This document shows, in pieces, positions 1 through 64,000 of a stretch of 64,000 nt of DNA. Numbering within the stretch: position 1 is the stretch's first letter; each line of letters begins with the position of its first letter. The DNA is from Micromonospora chalcea (GTDB taxonomy: Bacteria > Actinomycetota > Actinomycetes > Mycobacteriales > Micromonosporaceae): positions 35,640 through 99,639 of the forward strand of contig NZ_MAGP01000086.1 in NCBI RefSeq assembly GCF_002926165.1, in the 5' to 3' direction. The notes beneath the pieces were generated by a model. The model had not been told where the DNA came from. It saw nothing but the letters and a program-made list of their open reading frames with translations, and did no database searches. Position numbers and translations under genes: made by a program.

Positions 1-1135
1 TGAGCACGGCGGCGAGCGTGCTCTTGCCGGCGCCGCTCGGCCCGACCACCGCCACCCGGCGGCCGGCCGGCAGGTCGAGGTCGAAATCGGCCAGCGCGGG
101 GGCGGCCCCGGTCCGGTAGCGGACCGTCACGTCGGCGAACCGTACGTCGTGGCCGTCGATCGCGGGCTCCGGCGCGCTCGTCGGCGGCGCCGTGGCGGCG
201 GGCTCGGCCAGCAGGTCGGCCACCCGGGCCAGCCCGGTCCGGAGCTGGGCGCGCTGGCGGGCCGCCGCGACGAGCGCGAGAGCCACCTCCACGGCGGCGA
301 GCGACCCGACCGCGAGGACGCCGACGAGCACCCCGCCGACCCCGGCCCGCAGCGCGACGGCCACCACCGCGGCGGCGGTGAGGCCACCCACGAGTACGCC
401 CGTCGCGTCCACCGCGAAGCCGGTAGCGGCGAGCCGGCGTTCCAGCTTCGCCAGCCGCGCGCCCCGGTTCTCGGCGGCGGCGAGCGCGGCGCCGGTGGCC
501 CCGAACGCGGCCAGGTCGGCGGCGCCGTGGGTGAGGTCGACCGCGTCCACCGCGAGCGCGCCGCGCAGCGGGGCGACCTCGTCGGCGGCGCGGCGGGTGA
601 GCCGGGTGGCCAGCGCGGGCAGCGCCACGCCGGCCACCAGCAGGCCGATCGCGAGCACACCGGCGGCCGGCGGTGAGATCAGCGCGGCGACGCCGACCGC
701 GAGCACGCTGACCACCGCCGCGGCCGCTCCCGGCACGAGCACGCGCAGGAGCAGGTCCTGGGCCGCCTCCACGTCCGACACCAGGCGGCTCAGCGCGTCC
801 CCGGTACGCCGGCCGGCGTCGCGCCGAGCGGCGAGCGTGGCGAACACCCGGGCCCGTACGTCGGTGATCATGCGGAGCACGGCGTCGTGCCCGGCGAGCC
901 GTTCGGTGTACCGCAGCACGCCCCGGCTGACCGCCAGCGCCCGGACCGCCACGATGGCCACCGTCAGCCGGTCCAGCGGCGGGCGGCCCGCCGCGCTCAT
1001 CAGCAGCCAGGTGGCGGTGGCCATCAGCGCCAGGCCGGCGAACTCGGTGGCGGCGGCGAGCAGCCCGGCGCCGAGCAGCCGGCTCAGGTACGGCCGGGCC
1101 AGGCGCAGCACCGCCCGTTCCGCGCCGGGGATCAT
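1..1135 (-). CDS. cydC: CydC, ABC exporter subunit for cytochrome bd assembly (partial)
   Basis: N-terminal 378 codons; the rest lies beyond the left edge. CydC pairs with CydD to form an inner-membrane ABC exporter of reductant (thiols in E. coli) needed to mature cytochrome bd; the actinobacterial substrate is not settled. About 320 residues of hydrophobic transmembrane domain come first, and the Walker A motif GPSGAGKST falls in the last 20 visible codons. The ATG overlaps the cydD stop by 4 nt (ATGA), so the two are translationally coupled. Identity rests on the Walker A motif and the position after cydA, cydB and cydD. Confidence 0.9.
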   Translation of the reverse strand, partial: MIPGAERAVLRLARPYLSRLLGAGLLAAATEFAGLALMATATWLLMSAAGRPPLDRLTVAIVAVRALAVSRGVLRYTERLAGHDAVLRMITDVRARVFATLAARRDAGRRTGDALSRLVSDVEAAQDLLLRVLVPGAAAAVVSVLAVGVAALISPPAAGVLAIGLLVAGVALPALATRLTRRAADEVAPLRGALAVDAVDLTHGAADLAAFGATGAALAAAENRGARLAKLERRLAATGFAVDATGVLVGGLTAAAVVAVALRAGVGGVLVGVLAVGSLAAVEVALALVAAARQRAQLRTGLARVADLLAEPAATAPPTSAPEPAIDGHDVRFADVTVRYRTGAAPALADFDLDLPAGRRVAVVGPSGAGKSTLAAVL

Positions 1136-2811
1136 CGGGCCACTCCCGGCCCGGTGGCGGTCGGGTGCAGTTCGGTGACCCGGCCGTCCTCGACGCGCAG
1201 GATCCGGTCGGCGTCGGCGAGCAGCGCGGGCCGGTGCGCGACGAGCAGCGCGGTACGTCCGGCGACCAGCCGCCGGGTGGCGTCCAGCACGACCGCCTCG
1301 CTGGCGGAGTCAAGCCGCGCGGTCGGCTCGTCGAGCAGCACGATCGGCGCGTCCCGCAGGAACGCGCGGGCGAGCGCGACCCGCTGCCGCTGACCGCTGG
1401 ACAGGCCGTGGCCGCGTTCGCCGAGGCGGGTGTCCAGCCCGTCGGGCAGGGCGTCGACCACCTCGTCCAGCGCGGCGTCGGCGACCGCGGCGGCGAGCAC
1501 GTCGTCCGGGGTGTCCGGCGCGCCGAGGCGGATGTTGTCGGCGAGCGACCCGGCGAACAGGTGCGCCCGCTGCGGCACCCACGCCAGTTCGCGCCGCCAG
1601 GCGTCCAGGTCGACTCCGGCCAGGTCCACGCCGTCGACGGTGACCCGGCCGGAGGTCGGTGCGACGAAGCCGAGCAGCAGGTTGAGCAGCGTGCTCTTGC
1701 CCGCGCCGCTGGGCCCGATGACGGCGATCCGGTCGCCGGGCCGGATGGTCAGCGTGACGTCGCGCAGCGCTGTGGTCCGGTCGTACGCGACGCTCACGCC
1801 CTCGAAGCGGATCTCGCCCCGGCCGCCCGGCGTGGGACGGCGGGGTTCGGTGGTGGCGGGCGCGTCGGTGGCGGAGAGCGTGAGCGCCTCGTCCAGCGCG
1901 GTGAGTCCTTCCATGCTGGCGTGGAACCGGCTGCCCGCCGCACGCAACGGCAGGTACGCCTCCGGGGTGAGCAGCAGCACCAGCAGCGCGGTGGAGAGCG
2001 TGAGGCCGCCGCCGAGCAGCCGGATGCCGACCGGCACCGCGACGAGCGCGACGGAGAGCGTGGCGACGAGTTCCAGCACCAGCGCGGACAGGAACGCGAT
2101 GCGCAGCGTCTTCATGGTGGCCTGGCGGTGGCCGTCGGCCATCCGGCGTACCACGTCGACCTGTCCCCGGGACCGGCCGAACGCGCGCAGTGTGGGCAGC
2201 CCGGCCACCATGTCGAGGAAGTGCCCGCCGAGCAGTGACAGCCGCCGCCACTGCCGTTCGGTGGCGGCCTGCGCCTGCCAGCCGAGCAGCGCGCCGAAGA
2301 TCGGGATGAGCGGGATGGTGAGCGCGATGATCAGCGCCGAGCTCCAGTCGGCGAACACGATCCGGGCCAGCACCGCCACCGGCACCGTGACGCTCAGCAC
2401 GAGCTGCGGCAGGTAGCCGGTGAAGTAGGGGTCGAGCGCGTCGAGCCCGCGCCCGGCCAGCGTGGCGAGCTGCCCGGCCCGCTGCCCGGCGACCCAGGTG
2501 GGGCCGTGCCGGCCGACCGCGCGCAGCAGGTCGGCGCGCAACGCCGCCTTGACTGTCGCGGCGGCCCGCGCCGCCACTGTGCCCTGCGCCCAGCTCACCA
2601 GCGCCCGCCCGGCGACCGCCGCCACGAGACCGGCCAGCGCCGGCCGGTGCAGCCGCCCGTCGAACGCGGTGGCCAGCAGCGTCGCCAGCGCGGTCGCCTG
2701 GGCGATCACCAGCAGCGCGGTCAGCCCGCCCAGCGCCGCGAGCACGGCGAGGTCGCGCCGGGCCGCGGGGACCCGACGCAGCAGACGCGGGTCGAACGGG
2801 CGGCGGTTCAC
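1132..2811 (-). CDS. cydD: CydD, ABC exporter subunit for cytochrome bd assembly
   Basis: 559-aa ABC half-transporter with a six-helix membrane domain (about residues 20-320) and an ATPase domain: Walker A GPSGAGKST near 365, signature LSSGQ near 465 and Walker B VLLDEP near 490. It works with CydC in the membrane to export reductant for cytochrome bd assembly. I chose the GTG at 2811 because it overlaps the cydB stop as GTGA; the open frame continues upstream, but that part is antisense-like and overlaps cydB. Third gene of the cydABDC operon. Confidence 0.93.
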   Translation of the reverse strand: MNRRPFDPRLLRRVPAARRDLAVLAALGGLTALLVIAQATALATLLATAFDGRLHRPALAGLVAAVAGRALVSWAQGTVAARAAATVKAALRADLLRAVGRHGPTWVAGQRAGQLATLAGRGLDALDPYFTGYLPQLVLSVTVPVAVLARIVFADWSSALIIALTIPLIPIFGALLGWQAQAATERQWRRLSLLGGHFLDMVAGLPTLRAFGRSRGQVDVVRRMADGHRQATMKTLRIAFLSALVLELVATLSVALVAVPVGIRLLGGGLTLSTALLVLLLTPEAYLPLRAAGSRFHASMEGLTALDEALTLSATDAPATTEPRRPTPGGRGEIRFEGVSVAYDRTTALRDVTLTIRPGDRIAVIGPSGAGKSTLLNLLLGFVAPTSGRVTVDGVDLAGVDLDAWRRELAWVPQRAHLFAGSLADNIRLGAPDTPDDVLAAAVADAALDEVVDALPDGLDTRLGERGHGLSSGQRQRVALARAFLRDAPIVLLDEPTARLDSASEAVVLDATRRLVAGRTALLVAHRPALLADADRILRVEDGRVTELHPTATGPGVAR

Positions 2812-3815
2812 CAGTACACCGGTGCCCTGCCGTCGATCCGTCCCCGGAACACCCACCAGCACATCGCCTGAAAGCCTAGTAGGGCCGGCACGAGCGGTAA
2901 CGCGAGCCATCCCAACAGTGCCAGCGTCGGACGGCCGGCGGCCGCCTCGGCCACCGTCAGCGAGGCTGCCGGGTCGGCCGTGGAGACCAGGATCCGGGGC
3001 CAGAGCGCGGCCCCGACCAGCGGCGCGGGCAGCGCCAGCGCCGTCGCGGTCGCGGCGAAGGCCACACCGGCCCGGCCCCGCCGCAGCGCCGCGCGGGCCG
3101 TCAGCAGCGCGGCCACGAGCGCCAACGGCAGGAGTACGGCCACAGCCGGGCGCGCCACCGCGGCGCGTACCCGATCGGAGAGCACGCCCAGGACGGTGGC
3201 CGCGCCGACCGCGACGAGTGCGGCGGGCACCAGGCCGGCGGCCAGCCGGGCGAGGGCCGGGGCCTCGGCGGCGGGCAGCCGGAGCGTGAGGAACGTCGCA
3301 CCGTGCACCGCCACCAGCGCCAGCAGGGCCAGCCCGGCGGCGGCGACGAACGGGGTGGCGAGATGACCGACACCGACCACGTGCCCGTCGGCGCTCAGCG
3401 GCACGCCCTGGAGCAGCCCGCCGAGCACCGCGCCCCAGCCCAGCGCGGCGAGCACGCCGCCGACCACCACCACCCGGTCCCAGCCGGCGCGCGCCGTTCC
3501 GGAGACCGGGCGGCTGCGCAACTGCACCCCGGCGGTCACCAGCACCACCCCGGCCAGCGCGGCGAGCACCGCCGGGTAGAAGCCGGAGAGCAGCTCGCCC
3601 TCCAGCCGGGGGAACGCGCCGAACAGGATGCCGACGGCCGCCACCAGCCAGACCTCGTTGCCGAGGAAGAACGGCCCGAGCGCGGCGAGCGTGGCCCGGC
3701 TGCCCGGCGTCGGGCCGCGCCGGGCCAGCAGCAGGCCGACGCCGTAGTCGTAGCCGCCGAGCACGAGGTAGGTGGCGAAGAAGAGGCCGAGCAGGGCGTA
3801 CCAGGCGAGTTCCAC
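2808..3815 (-). CDS. cydB: Cytochrome bd ubiquinol/menaquinol oxidase subunit II
   Basis: 335-aa polytopic membrane protein that partners CydA in the bd-type terminal oxidase, which reduces O2 with quinol electrons. It starts VELAWYALLG and carries the CydB-like segment LVLGGYDYGVG near the N-terminus and FFLGNEVWL soon after. The GTG at 3815 is preceded by GGGAG at good spacing and lies 11 nt after the cydA stop. The open frame extends further upstream but only as a shadow of cydA. Length is near the family norm (~340-380). Confidence 0.93.
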   Translation of the reverse strand: MELAWYALLGLFFATYLVLGGYDYGVGLLLARRGPTPGSRATLAALGPFFLGNEVWLVAAVGILFGAFPRLEGELLSGFYPAVLAALAGVVLVTAGVQLRSRPVSGTARAGWDRVVVVGGVLAALGWGAVLGGLLQGVPLSADGHVVGVGHLATPFVAAAGLALLALVAVHGATFLTLRLPAAEAPALARLAAGLVPAALVAVGAATVLGVLSDRVRAAVARPAVAVLLPLALVAALLTARAALRRGRAGVAFAATATALALPAPLVGAALWPRILVSTADPAASLTVAEAAAGRPTLALLGWLALPLVPALLGFQAMCWWVFRGRIDGRAPVYW

Positions 3816-3826
3816 GGCGGGCTCCC

Positions 3827-5074
3827 TCAGACGAGCACTGGCTGGTGGTGGGGGTCGGTGTCGGGCGCGGGTGGTCGGCCGAGGGCGGGGTCGTACGCGC
3901 CGCGCGCGGCGTGCCGGGCCAGCAGCGTCCAGTTGGTCACCGCGAGCGCGCCGAGCAGCAGGCTGAACCCGATCAGCGAGGCGAGCATCAGCCCCGGCGA
4001 GACCGGGGAGACGGCCTGCGCGGTGGGCAGCAGCCCGTACGCGGCCCAGGGCTGGCGGCCGACCTCGCGGGCGATCCAGCCGAGCAGCATCGCCACGAAC
4101 GGCAGCGGCAGGCCGAGCAGGATCAGCCAGAGCGGGAACCGCAACCGGATGATCCAGTCGCGCCAGAGCAGCGGCAGCAGGAGCCAGAGGGCGCCGAGCG
4201 TGAAGCCGATCAGGATCATGAAGCCGAGGCCGACGTTGGAGAGCACCGGCGGATCCCAGTCGCCGGGGCCGTACCGCGCGGTCCAGTCGGCGACGAGCGT
4301 GTCGCGCTCCGGCCCGCCGCCGAACTTCGTCGGCTGGAGCTGCGCGACCGGGCCGAACTGGGCGAAGCCGAAGCCCTGGAGCGTGCTGACCGCTAGCGCC
4401 GCGGTGACCAGGCCGAGGCGCAGCGAGGTGCGGAACAGTGCGTAGTCGCTGGTACGCCGCAGCAGGTGCCAGGCGCTGACCGCGGCCATCAGCAGGCCGC
4501 CGGTGACCAGGCTCGCCGAGATCACGTGGCCGAACGCCATGCCGAACGTGGGATTGGTGAGCAGCGCGCCGAAGTCGGTGAGGTGGGCGACGCCGTCGCG
4601 GACCTCGTACCCGACCGGGTTCTGCAGCCAGGCGTTCGCCACCATGATCCAGAACGCCGAGGCGTACGCGGTGATCGCCACGCCCCAGAGCAGCGCCAGG
4701 TGTACGCCGCGCCGCAGCCGGTGCCACCCGAAGATCCACATGCCGAGGAACGTGGACTCCAGGAAGAACGCCACGAGCGTCTCGATGGCCAGCGGCGCCC
4801 CGAACACGTTGCCGACGTAGCGCGACAGCCCGCTCCAGTTCAGCCCGAACTGGAACTCCATCACGATGCCGGTGGCGATGCCGAGCACGTAGTTGATCAC
4901 GTAGAGCTGGCCCCAGAACCGGGTCAGCCGCTCGTACACCGGTTTGCCGGTGAGGAAGCCGGCCGTCTGCAACCCGACCAGCAGCGTGACCAGGCCGAGC
5001 GTGACCGCCACGAACAGGAAATGGATCGAGGTGGTGGTGGCGAACTGGAGGCGGGCGAGGAGCAGCGGATCCAC
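3827..5074 (-). CDS. cydA: Cytochrome bd oxidase subunit I
   Basis: 415-aa catalytic heme subunit of cytochrome bd. TTSIHFLFV places a conserved heme-ligand His at residue 18, and the hallmark GRQPW lies near residue 340. It is shorter than E. coli CydA (~520 aa), consistent with a short quinol-binding Q loop. I chose the GTG at 5074 because GGGAGG lies 6 nt upstream; an in-frame start 39 nt further upstream lacks such a site. First gene of cydABDC. Two GTAG-N5-CTAC dyads sit within 60 nt upstream, so transcription may be controlled by the neighbouring BlaI-type repressor (inference). Confidence 0.94.
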   Translation of the reverse strand: MDPLLLARLQFATTTSIHFLFVAVTLGLVTLLVGLQTAGFLTGKPVYERLTRFWGQLYVINYVLGIATGIVMEFQFGLNWSGLSRYVGNVFGAPLAIETLVAFFLESTFLGMWIFGWHRLRRGVHLALLWGVAITAYASAFWIMVANAWLQNPVGYEVRDGVAHLTDFGALLTNPTFGMAFGHVISASLVTGGLLMAAVSAWHLLRRTSDYALFRTSLRLGLVTAALAVSTLQGFGFAQFGPVAQLQPTKFGGGPERDTLVADWTARYGPGDWDPPVLSNVGLGFMILIGFTLGALWLLLPLLWRDWIIRLRFPLWLILLGLPLPFVAMLLGWIAREVGRQPWAAYGLLPTAQAVSPVSPGLMLASLIGFSLLLGALAVTNWTLLARHAARGAYDPALGRPPAPDTDPHHQPVLV

Positions 5075-5105
5075 TGTCGTCCTCCCATGGGTCGACTCTC
5101 TTGTC

Positions 5106-5133
5106 GTAGTCAACCTACACGTAGCTTCACTAC
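5106..5133. promoter_or_regulatory. Two tandem GTAG-N5-CTAC dyads upstream of cydA (candidate BlaI operators)
   Basis: GTAGTCAACCTAC at 5106-5118 and GTAGCTTCACTAC at 5121-5133 are two perfect 4-bp-arm dyads with identical 5-nt spacers, 2 nt apart, in the 103-nt gap between the M56 protease gene and cydA. A related dyad overlaps the blaI promoter (6681-6693). BlaI/CopY repressors bind short dyads of this GTAGT/ACTAC type. The assignment to BlaI is inferred from spacing and shared half-sites; binding is untested. Confidence 0.5.
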
Positions 5134-5177
5134 CTATAGAGGTGTGCGAACCCGGAGAAGTCCCTTAGGGGGCGAGA

Positions 5178-6083
5178 TCAGCTCAGGAACAGGGCGAACG
5201 GCAGGGAGACGAGCGTGCCCGCGACGGCGAGCGCCATCGCGCCGAGCACCCGCGGCGGGCGGTCCGCGACGAGCAGCCGCTGCACCCGTACGTCCAGATC
5301 GCGGTCGCCGAGTCCGAGCGTGCCCGCCGGTTGCACCCGGTGCTCGGCGGCGGCGAACCGCCGCAGCGCACCGGCGAGCAGCGCGTCCGCGTGCAGCTCC
5401 CGGGCCTTGTCGTCGGCGCGCATCTCGACCAGCAGCGCCACCCTCGCGTGCGCGTCCCGCACCCACTGGAACCAGGGCAGCGCCCGGCACAACGCGGTGA
5501 ACGGCAGCAGCACCAGATCGTGCCGCTCCTGGGCGTGCGCCCGCTCGTGGGTGAGCACCGCCGCCAGCTCGGCCGGGTCGAGCAGGTCGAGCGTGCCCGC
5601 GCTCACCACCACCCGGGGCCGCACCCCCGGCAGGCAGTACGCCGCAGCGCTCGGGTGGTCGAGCACCAGCGCGCCGGGCACCGTCGGGTCACGCCGGGCC
5701 ACCAGGTGCAACAGCTCCCGGTGCCGGCGCTGGGCGCGTACCGCGCCGTGCAGGCTGCGTACCGTCGTGGTGAGCAGCACCACGCCGATGCCGAGACCGA
5801 CGCCGACCAGGCTGAGGTGCACCGCGCCCACACCGGCCGGAAGCGTGCCGTGGGCCAGGTCGTCGGCCAGCGCCAGCAGCGCCCACCCGGTCGCCCGGTC
5901 GTAGACGTCGAGGCCCAGCGCCATCGGCAACCCCATGGCCGACAGGCCGAGCGCCAGCCCGACCGCCTGCCAGCACAGGATCGCCACCCGGGGCGCGCGC
6001 CACGTCCAGCGCGCGGCGGCGAGGACCTGCGCGGTCAGCCAGCAGGCCAGAATGGTCGCGGCGAAGTGCAGGGCGTACGCCAC
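5178..6083 (-). CDS. M56 family (BlaR1/MecR1-like) membrane zinc metallopeptidase
   Basis: 301-aa membrane protein with hydrophobic segments near the N-terminus, mid-protein and the extreme C-terminus. The zinc protease motif HERAH (H179, E180, H183) lies in the sequence ELAAVLTHERAHAQ. The family includes BlaR1/MecR1 antirepressors, which cut BlaI-type repressors on a signal. This protein has no C-terminal penicillin-binding sensor domain, so what it senses is unknown. It lies 9 nt downstream of the blaI-like gene and is surely cotranscribed with it. The downstream cydA suggests a respiration or envelope-stress role (inference). Confidence 0.85.
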   Translation of the reverse strand: MAYALHFAATILACWLTAQVLAAARWTWRAPRVAILCWQAVGLALGLSAMGLPMALGLDVYDRATGWALLALADDLAHGTLPAGVGAVHLSLVGVGLGIGVVLLTTTVRSLHGAVRAQRRHRELLHLVARRDPTVPGALVLDHPSAAAYCLPGVRPRVVVSAGTLDLLDPAELAAVLTHERAHAQERHDLVLLPFTALCRALPWFQWVRDAHARVALLVEMRADDKARELHADALLAGALRRFAAAEHRVQPAGTLGLGDRDLDVRVQRLLVADRPPRVLGAMALAVAGTLVSLPFALFLS

Positions 6084-6092
6084 GGCGGCCGC

Positions 6093-6671
6093 CTACCGGT
6101 CCGTCGCCTCGTCGAGCGCCGGCCGACCGGGCCGCGGGTCCTCGATCCGGCCGGTCGTCCCTGCCTCGGCGGTCGCTGGCCCGGTCGCTCCGGTCTCGGT
6201 GGTCGTTGGCCCGGTCGTCCCGGTCTCGGTGGTCGCTGGCCCGGTCGCTCCGGTCTCGGTGGTCGCTGGCCCGGTTGCCCCGGTCTCGACGATCGTGGGC
6301 CCGGTCGCTCCGGCCTCGGCGCTGAGCGCGGCGCGGAGCACGTCCGCCTCCGTGCCGGTCACCGAACGGGCGAAGCGCACCAGCGCGGCGTCCCGGCTGC
6401 CGCCGAGATCGAGGGCTTCGAGCATGAGCTGGGCGATGTGCGCCTCGCGGGTGGCGGCGGGGCGGTAACGCCAGGCGCGGCCCTCCCGCTCGCGCTGCAC
6501 CATGCCCTTGCCGGCGAGCCGGTCGAGCACGGTCATGACGGTGGTGTAGGCCAGTTCGCGGCCGTCCAGGGCGTCGGCGACCTCGCGCACCGTCACACCG
6601 CCCGAGGCGGCTGGTGCCGCGTCCCACAGCACGTCCATCACCGCACGCTCAAGGTCCCCCAGCCGAGTCAC
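6093..6671 (-). CDS. BlaI/MecI/CopY family transcriptional repressor with repeat tail
   Basis: 192-aa winged-helix repressor. The BlaI-type core occupies about residues 1-125 (LGDLERAVMDVLW, then YTTVMTVLDRLAGKGM). The family is normally ~120-140 aa; the extra ~65 residues are a TGATGPATTE-type decapeptide repeat. The GTG start follows TAGGAT by 6 nt with no Shine-Dalgarno, so the mRNA is probably leaderless. A CTAC-N5-GTAG dyad overlaps that -10 box, which suggests autorepression. It is coupled to the M56 protease gene, as in bla/mec regulatory pairs. Confidence 0.88.
   Translation of the reverse strand: MTRLGDLERAVMDVLWDAAPAASGGVTVREVADALDGRELAYTTVMTVLDRLAGKGMVQREREGRAWRYRPAATREAHIAQLMLEALDLGGSRDAALVRFARSVTGTEADVLRAALSAEAGATGPTIVETGATGPATTETGATGPATTETGTTGPTTTETGATGPATAEAGTTGRIEDPRPGRPALDEATDR
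6151..6330 (-). repeat. Six 30-bp in-frame tandem repeats in the blaI-like gene
   Basis: Units begin exactly at 6151, 6181, 6211, 6241, 6271 and 6301, each starting CCGGT on the + strand. They encode near-identical decapeptides (GATGPATTET and variants), so the reading frame is preserved. The outer units have diverged more than the inner ones. Such Thr/Gly/Pro repeats change copy number easily; their role in the repressor is unknown. Confidence 0.9.
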
Positions 6672-6677
6672 CCACCA

Positions 6678-6693
6678 ATCCTACCTCCGGTAG
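6678..6693 (-). promoter_or_regulatory. blaI -10 box overlapped by a CTAC-N5-GTAG dyad
   Basis: On the minus strand TAGGAT (6678-6683) lies 6 nt before the GTG of the blaI-like gene, the geometry of a leaderless actinobacterial promoter. The dyad CTACCTCCGGTAG (6681-6693) overlaps it, and the adjacent GGTAGTAG shares the GGTAGT half-site found before cydA. Overlap with the -10 would give autorepression (inference). Confidence 0.5.
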
Positions 6694-6748
6694 TAGACCC
6701 TCTCCGCCGCCCCGGTCCCCGGTTCCGGTCCCCGCCCCTCGCTCCCGA

Positions 6749-7392
6749 AGATCAACACCAGCTCGGGGAGGTGGTGTGGTCCGAGGCGGCTCGATGCAGC
6801 CACCTCCCCGTACTGGTGTCGATCTAGCTCTCCTCGGACGGCCCCGCCAAGATCCACTCCGCCTCGGGGAAGTGGTGCAGTCCCGGGTCGGTCGATGCGG
6901 CCCTCTCGGGGATCTGGTCTTGATCGTGCTGGCCTCAGGGTGGGCGCCTCGGCAAGATCCACGCCAGTTCGGGGAGGTGGTGGCATTCGGGGCGGGTTGA
7001 TGTGACCACTTCGCCGTACTGGTGTCGATTTTGGTGCGTGGGAGGGCAGGGTCAGCGCCAGTTCGGGGAGGTGGTGCAGTCCCGGGCTGGTTGATGTGGT
7101 CACTCCGGGGAAGTGGTGTTGATCTTGCTGGGCGGCCGGGTGAGTGTCGGGGCGCGGCTCGGGTCACTTCGGGGGTTTGGTGTTGATCCTGTCGGCCTTG
7201 TGCGGGTGCCTCGGCAAGATCAGCGCCAGTTCGGGGAAGTGGTGGCATTCGGGGCGGGTTGATGTGACCACTTCGCCGTGCTGGTGTTGACCTTGGTGCG
7301 TGGGGGCGAGTCGGCACCGGTTCGGGGAGGGTGGTGCTGTCCGGGGTCGGTTGATGTGGCCACCTCGGGGAGGTGGTGTCGATCTTGCTCGG
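6749..7392. repeat. Degenerate tandem array of ~95-165 bp units, non-coding
   Basis: The gap from 6672 to 7497 holds no convincing gene. About six imperfect units start near 6749, 6850, 6955, 7050, 7217 and 7309. Each has a TTCGGGGAGGTGGTG-like segment, then TTGATGTGACCACTTCG, then TGGTGTTGATCTTG. The GAAGTGGT and ACCACTTC parts are inverted, so each unit can form a hairpin. Units at 6955 and 7217 are almost identical. The minus-strand open frame across it encodes only low-complexity Pro/Thr/His/Arg repeats and is not called. Confidence 0.75.
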
Positions 7393-7436
7393 CTGCGGGT
7401 GGGACCGACGACCGTTCGCGGAAAGTGCGGGGACGG

Positions 7437-7473
7437 GAAGTGGCGGCAACCCGGGAGGGTGTGCCGCCACTTC
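7437..7473. repeat. Perfect 12-bp inverted repeat (GAAGTGGCGGCA / TGCCGCCACTTC)
   Basis: Arms at 7437-7448 and 7462-7473 with a 13-nt loop, 25 nt past the end of the short ALDH gene, whose minus-strand stop is at 7498. It may act as that operon's transcription terminator. The 14-mer TGCCGCCACTTCGG recurs at 44673-44686, also at a gene 3' end, so this is probably a member of an interspersed repeat family. Confidence 0.6.
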
Positions 7474-7497
7474 GGGCCGGGGCCGGACTGCCGCCTG

Positions 7498-8322
7498 TCA
7501 GACGCCCTTGGGGTGCCAGACCGTCTTGGTCTCCAGCAGCGTGGTCATCCGGGTGATGCCGGGATCGGCGTACCAGTCGTGGTCGGCCGGGGCCGGCCGG
7601 AGCACCCGCTTGAGGTTCTCCGCGGCCTTGATCTCCAGGTCGGCGGCCAGCTCGGCGTCGGCGACGCCGGTCAGGTCGATCGCGTTGACGTCCATGTGCG
7701 CGGCGAGCGTCGGCACGGTCTCGGTCAGCCGGCCGGTGAGGATGTTCACCACCCCGCCCGGCAGGTCGGAGGTGGCGAGCACCTCCGCCAGCGTCACCGC
7801 CGCCAGCGGCGCCGCCGGGGAGGCGGCCACCACGACCGTGTTGCCGGTGACGATCGCCGGGGCGATGACGCTCACCAGGCCGAGCAGCGCGGGCTCCTCG
7901 GGGGCGGCCACCGCCACCACGCCGGTGGGCTCCGGCGCGGACAGGTTGAAGTACGGGCCGGCCACCGGGTTCGCGCCGCCGTACACCTGGGACAGCTTGT
8001 CGGACCAGCCCGCGTACCAGACCCAGCGGTCGATCGCGGCGTCCACCTCGTCGGCCGGTACGCCCAGGGCGACGAACTGCTCGCGCCGGCCCTCCAGCAT
8101 CTCGGCGACCCGGTAGAGGATCTGACCCCTGTTGTACGCGGTCGCCCCGGCCCAGCCCTTCACCGCGGCGCGGGCGGCCACTACCGCGTCCCGCGCGTCC
8201 TTCCGGGAGGCAAGAGACACGTTCGCGGATTGCACGAGATACGACCGTCCCGACTCGCTGCGCGGGAACTTCCCGCCGATGAAGAGCTTGTACGTCTTGC
8301 GTACCGCGACCCGCTCAGACAT
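7498..8322 (-). CDS. Half-length aldehyde dehydrogenase-like protein
   Basis: 274-aa protein matching the N-terminal part of the aldehyde dehydrogenase fold (YKLFIGGKFPRSESG, then TGVVAVAAPEEPALLG and VTGNTVVVAASPAAP). It ends before the region holding the catalytic ELGGK Glu and the active-site Cys, so it should be inactive as a dehydrogenase. The frame is clean and codon use is normal, so this is not an obvious frameshift. Its ATG overlaps the end of the full-length ALDH gene by 8 nt, suggesting a coupled partner subunit (inference). Family membership is solid; role unknown. Confidence 0.8.
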   Translation of the reverse strand: MSERVAVRKTYKLFIGGKFPRSESGRSYLVQSANVSLASRKDARDAVVAARAAVKGWAGATAYNRGQILYRVAEMLEGRREQFVALGVPADEVDAAIDRWVWYAGWSDKLSQVYGGANPVAGPYFNLSAPEPTGVVAVAAPEEPALLGLVSVIAPAIVTGNTVVVAASPAAPLAAVTLAEVLATSDLPGGVVNILTGRLTETVPTLAAHMDVNAIDLTGVADAELAADLEIKAAENLKRVLRPAPADHDWYADPGITRMTTLLETKTVWHPKGV

Positions 8323-9745
8323 TGAGGTACCCCTCCAGCCCGTGCCGGCCGCCCTCGCGACCGTAGCCCGACTCCTTGTAGCCGCCGAACGGCGACGTCG
8401 GGTCGAACTTGTTGAACGTGTTCGCCCACACCACTCCTGCGCGCAGCCGGTCGGCCAGCCACAGGATCCGGGAACCCTTGTCGGTCCAGATTCCGGCCGA
8501 CAGCCCGTACGGCGTGTTGTTGGCCTTTTCGACGGCCTCCGCCGGGGTGCGGAACGTGAGCACGGACAGCACCGGGCCGAAGATCTCCTCGCGGGCGATC
8601 CGGTGGGCCTGGGTGACGCCGGTGAAGATGGTCGGCGCGAACCAGAAGCCGCGCTCGGGCAGCTCGCACGGCGGCGACCAGCGCTCCGCGCCCTCGGCGG
8701 ACCCGGCGTCGGACAGCTCCCGGATGCGGGTGAGCTGCTCGGCCGAGTTGATCGCGCCGATGTCGGTGTTCTTGTCCAGCGGGTCGCCGACGCGCAACTG
8801 GGCCATCCGGCGCTTGAGCGACTCCAGCACCCGGTCGGCCACCGACTCCTGGACCAGCAGCCGGGAACCGGCGCAGCAGACGTGCCCCTGGTTGAAGAAG
8901 ATGCCGTTGACGATGCCCTCGACGGCCTGGTCGATCGGCGCGTCGTCGAAGACGATGTTCGCGGCCTTGCCGCCCAGTTCCAGCGTGAGCTTCTTGCGGG
9001 TGCCGGCGACCGAGCGGGCGATGGCCCGGCCCACCTCGGTGGAGCCGGTGAACGCGACCTTGTCCACGCCCGGGTGCTCGACCAGCGCCCGGCCGGTGTC
9101 GCCCGCGCCGGTGACGATGTTGACCACGCCGGCGGGCAGGTCGGCCTGCTGGCAGATCTCGGCGAACAGCAGCGCGGTCAGCGGGGTGGTCTCGGCGGGC
9201 TTGAGCACGACCGTGTTGCCGGCGGCCAGCGCCGGGGCGATCTTCCACGCCAGCATGAGCAGCGGGAAGTTCCACGGGATGACCTGCGCCGCCACGCCGA
9301 GCGGCTTCGGGTCCGGGCCGAAGCCCGCGTGCGGAAGCTTGTCGGCCCAGCCGGCGTAGTAGAAGAAGTGCGCGGCGACCAGCGGCAGGTCGACGTCGCG
9401 GGACTCCTTGATCGGCTTGCCGTTGTCCAGCGACTCCAGCACCGCCAGCTCGCGCGAGCGTTCCTGAATGAGCCGGGCGATCCGGAACAGGTACTTGGCC
9501 CGGTCCCGGCCCGGCATCGGACCCCAGACCTTCTCGTACGCGGTCCGGGCGGCGCGCACGGCGCGGTCCACGTCGTCGGCGCCGGCCTCGGCGATCTCGG
9601 CCAGCACCTCCTCGGAGGCCGGGTTCACCGACTTGAAGCTGCCGCCGGAGGCCGGGTCGACGAACGCGCCGTCGACGAAGAGCCCGTACGAGGGCTTGAT
9701 GTCCACCACCGAGCGGGACTCGGGGGCGGGTGCGTATTCGAACAT
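8315..9745 (-). CDS. Aldehyde dehydrogenase family protein
   Basis: 476-aa NAD(P)-dependent aldehyde dehydrogenase. It has LELGGKAAN (catalytic Glu near 256) and FNQGHVCCAGSR (catalytic Cys near 288), and a typical full length. It lies 5 nt after deoC; since DeoC releases acetaldehyde from deoxyribose-5-phosphate, oxidation of that acetaldehyde to acetate is a reasonable role, but the substrate is not shown by sequence. I chose the ATG at 9745 (MFEYAPAPES); the open frame continues upstream only as a shadow of deoC and upp. Confidence 0.9.
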   Translation of the reverse strand: MFEYAPAPESRSVVDIKPSYGLFVDGAFVDPASGGSFKSVNPASEEVLAEIAEAGADDVDRAVRAARTAYEKVWGPMPGRDRAKYLFRIARLIQERSRELAVLESLDNGKPIKESRDVDLPLVAAHFFYYAGWADKLPHAGFGPDPKPLGVAAQVIPWNFPLLMLAWKIAPALAAGNTVVLKPAETTPLTALLFAEICQQADLPAGVVNIVTGAGDTGRALVEHPGVDKVAFTGSTEVGRAIARSVAGTRKKLTLELGGKAANIVFDDAPIDQAVEGIVNGIFFNQGHVCCAGSRLLVQESVADRVLESLKRRMAQLRVGDPLDKNTDIGAINSAEQLTRIRELSDAGSAEGAERWSPPCELPERGFWFAPTIFTGVTQAHRIAREEIFGPVLSVLTFRTPAEAVEKANNTPYGLSAGIWTDKGSRILWLADRLRAGVVWANTFNKFDPTSPFGGYKESGYGREGGRHGLEGYLNV

Positions 9746-9750
9746 CGCGT

Positions 9751-10710
9751 TCAGTCCAGGGTGAAGTAGTCGGGGCCGGCGTAGACGCCGGTCGTCAGCT
9801 TGGTGCGCTGCATGAGCAGGTCGTTGAGCAGGCTCGACGCGCCGAACCGGAACCAGTCCGGGCTCAGCCAGTCGGCGCCGACCGTCTCGTTGACCATGAC
9901 CAGGTACTTGATCGCGTCCTTGGTGGTCTTGATGCCACCGGCCGGCTTGACGCCGACCTGACGCCCGGTGGCGGCGCGGAAGTCGCGGACCGCCTCCAGC
10001 ATCACCAGCGTCACCGGCAGCGTGGCCGCGACCGGGACCTTGCCGGTGGAGGTCTTGATGAAGTCGCCGCCCGCGAGCATGGCGAGCCAGGACGCCCGCC
10101 GCACGTTGTCGTACGTGGCCAGCTCGCCGGTCTCCAGGATCACCTTGAGGTGGGCGTCCCCGCACGCTTCCTTGGTGGCCACGATCTCGTCGTAGACCTC
10201 GGCGTAGCGCCCGGACAGGAACGCGCCCCGGTTGATCACCATGTCGATCTCGTCCGCGCCGGCCTCGACCGCCGCGCGCACGTCGGCGAGCTTGATCTCC
10301 AGCGGGGCCTGACCGGACGGGAACGCGGTCGCCACGCTGGCCAGGTGCACGCCGCTGCCGCGGAGCACCTCGGCCACGTACGGGACCATCGACGGGTAGA
10401 CGCAGACGGCGCCCACGTGCGGGCAGCTCGGGTCGGCCGGGTCGGGGCGCAGCGCCTTCGCGGCCAGCGCCCGCACCTTGCCGGGCGTGTCCGCGCCTTC
10501 CAGGGTGGTCAGGTCGACCATCCGGATCGCCAGGTCGATCGCCTCGGCCTTCGCCGTGGTCTTGATGGAGCGGGTGCCGAGCTGCGCCGCCCGCTGCTCC
10601 GCGCCGACCTGGTCCACGCCGGGCAGGCCGTGCAGGAAGGTCCGCAGAGCGGTCTCGGATCGTCCCAGCTCGGAGAGATCCGACCGGGCCGACGTCGTTG
10701 TCGCCGTCAT
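9751..10710 (-). CDS. deoC: Deoxyribose-phosphate aldolase
   Basis: 319-aa class I aldolase that splits 2-deoxyribose-5-phosphate into glyceraldehyde-3-phosphate and acetaldehyde (deoxynucleoside catabolism). The Schiff-base Lys lies in FIKTSTGKV (near 216) and the second Lys in GVKPAGGIKT (near 255). I chose the ATG at 10710 (MTATTTSARSDL); an in-frame start 18 nt upstream is possible. The N-terminal extension of ~60 residues compared with short DeoC is usual for actinobacteria. First gene of deoC-ALDH-half-ALDH, divergent from upp, another nucleobase-salvage gene. Confidence 0.93.
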   Translation of the reverse strand: MTATTTSARSDLSELGRSETALRTFLHGLPGVDQVGAEQRAAQLGTRSIKTTAKAEAIDLAIRMVDLTTLEGADTPGKVRALAAKALRPDPADPSCPHVGAVCVYPSMVPYVAEVLRGSGVHLASVATAFPSGQAPLEIKLADVRAAVEAGADEIDMVINRGAFLSGRYAEVYDEIVATKEACGDAHLKVILETGELATYDNVRRASWLAMLAGGDFIKTSTGKVPVAATLPVTLVMLEAVRDFRAATGRQVGVKPAGGIKTTKDAIKYLVMVNETVGADWLSPDWFRFGASSLLNDLLMQRTKLTTGVYAGPDYFTLD

Positions 10711-10832
10711 GCCCCGAATAGTACGCACTCGCGAGTCCTGTGATCTTGGTCACGGACAACGGGTTGCGAGCGTCGTACGTGAGCGGGGTCGCTGGTCGGG
10801 CCGCACCCACCGTGCGCCGGTCCACGGAGCGG

Positions 10833-10838
10833 TAGGTT
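10833..10838 (+). promoter_or_regulatory. Leaderless -10 box of upp
   Basis: TAGGTT ends 8 nt before the GTG of upp and no Shine-Dalgarno is present, the arrangement of a leaderless actinobacterial transcript. The -35 is not clear. Confidence 0.5.
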
Positions 10839-10846
10839 GAGCGATC

Positions 10847-11479
10847 GTGGACGTAACCGTCATTGACCATCCGCTCGCCCAGACGCGGCTGACCGCCATG
10901 CGGGACGCCCGGACCGACTCGTCGTCGTTCCGGGCGGCGCTGCGCGAACTCACCACCATGCTGGTGTACGAGGCCGCGCGCTCCTTCCCGGTCGAGAAGT
11001 ACTCGATCCAGACCCCGGTCACCGCCACCGAAGGCAGCCGGCTGGCGAACCCGCCGCTGCTGGTGCCGGTGCTGCGGGCCGGTCTCGGCATGGCCGACGC
11101 CGCGCTCGGCCTGCTGCCCGAGTCGTCGATGGGCTTCGTCGGCCTGGCCCGCGACGAGGAGACGTACGAGCCCCGCGCGTACATGGAGTCGCTGCCGCGC
11201 GACCTCAGCGGCCTGCCGGTGCTGGTGCTCGACCCGATGCTCGCCACCGGCGGCTCGCTGGAGCACTGCTGCCGGCTGCTCGCCGACCGCGGCTGCACCG
11301 ACATCACGGTGCTCTGCGTGCTGGCCGCGCCGGTCAGCATCGAGCGGCTGGAGCGCTCCGGCCTGCCGCTGCGCCTGGTCACCGCCTCGATCGACGAGGG
11401 CCTGAACGACTCGAAGTTCATCGTCCCCGGCCTGGGTGACGCCGGCGACCGCCAGTTCGGCGGCATGCCCCGTTTCTGA
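10847..11479 (+). CDS. upp: Uracil phosphoribosyltransferase
   Basis: 210-aa cytoplasmic enzyme converting uracil and PRPP to UMP (pyrimidine salvage). The PRPP-binding loop is [11 protein letters not shown] (near residues 128-138), and the uracil-site end GDAGDRQFG is at the C-terminus. Length matches the family (~208 aa). The GTG is leaderless. Single gene: a strong hairpin terminator follows the stop at once, and deoC diverges upstream. Confidence 0.96.
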
Positions 11480-11485
11480 GGCCGG

Positions 11486-11519
11486 TCCCGGTGCGGAGGG
11501 TCGGCCCTCCGCACCGGGA
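11486..11519 (+). terminator. upp terminator hairpin
   Basis: Perfect 15-bp stem (TCCCGGTGCGGAGGG and its complement) closing a TCGG tetraloop, 6 nt after the upp stop. There is no U-tract, as is usual in high-GC actinobacteria. Confidence 0.8.
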
Positions 11520-11579
11520 ACCGGACTGCCCCGGCGAGTTGGTGCGCGGGGGTGCGGGGAGGCGCTAGCGTTCCGGGCC

Positions 11580-12254
11580 ATGACTGGTGTTGCGCTCGCC
11601 GAAGAGCTGCTGCTCCTCGCGTACGACGACGAAACCGGCAAGGCCACCATGCCGCGGATCAGCCTTGACCTGGGCATGGCCGCGGCGGTGCTGGTCGAGC
11701 TGGCCCTGGCCGGACGGCTCGCGTACGCGGACGGGAACCTGGCGGTGATCGATCCGGCGCCGACCGGTGAGCCGATCGCCGACGCCGTACTCGCCAAGAT
11801 CGCCGCGGAGACCCCGCACACGCCCTCGTCGTGGGTGCAGCGGCTGCCGGACGGGCTGCGCGACCGGATCCTCACCGACCTCTGCGGGCGGGGCGTGGTC
11901 CGGGACGTGGAGGAGACCGAGCTGGACTTCATCCACGTGCACCGCTACCCGGTGGCGGACCCCTCGGTCGAGGCGGACATCCGGCAGCGTCTGGCCGACG
12001 CGCTGACCAGCGGGCAGCTCCCCGACGAGCGGACCGCCGCGCTCGCCACGCTGGTCGCGGTGCTGCGCATGGAGCCGGCGCTCGGGCTCACCGGCCCGGC
12101 CGCCGAGGATGCCGGGCGCCGCCTGGAGGAGATCGCCGCCGGCGCCGGGTTCTCCGGCACGGTGAGCCTGGACGACAGCGTGGTGCGCCCGTCGATCAGT
12201 CTGGTCATCGCCGCGCTGGGCCAGGCCGTCGACGCCGCCCTGGGCAAGCGGTAA
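11580..12254 (+). CDS. GPP34 (GOLPH3/Vps74-like) family protein
   Basis: 224-aa protein that begins TGVALAEELLLLAYDDETGK and continues with a helix-rich GPP34-type body. Eukaryotic members bind phosphoinositides on the Golgi; actinobacterial members are common but their function is unknown. The ATG at 11580 follows TAGCGT by 8 nt without an SD (leaderless). A Gly/Ala-rich loop precedes the last helix. The stop codon TAA itself overlaps the start of an interspersed repeat. Confidence 0.8.
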   Translation: MTGVALAEELLLLAYDDETGKATMPRISLDLGMAAAVLVELALAGRLAYADGNLAVIDPAPTGEPIADAVLAKIAAETPHTPSSWVQRLPDGLRDRILTDLCGRGVVRDVEETELDFIHVHRYPVADPSVEADIRQRLADALTSGQLPDERTAALATLVAVLRMEPALGLTGPAAEDAGRRLEEIAAGAGFSGTVSLDDSVVRPSISLVIAALGQAVDAALGKR

Positions 12255-12331
12255 GGAAGGGCCCCCTCTTAACGCCTCCGGTAGAGGAAGGGCCCCTTAT
12301 TAACGCGAGGCGTTAATAAGGGGCCCTTCCT
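12253..12331. repeat. AAGGAAGGGCCCC repeat cluster with a 22-bp perfect inverted repeat
   Basis: Two direct copies (12253- and 12285-) and one inverted copy of an AAGGAAGGGCCCC...TTAACG element lie between convergent genes. Positions 12285-12306 and 12310-12331 form a perfect 22-bp stem with a 3-nt loop, so it can serve as a bidirectional terminator. The 44-nt block 12253-12296 is identical to 58660-58703. A further cluster is at 38771-38825. Confidence 0.9.
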
Positions 12332-12340
12332 TACACCCGG

Positions 12341-14005
12341 TCAGAGGCCGAGGGCGGCGGCGATCTCGTTGCGCAGCTCGGTCACGGCGGCACGCGCGCG
12401 CTGCCGGGCCGCCGGCACGTCGCCGCCGGTCACCGGCTCCACCACCTCCAGGTACGCCTTGAGCTTCGGCTCGGTGCCGGACGGCCGGATCACCACCCGG
12501 GCCGCGCCGGTGCGCAGGATCACCACGTCCGCGTCGGGGAGCAAGTCGGTCGCCTCGGTCACCGGCTGCCCGAGCAGCGCGGTCGGGGTGGCCGCCCGGA
12601 TCCGCGCCATCGAGTCCGCGATGACCCGCAGGTCCTCCACCCGGACCGAGAGCTGCTCGGTGTGGTGCACGCCGAACTCGGCGGCCAGCTCGTCCAGCCG
12701 GTCGAGGAGCGTACGGCCCTCGGCCTTCAGACCGGCGGCCAGCTCGGCGACCGTCAGCGCGGCGGTGATGCCGTCCTTGTCGCGTACGTGCTCCGGCGCG
12801 ACGCAGTAGCCGAGCGCCTCCTCGTAGCCGTACACGAGCGGCTCCCGGCCGCCGCCGGCCCGGACGATCCACTTGAACCCGGTGAGCGTCTCGTCGTAGG
12901 GCAGCCCCCGGGCCGCCGTCATGGCGCGCAGCAGCGCCGAGGACACGATCGTGGTGGCGTACAGGCCGGTCACGCCGCGCCGCATCAGGTGGTCGGCGAG
13001 CAGCGCGCCCACCTCGTCGCCGCGCAGCATCCGCCAGGACCCGGCGTCGCGTACGGCCACCGCGCAGCGGTCCGCATCCGGGTCGTTGGCGATGGCGAGA
13101 TCCGCGCCGGTGCGGTCGGCGAGCGCGACGAGCAGGTCCACCGCGCCCGGCTCCTCCGGGTTGGGAAAGCTGACGGTCGGGAACGCCGGGTCCGGCTCGG
13201 CCTGCTCCGGCACCACGCCCGGCACGCCGAACCCGGCGTGCGCGAAGGCGGCGGTCAGCACCGCGCCGCCCACCCCGTGCAGCGGCGTGTACGCCACCTT
13301 CAGGTCGCGCGGCCCGGTCGGGTCCACCACGGCGGCGGCCCGTTCCACGTACGCGGCCACCAGGTCGTCGCCGAGCACCTGCCCGGCCGGGCCGAGCGGC
13401 ACCTCGGCGAGCGGGCCGACGGCCCGGATGGCCGCCTCGATGCCGGCGTCGGCCGGCGGCACGATCTGCGCGCCCGCACCCAGCTCACCGCCGAGCTGCG
13501 CACCCAGGTAGACCTTGTAGCCGTTGTCCTGCGGCGGGTTGTGGCTGGCGGTCACCATCACCCCGGCGACCGCGCCGAGCTGCCGGACCGCGAACGCCAG
13601 CACCGGCGTGGGCAGCGGCCGGGGCAGCAGCAGCGCCGGACGGCCCGCCCCGGTGGCCACCTGGGCGGTGCGCTCGGCGAAGGCCAGCGAGCCGCGCCGG
13701 GCGTCGTACCCGATCACCAGCGGGCCCTCGCCGCCCTGGGCGGCGAGCCAGCGCACGAGCCCGGCGGCGGCCTGGGTGACCACGGCGAGGTTCATGCCGT
13801 TCGGCCCGGCGCGCAGCGGGCCGCGCAGTCCGGCGGTGCCGAACGTCAGCGGGCCGGCGAACCGGTCGGCCAGGTCGGTCGCCGTGCCGGGCAGCCCGTC
13901 CAGGACGGCGCGCAGCTCGTCGCGGTCGGCCGGGTCCGGGTCGTCGGCGAGCCAGCGCTCGGCTCGGACGCGAAGGTCGTCTAGGTCAGTGGTTTCCGCC
14001 GCCAT
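12341..14005 (-). CDS. Phospho-sugar mutase (phosphomannomutase/phosphoglucomutase type)
   Basis: 554-aa alpha-D-phosphohexomutase with all four domain signatures: phosphoserine loop TASHNPPQDNGYKVY, Mg site DPDADRCAV, sugar-binding GYEEALGY and phosphate-binding RPSGTEPK. It interconverts hexose 1- and 6-phosphates; whether it prefers mannose, glucose or ribose (PGM2-like length) cannot be told from sequence. I chose the ATG at 14005 (MAAETTDLDD), with AGAGG just upstream. Its stop is 7 nt from a copy of the AAGGAAGGGCCCC element. Confidence 0.9.
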   Translation of the reverse strand: MAAETTDLDDLRVRAERWLADDPDPADRDELRAVLDGLPGTATDLADRFAGPLTFGTAGLRGPLRAGPNGMNLAVVTQAAAGLVRWLAAQGGEGPLVIGYDARRGSLAFAERTAQVATGAGRPALLLPRPLPTPVLAFAVRQLGAVAGVMVTASHNPPQDNGYKVYLGAQLGGELGAGAQIVPPADAGIEAAIRAVGPLAEVPLGPAGQVLGDDLVAAYVERAAAVVDPTGPRDLKVAYTPLHGVGGAVLTAAFAHAGFGVPGVVPEQAEPDPAFPTVSFPNPEEPGAVDLLVALADRTGADLAIANDPDADRCAVAVRDAGSWRMLRGDEVGALLADHLMRRGVTGLYATTIVSSALLRAMTAARGLPYDETLTGFKWIVRAGGGREPLVYGYEEALGYCVAPEHVRDKDGITAALTVAELAAGLKAEGRTLLDRLDELAAEFGVHHTEQLSVRVEDLRVIADSMARIRAATPTALLGQPVTEATDLLPDADVVILRTGAARVVIRPSGTEPKLKAYLEVVEPVTGGDVPAARQRARAAVTELRNEIAAALGL

Positions 14006-14054
14006 TGCCTCTTGATAGCACGGCGGCGGATCACCACTGGCCGTCGGCCTCGAC

Positions 14055-16076
<2,022 letters not shown>

Positions 16077-16267
16077 AGAAAAGCCACCGGGGGATATCGA
16101 GGGGGCTGGGACACAACCCCTCTATCTTGCTGGTTCCGACGCCCGATGCGAAACCCGACGCGGCGGGCGTTTACCTACTCGACGGTATGTGGCCGGTTGC
16201 TCACCTCCGGTGGTGTGCCGTGGCCAGGTGTGCGGTATCCCTCACCCACCAGGCGGTCAGCGCGTCC

Positions 16268-16273
16268 TACCAT
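16268..16273 (+). promoter_or_regulatory. Leaderless -10 box of the mutase gene
   Basis: TACCAT ends 6 nt before the ATG at 16280, with no Shine-Dalgarno between, so the transcript probably starts at or next to the start codon. Confidence 0.5.
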
Positions 16274-16279
16274 CCGGTA

Positions 16280-17863
<1,584 letters not shown>

Positions 17864-18458
17864 CGTTTTCAGGCGGCGGTCCCGTCGGCGCACGCAGGTG
17901 CCCGGCGCGGGCCGCCGTCGTGCGTCCGGTAGTGGTCTGAACTGGGCAAACGGGGCTGCTGAGGCGTACCGTTGGTCCTCTTCCGGGCGACGGCGCCCGG
18001 CCGGTCACGGCGGGTGGCCGGGCGGTGGCGCCCGGTGCCGCGCGTGTGCGATTCGGCGATTCGGGTAACCGGATCGGATGAACGGGACGGACAGCCTGTG
18101 CGGTCGACGGCCGGGCGGTCATGTCACCGTCGGGAGTCTTCCGGCAGCCGACAGTTGTCGCGCAATTGTCCGAGCGGCAGTTAATTGCCGCGACTAATGC
18201 GACAATTCGGAACAGCGGCCCGGATATTAGTGGCCGTTGAAACGGTTACGCGTTGTAGGAGGTGGGAGGCGGATGACGGGCTCCGACCGTGATCTACCTG
18301 CTGTCCCGCAGATATTCGAGCACTCTCACCAGGGCATTCGTGACGCTGCGCGGTCCGACCGCTACGCGAAAGATGTTGCGCAGCGTCACCGCCGGAGGTC
18401 TAGGCTGTCTGCTGTTCTACCCGATGATCCATCCATCTCTAGTGATCGAGAATTCGAC
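17864..18458. other. Intergenic region with a probable promoter for the amidohydrolase
   Basis: 595 nt with no convincing gene. It has lower GC in its last third. TTGCGC (18376-18381), a 19-nt spacer and TAGGCT (18401-18406) form a plausible promoter about 52 nt upstream of the GTG used for the next gene. AGGAGGTGGGAGG (18256-18268) precedes an in-frame ATG at 18273, an alternative start for the same gene. Confidence 0.5.
17874..17917 (+). terminator. Probable terminator after the mutase gene
   Basis: CGGCGGTCC (17874-17882) can pair with GGGCCGCCG (17909-17917), with one G-U pair, starting 11 nt after the stop. The loop is long (26 nt), so confidence is modest. Confidence 0.4.
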
Positions 18459-19718
18459 GTGACGAGTGCGTTGACGCTGCCTTCCGGCGGCCCGCTGGCG
18501 TCGTCCCGGCCCGAGGCGCCGACCGGTTCCCAGCCCCTGCCCTTCGAGCTCGACCATCTCCTCGCGCTGCGCGTGCCCGGCCTGATCGCGACCCGCCGGC
18601 ACCTCCACTCCCACCCGGAACTGTCCGGCGAGGAGTTCGAGACCGCCGCCCTGGTGCACCGCGAGCTGTCCCTCGCCGGGCTGAAGCCGCGCCTGCTGCC
18701 GAAGGGCAACGGCGTCATCTGCGACATCGACGGACGCCCGGACGGCCCGGTGATCGCGCTGCGCGCCGACATCGACGCGCTCCCGCTGGACGACCCGAAG
18801 GACGTGCCGTACCGCTCGACGGTGGAGGGCGTCTGCCACGCCTGCGGCCACGACGTGCACACGTCGGTGATGCTCGGCGTCGGCATGCTGCTGGCCCAAC
18901 TCGCCGACATCGGCCAGCTCGACGGCCGGGTACGGCTGATCTTCCAGCCGGCCGAGGAGATCCTGCCCTGCGGCTCGCTGGAGGTCATCGAGGCCGGTGG
19001 TCTGGAGGACGTGGTGCAGATCTTCGCGCTGCACTGCGACCCGAACCTGCCGGTGGGCAAGGTCGGCCTGCGGGTCGGCCCGATCACCGCCGCCGCCGAC
19101 AACGTCACCGTCCGGCTCACCGGGCCGGGCGGACACACCGCCCGCCCGCACCTGACAGTCGACCTGGTGGACGCGCTCGGCCGGCTGGTGACCGAGGTCC
19201 CGACCCTGATCAGCCGCCGGGTGCCGGCCAACAGCGGGCTGCTGCTGGTGTTCGGCCACGCCTCGGCCGGCACCCGTTACAACGTCATCCCCTCCGAGGC
19301 GTGCGCGGCCGGCACGCTGCGGGTGATGGACCGCGACACCTGGGACGAGGCGCCCAAGATCGTGGCTCAGGTGGTGCGGGACGTGCTCGCGCCCACCGGC
19401 GCCACTGTCGATCTGGAATACCTGCGCGGCCGGCCGCCGGTGACGAACGACGCCGGCGCGATCGGCGTGCTCACCGCCGCCACCGCCGCCGCGCTCGGCC
19501 CCGACGGCATCGCCGAGACGCCGCAGAGCATGGGCGGCGAGGACTTCTCCTGGTACCTGGAGCACGTCCCCGGCGCGCTCGCCCGCCTCGGCGTGGGCCG
19601 CAGCGGGCCCAATGTGGACCTGCACCGGGCCTCGTTCGACGTGGACGAGCGCGCCATCGAGGCGGGCGTACGCCTCATGGTCCAGACCGCGCTGCGGGCA
19701 CTGGCGGCGGCGCGCTGA
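18459..19718 (+). CDS. M20 family amidohydrolase (zinc metallopeptidase-like)
   Basis: 419-aa M20D-type amidohydrolase that would cut an amide bond of an acylated amino acid or similar small substrate in the cytoplasm. Metal-site features are HSHPELSGEE (near 49), ACGHDVH (near 127), QPAEE (near 163) and MGGEDFSWY near the C-terminus. I chose the GTG at 18459 because GC-rich codon use and family similarity begin there. An ATG at 18273 with a strong SD would add 62 residues of unusual composition, and the TAGGCT promoter inside that stretch argues against it. The 3' end overlaps the convergent lipoprotein gene by 44 nt. Confidence 0.87.
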   Translation: MTSALTLPSGGPLASSRPEAPTGSQPLPFELDHLLALRVPGLIATRRHLHSHPELSGEEFETAALVHRELSLAGLKPRLLPKGNGVICDIDGRPDGPVIALRADIDALPLDDPKDVPYRSTVEGVCHACGHDVHTSVMLGVGMLLAQLADIGQLDGRVRLIFQPAEEILPCGSLEVIEAGGLEDVVQIFALHCDPNLPVGKVGLRVGPITAAADNVTVRLTGPGGHTARPHLTVDLVDALGRLVTEVPTLISRRVPANSGLLLVFGHASAGTRYNVIPSEACAAGTLRVMDRDTWDEAPKIVAQVVRDVLAPTGATVDLEYLRGRPPVTNDAGAIGVLTAATAAALGPDGIAETPQSMGGEDFSWYLEHVPGALARLGVGRSGPNVDLHRASFDVDERAIEAGVRLMVQTALRALAAAR

Positions 19719-20676
19719 CCGGAGCCTCGGCCGGACCGGCCGGGCCCGGCGGCATCGGGCCCAGGCCCGGCTGCGGCATCGCGCCCGGGCCGGGCGGCGG
19801 CGTCCGCCGGGCCCGCCGGCGCCGCCACAGGAGCAGCAACCACAGCGGTACGCCGATCACCACCGCGAAGGGCAGCACCGCCCCGAGCACGGTCAGCGCG
19901 ATGCGGGCCGAGGCCCGGAACGCCGTCCACCCGCCGTCCAGCCCGCTGCGGAAGCCCAGATCCGCCTCCTCCTCGGCGGTGCTGGCGTCCTGCCCGAGCA
20001 ACGTCACGGTGATGGTGGAGAGCGCGGTCAGGTCCGCCAGCCGGCGCTTGCGCGCCTCCAGCGCGGCCAGGTCCGCCTGACGGGTGCCCACCTCGTTCTC
20101 CAGCCGGACCAGCTCGTCCACCGAACTCGCCTGGGCGAGCAGCTTGCGGGCGCTCTCCACCCGCGCCCGCTGGGTGGCGATCCGGGCGTCCAGGTCGACC
20201 ACCTGCTCGGTGACGTCCTCGGTGCGGATCTCCCGGCGCTCCTGGCGGCCGAGGCCGGCGAGCTGGTCGATCACACCGGCGAACTTGTCCGCCGGCACCC
20301 GCAGGGTCAGCACCGCCCGGGCCTCGGCGGAGCGGCTCGACCGCCGGTCGCCGCCGACGAACCCACCGGCCGCTGTGACCGCGGTGACCGCCTCCAGCGA
20401 CGCGGCCTCCACATCGTCCACCCGGATCTGCATCGTCCCGGTGTAGATGATGGACCGCTGGTCGACCCGCAGGTCCGCGCCGCCGGTGCCGCCGGGAGCC
20501 GCCTGGTCGCGATCCGCGCCGCCCGCGGCGGGCTGCTCGCGCGCCGCGCCTCCGTCCATGGCCGGCGCCGCCGCGTCGCCGCCGCTGTCCTCGTCCGCGC
20601 CGCAGGCGCCCACGGCGAGCGCCGCGACCAGGCCCACCGCCACCAGGGCAAGGCCCCGGAACCGTCGTCCACCCAT
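19675..20676 (-). CDS. DUF4349 lipoprotein with C-terminal membrane helix
   Basis: 333 aa. It has a lipoprotein signal peptide with lipobox LAVGAC (Cys25), a disordered Gly/Ala/Asp stretch, then a DUF4349-type domain. This domain has a beta-rich part, RSIIYTGTMQIRVDDVEAA, then a coiled coil (about 165-235: LDARIATQRARVESARKLL). One membrane helix (VLPFAVVIGVPLWLLLLW) and a Pro-rich cytoplasmic tail follow. Function is unknown; the layout suggests a surface-exposed envelope protein. I chose the ATG at 20676. Its tail overlaps the 3' end of the amidohydrolase gene on the other strand. Confidence 0.82.
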   Translation of the reverse strand: MGGRRFRGLALVAVGLVAALAVGACGADEDSGGDAAAPAMDGGAAREQPAAGGADRDQAAPGGTGGADLRVDQRSIIYTGTMQIRVDDVEAASLEAVTAVTAAGGFVGGDRRSSRSAEARAVLTLRVPADKFAGVIDQLAGLGRQERREIRTEDVTEQVVDLDARIATQRARVESARKLLAQASSVDELVRLENEVGTRQADLAALEARKRRLADLTALSTITVTLLGQDASTAEEEADLGFRSGLDGGWTAFRASARIALTVLGAVLPFAVVIGVPLWLLLLWRRRRARRTPPPGPGAMPQPGLGPMPPGPAGPAEAPVSAPPPVPAARSGP

Positions 20677-20800
20677 TCCCCGTACTCCGATCGTCGGCGG
20701 CCCCGCCCACCGGGACCGATACCTCGGACGTGGCGCGTGGTCGCGCCGGTTCCGGCAGACTGCGCTGAGGACATCACGATTCGGTATGCGAGGAGTCACG

Positions 20801-21430
20801 ATGCACGTCACCAAGTACTCGCACTCCTGTCTCCGGCTGGAGCACGACGGGGCGGTGCTGGTTGTCGACCCGGGTGGCTTCAGCGAGCCGGAGGCGCTGG
20901 ACGGGGCGGACGCGGTGCTCGTCACCCACGAACACCCGGACCATGTGGACGTCGCCGCGCTCACCCGGGCGCTGGAGCGGCGGCCGGTGCCGGTGCACGG
21001 CCCGGCCTCGCTCGCCGGGGTGCTCGGCGACGCCGCCGAGGCGCTCGTCACCGTCTCGCCGGGGCAGTCGCTCACCGTCGCCGGAGTGCCGGTGCGGACG
21101 TACGGCGGGCAGCACGCGGTCATCCACCCGGACATCCCGGTGATCCCGAACATCGGCTACCTGTTCGCCGACGTCCTCTACCACCCGGGCGACGCGCTGT
21201 TCGTCCCCGACGACGTGCAGGTGGACACGCTGTTCGCCCCGATCCACGCGCCCTGGTCGAAGTTCTCCGAGGTGGTCGACTTCATCCGCGCGGTCGCCCC
21301 GCGCCGGGCGTACGCGCTGCACGACGCGCTGCTCAACGGCAACGGCCTCGGCGTGCTGGACCGGCAGTACACCGCGTTGTCCAAGACCGACTACCGCCGT
21401 CTGGAGCCGGGCACCCGGATCGACGTCTGA
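20801..21430 (+). CDS. MBL-fold metal-dependent hydrolase (UlaG-like)
   Basis: 209-aa metallo-beta-lactamase-fold protein. The metal motif HEHPDH is at residues 43-48, and a C-terminal His (YALHDALLN) could be a further ligand. It is short for the fold, like the UlaG/YycJ-type hydrolases. The ATG at 20801 has GAGGAG 6 nt upstream. The next gene starts 2 nt after the stop, so they form an operon. Substrate unknown. Confidence 0.85.
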   Translation: MHVTKYSHSCLRLEHDGAVLVVDPGGFSEPEALDGADAVLVTHEHPDHVDVAALTRALERRPVPVHGPASLAGVLGDAAEALVTVSPGQSLTVAGVPVRTYGGQHAVIHPDIPVIPNIGYLFADVLYHPGDALFVPDDVQVDTLFAPIHAPWSKFSEVVDFIRAVAPRRAYALHDALLNGNGLGVLDRQYTALSKTDYRRLEPGTRIDV

Positions 21431-21432
21431 GC

Positions 21433-22359
21433 ATGGCCGAGGTGCCCGCGGAGGTGATCCGGCAGCTCTACGCCACGCCGCCGGACCGGTTCGTCGCGGC
21501 CCGGGACGCCGCCGTCGCGCAGGCGCGGCAGTCCGGCGACCCGCGTACCGCCCGCGAGATCGCCAAGCTGCGCCGGCCCACGGTGGCGGCCTGGCTGGTC
21601 AATTTGCTCGCCATCCGCCGACCCGAGCTGGTCGCCGACCTGAGCCAGCTGGCCGAGTCGCTACGCGCCGCGCAGCGCGACCTGCGCGGCGGCACGCTGC
21701 GGGAACTGTCCGCGCAGCGGCGCGCCGTCGTGGGCGCGCGGGTGGCGGAGGTACGCCGGCTCGCCGCCACCGAACCCGCCGCGCCACCGGCCGGGCGGCT
21801 GCCGCTGGGCGAGGTGGAGGCGACACTCAACGCCGCGCTGTCGGACACCGAGGTGGCCGAACAGGTACGCGCCGGACGCCTGCTGCGGGCCAGCCACTAC
21901 GCCGGGTTCGGCGAGGTGCCCCGCCCCCAGCTGCGGCTCGTGACAGGGGGCGAGGAGGCGCCTGTCGTACCGGATCGGGCGGTTGAGCGGGCCGACGCGC
22001 GCCGGGCCCGCAACGAGCGGGCGGCGCGGGCCGAACGGGCCGGGCGGCGGCGGACCGCGACCCGGGAGCTGACCCGGGCCCGGACGGACCTGGACCGGGC
22101 CGAGAAGGAGCTGGCGGCGGCCGACGCGGCCGAGCGGGACGGCGCCGCGACGCTGGACCGGATCGAGACCGAACTGGCCGAGCTGGAGCGTCGCCGGGCC
22201 GTGGCCGAGCAGGAGCTGAGCCGGGCCCGGCTGGCCCGGCGGGGCGCGGAACGGGCGGCCTCCGCGGCCCGGCGCCGGGCCGGTGAGGTGGAGGCCGTGT
22301 TGGAGGCGCTCGACGCCGAAGAGGGGGATGCCGACACCGGTGACGACCGGGCAGACTGA
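21433..22359 (+). CDS. Uncharacterised coiled-coil protein
   Basis: 308 aa, not recognised as a characterised family. Residues ~1-140 are helical with a KLRRPTVAAWLVNLLA motif seen in actinobacterial hypothetical proteins. From ~185 on, a long charged coiled coil (RARTDLDRAEKELAAADAAE and heptads after it) runs to an acidic tail. There is no signal peptide or membrane helix, so it is likely cytoplasmic. The ATG lies 2 nt after the MBL-hydrolase stop, so the two are coupled. Confidence 0.7.
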   Translation: MAEVPAEVIRQLYATPPDRFVAARDAAVAQARQSGDPRTAREIAKLRRPTVAAWLVNLLAIRRPELVADLSQLAESLRAAQRDLRGGTLRELSAQRRAVVGARVAEVRRLAATEPAAPPAGRLPLGEVEATLNAALSDTEVAEQVRAGRLLRASHYAGFGEVPRPQLRLVTGGEEAPVVPDRAVERADARRARNERAARAERAGRRRTATRELTRARTDLDRAEKELAAADAAERDGAATLDRIETELAELERRRAVAEQELSRARLARRGAERAASAARRRAGEVEAVLEALDAEEGDADTGDDRAD

Positions 22360-22396
22360 GCGTGATGAATGGCTACGGTGGAGTGACGGGCGGCCG

Positions 22397-23137
22397 ATGA
22401 CTCCGGAACAGCTCGCCGCCGCCTGCAAACCGCTGGTGCTCGAACTCGGGGAGGCGTTCGCGCGCTGCCCGTCCACGCTGCGCCGGGCGCGGCTGCTGGG
22501 CATCTCCGGGTGGGCCTTCTACATCACCGGACGGGCCGGTGCGCTCGGTGACGTCCGCGCCGAGACCGTCGCCGCGGCGCTGGGCTTCATCGCCCCCGAG
22601 GCGGTCACCGACGGCTGGGACGCCGCCGCACGCACCGTCCCGCCGCTGGAGGTGGCCGCCGCCAACCTGGCCGAGTGCTGCCGGTGGGGCACCGCCCGGC
22701 TCGGTGACGGCGCCGAGTCGTCCCGGCTCGCCGCGCTGCTGGGCCGGGCGGTCGAGGCGGCCGACGGCAGCGGCATGCCGCTGTTCGCCGCCTGGCGGGC
22801 CATGCCGGTGCCCGACCCGTCGCCGGGCGCCCGGGCGGCGGTCGGCATGCTGCTGCTGCGCGAGCACTTCGCCGGGGCGTACCTGCTGGCGGTACGCGCG
22901 GCCGGGCTGACCCCGCTGGAGGCGGTGCTGGCCGGGCCGGAGGGCGAGGCGGGCGCGGCGGCGTGCGGCTGGGCGCCCCCGTACCCGCCGGTCGGGCCGC
23001 TGGTGCGACGCCGACTGTGGGCCGAGGCGGTGACCGACCGGCTGGCGTCGGCGGCGTTCCGCGCGCTCAGCACCGCCGAGGGGGCGGAGCTGCTGGGTCT
23101 GCTCGCCGCCGCGCGGAAGCGCGCCCGGCGCGGATAA
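22397..23137 (+). CDS. Uncharacterised actinobacterial protein (SCO6745-like)
   Basis: 246-aa helical protein beginning TPEQLAAACKPLVLELGEAF. It resembles an actinobacterial family of unknown function that I recall as SCO6745-like; I cannot confirm this without a search. The first ~80 residues look like a helix-turn-helix arrangement (RRARLLGISGWAFYITGRAGALGDV), followed by an alpha-helical domain. No cysteine or metal motifs stand out. TACGGT lies 17 nt upstream of the ATG, giving a very short leader without SD. Confidence 0.65.
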   Translation: MTPEQLAAACKPLVLELGEAFARCPSTLRRARLLGISGWAFYITGRAGALGDVRAETVAAALGFIAPEAVTDGWDAAARTVPPLEVAAANLAECCRWGTARLGDGAESSRLAALLGRAVEAADGSGMPLFAAWRAMPVPDPSPGARAAVGMLLLREHFAGAYLLAVRAAGLTPLEAVLAGPEGEAGAAACGWAPPYPPVGPLVRRRLWAEAVTDRLASAAFRALSTAEGAELLGLLAAARKRARRG

Positions 23138-23179
23138 ATGGGAGGCGGCCCCGCCGGTCCGGCTGCCAGGATCTGGCCC

Positions 23180-24142
23180 GTGACGCTCCCCGCCGGCTGG
23201 TCGGCCCGCCGCCCGACCCTCGACGACGTGCCCGCGATCCTGGCTGTGGTGCACGCCTCCGACACGTTCGCCGTGGGCTACCCCGACTTCGACGCCGAGG
23301 ATGTGCGGTCCGCGCTGATCGCGCCGTTCGTCGACCCGGCGCGGGACTCCTGGCTGGTCACCGACCCGGACGGTACGGCGGTGGCCTGGTCGATCCTGGC
23401 CAACCCCAGCGGTGTCGGCCGGGAATGGGTGGACGTCCTGGTCGACCCCGACCGTGGCGCCGACCTGCGCGCGCCGTTGCTGGCGCGGCTGCTGGAGCGG
23501 GTCGCCGAACGTGCCGCCGAGCGCGGCCTGCCCGCGCTGACCGCCCGCGCCGGCGTGTACGCGCCGGAGACCCGCTGGGCCGGTGAGCTGGCCGAGGCCG
23601 GGTTCACCCGGATCAAGCGCTACATCCGGATGAGCCGCTCGCTGGCCGACCTGCCCGCCGAACCGGCGCCCCCGCCCGGGGTGACGGTGCGGCCGCTGCG
23701 CGCCGACGACGAGAACGACCTGCGGCTGTTCCACCGGATCTACGACACCGCGTTCCGGGACACGCCCGACCACGACCCGCTCGACTTCGAGCAGTGGCGG
23801 GACCTGCTGCCCTCGTACGGGAAGGTCTGGGACGAGTGGTTCCTGGCCGAGGTCGACGGCGAGCCGGCCGGCGCGCTCCAGTCCTCCGACCAGGCGCTCG
23901 ACCAGGACCGGGGGTGGGTGCGGACGCTGTCGGTGCTGCCCGCGTACCGGCGGCGCGGGGTGGGTGCGGCGCTGCTGCGCCGGGCCTTCGCGGTCTACGC
24001 GGCGAAGGGCCGCGAAGGGGCCGGGCTCGGTGTCGACCTGGCCAACCCGACCGCACCGGTCACGCTCTACCGCTCCGTCGGGCTGGTGGAGGAGCGTTGG
24101 GTCGACATGTACGAGCGGAGCGTGCCCGCCTCGCGGGTGTGA
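23180..24142 (+). CDS. GNAT family N-acetyltransferase (double domain)
   Basis: 320 aa with two GNAT folds. The C-terminal one (about 175-320) has the acetyl-CoA loop VLPAYRRRGVGAALL; the N-terminal one (about 1-165) is degenerate. This tandem layout matches mycothiol-synthase-like acetyltransferases, but the acceptor is unknown and this need not be MshD. The GTG at 23180 follows CAGGAT by 7 nt with no SD (leaderless). Confidence 0.85.
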   Translation: MTLPAGWSARRPTLDDVPAILAVVHASDTFAVGYPDFDAEDVRSALIAPFVDPARDSWLVTDPDGTAVAWSILANPSGVGREWVDVLVDPDRGADLRAPLLARLLERVAERAAERGLPALTARAGVYAPETRWAGELAEAGFTRIKRYIRMSRSLADLPAEPAPPPGVTVRPLRADDENDLRLFHRIYDTAFRDTPDHDPLDFEQWRDLLPSYGKVWDEWFLAEVDGEPAGALQSSDQALDQDRGWVRTLSVLPAYRRRGVGAALLRRAFAVYAAKGREGAGLGVDLANPTAPVTLYRSVGLVEERWVDMYERSVPASRV

Positions 24143-24217
24143 CCCGGCACCCCTCGTACCGGGGTCGCCGAGCGCGGGTGCGGCCGCACGGCGCACACTG
24201 TGGGTGTGGGAGACGCG

Positions 24218-24673
24218 CTACGCGGACGCGGTGCCGGTGGGGCGGGACCGCAGCTCGGTGACGTAGTCGTCCGGCGCGCCCGCCTTCTCCGCGGCGTTCG
24301 CCAGCTCCGACAGGTACCACGCGGTGGGCAGACCGCCCTCGTAACCGTCGAACACGTAGACCCACGCGGTCACGTCGCCGTCGAGCGTCGAGACGCGCAC
24401 GGTCAGCCTGCGGTACGTCTCGGCGGTCACGCCCTCGATCTCGTCGAGCTGCGCGGCGTCGTACGGGTGGATGTCGTAGAGCGCCACGAAGACCCGGTCA
24501 CCCGGGGACTCGACAACGGTGCTGACCGAGCCCTCCCATCCGATGACGTCCTCGCCGGCGAAGGTGAGCCGCCACCCCTCCAGCCAGCCGGTACCCACCA
24601 TCGGCGAATGCGGGCAGTAGGCGCGCATGCGGGCCGGGTCCAGGTTTGAGCCGTAAGCAGCGTAGAGACGCAC
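24218..24673 (-). CDS. Gamma-glutamylcyclotransferase family protein
   Basis: 151-aa AIG2/GGCT-fold protein with the signature YGSNLDP at residues 7-13 and conserved GWRLTFAG. The family releases 5-oxoproline from gamma-glutamyl amines or peptides; the substrate here is unknown. The GTG at 24673 lies right at the divergent promoter shared with the flavoprotein gene. The end approaches the acetyltransferase 3' end convergently. Confidence 0.85.
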   Translation of the reverse strand: MRLYAAYGSNLDPARMRAYCPHSPMVGTGWLEGWRLTFAGEDVIGWEGSVSTVVESPGDRVFVALYDIHPYDAAQLDEIEGVTAETYRRLTVRVSTLDGDVTAWVYVFDGYEGGLPTAWYLSELANAAEKAGAPDDYVTELRSRPTGTASA

Positions 24674-24717
24674 GGCGACGACGATAGCCCGGCTGGCGGG
24701 TGGGGGAGAATACGACA

Positions 24718-24783
24718 GTGCGTGTCGAACCCGACGGGGAGAAGAAAGTCACTGTGAGCACAGACGAGGGGCTAATGCTGTGA
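24718..24783 (+). CDS. Short upstream ORF (21 aa) overlapping the lpdA start
   Basis: The GTG at 24718 follows GAGAAT by 6 nt (leaderless-type promoter). The frame runs 21 codons to a TGA that overlaps the lpdA start as GTGA. An internal in-frame GTG at 24754 has GGGGAGAAG upstream. The peptide starts VRVEPDGEKKVTVS. It could be a coupling ORF that delivers ribosomes to lpdA, or the leader may simply be open by chance. There is no evidence yet that the peptide has a function. Confidence 0.4.
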   Translation: MRVEPDGEKKVTVSTDEGLML

Positions 24784-26183
24784 GCCAGATCGTGATCATC
24801 GGCGGCGGGCCGGCCGGGTACGAGGCGGCCCTGGTCGCCGCGCAGTTGGACGCCGAGGTCACAGTGGTCGAGGCGGAGGGGGCCGGCGGCGCCTGCGTGC
24901 TCTCCGACTGCGTGCCCTCCAAGACGTTCATCGCCAGCTCCGAGGTGGTCACCGGCTACCGGGACACCGAGGAGTTCGGCGTGCACTCCGACGGCCTGGA
25001 GGCGGTCACCGTCGACGCCCGGGCGGTGCACGAGCGGGTCAAGCGGCTCGCGCTGGCGCAGTCCGCCGACATCCACACCAAGCTGGTCAAGGCCGGCGTC
25101 GAGTTCGTGGCCGGCACCGCCCGGCTCGGCGAGGACACGCTCGGCCACACCCACCGCGTGATCGTCACCCCGGCCGGCGGCGGCGAGGAGTACTCCATCG
25201 CCGCGTCGACGGTGCTCGTCGCGACCGGCGCGACCCCGCGCCAGTTGCCCACCGCCGTACCGGACGGCGAGCGCATCCTGACCTGGCGTCAGGTGTACGA
25301 CCTGCCCGACCTGCCCGAGCACCTGATCGTGGTCGGCTCCGGCGTGACCGGCGCCGAGTTCGCCAGCGCGTACCTGGCCATGGGCGTCAAGGTCACGCTG
25401 GTCTCCAGCCGGGACCGGGTCATGCCGCACGAGGACGCCGACGCCGCGATGGCGATCGAGCGGGTGTTCCGCAACCGGGGCATGAGCATCCTGAACAATT
25501 CCCGCGCCGAGGCGGTCCGCCGCGTCGGCGACGGGGTGGAGGTGGTGCTCTCCGACGGCCGCCAGGTCACCGGCTCGCACGCGCTGATCGCCGTCGGCTC
25601 GATCCCGAACACCGCCGACCTGGGCCTGGCCGAGTACGGCGTGGAGCTGGCCCGGGGCGGTTACGTGACTGTCGACCGGGTGTCCCGTACCAACGTGCCG
25701 GGCATCTACGCGGCCGGCGACTGCACCGGCGTGCTGCCGCTCGCGAGCGTCGCGGCCATGCAGGGCCGGATCGCCATGTGGCACGCGCTGGGCGAGGCGG
25801 TCCGGCCGCTGCGGCTGCGTACCGTCGCGGCGAACGTCTTCACCGACCCGGAGCTGGCCACCGTCGGCGTCTCCCAGGACGAGGTGGACGCCGGCAAGAC
25901 CCCGGCCCGCCAGGTGATGCTGCCGCTGTCCGGCAACGCGCGGGCGAAGATGGACGACCTGGCCGACGGCTTCGTCAAGCTGTTCTGCCGGCCCGCGAGC
26001 GGCCAGGTGATCGGCGGCGTGGTGGTGGCGCCGAAGGCCAGCGAGCTGATCCTGCCGATCACGATGGCGGTGGAGAACAACCTCACCGTCAACGAGCTGG
26101 CCCACACCATCACCATCTACCCGAGCCTGTCCGGCTCCATCACCGAGGCCGCCCGCCAGCTCATGCTCCACGAGCTGGAGTAG
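24780..26183 (+). CDS. lpdA: Flavoprotein disulfide reductase-like NAD(P)H-quinone dehydrogenase
   Basis: 467-aa FAD/NAD(P) oxidoreductase with GGGPAG (8-13), VVGSGVTGAEFAS for NAD(P)H and YAAGDCTG for FAD. It has a cysteine pair, C39 and C44 (ACVLSDCVPSK). The C-terminal dimer-interface motif reads TIYPSLSGS, lacking the His-Glu dyad of dihydrolipoamide dehydrogenases. It therefore resembles M. tuberculosis LpdA (Rv3303c), a quinone reductase rather than a lipoamide enzyme, except that it keeps both Cys residues. The GTG at 24780 overlaps the upstream ORF stop. It is probably involved in redox stress defence. Confidence 0.87.
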   Translation: MSQIVIIGGGPAGYEAALVAAQLDAEVTVVEAEGAGGACVLSDCVPSKTFIASSEVVTGYRDTEEFGVHSDGLEAVTVDARAVHERVKRLALAQSADIHTKLVKAGVEFVAGTARLGEDTLGHTHRVIVTPAGGGEEYSIAASTVLVATGATPRQLPTAVPDGERILTWRQVYDLPDLPEHLIVVGSGVTGAEFASAYLAMGVKVTLVSSRDRVMPHEDADAAMAIERVFRNRGMSILNNSRAEAVRRVGDGVEVVLSDGRQVTGSHALIAVGSIPNTADLGLAEYGVELARGGYVTVDRVSRTNVPGIYAAGDCTGVLPLASVAAMQGRIAMWHALGEAVRPLRLRTVAANVFTDPELATVGVSQDEVDAGKTPARQVMLPLSGNARAKMDDLADGFVKLFCRPASGQVIGGVVVAPKASELILPITMAVENNLTVNELAHTITIYPSLSGSITEAARQLMLHELE

Positions 26184-26194
26184 CCCCCTTCTTT

Positions 26195-26270
26195 CGTCGA
26201 TCATGGAGTTGCGGCCCCCGATCCGACCGGTATGCCCGGTCTGTGCGGGGTCACAACTGCATGATCGACG
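26195..26270. repeat. Inverted repeat with 17-bp arms, partly coding
   Basis: Arms CGTCGATCATGGAGTTG (26195-26211) and its near-complement (26254-26270, one mismatch) enclose a second small dyad ACCGG-N5-CCGGT (26226-26240). It lies 11 nt past the lpdA stop. The whole element also encodes the last ~23 codons and stop of the DUF998 gene on the other strand. It probably acts as a terminator for lpdA and looks like an interspersed repeat. Confidence 0.7.
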
Positions 26271-26854
26271 ACTTTGGTCAGGGTGAGGTGCAGGGCCAGG
26301 GTGGTGATGACTGCCGTCTCCGTGAGGATGAGCGCGCGCTCGATCAGGCCCAGCAGGGCCCGGTCGCCGGGGTAGGCGGACCAGATCATCGCGCCCGCCA
26401 GCAGCAGGCTGGCCACGGTCAGGCCGCGCAGCCAGGCCGCGGCTCCCGCGACCGGGTTGCGGGCCAGCAGCCAGCCGGCCACGGGCAGGGCCAGGAACGA
26501 CAGCACCGAGGCGTACCGGTGCACGTACGCGGCGGTGTCCATCGGCGTACCCGGCTCGTTAGTGGGCACCACCGCCGCGGCCAGCAACCCGGCCGACCAG
26601 GCGGTGAGCAGCGCGAGCGGCACCCGGCCCGCACCGGCCCGGCGCAGCGCCGGCAGCAGCACCAGGCTGGCCGCCGCGAGCACCGCCATCGCGGTGTCGA
26701 TGACGCCGCCCCGATCGGAGACGGCGAAGTCGCTGACGGTCAGCGACCAGGGATCCAGATCGTCGCTCACCCCGACGTGACCCATCACCGCGAGCACCGC
26801 CGCCAGGACGATCCCGCCGAGGGCCAACAGGCCGCTGCTCCGCGTTCCAGGCAT
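26201..26854 (-). CDS. DUF998-like integral membrane protein
   Basis: 217 aa with about six hydrophobic helices. It starts LALGGIVLAAVLAVMGHVG and contains VSDRGGVIDTAM, VVPTNEPGTPMD and YVHRYASVLSFLALP, a DUF998-type pattern. Function unknown. The ATG at 26854 follows CAGGCT by 6 nt (leaderless). The last ~23 residues (from TKVVDHAVVT on) are encoded by the inverted repeat at 26195-26270 and look unrelated to the family, so the natural C-terminus was probably replaced. Confidence 0.72.
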   Translation of the reverse strand: MPGTRSSGLLALGGIVLAAVLAVMGHVGVSDDLDPWSLTVSDFAVSDRGGVIDTAMAVLAAASLVLLPALRRAGAGRVPLALLTAWSAGLLAAAVVPTNEPGTPMDTAAYVHRYASVLSFLALPVAGWLLARNPVAGAAAWLRGLTVASLLLAGAMIWSAYPGDRALLGLIERALILTETAVITTLALHLTLTKVVDHAVVTPHRPGIPVGSGAATP

Positions 26855-26950
26855 ACGGCCAGCCTGTCGCCGGAACCGCCCCAGACGGATCCGGGACCAC
26901 CACCCACTTCGCTACCCGGGTCGTCCCCTACCGGACCCCCGAGAACGGCG

Positions 26951-27133
26951 TCAGGTCCCGTCGGGTGAAGGCGCATCGTCTGCCGGGTCTCCCGTCGACT
27001 GCGCGCCGTTGATCGAGGCCAGCATCTGTTCTCTGAGCTGCCCGCGCCGGGTCACGCGCTCGGCGTCATCCCATGAGGGATCGATTCGCCGAGCCCTGGC
27101 CTTGACGTCGTGCCACGCCGCCGTGTCGCTCAT
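26951..27133 (-). CDS. Small uncharacterised protein (60 aa)
   Basis: 60-aa charged protein beginning SDTAAWHDVKARARRIDPSW, with an acidic end DDAPSPDGT. There is no signal peptide or membrane helix. The ATG at 27133 has AAGGAAG 10 nt upstream and lies 38 nt after the DedA gene on the same strand, so it is probably cotranscribed. No family recognised. Confidence 0.55.
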   Translation of the reverse strand: MSDTAAWHDVKARARRIDPSWDDAERVTRRGQLREQMLASINGAQSTGDPADDAPSPDGT

Positions 27134-27171
27134 GGCCTGTTCTTCCTTCACGTCGATCAGGTGCTCGGGGG

Positions 27172-27795
27172 TCAGCTGCCGGTCGAGTCGGCGGTGGCCT
27201 CGGCGCGGGTCTGCCGGGCGCTGCTGATCCAGGTCATCGCCCATCCGGCCAGCGCGAACCCGGCCGCCGCCACCCCACCGATCAGCAGCAGCCGCCACGC
27301 CGAGTGGGTCAGCGCCGTACCGCCCAGGTGGCCGACGAGCGCGCCGTAACTGGACCAGGCGAGCGCCGCCGCCGCCTCGTAGGGCAGGAAGAGGCGGTAC
27401 GGGTAGCGGCTGCGGCCGGCCGAGAAGCAGGCCGCCATCCGGCCGCCGGGCACGAACCGGCAGAGCAGGATCACCAGCGGCCCCGGCTCGCGCAGCCCGC
27501 GGGTGACCCGGGTGACGGCCCGGCGTGCCCGTCCGCGTGGCGTGGCCCGTGCCGGCCGGCGGGTCGGCGTGGTGCGGCCGATCAGGTAGCAGGTCAGGTC
27601 GCCGATGAAGACGCCGGCCGCGCCGACAGCGATGGTGACCGGCAGGCTGAGCCCGCCGTAGACGGTCAGCGCCCCACTCGTGATCATGACGAGCTGGGTC
27701 GGCACCACCGGGACGAAGGCGTCGGCGATCAGCAGGGTCAGCAGCAGCGCGTACGCCCACATGGGCGACGCGACGTCAGAGATGAGCTCGGCCAC
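27172..27795 (-). CDS. DedA/SNARE-associated family membrane protein
   Basis: 207-aa membrane protein of the DedA superfamily (VTT domain; members act as lipid flippases or in membrane homeostasis). Typical segments are FVPVVPTQLVMITSG, GVFIGDLTCYLIGR and the basic motif LCRFVPGGRMAACFSAGRSR. I chose the GTG at 27795 because GAGG sits 8 nt upstream; the GTG at 27804 would consume that site. A C-terminal tail of ~15 polar residues follows the last helix. Confidence 0.82.
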   Translation of the reverse strand: MAELISDVASPMWAYALLLTLLIADAFVPVVPTQLVMITSGALTVYGGLSLPVTIAVGAAGVFIGDLTCYLIGRTTPTRRPARATPRGRARRAVTRVTRGLREPGPLVILLCRFVPGGRMAACFSAGRSRYPYRLFLPYEAAAALAWSSYGALVGHLGGTALTHSAWRLLLIGGVAAAGFALAGWAMTWISSARQTRAEATADSTGS

Positions 27796-28140
27796 GACCG
27801 CCACCTCGCCGGAGTTCTCCGTTCGACCGGATCGAGGGTGACGCCGTGTCCGGCGTCACCACCACCGGCCCCACCTGGCGGTGACCAGCGACACCGACGG
27901 GCCGTAGGTGTGGAACGAGCCGACCCGGCCGGAAGTGACGGATGGGCGGGGCCGCGGAGCGGGGCGGCGGATCGACGGATCGCGGCGTACCGTTGGCGGG
28001 ACGCGGCACCGGAGCCGTCGGGTCCCCCGTTCCCGATGTCCGGGCCGCCGCGGGTCGCCGGCAGGTCCCGTGTCGGCGACCCGCACCCTCTCTCCGAAAT
28101 CCAGGTGCGCCGGTGCCGTCCGCGCGTCTACGGTCGGGGC
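27796..28140. other. Intergenic region before the Thr leader
   Basis: 345 nt between divergent DedA and the leader peptide. There is no gene in either strand that I trust. The only clear signal is TACGGT at 28129-28134, the -10 box 6 nt before the leader-peptide ATG. Confidence 0.6.
28129..28134 (+). promoter_or_regulatory. -10 box of the threonine leader transcript
   Basis: TACGGT ends 6 nt before the leader ATG (28141), so transcription should begin at or near that ATG, giving a leaderless leader peptide. Confidence 0.6.
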
Positions 28141-28194
28141 ATGCGCAGCGCGGTAGTGACCACGACGCCGGGTGTTCCCGGCGCGCCGCACTGA
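28141..28194 (+). CDS. Leader peptide with three consecutive Thr codons
   Basis: 17-aa peptide MRSAVVTTTPGVPGAPH. Codons 7-9 (28159-28167) are ACC ACG ACG. A -10 box lies 6 nt before the ATG, so it is the first thing translated. A 7-bp hairpin starts at the last Thr codon (28166-28183), and a strong terminator follows at 28207-28239, before a threonyl-tRNA synthetase-like gene. This is the classical layout for ribosome-mediated attenuation by charged tRNA-Thr. Not experimentally shown. Confidence 0.7.
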   Translation: MRSAVVTTTPGVPGAPH

Positions 28195-28219
28195 CGTTTC
28201 CGTCGACGAGGCCCCGGGG
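28166..28219 (+). promoter_or_regulatory. Candidate Thr attenuator switch (pause hairpin and antiterminator)
   Basis: Hairpin 1: CGCCGGG (28166-28172) and CCCGGCG (28177-28183), loop TGTT; its 5' arm starts at the last Thr codon. Alternative pairing: TCCCGG (28176-28181) with CCGGGG (28214-28219), which removes part of the terminator's 5' arm. A ribosome stalled on Thr codons would cover the 5' arm of hairpin 1 and so favour the antiterminator. The pairings are seen by eye; folding energies were not computed. Confidence 0.5.
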
Positions 28220-28239
28220 CGATCCGCTCCGGGGCCTCG
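28207..28239 (+). terminator. Attenuator terminator upstream of the ThrRS-like gene
   Basis: Perfect 11-bp stem CGAGGCCCCGG / CCGGGGCCTCG with an 11-nt loop, 12 nt after the leader stop and 52 nt before the synthetase ATG. GC-rich, no U-tract. Confidence 0.65.
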
Positions 28240-28291
28240 CGGCGTTCCGGGCCTGCTCGCCTCCGGGTCGTACCCGATCAAGGAGAGCGAC

Positions 28292-29506
28292 ATGATCGAC
28301 CACCGCAGGCTCGGCCGGGACCTGGAGCTGTTCGTCTCCGACCCGCTCGCGGGCGCCGGGCTGCCGATCTGGCTGCCGGACGGCGCCGCCGCCCGGCACG
28401 CCGTCGAGGAGTACGTGCGGGAGCTGGAGCGGCGGGCCGGCTACCGGCACGTCTACTCGCCGCCGCTGGGCAAACGGGAGCTGTTCGAGCTGTCCGGGCA
28501 CCTCGGCTACTTCGCCGACGACATGTTCCCGCCGATGCGGCTGAGCGCCGACGACGAGTTCGTGCTGCGTCCGGCGCTGTGCCCACATCACGCGCTGGTG
28601 TTCCGCGCCCGGGGCCGCTCCTACCGGGAGCTGCCGCTGCGGATCGCCGAGCTGGGCGGCATGTACCGGGCGGAGCGTTCCGGGGTACTCGGCGGGCTGT
28701 CCCGGGTGCGCGCCATCTCGCTCAACGACGCGCACACCTTCTGCGCGCTGGACCAGGTCGGTGACGAGGTCCGCGAGGTCCTGCGGCTGATCGGCGAGGC
28801 GCACGCCGCGCTCGGCGTGCGTCCCGCCGGGTTGCGGCTGTCGTTGCGCGGGCCGGGCCAGCGGTACGTGGGCGACGACGCGAGCTGGGCGCGGGCCGAG
28901 GACCTGCTGCGCGCGGCGCTCGACGGGGTGGACGTCGTGGAGGCGCCGGGCGAGGCCGCGTTCTACGGCCCGAAGATCGACATTCAGATCGTGGACGCGG
29001 CCGGTCGGGAGTCGACCATCTCCACCGTCCAGCTCGACTTCGACAAGCCGGAGCGGTTCGACCTGTCGTACACCGACTCGGACGGCCGCCGGAAACGGCC
29101 GGTGATGGTGCACCGCAGCCTGGTGGGCAGCATGGAGCGGCTGTTCGCGTACCTGATCGAGGTGCACGAGGGCGCGTTCCCGGCCTGGTACGCCCCGGTG
29201 CAGTTGCTGCTGCTCCCGCTCGACGCGGCGCAGGCCGACGCGGCCGCCGGGCTGGCCCGCCGGGCGGAGGCGGCCGGGCTGCGGGCCGAGGTGGACCATG
29301 CCGGCTCGCTCGGCGCCCGCATCCGCGACGCGGCCCGCAGGCGCATCCCGTACACCGGGGTGGTCGGCCCCCGGGAGGCGGCCGACGGGTCGCTCTCGCT
29401 GCGTCTGCGCGACGGCCGGGTGCTCGACCCGATGCCCGCCGCGCAGGCGCTGGGCCTGATCGGCGCGGTGGTCGCGAGCCGGTCGGCGGCGCTGCTCCCG
29501 GTCTGA
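28292..29506 (+). CDS. Short threonyl-tRNA synthetase-like protein (catalytic and anticodon domains only)
   Basis: 404 aa, against ~640-680 for housekeeping ThrRS. It lacks the N-terminal TGS and editing domains and begins directly at the class II catalytic core. All three catalytic zinc ligands are present: C97 (LRPALCPHH), H148 (NDAHTFC) and H274 (VHRSLVGSMER). The motif 2 region is YRAERSG. The anticodon-binding domain spans about 300-395 (YAPVQLLLLPL). It should be able to charge tRNA-Thr but not to proofread Ser. SD AAGGAG lies 8 nt before the ATG. The Thr leader upstream implies induction on Thr-tRNA shortage; a stress or inhibitor-resistance paralogue is a reasonable inference. Confidence 0.88.
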   Translation: MIDHRRLGRDLELFVSDPLAGAGLPIWLPDGAAARHAVEEYVRELERRAGYRHVYSPPLGKRELFELSGHLGYFADDMFPPMRLSADDEFVLRPALCPHHALVFRARGRSYRELPLRIAELGGMYRAERSGVLGGLSRVRAISLNDAHTFCALDQVGDEVREVLRLIGEAHAALGVRPAGLRLSLRGPGQRYVGDDASWARAEDLLRAALDGVDVVEAPGEAAFYGPKIDIQIVDAAGRESTISTVQLDFDKPERFDLSYTDSDGRRKRPVMVHRSLVGSMERLFAYLIEVHEGAFPAWYAPVQLLLLPLDAAQADAAAGLARRAEAAGLRAEVDHAGSLGARIRDAARRRIPYTGVVGPREAADGSLSLRLRDGRVLDPMPAAQALGLIGAVVASRSAALLPV

Positions 29507-29512
29507 CCCCGG

Positions 29513-29545
29513 CCCGTCCGGGTGCCGGGAAGGCACCCGGACGGG
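29513..29545. terminator. Bidirectional terminator between ThrRS-like and ABC genes
   Basis: Perfect 14-bp stem (CCCGTCCGGGTGCC and its complement, 29513-29526 / 29532-29545) with a 5-nt loop, between two convergent stop codons. Confidence 0.8.
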
Positions 29546-29576
29546 GACCGGTGTCGGACCTGTGGCCGGGTCCACG

Positions 29577-31631
29577 TCAGTTCCCGACCGGCGTGCCGGC
29601 ACCGGCACGCATTCCGTTCGGCGGGCCGGCCGGTGCCGGCGCCGGTACCTCGTCGGTGATCACCGCGCCGGTGAACTGCGCCCGGTAGAGCCGGGCGTAC
29701 GCGCCACCGGCGGCGACGAGCTGCTCGTGGGTGCCCTGCTCCACGATCCGGCCCTGCTCCATCATCAGGATCAGGTCGGCGTCGCGGATGGTGGAGAGCC
29801 GGTGCGCGATGACGAAGCTCGTCCGGTCCGAGCGCAGCGCCGCCATGGCGCGCTGGAGCAGCACCTCGGTGCGGGTGTCCACCGAGCTTGTCGCCTCGTC
29901 CAGGATCAGCAGCGACGGCTCGGCCAGGAACGCGCGGGCGATGGTGATGAGCTGCTTCTCGCCGGCGCTGACGTTGCTGCCCTCCTCGTCGATCACGGTG
30001 TCGTAGCCGTCCGGCAGGCTGCGGACGAACCGGTCCACGAACGTGGCCCGCGCGGCGGCGAGGATCTCCTCCTCGGTGGCGTCCGGGCGGCCGTAGGCGA
30101 TGTTGTCCCGGATGGTGCCGCCGAACAGCCAGGTGTCCTGCAGCACCATGCCGATCCGGCCGCGCAGGTCGTCGCGGCGCATCGTGGAGATGTCCACCCC
30201 GTCCAGCGTGATCCGGCCGGCGTCCAGCTCGTAGAACCGCATGACCAGGTTGACCAGCGTGGTCTTGCCCGCGCCGGTGGGACCGACGATGGCGACCGTG
30301 TGGCCCGGCTCGGCGACCAGGGACAGGTCGTCGATGAGCGGCTTCTCCGGGTCGTACCGGAAGGAGACGTGCTCGAACTCGACCCGCCCGTGCGGGTCGG
30401 CGATCCGGGCCGGCTCGGCCGGGTCGGGGCTCTGCTCGTCGGCGTCGAGCACCGCGAAGACCCGCTCGGCCGAGGCCACGCCGGACTGCAGCAGGTTGGC
30501 CATCGAGGCGACCTGGGTGAGTGGCTGGGTGAACTGCCGCGAGTACTGGATGAACGCCTGCACGTCACCGAGGCTCATCGAGCCCGACGCCACCCGCAGC
30601 CCGCCGACCACCGCGATGGCGACGTAGCTGAGGTTCCCGATGAAGAACATCGCCGGCATGATGATGCCGGAGACGAACTGCGCGCCGAAGCTGGCCCGGA
30701 ACAGCTCCTCGTTCTTGGCGTGGAAGGCGGCCTCGACCTCCTTCTGCCGGCCGAAGACCTTGACCAGCTCGTGCCCGGTGTACGCCTCCTCGATCTGGCC
30801 GTTCAGCTCGCCGGTGTGCTTCCACTGCGCGATGAACTTGCCCTGGGACCGCTTCGCGATCTGGCCGGTGACCACCACCGACAGCGGCACCGCGACCAGC
30901 GCGACCAGCGCCAGCAACGGCGAGATCCAGAACATCATTCCGAGTACGCCGACGACTGTGAGCAGCGACGTGAGCAACTGGCTGAGCGTCTGCTGCAGCG
31001 TCTGCGACACGTTGTCGATGTCGTTCGTGACCCGGCTCAGCAGCTCACCCCGGGGCTGCTTGTCGAAGTACGGCAGCGGCAGCCGGTTGAGCTTGTCCTC
31101 CACGTCGGCGCGCAGCTTGAGCACGGTGCGCTGCACCACCCCGTTGAGCACCCAGCCCTGCGCCCACTGCAGGATGCTCGCGCCGATGTAGAGCACCACC
31201 GCGAACGCCGGCACCCGGCCCAGCGCGTCGAAGTCGATGCCGGCGCCGGGGATGACGTCCATCCGGGCCAGCATGTCGGCGAAGTTGCCGTTGCCCTCGG
31301 CGCGGGCCGCCTCCGCCGCCGCCTCGGTGGTGGTGCCGGGCGGGAGCTGCCGCCCGATCACCCCGCTGAAGATGATGTCGGTGGCGTGGCCGAGCACCTT
31401 CGGTCCGACGACGCTGAGCCCGACGCTGCCCAGGGCCAGCGCGAGCACGCCGGTGAGCTGGAGTCGGTACGGCCGCAGCCGCCCCAGCAGGCGGCGCGCC
31501 GACGGCCCGAAGTTCATCGCCTTCTCGGCCGGCATGCCCATGTTCATGTGCGGCGGTCCACCGGCGGGCCGGCGTCCGGCCGGAGGCAGCCGCTTCGGTT
31601 CGTTCTTCTGCTGCGGAACCGGCGCGCTCAC
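29577..31631 (-). CDS. ABC exporter half-transporter with canonical ATPase site
   Basis: 684-aa multidrug/lipid-type exporter. It has a ~60-aa Pro/Met-rich N-terminal extension, six membrane helices (about 55-360) and an ATPase domain with Walker A GPTGAGKTT, signature VSAGE and Walker B LLILDEATSSVD. A ~55-aa insert (TTTEAAAEAARAEGNG and flanks) lies between the first two helices. The GTG start overlaps the stop of the upstream ABC gene as GTGA, so they are made together as a heterodimer. Substrate unknown; MarR control upstream suggests drug or stress efflux. Confidence 0.9.
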   Translation of the reverse strand: MSAPVPQQKNEPKRLPPAGRRPAGGPPHMNMGMPAEKAMNFGPSARRLLGRLRPYRLQLTGVLALALGSVGLSVVGPKVLGHATDIIFSGVIGRQLPPGTTTEAAAEAARAEGNGNFADMLARMDVIPGAGIDFDALGRVPAFAVVLYIGASILQWAQGWVLNGVVQRTVLKLRADVEDKLNRLPLPYFDKQPRGELLSRVTNDIDNVSQTLQQTLSQLLTSLLTVVGVLGMMFWISPLLALVALVAVPLSVVVTGQIAKRSQGKFIAQWKHTGELNGQIEEAYTGHELVKVFGRQKEVEAAFHAKNEELFRASFGAQFVSGIIMPAMFFIGNLSYVAIAVVGGLRVASGSMSLGDVQAFIQYSRQFTQPLTQVASMANLLQSGVASAERVFAVLDADEQSPDPAEPARIADPHGRVEFEHVSFRYDPEKPLIDDLSLVAEPGHTVAIVGPTGAGKTTLVNLVMRFYELDAGRITLDGVDISTMRRDDLRGRIGMVLQDTWLFGGTIRDNIAYGRPDATEEEILAAARATFVDRFVRSLPDGYDTVIDEEGSNVSAGEKQLITIARAFLAEPSLLILDEATSSVDTRTEVLLQRAMAALRSDRTSFVIAHRLSTIRDADLILMMEQGRIVEQGTHEQLVAAGGAYARLYRAQFTGAVITDEVPAPAPAGPPNGMRAGAGTPVGN

Positions 31632-33361
31632 GCGGCCACCTCCGCCGTCTGCTGCGACGCCACGATCTCGGCGTACGTGGGGCAGCTCTCCAGCAGTTCC
31701 TCATGTCGTCCCATCCCGACGACACCCCCGTCCTCGAGCACGATGATCTGGTCGGCGTCGACGATCGTGGAGACCCGCTGGGCCACGATCACCACCGCCG
31801 CGTCCGCGGTGACCGGCTTGAGGGCGGCCCGCAGCCGGGCGTCCGTGCCGAGGTCGAGCGCGGAGAAGGAGTCGTCGAAGAGATAGATCTCCGGTTTGCG
31901 TACGAGCGCGCGGGCGATCGCCAGCCGTTGCCGCTGGCCACCGGAGACGTTCGTGCCGCCCTGCGCGATCGGCGCGTCCAGTCCGCCCGCCATCTCGGCG
32001 ACGAAGTCACGCGCCTGGGCGATCTCCAGTGCGGCCCACAGGTCGGCGTCGGTGGCGTCCGGGTTGCCGTACCGCAGGTTGCTGGCGACGGTGCCGCTGA
32101 ACAGGTACGGCCGCTGGGGTACCAGCCCGATCCGCCGCCACAGCTCCTCCGGGGCGAGTTCCCGGACGTCCACGCCGTCGACCGGGACGGCGCCGGCGGT
32201 CGGGTCGACGAGCCGGGGGATCAGGGTCAGCAGCGTCGTCTTGCCGGCGCCGGTGGAGCCGATGATCGCGGTGGTGCGGCCCGGTTCGGCGCGGAACGAG
32301 ATGTCGTGCAGCACCGGCGCGCTCGCGCCCGGGTACTGGAATCCGGCGCCGCGCAGTTCCAGCTCGCCGTGGCCGGTGACCTCGGTGACCGGGTCGGGCG
32401 CCGGCACCACCGACGAGTCGGTGTCCAGCACCTCCTCGATGCGTTCGGCGCAGACCGCGGCCCGGGGCACCATCATCAGCATGAAGGTGGCCATCATGAC
32501 CGCCATCAGGATCTGCATCAGGTACTGCAGGAACGCGGTCAGCGCGCCGACCTGGATCTGGCCGGAGTCGACGCGCGCCGCGCCGAACCAGAGCACCGCG
32601 ACGCTGGAGACGTTCAGGACCAGCATCACGATCGGGAAGATCAGCGCCTGGAGCCGTCCGATCCGCAGCGCGGTGGCGGTCAGGTCGGTGTTCGCCGCCC
32701 GGAACCGGTCGGTCTCGTACGGCTCCCGGACGAAGGCCCGGACCACCCGGATGCCGGTGATCTGCTCGCGCATCACCCGGTTGACGGTGTCGATCCGGGT
32801 CTGCATGAGCCGGAAGCCCGGCACCATCCGGCGGATGATCAGGCCCAGCGCGACGGCGAGCACCGGTACGCAGACCAGCATCAGCCAGGAGAGCCCGACG
32901 TCCTCGCGCAGCGCCATCACCACGCCGCCGACGCTCATGATCGGCGCGGCGACCAGCATGGTGCAGCTCAGCAGCACCAGCATCTGCACCTGCTGGACGT
33001 CGTTGGTGTTGCGGGTGATCAGGGACGGCGCGCCGAACCGGGCCACCTCGCGGGCGGAGAAGCTGTTCACCCGCCGGAAGATGGCGCCCCGCACGTCGCG
33101 GCCGAAGCCCATCGCGGTCTTCGCCCCGAAGTAGACGGCGGCGATCGAGCAGGCGATCTGGAGCAGGCTGACGAGCAGCATCCAGCCGCCCGTACGCAGG
33201 ATCTGGTCGGTGTCGCCGACGGCGACGCCGCGGTCGATGATGTCGGCGTTGAGGCTGGGCAGGTAGAGCGAGGCGATGGTGCCGACGAACTGGAACGCCA
33301 CCACGGCGACCAGCCATCGTCGGTACGGGCGTAGATGTGTGCGGAGCAGGCGGATCAACAC
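31628..33361 (-). CDS. ABC exporter half-transporter with degenerate ATPase site
   Basis: 577-aa exporter half with six membrane helices (about 15-310). ATPase motifs are GSTGAGKTT, VSGGQ and Walker B IYLFDDSFSALD. The catalytic Glu after Walker B is Asp, the mark of the degenerate site of heterodimeric exporters (as in BmrCD or TM287/288). Its partner downstream has the normal Glu. The GTG at 33361 has GGGGAG 6 nt upstream and overlaps the MarR gene by 7 nt; a longer upstream frame is a shadow. Operon marR-ABC-ABC. Confidence 0.9.
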   Translation of the reverse strand: MLIRLLRTHLRPYRRWLVAVVAFQFVGTIASLYLPSLNADIIDRGVAVGDTDQILRTGGWMLLVSLLQIACSIAAVYFGAKTAMGFGRDVRGAIFRRVNSFSAREVARFGAPSLITRNTNDVQQVQMLVLLSCTMLVAAPIMSVGGVVMALREDVGLSWLMLVCVPVLAVALGLIIRRMVPGFRLMQTRIDTVNRVMREQITGIRVVRAFVREPYETDRFRAANTDLTATALRIGRLQALIFPIVMLVLNVSSVAVLWFGAARVDSGQIQVGALTAFLQYLMQILMAVMMATFMLMMVPRAAVCAERIEEVLDTDSSVVPAPDPVTEVTGHGELELRGAGFQYPGASAPVLHDISFRAEPGRTTAIIGSTGAGKTTLLTLIPRLVDPTAGAVPVDGVDVRELAPEELWRRIGLVPQRPYLFSGTVASNLRYGNPDATDADLWAALEIAQARDFVAEMAGGLDAPIAQGGTNVSGGQRQRLAIARALVRKPEIYLFDDSFSALDLGTDARLRAALKPVTADAAVVIVAQRVSTIVDADQIIVLEDGGVVGMGRHEELLESCPTYAEIVASQQTAEVAA

Positions 33362-33882
33362 GGATGGCTCCCCGTTGGCGGCTCGGTGTCGGACTCGCTG
33401 TCCCGGTTCAACCGACGGAGGTCTCCGTCGGACATGCCGGTGATGATTTCGATCAGGAACTCGCGGATGACCGCCCGCTTGTCCGGGTCGGCGTCGACGG
33501 ACGTCAGTGGCCGGTCGCTGTGGATCATGTCGATGATGGTGCGGGCGTGCTCGCCGCCCTTGTCGGTGAGGGCGAGCCGGACGGTGCGGCGGTCCTCGGG
33601 CGCGCGGCGCCTGGTGACGAAGCCGTCGCGTTCGAGGGTGTCCACGATGCCGGTGAGCGTGGCGGGCCGGACGAAGCACAGCTCGGCCATTTCCCGGTGG
33701 CTCACGTCGCCGGATCGGAGGAGGATCATCAGGACCCGCATGCCGGCGGACGTGAGCCCGTGGTGTTCGGCGAGGTAACGCCCCCAGTGCTGCTCGACGA
33801 CGTGGCCGGCGATGGAGACCAGCCGGCCGAGTGGCGCGTGGTGCAGGGCGTCGGGGAAGCGGACGAGCGGGCCCATGTTCAC
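33355..33882 (-). CDS. MarR family regulator of the ABC exporter operon
   Basis: 175-aa winged-helix regulator. It contains LTSAGMRVLMILLRSGDVSHREMAE, recognition helix CFVRPATLTGIVDTLERDG and wing RRRAPEDRRTVRLALTDKG. I chose the GTG at 33882 (VNMGPL) since TAATCT lies 7 nt before it and no SD is seen; the ATG two codons later is possible. First gene of the operon with the two ABC halves, which it probably represses with itself. Ligand unknown. Confidence 0.87.
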   Translation of the reverse strand: MNMGPLVRFPDALHHAPLGRLVSIAGHVVEQHWGRYLAEHHGLTSAGMRVLMILLRSGDVSHREMAELCFVRPATLTGIVDTLERDGFVTRRRAPEDRRTVRLALTDKGGEHARTIIDMIHSDRPLTSVDADPDKRAVIREFLIEIITGMSDGDLRRLNRDSESDTEPPTGSHPC

Positions 33883-33889
33883 GAGCGTC

Positions 33890-33918
33890 AGATTAGCTCC
33901 CGAACCATCAGGGCCCAA
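33890..33918 (-). promoter_or_regulatory. Promoter of the marR-ABC operon
   Basis: On the minus strand TTGGGC (33913-33918), a 17-nt spacer and TAATCT (33890-33895) lie 7 nt before the GTG. This is one of the best sigma-A-like promoters in the window. A CTGAG-N6-CTCAG dyad (33926-33941) lies just upstream and could be the MarR operator. Confidence 0.6.
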
Positions 33919-33937
33919 ACTATTTCTGAGAATCTCC

Positions 33938-34453
33938 TCAGCCGCGGTCGGCGCGGGCGCGCGGAGGCTCGTCCGGGGCGGTGGCGACGTACTCGCGCAT
34001 CACCTCGGTGACCTCGCGCAGGAACGCCGTGGTGGCCTCGGCCTGCTCGGGGGTGAGCCGGGAGACCGCCCGGTCGACGCCGACGAGCATCGGGCGCAGC
34101 GCCTCCAGCACCTCACCCACGCCGCTCTCGGTCACCTGGAGGCTGAGCCGACGCCGGTCGTGCGGGTGCGGGGCCCGGGCGACGTGACCGGCCTGCACCA
34201 GCCGGTCCACGAGCGTGGTCGCCGAGGCGGACCGGATGCCGAGCCGGTTGCCCAGTTCGACCGGGCCCAGTGGCTCCGGGCTGGAGATCAGGTGATGGAT
34301 CGCGGCGGCGTCGGTCGAGTTGAGGCCCAGGCGGCGGGCCAGCGCGGCCCGGGTGTCACCGGCGATCCGCAGCACCTCGCGCAGCGCCCGGGAGGTCTCG
34401 CTGCTCGGCGGCGGACCCGGTGCGGGCTCCCCGGTTGACGGCACCCCCTCCAT
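33938..34453 (-). CDS. MarR family regulator, divergent from an MFS transporter
   Basis: 171-aa winged-helix protein with DNA-binding region GPVELGNRLGIRSASATTLV and wing APHPHDRRRLSLQVTESG. The N-terminal ~20 residues are Pro-rich. The ATG at 34453 follows TAGCTT by 6 nt (leaderless). A perfect 19-bp palindrome lies between it and the divergent efflux gene, so it likely represses both. Distinct in sequence from the neighbouring MarR gene. Confidence 0.87.
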   Translation of the reverse strand: MEGVPSTGEPAPGPPPSSETSRALREVLRIAGDTRAALARRLGLNSTDAAAIHHLISSPEPLGPVELGNRLGIRSASATTLVDRLVQAGHVARAPHPHDRRRLSLQVTESGVGEVLEALRPMLVGVDRAVSRLTPEQAEATTAFLREVTEVMREYVATAPDEPPRARADRG

Positions 34454-34475
34454 GGGATAAAGCTAGCACTTCGGG

Positions 34476-34494
34476 TAGCTAGAAAATCTAGCTA
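34476..34494. promoter_or_regulatory. TAGCTAG-N5-CTAGCTA operator between marR and the MFS gene
   Basis: Perfect 7-bp-arm palindrome with an AAAAT centre in the 54-nt divergent gap, ending 13 nt before the MFS ATG. Half-site AGCTAG also recurs at 34471 and nearby. Position and symmetry fit a MarR dimer site. Confidence 0.65.
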
Positions 34495-34507
34495 AAGGGA
34501 GGGCGCC

Positions 34508-36130
34508 ATGCGCGGCGACGGGCGCGGACGCTGGTTCGGGCTGCTGGCCATCAGCCTCGGCGTAGCGATGATCATCGTGGACGCCACCATCGTGAACGTC
34601 GCGGTGCCGCAGATCATCCGGGACCTCGACATCACCTCCACCGACGCGCAGTGGGTGCAGGAGGCGTACACCCTGGTCTTCGCCGCGTTGCTGCTGGTCG
34701 CCGGCCGCTTCGCCGACCGGTCCGGACGGCGGCGGATGTTCCTCGTCGGCGTCACAGTGTTCGTGGTCGCCAGCGTCCTCGCCGCGCTCGCCGGCTCCGG
34801 CGAGACGCTCATCGCCGCCCGGGTGCTCCAGGGCGTCGGCGGGGCGATGATGCTGCCCACCTCGCTCTCCCTGCTCAACGCCAACTTCACCGGCCGGGAG
34901 AAGGGCATCGCGTTCGCCGTCTGGGGCTCCACCATCGGTGGCGCGGCAGCGCTCGGGCCGCTGCTCGGCGGCTGGCTCACCACCACGTACTCCTGGCGGT
35001 GGGCCTTCGGCATCAACGTCCCGGTCAGCCTCGCCGTGATCGTGGCGACGCTCGTGCTGGTGGCCGAGTCCCGCGACGACCGGGCCGAACGCGGCCTGGA
35101 CCTCACCGGCGCGCTGCTCTCCGTGATCGGCATGACCGGCGTGGTCTTCGCGCTGATCGAGGGCCGCACCTACGGCTGGTGGGAGCGGGAACGGCCGTTC
35201 AGCCTGTTCGGGCTGGACTGGACCGCGTCGATCTCACCGGTGCCGGTGGCCGCGCTCCTCGGGCTCGCCGCGCTCGGGCTCTTCCTGACCCAGCAGGTAC
35301 GCCGCAACCGGGCCGGCCGTCCGGCGCTGCTCGACCTGTCGCTGTTCGGCATCGGCTCGTTCCGCAACGGCATCCTGGCCGCCGCGATCGTCAGCCTGGG
35401 CGAGTTCGGCCTGCTGTTCGCGCTGCCACTGTGGTTCCAGAACGTGCTCGGCTACAGCGCCTTCCGGACCGGCCTGGCGCTGCTGCCGCTCGCCGTCGGC
35501 AGCTTCCTCGCCAGCGGCATCGGTGCGCCGCTGACCCAGCGCTGGGGCGCGGCCCGGGTGGTCCAGCTCGGTGTCGCCGCCGAACTGGTCGGCGTGGCCG
35601 GGCTCGGATTCGTGGTCGCGCCGGACACCAGCTGGTGGGCGCCGGTGGGCTTCCTGTTCGTCTACGGCGTTGGCGTCGGCCTGGCCACCGCCCAGCTCAC
35701 CGGCGTCTCGTTGTCCGAGGTGCCGGTACGCCGCAGCGGCCAGGGCTCGGGCCTGCAGAGCACCGCCCGGCAGGTCGGCTCAGCGCTCGGCATCGCGGTG
35801 CTCGGCACCGTGCTCTTCGCCGGCCTCGGCGGGCTGCTCGGCGACCGCCTGGCCGACCAGCCCGGCCTCGACCCGGCCCAGCGGGACCAGGTGGTCAGCG
35901 CGGTCAAGGAGAGCGCCGGCGCGGCGATCGGCGGGCTGGAGGCGGACCCGCGTACCGCGCCGATCGCCGAGGAGGCGAAGGCGGCGTTCTCCGACGCCAC
36001 CCGGTACGCGGCGTTCGCGGGCGCCGGCTTCCTGCTGATCGGCCTGGTCGCCTGCCTGCGCCTGCCGACAGTTCGCCATGGGGAGACCGGGGAATCCCAG
36101 CCCGCCGAGACGGAGCCGTCCCGGGCCTGA
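34508..36130 (+). CDS. MFS drug efflux transporter (DHA2, 14-helix type)
   Basis: 540-aa proton-driven exporter. The DHA2 signature motif region is MIIVDATIVNVAVPQI (motif D1-like), with motif A GRFADRSGRRRMF and motif C-like GAALGPLLGGWL. About 14 membrane helices fit the length. SD GGGAGG lies 5 nt before the ATG. It is regulated with the divergent marR gene through the palindrome at 34476. Probable role is export of toxic or secondary metabolites; substrate unknown. Confidence 0.9.
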   Translation: MRGDGRGRWFGLLAISLGVAMIIVDATIVNVAVPQIIRDLDITSTDAQWVQEAYTLVFAALLLVAGRFADRSGRRRMFLVGVTVFVVASVLAALAGSGETLIAARVLQGVGGAMMLPTSLSLLNANFTGREKGIAFAVWGSTIGGAAALGPLLGGWLTTTYSWRWAFGINVPVSLAVIVATLVLVAESRDDRAERGLDLTGALLSVIGMTGVVFALIEGRTYGWWERERPFSLFGLDWTASISPVPVAALLGLAALGLFLTQQVRRNRAGRPALLDLSLFGIGSFRNGILAAAIVSLGEFGLLFALPLWFQNVLGYSAFRTGLALLPLAVGSFLASGIGAPLTQRWGAARVVQLGVAAELVGVAGLGFVVAPDTSWWAPVGFLFVYGVGVGLATAQLTGVSLSEVPVRRSGQGSGLQSTARQVGSALGIAVLGTVLFAGLGGLLGDRLADQPGLDPAQRDQVVSAVKESAGAAIGGLEADPRTAPIAEEAKAAFSDATRYAAFAGAGFLLIGLVACLRLPTVRHGETGESQPAETEPSRA

Positions 36131-36183
36131 GCCGGGTTCCGCCGGTCGGCGTGGGCGGGCAGGGTCGCCGGGCCCGCGGCGGG

Positions 36184-36627
36184 TCATCCGCCGAGGGTCA
36201 CCGCCAGCGCCGCGGCCACGAAGACGACCTGGAGCGCGGTACGGACGCCGAGCGGCGTCACCGGGCGCCCGGCGAGCGTGAGGCGTCGCCGTGCGGCTGA
36301 CACGTTGGCCGGGAACATGGCGAGCATCAGCAGTGCCAGCCCGGCCGCCGCCGGGCGCGCGGTGGCCGGGAACAGCAGCGCGAGCGCGCCGGCGAGCTCC
36401 AGCACGCCGGTCACTGTGACCAGCAGGTCCGGCCGGGGCAGGGACGGCGGGACCATCGCGATGAGGTCGTCGCGACGGGACGCGAAGTGGGCCACGCCGG
36501 TCAGCACGAACATCAGCGCCAGCCCAACCCGCAGCGCGGGGTGCCACCCGTCCAGGGCGTCCACGCCGAGCAGACCGGCTATCCGGGCCAGCGCGGTGCC
36601 GGCGAGCAGTGCGATCAGGGGTGCCAT
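36184..36627 (-). CDS. DoxX-like membrane protein
   Basis: 147-aa, four-helix protein with the DoxX-type pattern LMFVLTGVAHFASRRDDLIAM, VLELAGALALLFPATARPAA and ANVSAA near the end. DoxX members are poorly understood; some take part in redox or membrane-associated oxidoreductase complexes. The ATG at 36627 has GGAGGG 8 nt upstream. It diverges from a TetR gene, with a 15-bp operator between its ATG and the regulator. Confidence 0.8.
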   Translation of the reverse strand: MAPLIALLAGTALARIAGLLGVDALDGWHPALRVGLALMFVLTGVAHFASRRDDLIAMVPPSLPRPDLLVTVTGVLELAGALALLFPATARPAAAGLALLMLAMFPANVSAARRRLTLAGRPVTPLGVRTALQVVFVAAALAVTLGG

Positions 36628-36649
36628 TGTCGATCCCTCCGACGAACAT

Positions 36650-36698
36650 CTTGTCGCTGACAAGATTGCGGCGATGGTGCCATCTTGTCAATGACAAG
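36650..36698. promoter_or_regulatory. Two CTTGTC-N3-GACAAG operators between doxX and tetR
   Basis: Perfect dyads at 36650-36664 (centre GCT) and 36684-36698 (centre AAT), 34 nt apart centre to centre. The second abuts the tetR -10 box TAGGGT (36700-36705), which itself lies 6 nt before the tetR ATG. Typical for a TetR-type regulator controlling itself and the divergent gene. Confidence 0.75.
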
Positions 36699-36711
36699 TT
36701 AGGGTGACTGC

Positions 36712-37251
36712 ATGGCCTCGTACCACCACGGCGACCTCCGCCGCGTCCTGCTGAGCACCGCCGCCGAGGCGATCGCCGAGTCCGGACCGGCCGCGCTGAG
36801 CCTGCGTGAGCTGGCTCGGCGCGCCGGGGTCTCGCACGCCGCGCCGGCGCACCACTTCGGCGACAAGGCCGGGCTGCTCACCGCGTTCGCCACCCAGGGC
36901 TTCGACCTGCTCGCCGACGCGTTGCGGCAGGCCGGGGACGACCTGCTCGACACCGGCGTGGCCTACGTCGGGTTCGCGGTGCGGCACCGGGCGCACTTCG
37001 ACGTCATGTTCCGGCCCGAGCTGTACCGGGCCGACGACCCGGAGCTGGTCGCCGCCCGCGCCCGCTCCGGCGACGTGCTGCGCGAGGGGGTGGCCCGGCA
37101 CACCGGGCGGGAGCCGGACGCCGACGCGCTCGCCGCCTGGTCGATCGTGCACGGCTTCGCCACGCTCTGGCTCTCCGGCGCGCTGCCGCCACGGGTGGGC
37201 GACGACCCGGAGGCTGCCGCCCGTACCGTGATCAGGCGGTTGTTCGACTGA
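36712..37251 (+). CDS. TetR family transcriptional regulator
   Basis: 179-aa repressor. The N-terminal helix-turn-helix is LSLRELARRAGVSHAAPAHHFGDKAGLLTAFA (about 30-60), beginning SYHHGDLRRVLL. The C-terminal domain matches the WHG-type effector fold (AYVGFAVRHRAHFDVMFRPEL). The ATG is leaderless. Two palindromes upstream are likely its operators. It probably controls the divergent doxX-like gene; effector unknown. Confidence 0.9.
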   Translation: MASYHHGDLRRVLLSTAAEAIAESGPAALSLRELARRAGVSHAAPAHHFGDKAGLLTAFATQGFDLLADALRQAGDDLLDTGVAYVGFAVRHRAHFDVMFRPELYRADDPELVAARARSGDVLREGVARHTGREPDADALAAWSIVHGFATLWLSGALPPRVGDDPEAAARTVIRRLFD

Positions 37252-37263
37252 GCCGGCCGAACG

Positions 37264-38825
<1,562 letters not shown>

Positions 38826-38828
38826 ACC

Positions 38829-40580
38829 TCAGGCGATGGTGCAGATCGCGGCGCCGGACGTGATCACCGCGCCGACCTCGGCGGCGAGCCCGCTGACCGT
38901 GCCGGCCTTGTGCGCGTGCAGCGGCTGCTCCATCTTCATCGCCTCCAGCACCACGACCAGGTCGCCCTCGGCCACCTCGTCGCCGTCGGCGACCGCGATC
39001 TTCACGATCGTGCCCTGCATCGGCGAGGTGAGCGTGTCGCCGCTGACCGCGGCACCCGCCTTGCCTCCGCCGCCCCGGCGGGCCGGCTTCTTCGCGGCGG
39101 GCGCGGCTGCCGCCGTACCCGCGCCGAGCCCGGCGGGGAGGACGACCTCCAGCCGCTTGCCGCCCACCTCGACCACGACGGTCTCGCGCTCGGCCGGCTC
39201 GTCGGCGGCGCCGGCGGCGGCGGTGAACGCCGGTACGGTGTTGTCCCACTCGGTCTCGATCCACCGGGTGTGCACGGTGAACGGTTCGGCGGTGAACGCC
39301 TCGTCGCGGATCACCAGGCGGTGGAAGGGCAGCGCGGTGGCCATGCCGTCGACCACCATCTCGTCGAGCGCCCGGCGGGCCCGCTCCAGCGCCTCGGCGC
39401 GCGTCTCGCCGACGATGATCACCTTGGCGAGCAGCGAGTCGAAGTTGCCGCCGATCACGTCGCCGGCCGAGATGCCGGTGTCCACCCGCACGCCCGGCCC
39501 GGAGGGCAGGCGCAGCGCGGTGACGGTGCCCGGGGCGGGCAGGAAGTTGCGGCCCGGGTCCTCGCCGTTGATCCGGAACTCGATGGCGTGTCCGCGCGGC
39601 GTCGGGTCCTCGGTGAAGCGCAGCTTCTCCCCGTCGGCGATGCGGAACTGCTCGCGCACCAGGTCGATGCCGGCGGTCTCCTCGGTGACCGGGTGCTCGA
39701 CCTGCAGCCGGGTGTTCACCTCCAGGAAGGAGATCGTGCCGTCCGCGCCGACCAGGTATTCCACGGTGCCGGCGCCGTGGTAGCCGGCCTCGCGGCAGAT
39801 GGCCTTGGCGCTGTCGTGGATCTGGGCGCGCTGGGCGTCGGTGAGGAACGGCGCGGGCGCCTCCTCGACGAGCTTCTGGTGCCGGCGCTGCAGCGAGCAG
39901 TCCCGGGTGCCCACCACGATCACGTTGCCGTGCTGGTCGGCCAGCACCTGCGCCTCGACGTGGCGCGGCTTGTCGAGGTAGCGCTCGACGAAGCACTCGC
40001 CCCGGCCGAACGCGGCGACCGCCTCACGGGTGGCCGACTCGAACAGGTGCGGGATCTCCTCCATGGTGCGGGCGACCTTCAGGCCACGCCCGCCACCGCC
40101 GAAGGCGGCCTTGATCGCCACCGGCAGGCCGTGGTCGACGGCGAACGCCATCACCTCGTCCGCGTTGCCCACCGGGTCGGGGGTGCCGGGCACCAGCGGC
40201 GCGCCGGCGCGCTGCGCGATGTGCCGGGCGGTCACCTTGTCGCCGAGGTCGCGGATCGCCTGCGGGGTGGGGCCGATCCAGGTGAGCCCGGCGTCGATGA
40301 CGGCCTGGGCGAAGTCGGCGTTCTCGGAGAGGAAGCCGTAGCCGGGGTGCACCGCGTCCGCGCCGGACCGGGCCGCGACGTCGATCAGCTTGTCGATGCG
40401 CAGGTAGCTGTCCGCGGCGGTGTCGCCGCCGAGCGCGTACGCCTCGTCGGCGAGCGTGGCGTGCAGGGCGTCCCGGTCGGAGTCCGCGTAGACGGCGACG
40501 CTCGCCAGGCCGGCGTCGCGACAGGCGCGAATGACGCGGACGGCGATCTCGCCGCGGTTGGCGATGAGAACCTTGCGCAC
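38829..40580 (-). CDS. accA: Acyl-CoA carboxylase alpha chain (biotin carboxylase plus BCCP)
   Basis: 583-aa protein. The biotin carboxylase is residues 1-450 ([16 protein letters not shown]-grasp [24 protein letters not shown]). A linker with an Ala/Lys/Gly-rich stretch follows, then a biotinyl domain with EAMKMEQ (Lys near 548). It supplies carboxybiotin to the beta subunit (PccB/AccB) for malonyl- or methylmalonyl-CoA formation. Actinobacterial alpha chains are shared between carboxylases. The GTG at 40580 has GGGAGGAG 7 nt upstream; the longer frame upstream is a shadow. Partner genes accE, pccB and birA are in the right half of the window. Confidence 0.95.
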
Positions 40581-40685
40581 CTTGAGGCTCCTCCCGGGAG
40601 GTCGTTGCCGGGAGTTTAGCGGCCTACCTGCGGAGCCTAACGATCGCTCAGTGTGGGATGCGGCACTGTAGTCAAATTTGCCTAT

Positions 40686-40691
40686 TACGCT
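40686..40691 (+). promoter_or_regulatory. -10 box of the padR gene
   Basis: TACGCT ends 6 nt before the GTG at 40698; no SD, so a leaderless transcript is likely. Confidence 0.55.
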
Positions 40692-40697
40692 TGTCCG

Positions 40698-41303
40698 GTG
40701 TCGGCAACGAGGATGATGATTCTGGGCCTGGTCCGGTGGATGCAGCCGGTGCACGGCTACGACGTGCGCCGTGAGCTGCTGAGCTGGAGCGCGGACAAGT
40801 GGGCCAACGTGCAGCCCGGCTCGATCTACCACGCGCTGCGCAAACTCACCGACGAGGGCCTGCTGCGGACCGTCTCGGTCGAGCAGGTGGGCGCCCGCCC
40901 GGCCCGCACCACGTACGAGGTGACGGCGAAGGGGGAGGACGAGTTCGAGACGCTGCTGCGCGCGCAGTGGTGGCAGGTGCAGGAGCCGCCGGACCCGTTC
41001 GTGGCGGCGTTCTCCTTCCTGCCGGCGATGCCGCGCGAGGAGGCCGCGGCGGCGCTGCGCAACCGGGCGAACCTCCTTCGCGCCGGGGTCGAGTCGATGC
41101 GCGCCTCGCTCGACTCGGACTGGGTACGCACCCGCAAGCCGGTGCACGTCGGGTGGATGTTCGAGCTGTGGCTGGCCCGCGCCGAGGCGGAGACGGCGTG
41201 GTGCGAGCGGATCGCGGAGCGGATCGAGTCGGGAGTGTCGTACCTGCCCGATGGGATGGAGCGGGCCGAGGGCTGGTCGGGCTGGACCGACGGCTCCCGA
41301 TGA
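40698..41303 (+). CDS. PadR family transcriptional regulator
   Basis: 201 aa with an N-terminal winged helix ([25 protein letters not shown], then [22 protein letters not shown] and wing [15 protein letters not shown]) and a C-terminal dimerisation helix domain as in PadR/Vir family proteins. GTG start with a leaderless promoter. It lies directly upstream of an ABC-2 exporter on the same strand and most likely represses it; PadR/ABC pairs are common in drug export. Confidence 0.9.
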
Positions 41304-41313
41304 CACGACATAA

Positions 41314-41349
41314 TCAACGTTGACCAAAGAAGCTATATCGCGTTAGCCT
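41314..41349 (+). promoter_or_regulatory. Promoter with TCAACGTTGA palindrome before the ABC-2 exporter
   Basis: TTGACC (41320-41325), an 18-nt spacer and TAGCCT (41344-41349) make a promoter for the ABC operon. The 10-bp palindrome TCAACGTTGA (41314-41323) overlaps the -35, a natural place for the PadR repressor to bind. Confidence 0.55.
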
Positions 41350-41430
41350 CGGCAGGAATCGCGGGGGATTCGTGCGTCCTCGCGGACGATCGGCGGCCGG
41401 TCAGGCCCGCCCGGACGACCAGGAGCAGAG

Positions 41431-42390
<960 letters not shown>

Positions 42391-42407
42391 CCCCCGGAGA
42401 AGCTGTC

Positions 42408-43163
42408 ATGAAACTCGCCCGCGACACCTGGCTGATCTTCCAGCGCCAGACGCAACTGCTGCTGCGCAACCCGGTGTGGATCTTCGTCGGCGTCTTCCAG
42501 CCGGTGATGTACCTGCTCCTGTTCGCCCCGCTGCTCAAGCCCGCGCTGAACGCCCCGACGCAGGCCGCCGCGTACAAGATCTTCGTGCCCGGCCTGCTCG
42601 TGCTGCTGGCCATCTTCGGCGGCCTGTTCCAGGGCTTCGGCCTGATCGCCGAACTGCGGGCCGGCGTGATCGAACGCTCCCGGGTCACCCCGGTCAGCCG
42701 GCTCGCGCTGCTGCTCGGCCGGTCCCTGCGGGACGTGGTCTCGCTCATCGCGCAGGCGGTCATCATCACGCTGCTGGCGCTCGCGTTCGACCTGCGCGTC
42801 TTCATCGGCAACCTGCTCCTGGCGTACCTGATGCTCGCCCTCATCGCGCTGATGACCTCGGCCGTCTCCTACGGCATCGCGCTCAAGGTCAAGAGCGAGG
42901 ACGCGCTCGCCCCGCTCATGAACACCGTCGCGCAGCCGGTGCTGCTGCTCTCCGGCATCCTGCTGCCGCTCACCTTCGCGCCGGGCTGGCTCCAGGGCGT
43001 GGCCAAGTGGAACCCGTTCTCCTGGGCGGTCGAGGGCACGCGCGCGCTGTTCAACGGCGACCTCGGCAACGACCGCGTCTGGCAGGGCCTCGGCATCATC
43101 GCGGTGCTCGCCGCCGCAGGCGTTTTCTGGGCCGCCCGCCAGTTCGCCCGCAGTGTCCGCTGA
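42408..43163 (+). CDS. ABC-2 type permease (DrrB-like)
   Basis: 251-aa protein with six membrane helices and the ABC-2 signature region NPFSWAVEGTRALFNGDL. It starts MKLARDTWLIFQRQTQLLLRN, a cytoplasmic amphipathic start typical of DrrB. It partners the upstream ATPase; substrate unknown. The open frame continues upstream only as a shadow of the ATPase gene. Confidence 0.92.
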   Translation: MKLARDTWLIFQRQTQLLLRNPVWIFVGVFQPVMYLLLFAPLLKPALNAPTQAAAYKIFVPGLLVLLAIFGGLFQGFGLIAELRAGVIERSRVTPVSRLALLLGRSLRDVVSLIAQAVIITLLALAFDLRVFIGNLLLAYLMLALIALMTSAVSYGIALKVKSEDALAPLMNTVAQPVLLLSGILLPLTFAPGWLQGVAKWNPFSWAVEGTRALFNGDLGNDRVWQGLGIIAVLAAAGVFWAARQFARSVR

Positions 43164-43225
43164 CCAGGGGAGACGTACCTCTCAGGAGGCAGGGGGCACC
43201 GGTGCCACGCGCGTAGCGTGGGCCG

Positions 43226-44629
43226 GTGCCCCGCCTCACCCGTGACCGGATCACCTGGCTGACCTACGCCCAGCTCGGTCTCTGGGGCTTCTTCCTCTAC
43301 GGATTCGGCCCGGTCGTACCGCTGCTCCGCGACGAACAGGGCACCAGCGCCGCCGTCGCCGGCCTGCACAGCACCGGCATCGCCGTCGGCGCGCTGGCCG
43401 GCGGAGCGCTGTTCGCCCCGGTCGCCCGCCGCCTCGGCCGCGGCCCCGCCATCTGGCTCGGCCTCGCCGGCGTCGCCGCCGGCGTCACCGCGCTCGGCCT
43501 GCTCCGCCCGCTACCGGCCACGCTCGCCGCCGTCGCGGTCATCGCCACCTTCGGCATGATGATCGTCAGTGGCGTCAGCGTGGTGCTCACCGCCCGGCAC
43601 GGACCCGCCGCCCCCGCCGCGCTCACCGAGGCCAACGCCGCGTGCGCCGGCATGGGCATCCTGGCGCCGCTGACCATCGGCGCCAGCGTCGACGCCGGCC
43701 TCGGCTGGCGACCGCTGATGGCCGTCGAGGTCGGGCTGATCACGCTTGTCGCGCTCGCGGCTCTGACCTTCCGGGTACGCGGGCCGAACCGCGCCCCCGC
43801 TGTCGCGGCTGCCGGCACACCGGTCGCCGTGGCCGCATCCACCCGGGTGCCCGCCGTCCCCACGTCCGGGGTGGCCGAGGACGCCGCGCCCGCTCCGGCA
43901 GTACCCGCCGTCGGCGCATCCGACGCCGCCGTGCCCGCTTCGGGCGCTCCCGTCACCGTGTCGTCCGGGGGCGCCGCGCCTGTGCCCGCTTCGGCCGTGC
44001 CCGCGCCGGGGTTGCCGGCGTCGGAGGTGCCCGCCTCCGGGGTGCGTGGGGCAGCGGGGCGGCTGCCGCGTGCGTACTGGATCGCCTGGATTCTGATGTC
44101 CGTCACCGGGTCGATCGAGGTCTGCCTGTCGCTCTGGACCGCCGACGTGCTGCGGACCCACGCCGGGCTGAGCGCGGGCGGGGCGTCGGCGGCGGTGGCC
44201 GCGATCGTCTGCGGCATGTTCGCCGGCCGGATCGCCGGTGGCCGGGCCGCGCTGCGCTGGCCGCCGGTGCCGCTGCTGCTCGGCGCGCTCACCGTCTCGC
44301 TGGCCGGGTTCGCGCTGTTCTGGGGCAGTACGGTCGGCTGGCTCGCCGTCACCGGCCTGGTCGTGCTCGGCCTGGGCAACGCGCTGCACTACCCGCTGGC
44401 GATCTCCATCGCGCTCGCAGTCGCCGGTCCGGCCGCCGACAAGGCGGCGGGCTGGTCGGCGTACTCGATGGGTGTGGGTTTCGGGATCGCGCCGGTCGCG
44501 CTCGGCTGGGTGGCCGACGGCGCCGGCCCGCACCCGGCGTTCCTGCTGCTGCCCGCGTTCATCGCGGTGGCGGTGCTGCTGACGGTGCGGCTGGGGCGTG
44601 CCTTGCCCGCGCCGGTCCGCGCGACTTGA
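43226..44629 (+). CDS. MFS transporter with an Ala/Pro-rich central loop
   Basis: 467-aa 12-helix MFS protein. Residues ~190-275 form an unusual loop with repeats such as VPASG and PVAVAAS, in place of the normal 30-50 aa linker between halves. The two helix bundles look intact (GRGPAIWLGLAGVAAG and GMFAGRIAGGRAALR). The GTG start follows TAGCGT by 6 nt (leaderless). Substrate unknown. Confidence 0.85.
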   Translation: MPRLTRDRITWLTYAQLGLWGFFLYGFGPVVPLLRDEQGTSAAVAGLHSTGIAVGALAGGALFAPVARRLGRGPAIWLGLAGVAAGVTALGLLRPLPATLAAVAVIATFGMMIVSGVSVVLTARHGPAAPAALTEANAACAGMGILAPLTIGASVDAGLGWRPLMAVEVGLITLVALAALTFRVRGPNRAPAVAAAGTPVAVAASTRVPAVPTSGVAEDAAPAPAVPAVGASDAAVPASGAPVTVSSGGAAPVPASAVPAPGLPASEVPASGVRGAAGRLPRAYWIAWILMSVTGSIEVCLSLWTADVLRTHAGLSAGGASAAVAAIVCGMFAGRIAGGRAALRWPPVPLLLGALTVSLAGFALFWGSTVGWLAVTGLVVLGLGNALHYPLAISIALAVAGPAADKAAGWSAYSMGVGFGIAPVALGWVADGAGPHPAFLLLPAFIAVAVLLTVRLGRALPAPVRAT

Positions 44630-44645
44630 TCGACTCCGTTTCGGC

Positions 44646-44684
44646 GAGGTGGCGGTATCTGGTGTTCAGGGTTGCCGCCACTTC
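44646..44684. repeat. Inverted repeat related to the 6.7-7.5 kb array
   Basis: GAGGTGGCGG (44646-44655) and CCGCCACTTC (44675-44684), one mismatch, between the convergent MFS and O-methyltransferase genes. It shares the 14-mer TGCCGCCACTTCGG with 7462-7475 and TTTCGGCGAGGTGG-style words with the tandem array. Possibly a terminator. Confidence 0.6.
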
Positions 44685-44707
44685 GGCGAGGTTGTGTTCG
44701 GGCCGGC

Positions 44708-45361
44708 TCAGAGCACTCGGGCGAGTGTGACGCCGTCGGCGATCGGCAGCATGACCGCCTCGACGCGCACGTCCGCGATCACCGCGTCGTTGAAGGCGGC
44801 GATCGCCCGGTCGTCGGCGTTGCGCGGGGCGAGCACCCGGCCGTCGCGCAGCGTGTTGTCGACGGCGACCACCGCGCCGGGGCGCATGCGCGGCACCAGC
44901 TCGTCCCAGTAGATCGGGTAGCCGACCTTGTCCGCGTCGATGAACGCGAAGTCCAGGTAACGCTCGCGGGGCAGCTCGCGCAGCGTCTGGGCGGCCGGGC
45001 CGATGCGCAGCTCGATCCGGTCCTGCACACCGGCGCGCTCCCAGTAGCGCCGGGCCACGCCCGTGTACTCCTCGGAGATGTCGAAGCAGGTCAGCCGCCC
45101 GCCATCGGCGAGCCCCCGGGCGATCGCCAGCGAGGAGAGGCCGGTGAACGTGCCCACCTCGACCGCCTGCCGTACGCCGAGCAGCCGGGTCAGGAACGTC
45201 AGGAACGCCGCCTGCTCCGGCGCGACCTGCATGACCGCCTCGGCGGGCAGGGCCGCCCGGGTCTCCTCGGCCAGCTCCCGGACGATCTCGTCCGGCGCGG
45301 ACCCGTGGGCCACCAGGTAGGCGTGCAGTTCCGGGGTTAGCGGCAGAGGCTTCGTGGTCAT
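44708..45361 (-). CDS. O-methyltransferase (class I SAM, caffeoyl-CoA OMT type)
   Basis: 217-aa SAM-dependent methyltransferase of the Methyltransf_3 type: SAM motif VEVGTFTGLSSLAIARGL, metal/substrate region FIDADKVGY and DNTLRDGRV. The family O-methylates catechol-like substrates with a divalent metal; the substrate here is unknown. It ends convergently with the MFS gene, and its ATG is 9 nt downstream of the maf stop (same strand), so it is probably cotranscribed with maf. Confidence 0.9.
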   Translation of the reverse strand: MTTKPLPLTPELHAYLVAHGSAPDEIVRELAEETRAALPAEAVMQVAPEQAAFLTFLTRLLGVRQAVEVGTFTGLSSLAIARGLADGGRLTCFDISEEYTGVARRYWERAGVQDRIELRIGPAAQTLRELPRERYLDFAFIDADKVGYPIYWDELVPRMRPGAVVAVDNTLRDGRVLAPRNADDRAIAAFNDAVIADVRVEAVMLPIADGVTLARVL

Positions 45362-45370
45362 GTCCGGACG

Positions 45371-46027
45371 TTAGCCGAGATGCTCGATCTCCTGGCCCCC
45401 GGGCGCGACCTTCGTCCACAGGTCGACGATGCTCAGCTCCACCTCGGCGAGCAGTCGGCGCAGCAACGGCAGGGACAACCCCACCACTGTGCCCGGGTCA
45501 CCCTCGATCCCGGTCAGGAACGCGCCGCCCAGCCCGTCGATGGTGAACGCGCCGGCAACGGCCAGCGGCTCGCCCGTCGCCACGTACGCGGCGATCTCCT
45601 CGTCGCTGATGTCGGCGAAATGCACAGTGGTCGACGCGACGGCCTCGGCCCGCGACTCGTACGTCACGTCGATCAGACTGTGCCCGGTGTGCAGGACACC
45701 GCTGCGCCCGCGCATCCGCTGCCACCGCCGGGTGGCGTCCGCCGCGTCATCAGGCTTGCCGAGGATCTCACCGTCGAAGGCCAGCACCGAGTCACAGCCG
45801 AGCACGAGAGTGCGCTCATCCCGCGACGGCCGCAGCCGATCGCGTACGGCCTGCGCCTTCAACCGGGCCAACTCCAGACACAGATCCTCGGCGCGCTCGC
45901 TGACCACCTGCGACTCGTCCACGCCGCTGACCAGCACGTCGGGCTCGATGCCAGCGGCCTGGAGCAACTTGCGGCGGGCGGGAGACTGCGAGGCGAGCAC
46001 GAGGCGCACCGGTACGGAGGTCGACAC
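45371..46027 (-). CDS. maf: Maf-like nucleotide pyrophosphatase
   Basis: 218-aa Maf/HAM1-fold protein with SQSPARRKLL near the N-terminus and the catalytic-site GCDSVL, GKP and DxxxA motifs. The family hydrolyses non-canonical NTPs (dTTP/UTP or m7GTP). I chose the GTG at 46027 (VSTSVPVRLV): TAGCGT lies 7 nt before it, giving a leaderless mRNA. In many actinobacteria maf lies beside accE and pccB; here a type VII trio separates it from accE. Confidence 0.92.
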   Translation of the reverse strand: MSTSVPVRLVLASQSPARRKLLQAAGIEPDVLVSGVDESQVVSERAEDLCLELARLKAQAVRDRLRPSRDERTLVLGCDSVLAFDGEILGKPDDAADATRRWQRMRGRSGVLHTGHSLIDVTYESRAEAVASTTVHFADISDEEIAAYVATGEPLAVAGAFTIDGLGGAFLTGIEGDPGTVVGLSLPLLRRLLAEVELSIVDLWTKVAPGGQEIEHLG

Positions 46028-46037
46028 CCCGCCGACG

Positions 46038-47186
46038 CTACCGGCTGACCCTCGGCGGCGGGTCGTCGGCACGTCGGCGCCGACGCCAGAACAGGTATCC
46101 GCCGCCCGCCGCCACCAGCACACCCAGGGTGGCGAGCCCGCGTACGGTCGCGCTGCTGTCGTCGCCCTTTTCCGGGGCTGCCTCCGCCGACGCCGGTGGC
46201 GTGACGTTCGAGGACTCGAAGCCGAGCGGGGGGACATCAGCGGTGAGCGCCGCTACCAGGTCGATGACGCCGTAGCCGTACTGGTCGTCGCGGCCTGGTG
46301 GTCCCTTGTCGACGGCGGTGGCGGTCAGCCGGTGGGCGACTTCCTGCGCGGGGAGGTTGGGGTACTTGGAGCGGATCAGGGCAGCAGCGCCGGCCACAAT
46401 CGCGGTGGCATCTGACGTACCGGTACTCCGGCGGTATCGACCCGCGAGGCTAGTGGAGTAAATGTCCACTGCGGGCGCGACGATATCCACATCCGCCCCG
46501 GAGACCGAGAATTCCGCTTTGTTGCCTTGCCTGTCAACGCCGCCTACGGCAATCACGCCCTGCTCGGATGCCGGATAGCTAATCGAGGTTTCGCTCGGGA
46601 AATTCCCAACGGCTGCTACTACGACGATATTCGCATTGAGTGCGGATTTGACCGCAGATTGCAAGCGAGGAGTAGGGGTGCTGGCCGCGGATATACTTAT
46701 TATATCTACATGTTGAGTTATTGCATACTCAATGCTGGCCGCTAAGTCATCGGGCTGGCCTAGTCCGGTCGTTGGCGTGTCGAAGATTGGGAGGATCTTG
46801 GATTTCGGTGCCACTCCGAGTGCCCCACGAGTCCCTCCCCGCCCATGCGCTGCGATGAGGCCCGCCATGCCGGTGCCGTGACTATTCGTGTCACGAAGGC
46901 CGTCTCCGCTTCCTCCCGAAATAACATCTGTTCCTGGAACTAAGTTCTTCTCTAGATCCGGGTGAGCCTCTACTCCCGTGTCAGGAACTGCTACAACAAT
47001 CCCATCGCCTTGACTGATGTCGTGGGCCTCTGTGGCCCTCAAGAACCTTAGGTGCCACTGATCACCTCTCACCCGATCTGACCCGTCCGCGGCCGGTGAC
47101 AATGCTGATGTCATCAAGCCAGGGCTCAGTGAGATGGTGAGTGACACGGCCAAGCTCCGTGCCACGAGCAGTGCTTCGAGAATCAC
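46038..47186 (-). CDS. Mycosin-type S8 serine protease (type VII secretion-associated)
   Basis: 382-aa subtilisin-like protease. It has an N-terminal signal-like hydrophobic stretch (about 1-30), catalytic triad D69 (VPDTGVEAH), H103 (NSHGTGMAG), S258 (TGTSDATA) and oxyanion N195. A linker follows, then one C-terminal membrane helix (LATLGVLVAAGGGYLFW) and a basic tail. This is the mycosin layout; mycosins process type VII substrates and stabilise the secretion machine. The GTG overlaps the upstream gene stop as GTGA. The N-terminal two-thirds is unusually low in GC for the window; the C-terminal third is normal. Confidence 0.85.
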   Translation of the reverse strand: MILEALLVARSLAVSLTISLSPGLMTSALSPAADGSDRVRGDQWHLRFLRATEAHDISQGDGIVVAVPDTGVEAHPDLEKNLVPGTDVISGGSGDGLRDTNSHGTGMAGLIAAHGRGGTRGALGVAPKSKILPIFDTPTTGLGQPDDLAASIEYAITQHVDIISISAASTPTPRLQSAVKSALNANIVVVAAVGNFPSETSISYPASEQGVIAVGGVDRQGNKAEFSVSGADVDIVAPAVDIYSTSLAGRYRRSTGTSDATAIVAGAAALIRSKYPNLPAQEVAHRLTATAVDKGPPGRDDQYGYGVIDLVAALTADVPPLGFESSNVTPPASAEAAPEKGDDSSATVRGLATLGVLVAAGGGYLFWRRRRRADDPPPRVSR

Positions 47187-48523
47187 CGATTGAAGCCTAT
47201 GGCGGGTCCCGGGTCAATCGGTCCCTCGTCAGGTGGCTCCAAGATTGGATCGACGCCACGTTCGACTTCCCAGGGGTTGTCCGCATCCCAGCGAAGTTCT
47301 GAATCCCTATTCAAGCCCATACTACTCTGCCTCCCGTGGCTGGGAGACAGGCCGGGCGCGCCGCCCAAGGGAGTCAACCCAGGGGTGCCGATGTGTGGAC
47401 CTCGGCCGGCATTCGGTCGAGATCCGGCAGCTCCCGTCGGTGCAGTTCCGGCCCCGCCTCCCCCGATGACTCCACCCGGAGGATTGACGCGTCTAGTTGG
47501 GCCACCCATGCCGGGCTGGCCGAGGGGAGCCCCAGGGATCAAGCCGCTTGCTCCGGTCGGACGCGGTGGAAGTGGCCGGTTGGTGCCTTTTCCGGCAGTT
47601 GGATCGTTCCCTGGCGGACCCAAGCCGGTGCTGCGGTTGGGTGCGGAGGGAAGGGGGATGCTGGGCGTACCAGAAGGATTGTTAGGAACAGTAGGGGATG
47701 CGGATCCGGGCATAGCTGGGACAGGCGTACTTGAGCCCGCGTTGCCTAGGATGGGACCCCCGCCTATAACGCCGCTCGTATGTGGGATGGCTGGTTGAGT
47801 TGGCGGTATCGCTGCGACGTTCGGTCGATGTTCGGTGGTTGGTCCGGGCGGCGCAATTGGCACTGGGGCGATGGGAGGGATGATTGGTGCCGGATCTGCT
47901 CCAGGATACGGATCAGACGAATGTGGGTCGGCCCTCGGTCCCGGCCGGACTGGTGCGGGTGGGCGCTGAAGCATGACCTGGGCGTGCTGCAGCTCGCCGC
48001 TCAACCCCGTCATCAACCCGCGCGCCCGTACGTTCAACTGCTCCAAGTCGTCGTCCGTGACCGGGGGCCGTTCCGGCAACCGGCTACCCGCCACCGCCTT
48101 CGGGTCGGCGATCGTCGCCTCGTACGCCCGCTTCTGCCGCAGCCTCTTCTCGTACTCCTCGTGCAGGGGTTGCAGCTCGGCCCGCGCGCTGCCGATGGCG
48201 CGGGTGGCGGCGGCGAGCGCGTCGTAGTTCGCGGCGGCGGCGTCGTGGGTGCGCTGCACGCGGTCGATGAGCTGGTCGAGTTCGGCGATGTACGCCCGCG
48301 CGGCGGCATTGGTCTCGGGTGGCCAGGCCTCGGCGAGGCCGCGCCGGTATTCCCGCAGCCGGCTGAGGTGGGTCAGCGCGAGGTCACAGACCTTGCGCCA
48401 ACCGGCGACCTGCTTCCACTGGCCGGCGGTGTCCTGGTCCTGGAGGCACGCCCACATGCTGAGGACGTCCATCAGCCGCCAGTCGGTCAGCCCGGAGGTG
48501 CGTCCGCTGCCCCGTTCGATCAC
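47183..48523 (-). CDS. PPE-like/WXG-containing protein with Pro/Gly-rich tail (probable T7SS substrate)
   Basis: 446-aa protein, no signal peptide. Residues ~25-180 are a helical hairpin with W-rich start (WACLQDQDTAGQW, AGWRKV) and LAEAWPPETNAAARAYIAEL, like WXG100/PPE domains. From ~190 on it is a low-complexity Pro/Gly/Ser tail (GVIGGGPILGNAG, PLPSAPNR) ending DEGPIDPGPAIGFNR. Coupled to its neighbours on both sides by GTGA overlaps. The tail-coding half (about 47183-47960) is low in GC, continuous with the low-GC half of the mycosin gene. The function is inferred from context only. Confidence 0.65.
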   Translation of the reverse strand: MIERGSGRTSGLTDWRLMDVLSMWACLQDQDTAGQWKQVAGWRKVCDLALTHLSRLREYRRGLAEAWPPETNAAARAYIAELDQLIDRVQRTHDAAAANYDALAAATRAIGSARAELQPLHEEYEKRLRQKRAYEATIADPKAVAGSRLPERPPVTDDDLEQLNVRARGLMTGLSGELQHAQVMLQRPPAPVRPGPRADPHSSDPYPGADPAPIIPPIAPVPIAPPGPTTEHRPNVAAIPPTQPAIPHTSGVIGGGPILGNAGSSTPVPAMPGSASPTVPNNPSGTPSIPLPSAPNRSTGLGPPGNDPTAGKGTNRPLPPRPTGASGLIPGAPLGQPGMGGPTRRVNPPGGVIGGGGAGTAPTGAAGSRPNAGRGPHIGTPGLTPLGGAPGLSPSHGRQSSMGLNRDSELRWDADNPWEVERGVDPILEPPDEGPIDPGPAIGFNR

Positions 48524-48972
48524 GGCAGGATCACCCGGCTCTGTTCGGGGGCGGTGGGGTCGGCCAGTGGCGGCAGCGGGCGGGCGACGGTGCTCGACGG
48601 CCCGGCGAGTGCCCGTTCGACGTCGGTGACCCGTGCGGAGGAGAACGCGTCGGCGTCGCCGTAGTGGTTGGCGATCCGGCCGGCGGCGTCGGCGAGCCGG
48701 CCGGTGGCGGGTGCCAGGTCCCACACGGCGCTGACCGCTGCCGTCTGGGTGTCGTGGTGGGCCTGGAGGAAATGGACCAGCTCGATGAAGGCGTCGGCCG
48801 GGTTCGGCACCGGGGCCCTCATGTCGTCGGCGATGTACGACAGATGCGGCGAGTAGTTGCGCGTCACCTCGTCCTGGAGGCGGTCGGCGAACTCCCGCAT
48901 CTGTCGGATGTCGGCCTCGATGCCGCCGTAGCCGCGCAGCCAGCCGGCTGGCTGGTTGTCCTCCGGGATCAT
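48520..48972 (-). CDS. WXG100/ESX-like small helical protein (probable T7SS substrate)
   Basis: 150-aa helical protein without signal peptide: GGIEADIRQMREFADRLQDEV at the start and a second helix ending VSAVWDLAPATGRLADAAGRIA. The pattern (two long amphipathic helices) resembles actinobacterial T7SS target proteins, though the exact WXG triplet is not visible. AGGAGG lies 5 nt before the ATG. First gene of the trio with the PPE-like protein and mycosin; the T7SS ATPase and membrane core are not in the window. Confidence 0.6.
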   Translation of the reverse strand: MIPEDNQPAGWLRGYGGIEADIRQMREFADRLQDEVTRNYSPHLSYIADDMRAPVPNPADAFIELVHFLQAHHDTQTAAVSAVWDLAPATGRLADAAGRIANHYGDADAFSSARVTDVERALAGPSSTVARPLPPLADPTAPEQSRVILP

Positions 48973-49072
48973 CGGAGCCTCCTGCCCGTCACCACACGGT
49001 TTCCCTGAGTGAGGTTAGTGGCTCAACGTGGATCCCGGCAGCCCCGCCCGGCGCCGCGGGTGGAACCAGACG

Positions 49073-49285
49073 TCAGCGGGGCAGGCCGGAGGCCCGCCAC
49101 GCGCCGGCGCCGGCGACCGGGCCGGCGAGGGCGGGACGTGCGCTGCGCGCCCACTGCGACACGGGGGCCGGCGTGGCGGCCTGGGCCGGGCGGGTACGCA
49201 CCATGATCGCGCCGACCAGAGCGGCCAGCTCCTCGGCGGTGGGCACGCCGCGGACGATCCGGAACAGCGGCTCTTCGGCAGACAT
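49073..49285 (-). CDS. accE: Acyl-CoA carboxylase epsilon subunit
   Basis: 70-aa protein starting SAEEPLFRIVRGVPTAEELAALVGAI, the typical AccE/PccE N-terminus, followed by WARSARPALAGP. The small subunit bridges and activates alpha and beta carboxylase subunits. The ATG at 49285 follows TACCCT by 6 nt (leaderless). In other actinobacteria accE sits directly beside pccB; here pccB is ~7 kb away. The divergent kinase gene begins 92 nt away. Confidence 0.85.
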   Translation of the reverse strand: MSAEEPLFRIVRGVPTAEELAALVGAIMVRTRPAQAATPAPVSQWARSARPALAGPVAGAGAWRASGLPR

Positions 49286-49376
49286 GCCCCAAGGGTAACC
49301 GTCACGAATTCGACCTTCGCCGTACAGTGGCGTGCCGACGGTGTAGGCGTCGCAGCGGCCGGGTACGGTTTCTGCG

Positions 49377-51362
49377 ATGTCGAACGCGCTCCCCCAACTC
49401 GTCGCCGACCGGTACCGGCTTATCACGCCGCTCGGTCAGGGCGGCATGGGCCGCGTCTGGAAGGCGCGGGACGAGGTGCTGCACCGGGACGTGGCCATCA
49501 AGGAACTGGTCCCGCCGCCCGGCCTCACCCCGGAGGAGCGCCGCGAGATGCGCGAGCGCTCGCTGCGGGAGGCGCGGGCGATCGCCCGGCTCAACAACGT
49601 CAACGTGGTCCGCATCTTCGACGTGCTGCGCACCGACGGCGATCCGTGGATCGTCATGGAGTACGTGGCGTCGAAGTCGTTGCAGGACACCATCGCCGAG
49701 GACGGTCCGGTCTCGTCGGCCAAGGCGGTCGAGATCGGCCTCGGCGTGCTGAACGCGCTGAAGGCCGCGCACAAGGCGGGCATCATGCACCGCGATGTCA
49801 AGCCGGGCAACGTGCTGCTCGGCGAGGACGGCCGCGTGGTGCTCACCGACTTCGGCCTGGCCACGATTCCCGGCGACCCGAACGTGACGCGCACCGGCAT
49901 GGTGCTCGGTTCGCCCGCGTACATCTCGCCGGAGCGTGCGCGGGACGGCACGGCCGGGCCGGAGGCCGACCTCTGGTCGCTCGGCGCCACGCTCTACGCG
50001 GCGGTCGAGGGCAAGTCGCCGTACGCGCGTCCGTCGGCGATCGCCACGCTGGCCGCGCTCGCCACCGAGCCGCTGCCGCCGCCGCGCAACGCCGGGCCGC
50101 TCAAGCCGGTGCTCCAGGGCCTGCTGCGCAAGGACCCGGACGAGCGGATCACCGCCGAGGTGGCGGAGCGCATGCTGCGCAAGGCCGCCGGTCGCCGGGC
50201 CAAGGGCATTTCACTGCTGGACGGCGTACGCCGGCCGGGGCCGAACGGTCCGCGCGTGCCGCGCCCGCCGCTGGTGCCGGCGCCGCGCCCGGCCGACCAG
50301 GCCGAGCGCGCGGCGACCTCGGTCTCCGGGGCCGCCACCGGGGGTACGGCCGCAGCCGTCGACCCGACGGCGAAGGTGGCGGCGCCCACCTCGGACGCCG
50401 GCCCGACGGCGAAGGTGGCTCCGCCGGCCGCCGATCCGACCACCAAGCTCGACCCGGCGCCCTCCACCGACGAGACCCGGGTGGACGACGAGGCCCCTGT
50501 CGACGGCGTCGACCCGGCGCTGGACGAGACGCGGCTCGACGGCGAGCCGGTCACCGACGCCCCGGCGCCGGTCAGCCCGGCCGTGACCGGCTCCGCACCG
50601 GTCAGCCCGGCTCCGGTGCAGGAGGCGCAGTCGACCGGCCGGGCCACGGTGCTGCCGGTCGAGAAGTCCGCGCCCAACCGGCGCAACCTGCTGATCGGCG
50701 CGCTGGTACTGCTGCTGCTGGTCGGTCTGGTGGTGGCCGTGCCGCTGCTGAACAACGGTGACGACGGCGACGGCGGTCAGCCGACGGCCGGCACCTCCGC
50801 GTCGGCGGCGCCGCCGCCCGCGGCGAGCGAGAGCGCGTCCCCGAGCGCCCCGGCGACCAGCGCGTCGGCCAGCCCCACGCCGTCGGCCAGCCCGTCGGCG
50901 TCCGGGGCCGCGTTGCCGGCCGGCTGGCGCCTCTACACCGGCCCGAACGGCTTCAAGGTGCCGATCCCGAACGGTTTCGAGGCGCGGGTCCGCAGCGACA
51001 ACGTCGTGCTCTATGAGGTCGGTGGCGCTCGGCGAGTGCTGTTCATCCAGTGGACGCCGAACCCGAAGAAGGACGCGTACGCGGACTGGAAGAGCCAGGA
51101 GTCGAGCCGGCGCAACTTCGTGCGCAACTACAAACTGGTCGGCATCACCAAGTGCGACCCCTACTTCCGCACCTGCGCCGACTGGGACTGGCTGGAGACG
51201 CGCAACGGCGACACCCGCTTCCACGTCCGCAACCGTGGTGTGGCGACCGCCAGCAACCGGGGCTTCGCGCTGCGCTGGGAGGTCCCGGCGAAGGACTGGG
51301 ACGCCAACCTGGCGAACTGGGAGATCATCACCAAGGGCTTCGTGCCGGACCGTCAGAACTGA
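49377..51362 (+). CDS. Transmembrane serine/threonine protein kinase
   Basis: 661-aa PknB-type kinase. Kinase domain is about 12-270 with GQGGMG, VAIKE, HRDVKPGN (near 138) and DFG (near 159). An acidic/Pro-rich linker follows with multiple DPTAKV-like and DETR-like motifs that could be phosphosites, one membrane helix near 438-458, and an extracellular Ser/Pro/Ala stretch and domain ending at FVPDRQN. The ATG is leaderless (TACGGT, 7 nt). Similar overall to the kinase at 14.1 kb. Substrates unknown. Confidence 0.93.
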   Translation: MSNALPQLVADRYRLITPLGQGGMGRVWKARDEVLHRDVAIKELVPPPGLTPEERREMRERSLREARAIARLNNVNVVRIFDVLRTDGDPWIVMEYVASKSLQDTIAEDGPVSSAKAVEIGLGVLNALKAAHKAGIMHRDVKPGNVLLGEDGRVVLTDFGLATIPGDPNVTRTGMVLGSPAYISPERARDGTAGPEADLWSLGATLYAAVEGKSPYARPSAIATLAALATEPLPPPRNAGPLKPVLQGLLRKDPDERITAEVAERMLRKAAGRRAKGISLLDGVRRPGPNGPRVPRPPLVPAPRPADQAERAATSVSGAATGGTAAAVDPTAKVAAPTSDAGPTAKVAPPAADPTTKLDPAPSTDETRVDDEAPVDGVDPALDETRLDGEPVTDAPAPVSPAVTGSAPVSPAPVQEAQSTGRATVLPVEKSAPNRRNLLIGALVLLLLVGLVVAVPLLNNGDDGDGGQPTAGTSASAAPPPAASESASPSAPATSASASPTPSASPSASGAALPAGWRLYTGPNGFKVPIPNGFEARVRSDNVVLYEVGGARRVLFIQWTPNPKKDAYADWKSQESSRRNFVRNYKLVGITKCDPYFRTCADWDWLETRNGDTRFHVRNRGVATASNRGFALRWEVPAKDWDANLANWEIITKGFVPDRQN

Positions 51363-51449
51363 CCGGGAATCCCGCCGGTCACGAAACTCGCTCGCATGGC
51401 TTTCCGTCCTCGGGGGTATGAATCCTCCGACGACGGAAGGAGGCGCGAC

Positions 51450-51656
51450 ATGGGTTACCGACGCAGGGACACCGGCCCGCGGCTGGCACTGTGGATGCTC
51501 GTTGCGCTCGGCGACGTCGTGCTGCTCCTGATCGCCGCCGGCCTGTCCGCGCCGGTCGCGGTCCTCGGTGTGCTGACCCTCACGATCGCGGGTGTGGCGG
51601 CGTGGCGCTGGATGCGCCGGACGCCCGTGCCGGCCTCCGCGCGCCGCAGAGCCTGA
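51450..51656 (+). CDS. Small two-helix membrane protein
   Basis: 68-aa protein with an Arg-rich start (GYRRRDTGPR), two membrane helices and a basic end WRWMRRTPVPASARRRA. AAGGAGG before the ATG supports it as real. Follows the kinase by 87 nt, so it may be cotranscribed. No known family recognised. Confidence 0.65.
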   Translation: MGYRRRDTGPRLALWMLVALGDVVLLLIAAGLSAPVAVLGVLTLTIAGVAAWRWMRRTPVPASARRRA

Positions 51657-51669
51657 GCCACGTACGACG

Positions 51670-51710
51670 CGACAGTGGGACCGCCTCGCACGGAGGCGGT
51701 CCCACTGTCG
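51670..51710. terminator. Bidirectional terminator hairpin, 18-bp stem
   Basis: CGACAGTGGGACCGCCTC (51670-51687) and its exact complement (51693-51710) with a 5-nt loop, between the convergent small membrane gene and the lysozyme gene. The strongest hairpin in this part of the window. Confidence 0.9.
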
Positions 51711-51722
51711 TAAGCCGGTGGA

Positions 51723-52475
51723 TCAGGTGTTGTTGGCCAGGGCGATCAGCCGGCTGCGGTCGCCGTTCCAGTAGTTGCGGTCCACGTTGCCGCTGATCCC
51801 GGAGACGGAGCCGGTGCTCGTGTACTGCCAGAAGCTGTAGAACGGAGCGCCGGCCGGCAGGGTGCCGGGCGAGCTGGCCCAGCGGGCGATCCACAGCGGG
51901 TGGTTGGCCCACGGGCCGCTCCAGCTGCCGGTGCACTGGTTCCACCAGCTCGTCGTGGTGTAGATGACCGCGTACCGGCCGGTGCGGGAGCGGTAGGTGT
52001 TGAGGAAGTCCTGGACCCAGTTGCGCATGCCGGTGGTGCTCAGGCCGTAGCAGTAGCCGCCGCTGTACGGGTTGCCCTCCAGGTCCAGCGCGGCGGGCAG
52101 CGTACGGCTGTCGGCGGACCAGGCGCCGCCGTTGCTGGCCAGGTAGTTGGCCTGGGTGGAACCGGCGGAGATGTTCGGCCGGGCGAAGTGGTAGGCCCCG
52201 CGGATCACCCCGGCGTTGTACGCGTTGACGTAGTTCGCGTTGAAGTTCGGGTCCTTGTAGCTCGTGCCCTCGGTGGCCTTGATGAAGGCGAACTGGATGC
52301 CCGCGTTGCGCACGCTGGTCCAGTTGATGCTGCCCTGGTAACGGGAGACGTCGATCCCGGGCGTGGTCGCGGCGGCGGCCGGTCCGGCGGTCGCCACGAG
52401 GGCCACGGCCGCGGTGGCGGCGGCGGCCAGGCCGGCAGCGAGGAGCCGGCGTACGGAGAGTCTGGTACGGGCCAT
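51723..52475 (-). CDS. Secreted GH25 lysozyme (1,4-beta-N-acetylmuramidase)
   Basis: 250-aa protein with a Sec/Tat-like signal peptide (RTRLSVRRLLAAGLAAAA, cleavage near AAA-ATTPG), then a GH25 domain: GIDVSRYQGSINW, FIKATEGTSYKD, GAYHFARP, catalytic-type DLEGN and YTTTSWWNQC near the end. Secreted muramidase, possibly used in cell-wall turnover or against other bacteria. GGAGG 5 nt before the ATG. Confidence 0.93.
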   Translation of the reverse strand: MARTRLSVRRLLAAGLAAAATAAVALVATAGPAAAATTPGIDVSRYQGSINWTSVRNAGIQFAFIKATEGTSYKDPNFNANYVNAYNAGVIRGAYHFARPNISAGSTQANYLASNGGAWSADSRTLPAALDLEGNPYSGGYCYGLSTTGMRNWVQDFLNTYRSRTGRYAVIYTTTSWWNQCTGSWSGPWANHPLWIARWASSPGTLPAGAPFYSFWQYTSTGSVSGISGNVDRNYWNGDRSRLIALANNT

Positions 52476-52603
52476 GGTTGCCTCCAGAGGGACGTCCGTT
52501 TATTGACGCCCATCTTTGGAGCTTAGTGCCCTAGATCGCAATAGGGAGCAAGGAAATTTTCATCGACGCCTATCGTTCGCCCAGGTGGCGCGTCGTTTGC
52601 GGA

Positions 52604-52783
52604 TCAGCGGAGCGCGCTCGGGTCCATCGCCCAGCGGAACGGCTCGGTGACACTGAGCGTCTCACCCGCCTTGGCCACCGCGTCCTCGACGTAGTGCGCG
52701 CCGTCGAGCCGGTGCAGCCGCAGCGAGTGGCTGTCGCCGTCCTGCTCGTGCGAGCTGTAGGGCTCCAAGCGAGCTGCGCTCAC
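52604..52783 (-). CDS. Short protein resembling the C-terminus of Uma2-family proteins
   Basis: 59-aa protein. SLRLHRLDGAHYVEDAV and GETLSVTEPFRWAMDPSAL match the last part of Uma2/DUF820 nuclease-fold proteins (~190 aa). The catalytic PD-(D/E)xK core is missing. GGAGGTGAGG stands before the GTG at 52783, so it may be expressed as a small protein; equally it may be a decayed remnant. No upstream fragment of the gene was seen. Confidence 0.5.
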   Translation of the reverse strand: MSAARLEPYSSHEQDGDSHSLRLHRLDGAHYVEDAVAKAGETLSVTEPFRWAMDPSALR

Positions 52784-52882
52784 CGACCTCACCTCCGCTC
52801 CGGCGCCTCGTCCGATCAGTCTCACACTCTATGAGACTCGGCCGGTCGAACGACACGGCTCGGGCCGGTAGGCTCCCCGCCC

Positions 52883-53626
52883 ATGCCCCTGATCGACGGC
52901 CTCACCACGCTCTGGGACACGCTGACGAGCGCCCAGCCGGACCCGCCGCCGCTGCTGGTGGTGCTCACCGCCGTGGTCGCGCTCGCCGTGGTCGCCACCC
53001 GGCTGCCGTGGCGGATCGCCCGGAACGCGGTCACCATCGCGCACGAGGGCGGCCACGCGCTCGTCGCGCGGCTCACCGGCCGCCGGCTGCACGGCATCCG
53101 GCTGCACTCGGACACCTCCGGGCTGACGCTCTCCGCCGGCCGCCCCACCGGGCCGGGGATGATCCTCACGCTGCTCGCCGGGTACGTCGCGCCGTCGCTG
53201 CTCGGCCTCGGCGGCGCGTGGCTGCTGGCCGGGAACCGGATCACGTTGCTGCTGTGGCTGGCGGTGGCGCTGCTGCTGGCCATGCTGGTGATGATCCGCA
53301 ACCTGTTCGGCGTGCTCTCGCTGCTTGTCACCGGCGGCGTGGTGCTCGCCGTCTCCTGGTACACCTCGCCCGAGGTGCAGGCCGCGTTCGCCTGGACGTC
53401 GGTCTGGTTCCTGCTGCTCGGCGGCGTACGACCGGTGTTCGAGCTGCACCGGCAACGCGCCCGGGGCCGGATGCCGCAGTCCGACGCCGACCAGCTCGCC
53501 CGGCTCACGCCGTTCCCGGCGCTGTTCTGGGTGGGCGTGTTCCTGCTGGTCAGCGTGGGCGCGCTGGTGGTCGGCGCGCTGCTGCTGGCCGGTCCGATCC
53601 TGGCCGACGCGGGGCTCACCGCTTGA
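52883..53626 (+). CDS. M50-family membrane zinc metallopeptidase
   Basis: 247-aa protein with about six membrane helices and the zinc motif HEGGH (H54, E55, H58) in the first one, as in M50B site-2 proteases of actinobacteria. The ATG follows TAGGCT by 8 nt (leaderless). Site-2-type proteases cut membrane-bound regulators; a possible client is the anti-sigma-like protein encoded 1.6 kb downstream (inference). Cotranscription with the next gene is uncertain: the reductase has its own promoter-like box. Confidence 0.8.
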   Translation: MPLIDGLTTLWDTLTSAQPDPPPLLVVLTAVVALAVVATRLPWRIARNAVTIAHEGGHALVARLTGRRLHGIRLHSDTSGLTLSAGRPTGPGMILTLLAGYVAPSLLGLGGAWLLAGNRITLLLWLAVALLLAMLVMIRNLFGVLSLLVTGGVVLAVSWYTSPEVQAAFAWTSVWFLLLGGVRPVFELHRQRARGRMPQSDADQLARLTPFPALFWVGVFLLVSVGALVVGALLLAGPILADAGLTA

Positions 53627-53675
53627 CAAGCGGCGTATCCGGCGGGCGAGGCCACATAGGGGCAGAATCGGACCC

Positions 53676-54659
53676 GTGCGATACGTGATCATCGGAGCGG
53701 GCGCGGTCGGCGGCACCATCGGCGTACTCCTGGCCGACGCCGGCCACGACGTGACGCTCGTGGCCCGCGGCGCGCATCTGGACGCGCTGCGGGAGCGGGG
53801 TCTGACGCTGCGCACGCCGGAGCGTGAGGTCACCGGCCGGCTGCCGGCGGTGGCGGCGCCGGACGGCCCGCCCCTGCCGGCCGACACCGTGCTGGTGCTC
53901 ACCGTGAAGTCGCAGGACACCGTGGCGGCGCTGACGGCGTGGGCGGACGCGCCGGTCGAGGGCGGCGGAACGGCGGGCGAACGGCTGCCGGTCGTGCTGG
54001 CCCAGAACGGCGTGGCGAACGAGCCGGCCGCGCTGCGGCGCTTCGCCCGCGTACACCCGGTGTGCGTGTGGCTGCCCGCCACCCACCTGGAACCGGGCCT
54101 GGTGGTCGCCAACGGGCATCCGCACCCGGGCATGCTGCACATCGGCCGCTACCCGAGCGGCGCCGACGACGCCAGCCGGGCGGTCGCCGCCGACCTGACC
54201 TCCGCCGGGTTCGTCGCGCCGGTGCGCGACGACGTGATGCGCTGGAAGTACGGCAAGCTGCTCGCCAACCTCGGCAACGGCCTCCAGGCGCTGCTCGGCC
54301 GGGGCGTGCCCGAAGCCCTGTCGAAGCGGGTACGCGCCGAGGGCGAGGCGGCGCTCGCCGCCGCCGGCATCGCGCACACCACAGTCGAGGAGGAGGCCGC
54401 CGAGCGCGGTGACCTGGTGTCGCACCGGCCCGTCGGCGGCGAGGAGCGCTCCGGCGGTTCCACCTGGCAGAGCCTGGCCCGGGGCGCGGGCTCGGTCGAG
54501 ACCGACCACCTCAACGGCGAGATCGTGCTGCTCGGGCGCCTGCACGGCGTACCCACCCCGGCCAACGCGGCGGTGCAGACCGCCGTCCGCCGGGCCGTCC
54601 GCGACCGGATCCCGGCCGGCGGCTTCCCGCTCGGCGAACTCGAGAAAATGATCGGCTGA
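53676..54659 (+). CDS. 2-dehydropantoate 2-reductase family protein
   Basis: 327-aa NADP-dependent reductase: GAGAVGG (7-13), TVKSQDT and the C-terminal domain with RWKYGKLLANLGN and the HLNGEIVLLGR region. This is the ApbA/PanE fold. PanE makes pantoate for CoA, but the family includes many non-PanE members, so the symbol is not assigned. The GTG follows CAGAAT by 7 nt (leaderless). Confidence 0.85.
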   Translation: MRYVIIGAGAVGGTIGVLLADAGHDVTLVARGAHLDALRERGLTLRTPEREVTGRLPAVAAPDGPPLPADTVLVLTVKSQDTVAALTAWADAPVEGGGTAGERLPVVLAQNGVANEPAALRRFARVHPVCVWLPATHLEPGLVVANGHPHPGMLHIGRYPSGADDASRAVAADLTSAGFVAPVRDDVMRWKYGKLLANLGNGLQALLGRGVPEALSKRVRAEGEAALAAAGIAHTTVEEEAAERGDLVSHRPVGGEERSGGSTWQSLARGAGSVETDHLNGEIVLLGRLHGVPTPANAAVQTAVRRAVRDRIPAGGFPLGELEKMIG

Positions 54660-54721
54660 GCGGGCAACCGCACCAGGCACGCCAGGCGTGTCCCCTGCGA
54701 CCGTCACTCGGGAGGTAGCAG

Positions 54722-55222
54722 GTGCCGGACGTCGACGGATTCGACGAGTTCTACCGGGGCAGCCGACAGCGGCTGCTCGGCTTCGTCTACGTGCTCACCG
54801 GCGACCTCGCCGAGGCGCAGGACGCCGTGCAGGAGGCGTACATCCGGGCCTGGCAGCGGTGGTCCACAGTGCGCGGATACGACGACCCGGAGGCATGGGT
54901 GCGGGTGGTGGCGAGCCGGATCGCGGTGAGCCGCTGGCGCAGCCTGCGCAGCCGGGCGCGTGCCTATCTGCGCCATGGCGCCGAGGAGAGCATGCCGGCG
55001 CCGAGCACCGACACGGTCGAGGTGGTGGCCGCGTTGCGGCGGCTGCCCGAGGAGCAACGCGTCGCTCTCGCGCTGTACTACCTGCTCGGCATGCCGGTCG
55101 CCGAGGTGGCCCGGGAGACCGAGGCCCCGGTCGGCACCGTCAAGGCCCGGCTGTCCCGGGGCCGAGCCGCCCTGGCCGAACTGCTCGCGGTAGTGGATCT
55201 GGAGGAGCCCGCCGATGCGTGA
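54722..55222 (+). CDS. ECF RNA polymerase sigma factor (SigE/SCO-type family)
   Basis: 166-aa sigma-70 factor: region 2 FDEFYRGSRQRLLGFVYVLTGDLAEAQDAVQEAYIRAWQRW (about 7-48), region 4 LPEEQRVALALYYLLGMPVAEVARETEAPVGTVKARLSRGR (about 110-150). The GTG has GGGAGG 6 nt upstream. The next gene starts within its last codons and encodes a membrane protein probably acting as its anti-sigma partner. Stimulus unknown. Confidence 0.92.
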   Translation: MPDVDGFDEFYRGSRQRLLGFVYVLTGDLAEAQDAVQEAYIRAWQRWSTVRGYDDPEAWVRVVASRIAVSRWRSLRSRARAYLRHGAEESMPAPSTDTVEVVAALRRLPEEQRVALALYYLLGMPVAEVARETEAPVGTVKARLSRGRAALAELLAVVDLEEPADA

Positions 55223-56087
55223 CGACGACCTGGCGTTCATCGACGTGATGCAGCGGGACCTGCGCAACGTCCGCTGGGCGGAACCGGCCGAGCTGCGGGA
55301 ACGTGCCCGGCGCCGCAGCCGCCGCACGGTGGCCGCCGCGGCGGTGGCGGTGCTCGCACTCACCTCCGGGGCCGCGTTCGTGGCCTCCGGGCGTGCCGCC
55401 TCACCGGCGCGGGCCCCGGTCGCCGCCAATCCGTCGGCGACGCCGTGGAGCGCCACGGAGGTGCCCGCCGAGGCGCTGCTGCAACCGTCCGACGTGCGGC
55501 CGGCCGGCACCACGCCGTGGAACGACTCCGGCCTCGACGAGGAGATCCAGCTGGACAAGATGCTGGAGGTCTGCCGGCAGGAGCAGGGCCTGCGGACGGA
55601 GTGGGTGAAGTCCCGCTACTCGCGGTCGGTGACCCTCCTGCGGAAGCGGCCGGGCGCCGGTGACCAGTCGGCCCCGCAGGCGGTGGTCCTGCAGGATGTG
55701 CACCGGCTGGCGCCGCAGGACGGCGAGCGGCTCTTCGACGAGCTGCCCGAGCTGCTCGCGCCCTGCCGCACGTGGCGGTTCACCGGCCCGGTGGAGTTGA
55801 AGGGCAAGCGGGTCCAGGCGGAGGTCGTCCACTCCTGGCAGACGGTCGACAGCGGCTTCGCCGGCGACGAGTCGGTGCTCGTGCGGCACGCCGTCGGGCA
55901 GGGCCGGCGGCTGGACACCGGGGCGCGGCTCGGTGACGGGACCCCGCCGAAGGAGCAGGTGGTGGTGCGGGTCGGTGACCTCGTCACGGTGCTGAGCACC
56001 GGACCGGGCGGCGACGAGGTGACACTGCGGGACCTGGCCCGGGTCGCGGCCGAGCGGCTGTGCCGCGCCACGAACCCGGGCTGCTGA
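55215..56087 (+). CDS. Membrane-anchored protein, candidate anti-sigma partner
   Basis: 290-aa protein: a short N-terminal cytoplasmic segment with AELRERARRRSRR, one membrane helix (about 38-58) and an extracellular domain of ~220 residues. Starts 8 nt before the sigma-factor stop (overlap). No known anti-sigma fold (no ZAS motif) can be seen, so anti-sigma function is inferred from context only. Two Cys pairs (C-EVCRQE and LLAPCRTW region; CRATNPGC) may form extracellular disulfides. Confidence 0.65.
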   Translation: MRDDDLAFIDVMQRDLRNVRWAEPAELRERARRRSRRTVAAAAVAVLALTSGAAFVASGRAASPARAPVAANPSATPWSATEVPAEALLQPSDVRPAGTTPWNDSGLDEEIQLDKMLEVCRQEQGLRTEWVKSRYSRSVTLLRKRPGAGDQSAPQAVVLQDVHRLAPQDGERLFDELPELLAPCRTWRFTGPVELKGKRVQAEVVHSWQTVDSGFAGDESVLVRHAVGQGRRLDTGARLGDGTPPKEQVVVRVGDLVTVLSTGPGGDEVTLRDLARVAAERLCRATNPGC

Positions 56088-56091
56088 CGCC

Positions 56092-56123
56092 GGTGCCCCC
56101 GCCACCGAGGCGGCGGGGGCACC
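56092..56123. terminator. Bidirectional terminator between the sigma operon and pccB
   Basis: 12-bp stem GGTGCCCCCGCC / GGCGGGGGCACC (56092-56103 and 56112-56123) with an 8-nt loop, between convergent stops. Confidence 0.8.
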
Positions 56124-56130
56124 CGACGTA

Positions 56131-57714
56131 CTACAGCGGGATGTTGCCGTGCTTCTTCGGCGGCAGCGTCTCGCGCTTGGTCCGCAGCACCCGCAGCGCC
56201 CGCACGATCTGGGTACGCGTCTCGTGCGGCGGGATCACGCCGTCCACGTAGCCGCGCTCGGCGGCGATGTACGGGTTGGCGAGCGTGTCCTCGTACTCGG
56301 CGATCTTCTCGGCCCGGACCGCGGCCGGGTCCTCGGCGTTCGCCAGCTCCGAGCGGTAGAGGATGTTCACCGCGCCCTGCGCGCCCATCACCGCGATCTG
56401 TGCGGTCGGCCAGGCGAAGTTCAGGTCGGCGCCGAGGTGCTTGGAGCCCATCACGTCGTACGCGCCGCCGTACGCCTTGCGGGTGATGACTGTGACCTTC
56501 GGGACGGTGGCCTCGGCGTACGCGTAGATGAGCTTCGCGCCGCGCCGGATGATGCCGTCCCACTCCTGGCCGGTGCCGGGCAGGAAGCCGGGCACGTCCA
56601 CGAAGGTGAGCACCGGGACGTTGAACGCGTCGCAGGTGCGCACGAACCGGGCCGCCTTCTCCGACGCGGCGATGTCGAGCGTGCCGGCGAACTGCATCGG
56701 CTGGTTCGCCACCACGCCCACCGGGCGCCCCTCGACGCGACCGAAACCGACCACCATGTTCTGCGCGTACAGCGGCTGCACCTCGAGGAACTCGCCGTCG
56801 TCGAGCACGTGCTCGATGACCCGGTGCATGTCGTACGGCTGGTTGGCCGAGTCCGGGATCAGCGTGTCCAGCTCCCGGTCCTCATCCGTGACGTCGAGGA
56901 TCGCGGGCGCGTCGAACACCGGCGGCTCGTCCAGGTTGTTCGACGGCAGGTACGACAGCAGCGCCTTGACGTACTCGATCGCGTCCTCCTCGTCGGTGCC
57001 GAGGTAGTGCGCGTTGCCGCTGCGGGTGTTGTGGGTACGGGCGCCGCCCAGCTCCTCCATGCCGACGTCCTCGCCGGTGACCGTCTTGATCACGTCGGGG
57101 CCGGTGATGAACATGTGCGAGGTCTGGTCGACCATGACGGTGAAGTCGGTGACCGCCGGGGAGTAGACGGCGCCGCCCGCGCACGGGCCCATGATCAGCG
57201 AGATCTGCGGGATGACGCCGCTGGCCCGCACGTTGCGGAAGAAGATCTCGCCGTAGAGCCCGAGGGACGTGACGCCCTCCTGGATCCGCGCGCCGCCGGA
57301 GTCGTTGATGCCGACGACCGGGCACCCGATCTTCATGGCGAGGTCCATCAGCTTGACGATCTTCTCGCCGAAGACCTCGCCGAGGGAGCCGCCGAAGACG
57401 GTGAAGTCCTGCGAGAAGACGCAGACCTGCCGGCCGTCCACGGTGCCGTAGCCGGTCACCACGCCGTCCCCGTACGGGCGGGTCTTCTCCAGCCCGAAGT
57501 TGGTCGAGCGGTGCCGGGCGAACTCGTCCAGCTCGACGAACGATCCCTCGTCGAGGAGCATCTCGATCCGCTCGCGGGCGGTCTTCTTGCCCCGCGCGTG
57601 CTGCTTCTCGACCGCGCGTGCCGACCCGGCGTGCACCGCCTCGTCGAGCCGTCGCTCCAGGTCCGCCAGCTTGCCGGCGGTCGTGTGGATGTTGAACCCG
57701 GTCTCGGTAGTCAC
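56131..57714 (-). CDS. pccB: Propionyl-CoA carboxylase beta chain (carboxyltransferase)
   Basis: 527-aa carboxyltransferase with an N-terminal half ([28 protein letters not shown]) and a C-terminal half ([31 protein letters not shown]). Asp420 in GGAYDVMG is the residue that selects propionyl-CoA in S. coelicolor PccB (Ile in acetyl-CoA-using AccB), so propionyl-CoA carboxylation to methylmalonyl-CoA is the likely reaction. The GTG follows TATATT by 6 nt (leaderless). Divergent from birA, with accE and accA elsewhere in the window. Confidence 0.95.
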
Positions 57715-57786
57715 CCGTGGAATATAACGATGGTTCAGGTGTCTGAGGCTGTGCAGTACGCCTCATCCGGGCCGTAGGCTGGCGTG

Positions 57787-58659
57787 ATGCCCGGCTCGCC
57801 GTACACGGATCTGGACCGACCGCCGCTCTCCGCGGCCCGGCTGCGGCGCGCGCTGGTCGCGCCGAACGGGCCCTGGCGACGCTTGGAGTTGCTGGCCGAG
57901 ACCGGCTCGACGAACGCCGACACGGTGGCCGCGGCGCGGGGCGGCGAGCCGGAGGGCCTGGTGGTGGTCGCCGAGCGGCAGACCTCCGGCCGGGGCCGTC
58001 GGGGCCGTGTCTGGCAGTCGCCGCCGCGCGCCGGTCTCGCCACGAGCGTGCTGCTGCGGCCCGGCGAGGCGGTCCCCGAGCGCGGCTGGGCGCCGGTGCC
58101 GGTCACCGGGTACGGGTGGCTGCCGCTGCTCGCCGGTGTCGCGCTGGTCGAGGCGGTACGCCTGCTGGCCGAGCTGGACGCGCGGCTGAAGTGGCCCAAC
58201 GACCTGCTGGTGGACGGCGCGAAGTGCGCCGGCGTGCTGGCCGAGGCGGTGCCGGGGGAGAACGACAGGCCGCCCGCGATCGTGGTCGGTGTGGGGCTGA
58301 ACGTGACGCTGCGCGCCGACGAGCTGCCGGAGAACCCGACCGGGCTGCCCGCCACCTCGCTCCAGCTCGCCGGCGCCACCGCCACCGACCGGGATCCGCT
58401 GCTGCGGGCGCTGCTGCGCTCGCTCGCCGACTGGTACGAGCGCTGGCGTGACGCCGGAGGTGATGCGGAGGCCAGTGGGCTGCGCGAGGCGTACCTGGCC
58501 GGGTGCGCCACCATCGGTCGCCAGGTTCGGGTGTTGCTGCCCGACGGCAGCGAGGCGCACGGCACCGCGACCGGGGTGGACGCCGACGGGCAGCTCCTGG
58601 TGGAGACGAATGCCGAGACGCTGCGGCTGGCCGCGGGAGACGTGCTGCACCTGCGGTGA
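57787..58659 (+). CDS. birA: Biotin--[acetyl-CoA-carboxylase] ligase
   Basis: 290-aa biotin protein ligase with the biotin/ATP-site motif TSGRGRRGRVW, KWPNDLLVDG and VVGVGLNV, and a C-terminal SH3-like domain. No N-terminal DNA-binding domain, so it is a monofunctional ligase. It attaches biotin to the EAMKMEQ lysine of the carboxylase alpha chain. I chose the ATG at 57787: TAGGCT lies 6 nt before it (leaderless); a GTG one codon upstream also fits. Divergent from pccB. Confidence 0.93.
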   Translation: MPGSPYTDLDRPPLSAARLRRALVAPNGPWRRLELLAETGSTNADTVAAARGGEPEGLVVVAERQTSGRGRRGRVWQSPPRAGLATSVLLRPGEAVPERGWAPVPVTGYGWLPLLAGVALVEAVRLLAELDARLKWPNDLLVDGAKCAGVLAEAVPGENDRPPAIVVGVGLNVTLRADELPENPTGLPATSLQLAGATATDRDPLLRALLRSLADWYERWRDAGGDAEASGLREAYLAGCATIGRQVRVLLPDGSEAHGTATGVDADGQLLVETNAETLRLAAGDVLHLR

Positions 58660-58711
58660 AAGGAAGGGCCCCCTCTTAACGCCTCCGGTAGAGGAAGGGC
58701 CCCCTCTTAAC
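58660..58711. repeat. Two direct copies of the AAGGAAGGGCCCC element
   Basis: Copies start at 58660 and 58692, 1 nt after the birA stop. Positions 58660-58703 are identical to 12253-12296 (44 nt). The third, inverted copy found at 12310-12331 is missing here. Confidence 0.9.
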
Positions 58712-58801
58712 AACCACGGGCAGCCGCCCGCGCGGCCGATGCCGACGGGATGCGCCGACCGGTTACGGTCAGCGCGTCCTGTTCTGCGAGGAGGTTCCCC
58801 C

Positions 58802-59371
58802 GTGGCGTTCCCCGAAGACGTGCTCACCGAGGACGAGCACGTCGTGTTGCACCTGCACCCGCACTGGAAGGCCCTGATCCGGCCGATCCTGGTGCTCGTG
58901 CTCGCCGTCGCGGCGGTCGTCGCCGGCTGGATTCTGCTGCCCGACGGCAGCGGCGGCACCATCGCGCTCTACGCCCTCGCGGTGGTCGCCCTGGCGCTGG
59001 TGCTGTGGCTGGCTCTGTGGCCGTTCCTGGTCTGGCGCACCACGCACTACCTGTTCACGAACGAACGCGTGCTGCTCCAGCAGGGGGTGCTGTCGCGCAA
59101 CCGGCGGGACCTGCCGTTGACCCGGATCAACGACCACGCCATGAACCAGCGCTTCGTGGAGCGGCTGCTCGGCTGCGGCACGCTGACCATCGAGTCGGCG
59201 GGTGAGCGCGGCCAGTCGGTGCTGCACGACGTGCCGGGCGTGGACCGGGTGCAGACGAAGCTGTACGAGCTGGTCGAGGCGCACCACGACAAGCACAGCC
59301 TGGGCGACGGCGAGATGCGCGAGATCCTCGCCGACATGGCCGAGGGCAAGTCCCTGCGCGACCAGCCCTGA
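58802..59371 (+). CDS. PH-domain (bPH2-type) membrane protein
   Basis: 189-aa protein with two membrane helices (about 25-70) followed by a bacterial PH domain (LFTNERVLLQQGVLSRNRRDLPLTRIND, then LTIESAGERGQSVLHDVPG). C-terminal charged tail with EMREILADMAEG. The GTG has GAGGAGG upstream. Its place next to birA is common in actinobacteria; function unknown. Confidence 0.88.
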   Translation: MAFPEDVLTEDEHVVLHLHPHWKALIRPILVLVLAVAAVVAGWILLPDGSGGTIALYALAVVALALVLWLALWPFLVWRTTHYLFTNERVLLQQGVLSRNRRDLPLTRINDHAMNQRFVERLLGCGTLTIESAGERGQSVLHDVPGVDRVQTKLYELVEAHHDKHSLGDGEMREILADMAEGKSLRDQP

Positions 59372-59384
59372 CCGCGCCGCCGAC

Positions 59385-59430
59385 CGAAGAGGGCCGGCAC
59401 CCCCGGAAGCGGAGGTGCCGGCCCTCTTCG
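59385..59430. terminator. Bidirectional terminator between PH-domain and GtrA genes
   Basis: CGAAGAGGGCCGGCACC (59385-59401) and its exact complement (59414-59430), 17-bp stem and 12-nt loop, between convergent stops. Confidence 0.9.
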
Positions 59431-59434
59431 TCGG

Positions 59435-60193
59435 TCAGCGGCGCGCGCGGCGGGGCTGGAGTTCGGCGGCGAATTCGGCGTCCAGGTCGGCGCCGAGCGC
59501 GCCGCCGAGCCCGGCGTCAGCAGGTGCCGGACGGCCCCGGGGTGGCGCGTAGTCGGGTCGCCCGGCGCCCGGGGGAGGTTCCTCCTCCTCCAGCTCGCTC
59601 ACCGACTCGGCCAGCTCGGCCACCGGGTCCATCTCGGCGACGTTGTCCCACTCGTCACGCGGCACCGAGTGCCAGGTCTCCTCGGCGTGCTTGGGCACCG
59701 GCTGGAAGACGAACGTGCGGTAGGACCAGAAGCGGAACAGCGTCGCCAGCAGGACACCGATGGTCTTGGCGACGTTCAGCGCCAGCAGTCCGTGTACGCC
59801 GAGGCCGTACTTGGCCAGGGCCAGGACGCCGAGTTCGATGACCAGGCCGGCGCCGTTGAAAAGGAAGAACAGGACGTATTCCCGCCGGAGTGCCGATTTC
59901 GGCCGATCCCGGTACGTCCAGTGACGATTCATCAGATACGACGTGATCGTGGCGACAATCGTCGCGATCACAGTCGCTTTCAGCTGACCGTCGCGGAAAA
60001 CCGTGAGTGCCAGGGCATTGAACACCGCGTAATTGATGACGGTGTTGATGCCGCCGACGATGCCGAATTTGAGCGCCTCGTGGATGAACTTCTGCCAGCG
60101 CTCGGGCAGCAGACGGACTCCAGGCATGCGGAACACCTTAGGCAGTGGGCTGGGCCGGCTCGGCCCGGCGGGTCGGGATGGGCGGTTCGTCAC
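59435..60193 (-). CDS. GtrA family membrane protein with acidic tail
   Basis: 252-aa protein: a Pro/Arg-rich start, then the four-helix GtrA domain (about 40-165: FGIVGGINTVINYAVFNALA, NRHWTYR, FRFWSYRTFVF), then a long acidic/Pro tail (ELEEEEPPPGAG). GtrA-type proteins act as flippases of polyprenyl-linked sugars or in arabinogalactan/teichoic acid decoration. GTG overlaps the upstream GtrA gene as GTGA, so the two are coupled. Confidence 0.88.
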   Translation of the reverse strand: MTNRPSRPAGPSRPSPLPKVFRMPGVRLLPERWQKFIHEALKFGIVGGINTVINYAVFNALALTVFRDGQLKATVIATIVATITSYLMNRHWTYRDRPKSALRREYVLFFLFNGAGLVIELGVLALAKYGLGVHGLLALNVAKTIGVLLATLFRFWSYRTFVFQPVPKHAEETWHSVPRDEWDNVAEMDPVAELAESVSELEEEEPPPGAGRPDYAPPRGRPAPADAGLGGALGADLDAEFAAELQPRRARR

Positions 60194-60738
60194 GCCCCGG
60201 ACTCTCGGTCGTGGCTCGTTGCCGGAACGGGTGGTGTTCCCGCGTCGACGAAGACGAACCGTCGGTACGACCAGAACCGGAAGAGCGTCCCGAGGCCGGT
60301 GCCGACGATGAAGCTGGCGATGTTGTCGGCCAGCGGGGTCTGGAACACCGCCGGCCAGACCGCGCCCAGCCCGTAGTGGCTGACCGCGAGACTTGCCACC
60401 GCGATACCGAGACCGACCGCGTTGAAGAAGAAGAACAGCGCGTACTCCCGGGCCGGGTTGGAGCGCTGCCGGTGCCGCCAGGTCCAGAACCGGTTGCCGA
60501 GGAACGCGACGGTCGCCGCGATCACCGTGGAGATGGTCTTCGCGGCGAGCGGCGGCATGTCCCGGCCACTGGACAGGAAGTTGAAGAGGACGAAGTCGAC
60601 CACGAAGGCGAAGCCGCCGACGGTGGCGAACTTGCTCAACTCGTGGATCAGGTGACCGAAACGGTCGAGTAGTGCTCCGATCGGACCCCGACGGGTCTGC
60701 GGAGCCCCCGGTTGGTCCCCGGTCATCGTCGCGGCCAC
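60190..60738 (-). CDS. GtrA family membrane protein
   Basis: 182-aa, four-helix GtrA protein (FATVGGFAFVVDFVLFNFLSS, NRFWTWRHR, FRFWSYRRFVFVD). I chose the GTG at 60738 (VAATMTGDQPG): TACTCT (60745-60750) lies 6 nt before it, a leaderless promoter; a longer frame upstream is low-complexity. Coupled by GTGA to the second GtrA gene. Sugar substrate unknown. Confidence 0.87.
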   Translation of the reverse strand: MAATMTGDQPGAPQTRRGPIGALLDRFGHLIHELSKFATVGGFAFVVDFVLFNFLSSGRDMPPLAAKTISTVIAATVAFLGNRFWTWRHRQRSNPAREYALFFFFNAVGLGIAVASLAVSHYGLGAVWPAVFQTPLADNIASFIVGTGLGTLFRFWSYRRFVFVDAGTPPVPATSHDRESGA

Positions 60739-61217
60739 CCGCCGAGAGTACCGGTTGTGGGGTACACGGGCGGACCGCAACGGCGAGTCGGCCACGACGG
60801 CTTCGTCGTGGCCCTCGCGGCCGGGCCGCCCGGGTCGGGGATCTGTCGCCCGTTCTCGATGTCCGTGAGCAGAGGGTAACCCGCTGTGTGAATCTGTGGA
60901 GCCCATCACGGAATCGTCTTTCACGACATGTTCGTACGCTTCCCCGCGATCGGGCGTCGCGGTCACTCCGGGGACGGAGCGGGCCGTCGAAGGTTCACCG
61001 CAGGATTTGCGTGAAACTGCGCGCGAAAGCGGGTATCAGATCGTGAAGCCGCAGCGTGGCCGTACCTTGTGCAGTTCTTCACAACCAGTCCCACTGACTG
61101 GCGAGGCAGTCCGGTTTACGCTGAGCCCAATCCCAGGTTTCCACGAGGCGGCGTACTTGCCCGCCAGAACTCGTGCACCCCATAGATCGGTCAGCGTCGA
61201 CCACAAGGAGAAGTGAC
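60739..61217. other. Intergenic region upstream of pckG
   Basis: 479 nt between the divergent GtrA operon and pckG. The part next to pckG (61020-61215) is lower in GC than the coding parts and should hold its promoter. Seen: dyad at 61085-61101 and TTTACG (61115-61120) with no unique -10 that I can fix. No gene seen. Confidence 0.5.
61085..61101. promoter_or_regulatory. CCAGTC-N5-GACTGG dyad upstream of pckG
   Basis: Perfect 6-bp-arm inverted repeat 116 nt before the pckG ATG, in the AT-richer half of the gap. Could be a regulator binding site or a small RNA hairpin; which one is unclear. Confidence 0.4.
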
Positions 61218-63059
61218 ATGGTTGCTCCGGCTGCTGTTCGGGGTATCGATCAGGCCCCGACGTCCCACCCCAAGCTGCTGGCCTGGGTACGTGAGGTCGC
61301 GGAACTGACCAACCCCGACCGCGTGGTCTGGGTGGACGGGTCTGATGAGGAGTGGCGCCGTCTCACCGACGAGCTCGTCTCAAACGGCACCCTCATCCGG
61401 CTGAATCCCGAGAAGAAGCCCAACTCGTTCTACGCGCGTACCGACCCCACGGACGTCGCCCGGGTGGAGGAGCGCACCTTCATCTGCTCCGTCGACGAGG
61501 CGGACGCCGGCCCCACCAACAACTGGATGGCGCCGGCCGAGATGAAGCGGACGATGACGGAGCTGTACCGCGGCAGCATGCGCGGGCGCACCATGTACGT
61601 CATCCCGTTCTGCATGGGTCCGATCGAGGCCGAGAACCCCATGTTCGGCGTCGAGATCACCGACAGCCCGTACGTGGTCGCCTCCATGCGGATCATGACC
61701 CGGATGGGGTCGGCGATCCTGGAGGCGATGGGCGACGACGCCGACTTCGTGCACGCGCTGCACTCGATCGGCGCGCCGCTGGCCCCGGGTCAGCAGGACG
61801 TGGCCTGGCCGTGCAACGAGACGAAGTACATCTCGCACTTCCCGGAGACCCGGGAGATCTGGTCCTTCGGCTCCGGCTACGGCGGCAACTCGCTGCTGGG
61901 CAAGAAGTGCTACTCGCTGCGTATCGCCAGCGTGATGGGGCGCGACGAGGGCTGGCTGGCCGAGCACATGCTGATCCTCAAGATCACCTCGCCGGAGGGC
62001 AAGGTCTACCACATCGCCGGCGCCTTCCCGTCCGCCTGTGGCAAGACCAACCTCGCCATGCTGGAGCCGACCATCCCGGGCTGGAAGGTCGAAACCATCG
62101 GCGACGACATCGCCTGGATGCGGTTCGGCCAGGACGGCCGCCTCTACGCGATCAACCCGGAGTACGGCCTGTTCGGTGTCGCCCCCGGCACCGACTGGAA
62201 GACCAACGCCAACGCCATGCGGACGCTGGACCGCGGCAACTCCATCTTCACCAACGTGGCGCTGACCGACGACGGCGACATCTGGTGGGAGGGCATGGGT
62301 GAGCCGCCGGCGCACCTGATCGACTGGAAGGGCAACGACTGGACGCCGGAGAGCGAGAACCTCTCCTCGCACGCGAACAGCCGCTTCTGCACCCCGATCA
62401 CCCAGTGCCCGATCCTGGCCGACGACTACTACGACCCGAACGGCGTGCCAATCGACGCGATCCTGTTCGGCGGCCGTCGGCGGGACACCATCCCGCTGGT
62501 CACCGAGGCCCGCGACTGGGTGCACGGCGTCTACATGGGCGCCACGCTCTCCTCGGAGACCACCGCCGCCGCCTCCGGCGCGGTCGGCGTGGTGCGTCGT
62601 GACCCGATGGCCATGCTGCCGTTCATCGGTTACAACGCCGGCGACTACTTCCGGCACTGGATCGAGATGGGCAAGGGCGCCGACGGCGACGAGGCCAAGC
62701 TGCCCAAGATCTACTACGTCAACTGGTTCCGCAAGGACGCCGAGGGCAACTTCCTCTGGCCGGGCTTCGGCGAGAACTCCCGCGTGCTCAAGTGGGTCAT
62801 CGAGCGGTTGGAGGGCCGGGCCGAGGCGGTGGAGACGCCGATCGGCATGGTCCCGGCGCAGGACGCGCTCGACGTCGAGGGTCTGGACATGACCCCGGAG
62901 GACGTCCGGATCGCGCTGAAGGTCGACGCGGACGAGTGGCGCGACGAGCTGCCGCTGGTCACCGAGTGGTTCGAGAAGTTCGGGGACAAGCTCCCCGGCG
63001 TGCTCTGGGCCGAGCTGGACGCGCTGCGCGCCCGCCTCGACGCGGAGCCGCAGAAGTAA
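61218..63059 (+). CDS. pckG: Phosphoenolpyruvate carboxykinase (GTP)
   Basis: 613-aa GTP-type PEPCK: active-site P-loop [12 protein letters not shown] with Cys274 (GTP enzyme hallmark), [20 protein letters not shown], and [25 protein letters not shown] near the C-terminus. Converts oxaloacetate and GTP to PEP and CO2 (gluconeogenesis, or the reverse under some conditions). The ATG has AAGGAG about 7 nt upstream. A hairpin terminator follows. Confidence 0.97.
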
Positions 63060-63070
63060 CAGGTGTGCCT

Positions 63071-63089
63071 GTTGCCCGCGCCGGGCAAC
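63071..63089 (+). terminator. pckG terminator
   Basis: GTTGCCCG-CGC-CGGGCAAC, a perfect 8-bp stem with a 3-nt loop, 11 nt after the pckG stop. Confidence 0.65.
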
Positions 63090-63099
63090 ATCGGATGCC

Positions 63100-63945
63100 A
63101 TGAGGACGGCCGCTGAACCTGTCGAGGTCCGGCGGCCGTCCGCCGTCCGGGCGCTGACCACGCTGCTCGCCGTGACCGCGGCGGCCACCGTCGTGGTCGA
63201 GCTGCTCAACTACTGGTACGCCCCGGAGCAGGAGTTCGGTCTGGCCGTACGCACCGGCTGGGCGATGCTCCGATCGCTCGGCTTCCTGCTGCTGATCGGG
63301 CAGGTGAACAAGGGCCGGGTGGGCGCCCGGCCGTTCGGGCTGATCCTGGCGGTGACCACGATCTTCGCGGTCGGGCGGCTGATCGTGCCCCGGCAAGGGG
63401 TGCCCGCGCTGCCCGGCCTGATCGGGTTCGCCGTGCTCACCGCGCTCTGCGTCGCCGTGGTGGTGCTGCTCTACCGTTCCGAGGCGATCCGCGCGCACCT
63501 GGTCCGGCACCGCAAGGGCCTGGTCGTCGAGGGCGGGACGATCGCCTGGCGGGAGATGACGCCGAAGCGTCCGCAGGCGAACGGCTGGCTGCTCACCGCC
63601 CGGGTCGCGGCGTTCACCTACAGCCCGCTGATGCTGGTGCCGGCGCTGGTGGCGACCGGCGCCGTGCCGGACGGGCGGCTCGCCGCCGTACCGGCATTGA
63701 TCTTCTGGTTCGGCGCCGGCATCGCGGTCAGCTACGCCGTGCTGTTCTGCACCGCGTTCCTGCTGCGCGACAAGGCGTGGGCCCGGAAGGGCCTGGTGGC
63801 CGTCACCCTCGGCGTCCTCGCGATCGACCTGCCCCTGTGCTGGTGGCTGCTCGGCGCCGACGGCCTGATCCGCGACGGCGCCCCGCTGGTCACGGCGGCA
63901 GCCCTCTGCGTCTGGTCGCTGTACCGGGCCACCCGGTCCCGTTGA
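63100..63945 (+). CDS. Uncharacterised membrane protein
   Basis: 281-aa protein with about seven hydrophobic helices, beginning TAAEPVEVRRPSAVRALTTLLA. No known motif. Basic loop RHRKGLVVEGGTIAWREMTPKRP lies in the middle. The start is uncertain; the ATG at 63100 lies 10 nt after the pckG terminator, so it probably has its own promoter. Role unknown. Confidence 0.7.
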   Translation: MRTAAEPVEVRRPSAVRALTTLLAVTAAATVVVELLNYWYAPEQEFGLAVRTGWAMLRSLGFLLLIGQVNKGRVGARPFGLILAVTTIFAVGRLIVPRQGVPALPGLIGFAVLTALCVAVVVLLYRSEAIRAHLVRHRKGLVVEGGTIAWREMTPKRPQANGWLLTARVAAFTYSPLMLVPALVATGAVPDGRLAAVPALIFWFGAGIAVSYAVLFCTAFLLRDKAWARKGLVAVTLGVLAIDLPLCWWLLGADGLIRDGAPLVTAAALCVWSLYRATRSR

Positions 63946-63981
63946 TGCCCGGGGTGGGGGCCGGCAGGGGAGGATGAGGGG

Positions 63982-64000
63982 GTGTGGGACGTCGTGGTGG
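63982..64000 (+). CDS. Start of a probable FAD-dependent oxidoreductase (partial)
   Basis: Only six codons are visible: GTG TGG GAC GTC GTG GTG, giving VWDVVV, which resembles the start of flavoproteins (WDVVVVGxGPAG). GAGGAT lies 6 nt upstream (leaderless). The identity is a guess from the first residues and cannot be confirmed here. Confidence 0.3.

Follow-up and report, generated by a model that had tools for sequence, protein, structure and literature searches.

A conserved threonine-codon leader, probably a leaderless attenuator, lies between a WblC/WhiB7-type promoter and a short second threonyl-tRNA synthetase gene in Micromonospora

Control of threonyl-tRNA synthetase (ThrRS) genes takes the form of repressor binding at the thrS operator of Escherichia coli and of direct tRNA binding by the T-box ahead of thrS in Firmicutes. 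Attenuation of an auxiliary TrpRS in Streptomyces coelicolor was reportedly described by Vecchione and Sello in 2010, and polycysteine leaderless sORF attenuators of mycobacteria are said to have been described by Canestrari in 2020. A survey published in 2005 predicted, in the parts of it available to us, that trpS and leuS of Streptomyces are under attenuation, the leuS terminators carrying poly-U tracts, and these parts give neither an attenuator nor a conserved structure for threonine (PMC1262725). The closest described system is thrL-thrS of Streptomyces lividans TK24 (SLIV_19412/SLIV_19410), where thrL was mapped as leaderless and proposed in 2021 to be an attenuator, in an account whose sections at hand list leader peptides for the synthetase genes thrS, alaS, trpS and leuS (PMC8079986). 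As regards transcription, the WblC-activated promoters of S. coelicolor follow the pattern GAAAWY-3-TKGMNN-16..19-TANNNT with starts mostly 7-8 bp downstream, and the available portion of that study names four activated synthetase-related genes, thrS2, alaS2, trpS and lysS (PMC7157823).

Here we describe a region at positions 28096-28291 of a 64-kb window (the whole stretch of DNA analysed), which at this locus is closest, among named relatives, to Micromonospora. This region is most probably a leaderless, ribosome-mediated threonine attenuator of a short second ThrRS, which would be switched on when charged tRNA-Thr is low, and it is placed behind a WblC/WhiB7-consensus promoter. The observation itself is confirmed as real and conserved, and sequence comparison lends good support to its interpretation as a leaderless Thr attenuator. 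The earlier note on this DNA had proposed leader-peptide attenuation; the sequence-based tests applied to this proposal left it standing, control by charged tRNA being what such a layout would imply.

The presumably regulated gene encodes on the forward strand a threonyl-tRNA synthetase of 404 aa (28292..29506; TIGR00418 thrS, E 4e-125), in agreement with the ThrRS-like gene first noticed there, and is preceded by a Shine-Dalgarno sequence (SD) AAGGAG at 28280-28285, the ATG lying at 28292. Because PF00587 and PF03129 (catalytic core and anticodon-binding domain) are its only Pfam domains, and because a second, longer thrS with 41% identity is found elsewhere in the 7.0-Mb genome, we regard it as an accessory ThrRS devoid of N-terminal domains; a Cys and two His residues that we take to be the zinc ligands are present. 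A GTG at 28172 also opens a frame of 444 aa that would extend the protein N-terminally through the hairpins (28172-28291), and the ATG at 28292 is favoured over it by both the homologues and the SD. The 430 nt scanned upstream of the genome's own full-length thrS contain no Thr-run ORF, the one ORF with at least three Thr being a 30-aa GTG frame. Where the active site was read, that is in all but 2 of the 80 related loci, 19 of the wider set described below and the genome's own full-length ThrRS, FYGPK retains its Gly in the short ThrRS family, and the site taken to correspond to E. coli Leu489, with numbering partly after PMC11252418, is occupied by Lys or Gln. Resistance to ThrRS inhibitors was considered from these residues and discarded, since they are not diagnostic: a full-length enzyme (L223) also has Gln at the key site.

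The leader is an ATG-led frame of 17 aa on the forward strand (MRSAVVTTTPGVPGAPH*, 28141-28194). Its putative sensing codons ACC ACG ACG occupy 28159..28167, and its ATG stands six bases behind the -10 element TACGGT (28129..28134); on re-reading, coordinates and Thr codons proved to be as originally claimed. Transcription is predicted to start at 28141, on the first base of the leader, as had been suggested from the start: the promoter geometry agrees with this, and the matching leader of S. lividans, mapped as leaderless, makes the same start plausible by analogy. On both strands of the window, 12 sites have the form TANNNT-6/7-ATG, and only the one at the Thr leader opens an ORF shorter than 40 aa in which the same residue stands three times in succession. 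A second short, leaderless-looking ORF was seen at 46710 (TATTAT-6 nt-ATG, MLSYCILNAGR), with neither a WblC box nor an amino-acid run. The 152-nt region folds with a z-score of -4.65, none of 200 shuffles being equally stable. The four window genes examined for codon usage specify Thr by ACC in 67 of 91 cases and by ACG in 20, and two of the three Thr codons in the leader are ACG; the hairpin stem described below may be the reason for this choice.

Out of 101 relatives, 80 were retained, ranging from Micromonospora to Streptomyces, and all of them were used, yielding with the window 81 loci that are not independent, as many are close relatives, and that have thrS behind the leader by construction. 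A TANNNT element precedes the leader ATG in 81/81 loci, by 6 nt in 69 and by 7 nt in 12; each locus offers one to three in-frame ATGs, of which the one with the matching -10 was taken. With all frames searched over the 90 nt preceding the Thr run, every locus shows exactly one TANNNT-ATG, which is in frame in 81/81. The Thr codons are conserved in the related leaders, as the earlier note had anticipated: there are three of them (Thr-Thr-Thr) in 76/81 loci and two in the remaining 5/81, which are Salinispora loci with Asn-Thr-Thr (L064, L066, L067, L068 and L070). Given these, together with a further leader (L203) reading Thr-Thr-Pro-Pro, two Thr codons seem to suffice.

The strong conservation of Thr-Thr-Thr-Pro, and the antibiotic-stress type of the promoter, might also be expected of an arrest peptide (TTTP) sensing a signal other than Thr-tRNA, for example a drug in the ribosome tunnel. 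We hold this to be extremely unlikely, for the leaders differ in both the length and the residues of the part ahead of the Thr run (MRSAVV, MKRAKPFVPFPSSW, MSFLKHAAE), and the Pro codon sits in a stem, being replaced by Ser in one locus (L019) with a compensating change that keeps the stem. Moreover, the occurrence of ThrRS behind 65 of the 67 covariance-model matches that were read (L156-L222) is consistent with sensing of Thr.

These matches come from a covariance model built from 28 of the 81 rows, which found the element in 147 of the 200 family genomes and, in the class, in 87 of 394 genomes at E<=0.01 (58 of 394 at E<=1e-4), the latter spread over six family labels. The 65 synthetases comprise 63 short and 2 full-length ones, and the short ThrRSs behind the wider matches are about 56-81% identical where matched; the two matches with no ThrRS are one at a contig end (L162) and a weak one (L220, E 7.5e-4). 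In two loci (L205 and L206, in longer form L223 and L224), the Thr leader and hairpins precede a full-length thrS with N-terminal domains and there is no WblC-type box. Altogether, 95 wider loci were examined, some of them duplicates of one another or of loci in the set of 80: 78 have Thr-Thr-Thr before a short ThrRS, one is L203, two are the full-length cases L205 and L206, and 14 have no ThrRS inside the locus, these being 12 matches of a DNA search (11 partial ones and L134, which is the same place as L162) together with L162 and L220 themselves. Reduction of 82 wider leaders gave 65 distinct ones (63 short, 2 full-length), and Thr-Thr-Thr occurs in 65/65 of these, a count to be read knowing that the search required the last two codons to be ACG. 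Furthermore, among 25 genomes of the genus (G000-G024), the leader was found in 18/18 with an intact short gene and in 0/6 without one, and one of these six (G012) retains a remnant of the 3' part of the gene. In another genome (G008, C1:4895341-4895843), the leader is kept and only fragments of the short thrS lie behind it.

Four pairings can be drawn on the forward strand between the Thr codons and the synthetase start. Hairpin 1 has 7 bp (arms 28166-28172/28177-28183), the first arm beginning inside the third Thr codon; its position at the last Thr codon and ahead of the synthetase SD is thus as first described. A candidate antiterminator, TCCCGG/CCGGGG (28176-28181/28214-28219), would join arm 2 of hairpin 1 to the 5' arm of a terminator-like hairpin, which has a 15-bp stem (28207-28221/28225-28239) of about -33 kcal/mol and follows the leader stop after 12 nt. 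Finally, a predicted hairpin closes the SD (28257-28264 with 28282-28290), as judged from pairing and covariation. In the alignment used for these counts (A1, 81 rows, window and 80 relatives), 98.2% of cells are paired in hairpin 1, 90.4% in the terminator-like hairpin, 83.2% in the SD-closing hairpin and 97.3% in the antiterminator.

Double changes occur in 7 pairs of the terminator-like hairpin, in 3 of the SD-closing hairpin and in 2 of hairpin 1, each of the latter by a single sequence. The resulting 12 double-change pairs compare with 5.3 in shuffles, and 0/500 shuffles reach 12. The controls are not all clean, because slid partners give near-equal counts (36 double-change cells after sliding by one column against 34 observed, and 9 double-change pairs after three columns against 12 observed) and because hairpin 1 rests on single sequences. 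No covariation of the antiterminator pairs was found in the 81 rows of A1, which would be expected if both strands must also pair elsewhere, and this is no proof. Hence, of the three pairings for which compensatory changes had been foreseen, the terminator-like hairpin and hairpin 1 display them and the antiterminator keeps its pairing only. In a wide alignment of 76 leaders (A3), where stems were tested sequence by sequence because the MAFFT alignment breaks up arm 2 in rows of the Streptomyces type, hairpin 1 reaches at least 6 contiguous bp in 76/76 leaders, a length that shuffles attain in 17% of cases on average, and the antiterminator strands form at least 5 contiguous bp in 76/76, a count given without shuffle comparison. 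The tail behind the stop is stabler than all 50 shuffles in 61/76 leaders.

The terminator that the earlier note had drawn with 11 bp thus stands as a covarying hairpin, with a stem of 15 bp and without a U-tract. Indeed, no U-rich tract follows this hairpin in the window and no canonical terminator was called; over the 81 loci there are on average 2.7 U in the 12 nt behind it, and a run of T4 or TTTCTT 20-75 nt past the stop occurs in only 5/65 distinct relatives. The element consequently resembles a leader-peptide attenuator and falls outside the definition that includes an intrinsic terminator. A T-box or another known RNA family was ruled out, the window giving no Rfam match at gathering scores and none to the T-box.

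From these conserved and covarying parts we infer a stall, a switch and a termination event. The first transcribed base would be the A of the leader's ATG, where a ribosome would start as well, the geometry being that of a leaderless start. With Thr-tRNA plentiful, the ribosome would reach the stop and cover arm 2 to about 28205, leaving the 15-bp hairpin at 28207 free to form and expression blocked. With Thr-tRNA scarce, it would stall on ACC/ACG/ACG with arm 1 (28166-28172) covered and arm 2 free; pairing of arm 2 with the 5' strand of the terminator-like hairpin would follow and let RNA polymerase continue into the gene.

A folding model in which the ribosome's footprint extends 16 nt past the first P-site base, everything upstream of this edge being held unpaired as a simplification, reproduces part of this scheme. 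In the model, arm 1 is covered and arm 2 remains accessible when the stall is on Thr codon 1 or 2; at the stop codon it is arm 2 that lies under the ribosome, whose edge at 28205 does not quite reach the 15-bp stem. Before strand 4 (the 3' arm of the terminator-like hairpin) is made, the modelled probability of the antiterminator is 0.91-0.93 for stalls at Thr codons 1 and 2, 0.28 at Thr 3, 0.02 for free RNA and 0.00 at the stop. Once strand 4 is transcribed, the antiterminator is displaced at folding equilibrium, where the terminator-like hairpin has a probability of 0.93-0.99 in every modelled state, and the switch would therefore have to be kinetic. The accessibility of the SD is 0.01-0.02 in all modelled states, and since the SD is thus predicted closed throughout, the model fails to explain translation of the gene.

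The missing U-tract and the SD-closing hairpin with its pairing in 83.2% of cells and 3 double-change pairs raise the question of whether the Thr leader works chiefly through translation or the access of Rho instead of intrinsic termination, a stalled ribosome opening the SD or shielding the RNA. As far as the available parts of the two papers go, the S. lividans hairpin likewise has no U-rich stretch (PMC8079986), and cys-operon leaders without obvious terminators have been reported in Actinobacteria (PMC1262725). We nevertheless consider this mode of action unlikely, as the predicted SD hairpin is closed alike in the free, stalled and stop states, and as the hairpin that begins 12 nt behind the stop covaries in its 15-bp stem. 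A cascade in which strand 4 would open the SD (1:2/3:4/5:6 to 2:3/4:5) was tried and rejected: the link of strand 4 with the anti-SD strand has P(4:5) 0.00 in every state, and its pairing in 84.6% of cells goes with a single double-change pair against 1.8 in shuffles, that is, no clear covariation.

Close to the SD, the sequence GGGUCGUACCC (28265-28275) could present an anticodon-like CGU loop, to which ThrRS might bind in a feedback of the E. coli type. The motif CGTA[CA] lies within 50 nt of the start in 61/81 loci, and competition for ThrRS between tRNA-Thr and a tRNA-like mRNA leader has been described, according to the accessible part of PMC7373986. Its retention may merely reflect close kinship, and it is absent in 20/81 loci, including those of Asanoa, Phytohabitans and Streptomyces and six of Micromonospora. 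Such feedback, which we judge most improbable here, could in any case operate beside the attenuator and not replace it.

A WblC/WhiB7-type box, GAAATC, lies at 28096-28101 on the forward strand and is followed after 3 bp by a -35-like GTGCGC (28105-28110), so that the whole reads GAAATC-CAG-GTGCGC-18-TACGGT-CGGGGC-ATG. Measured against the published S. coelicolor consensus, the box agrees in 6/6 letters and the -35 in 3/4 defined letters, with 18 bp to the -10. A box of at least 5/6 letters is present in 68/81 loci, against 0.7% of mononucleotide shuffles, and in 34/63 of the distinct wider short-ThrRS leaders, 29/63 falling below 5/6; before the two full-length thrS genes of the wider set it is absent. 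The whole promoter pattern with ATG occurs once in the 7.0-Mb genome, at the Thr leader, the reversed control giving 0, and the same pattern ending in GTG is not found in the whole genome. Among the proteins encoded by the genome is a WhiB that carries an AT-hook (RPRGRPRK), a motif that we take to be a feature of WhiB7. The promoter matches the WblC/WhiB7 antibiotic-stress consensus and may be activated by WblC.

A complete box with its spacing, the single occurrence of the pattern in the genome and the listing of S. coelicolor thrS2 as WblC-activated in the available text of PMC7157823 could be taken to mean that control resides solely at this promoter, leader and hairpins being passive. This is very unlikely in our view, as the leader is also found with a weak box or none, two full-length thrS genes being cases in point, and as the terminator-like hairpin covaries. 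Attenuation by the leader, behind this promoter, remains our preferred reading.

The link of the Thr leader to a WblC-type promoter is the most interesting part of this locus, and it suggests that general antibiotic stress (WblC/WhiB7) and the charging of one tRNA are read in series. We tentatively put forward, as a possibility that we would not yet call probable, a lock with two keys, in which WblC/WhiB7 starts the transcript and a leaderless, codon-specific attenuator lets it pass only if the matching tRNA is uncharged. If true, the spare synthetase would be made only when translation is attacked at one tRNA. The two loci of other genera that have the Thr leader before a full-length thrS with no recognisable WblC box belong to the context of this idea. 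The same layout may apply to other WblC-activated spare synthetases: WblC activates thrS2, alaS2, trpS and lysS in S. coelicolor, leader peptides precede thrS, alaS, trpS and leuS in S. lividans, and three names in each list (thrS2 and thrS, alaS2 and alaS, trpS) may denote the same genes. Reading in series would help to explain the duplicate synthetases of actinomycetes, which both make and meet synthetase inhibitors. Furthermore, what had been one annotated candidate, S. lividans thrL, now stands as an element of wide conservation whose stems covary across several actinomycete families, and the leader proves to go together with an accessory ThrRS.

As with the E. coli thrS operator and the T-box of Firmicutes, the Thr leader would place a synthetase under control of the status of its own tRNA, but it differs from both in having a Thr-codon leader and no T-box match. 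The polycysteine attenuators of mycobacteria, to judge by the title of that work, share with it a leaderless short ORF containing a run of sensing codons, whereas they respond to cysteine and serve operonic genes. Literature searches returned no thrS attenuation in other actinomycetes and no combination of WblC with attenuation for thrS, subscription journals being thinly covered, which makes this weak evidence of absence. The attenuators predicted for Streptomyces trpS and leuS resemble the Thr leader in concerning synthetase genes of Actinobacteria and in using cognate codons; they concern other amino acids, and that of leuS, in the parts of the survey at hand, has poly-U (PMC1262725). The WblC/WhiB7 regulon offers the same promoter layout, with thrS2 among the activated S. 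coelicolor genes, and the available portion of that paper describes no codon-specific attenuator behind a synthetase promoter (PMC7157823).

The nearest relative is thrL of S. lividans, most likely the same element. With this Thr leader before thrS in print, the earlier note's remark that it knew of no leader-peptide attenuator for a short ThrRS is superseded. According to the sections available, thrL has consecutive Thr codons (MKRVRPFLETTPGFVPAR*), is leaderless, stands before thrS and has, as here, one hairpin without a U-rich stretch (PMC8079986); it ends in ...TTP..VPAR*, as do the Streptomyces leaders in our comparison, and it has two Thr codons against the three found here. The matching leader makes it plausible, by analogy, that the S. 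lividans thrS is the short paralogue. Those sections of the account cover neither conservation, nor an antiterminator, nor a promoter class, nor a test of the switch (PMC8079986), and what is new here in comparison with thrL is the breadth of the element, its covariation and its WblC/WhiB7-type promoter.
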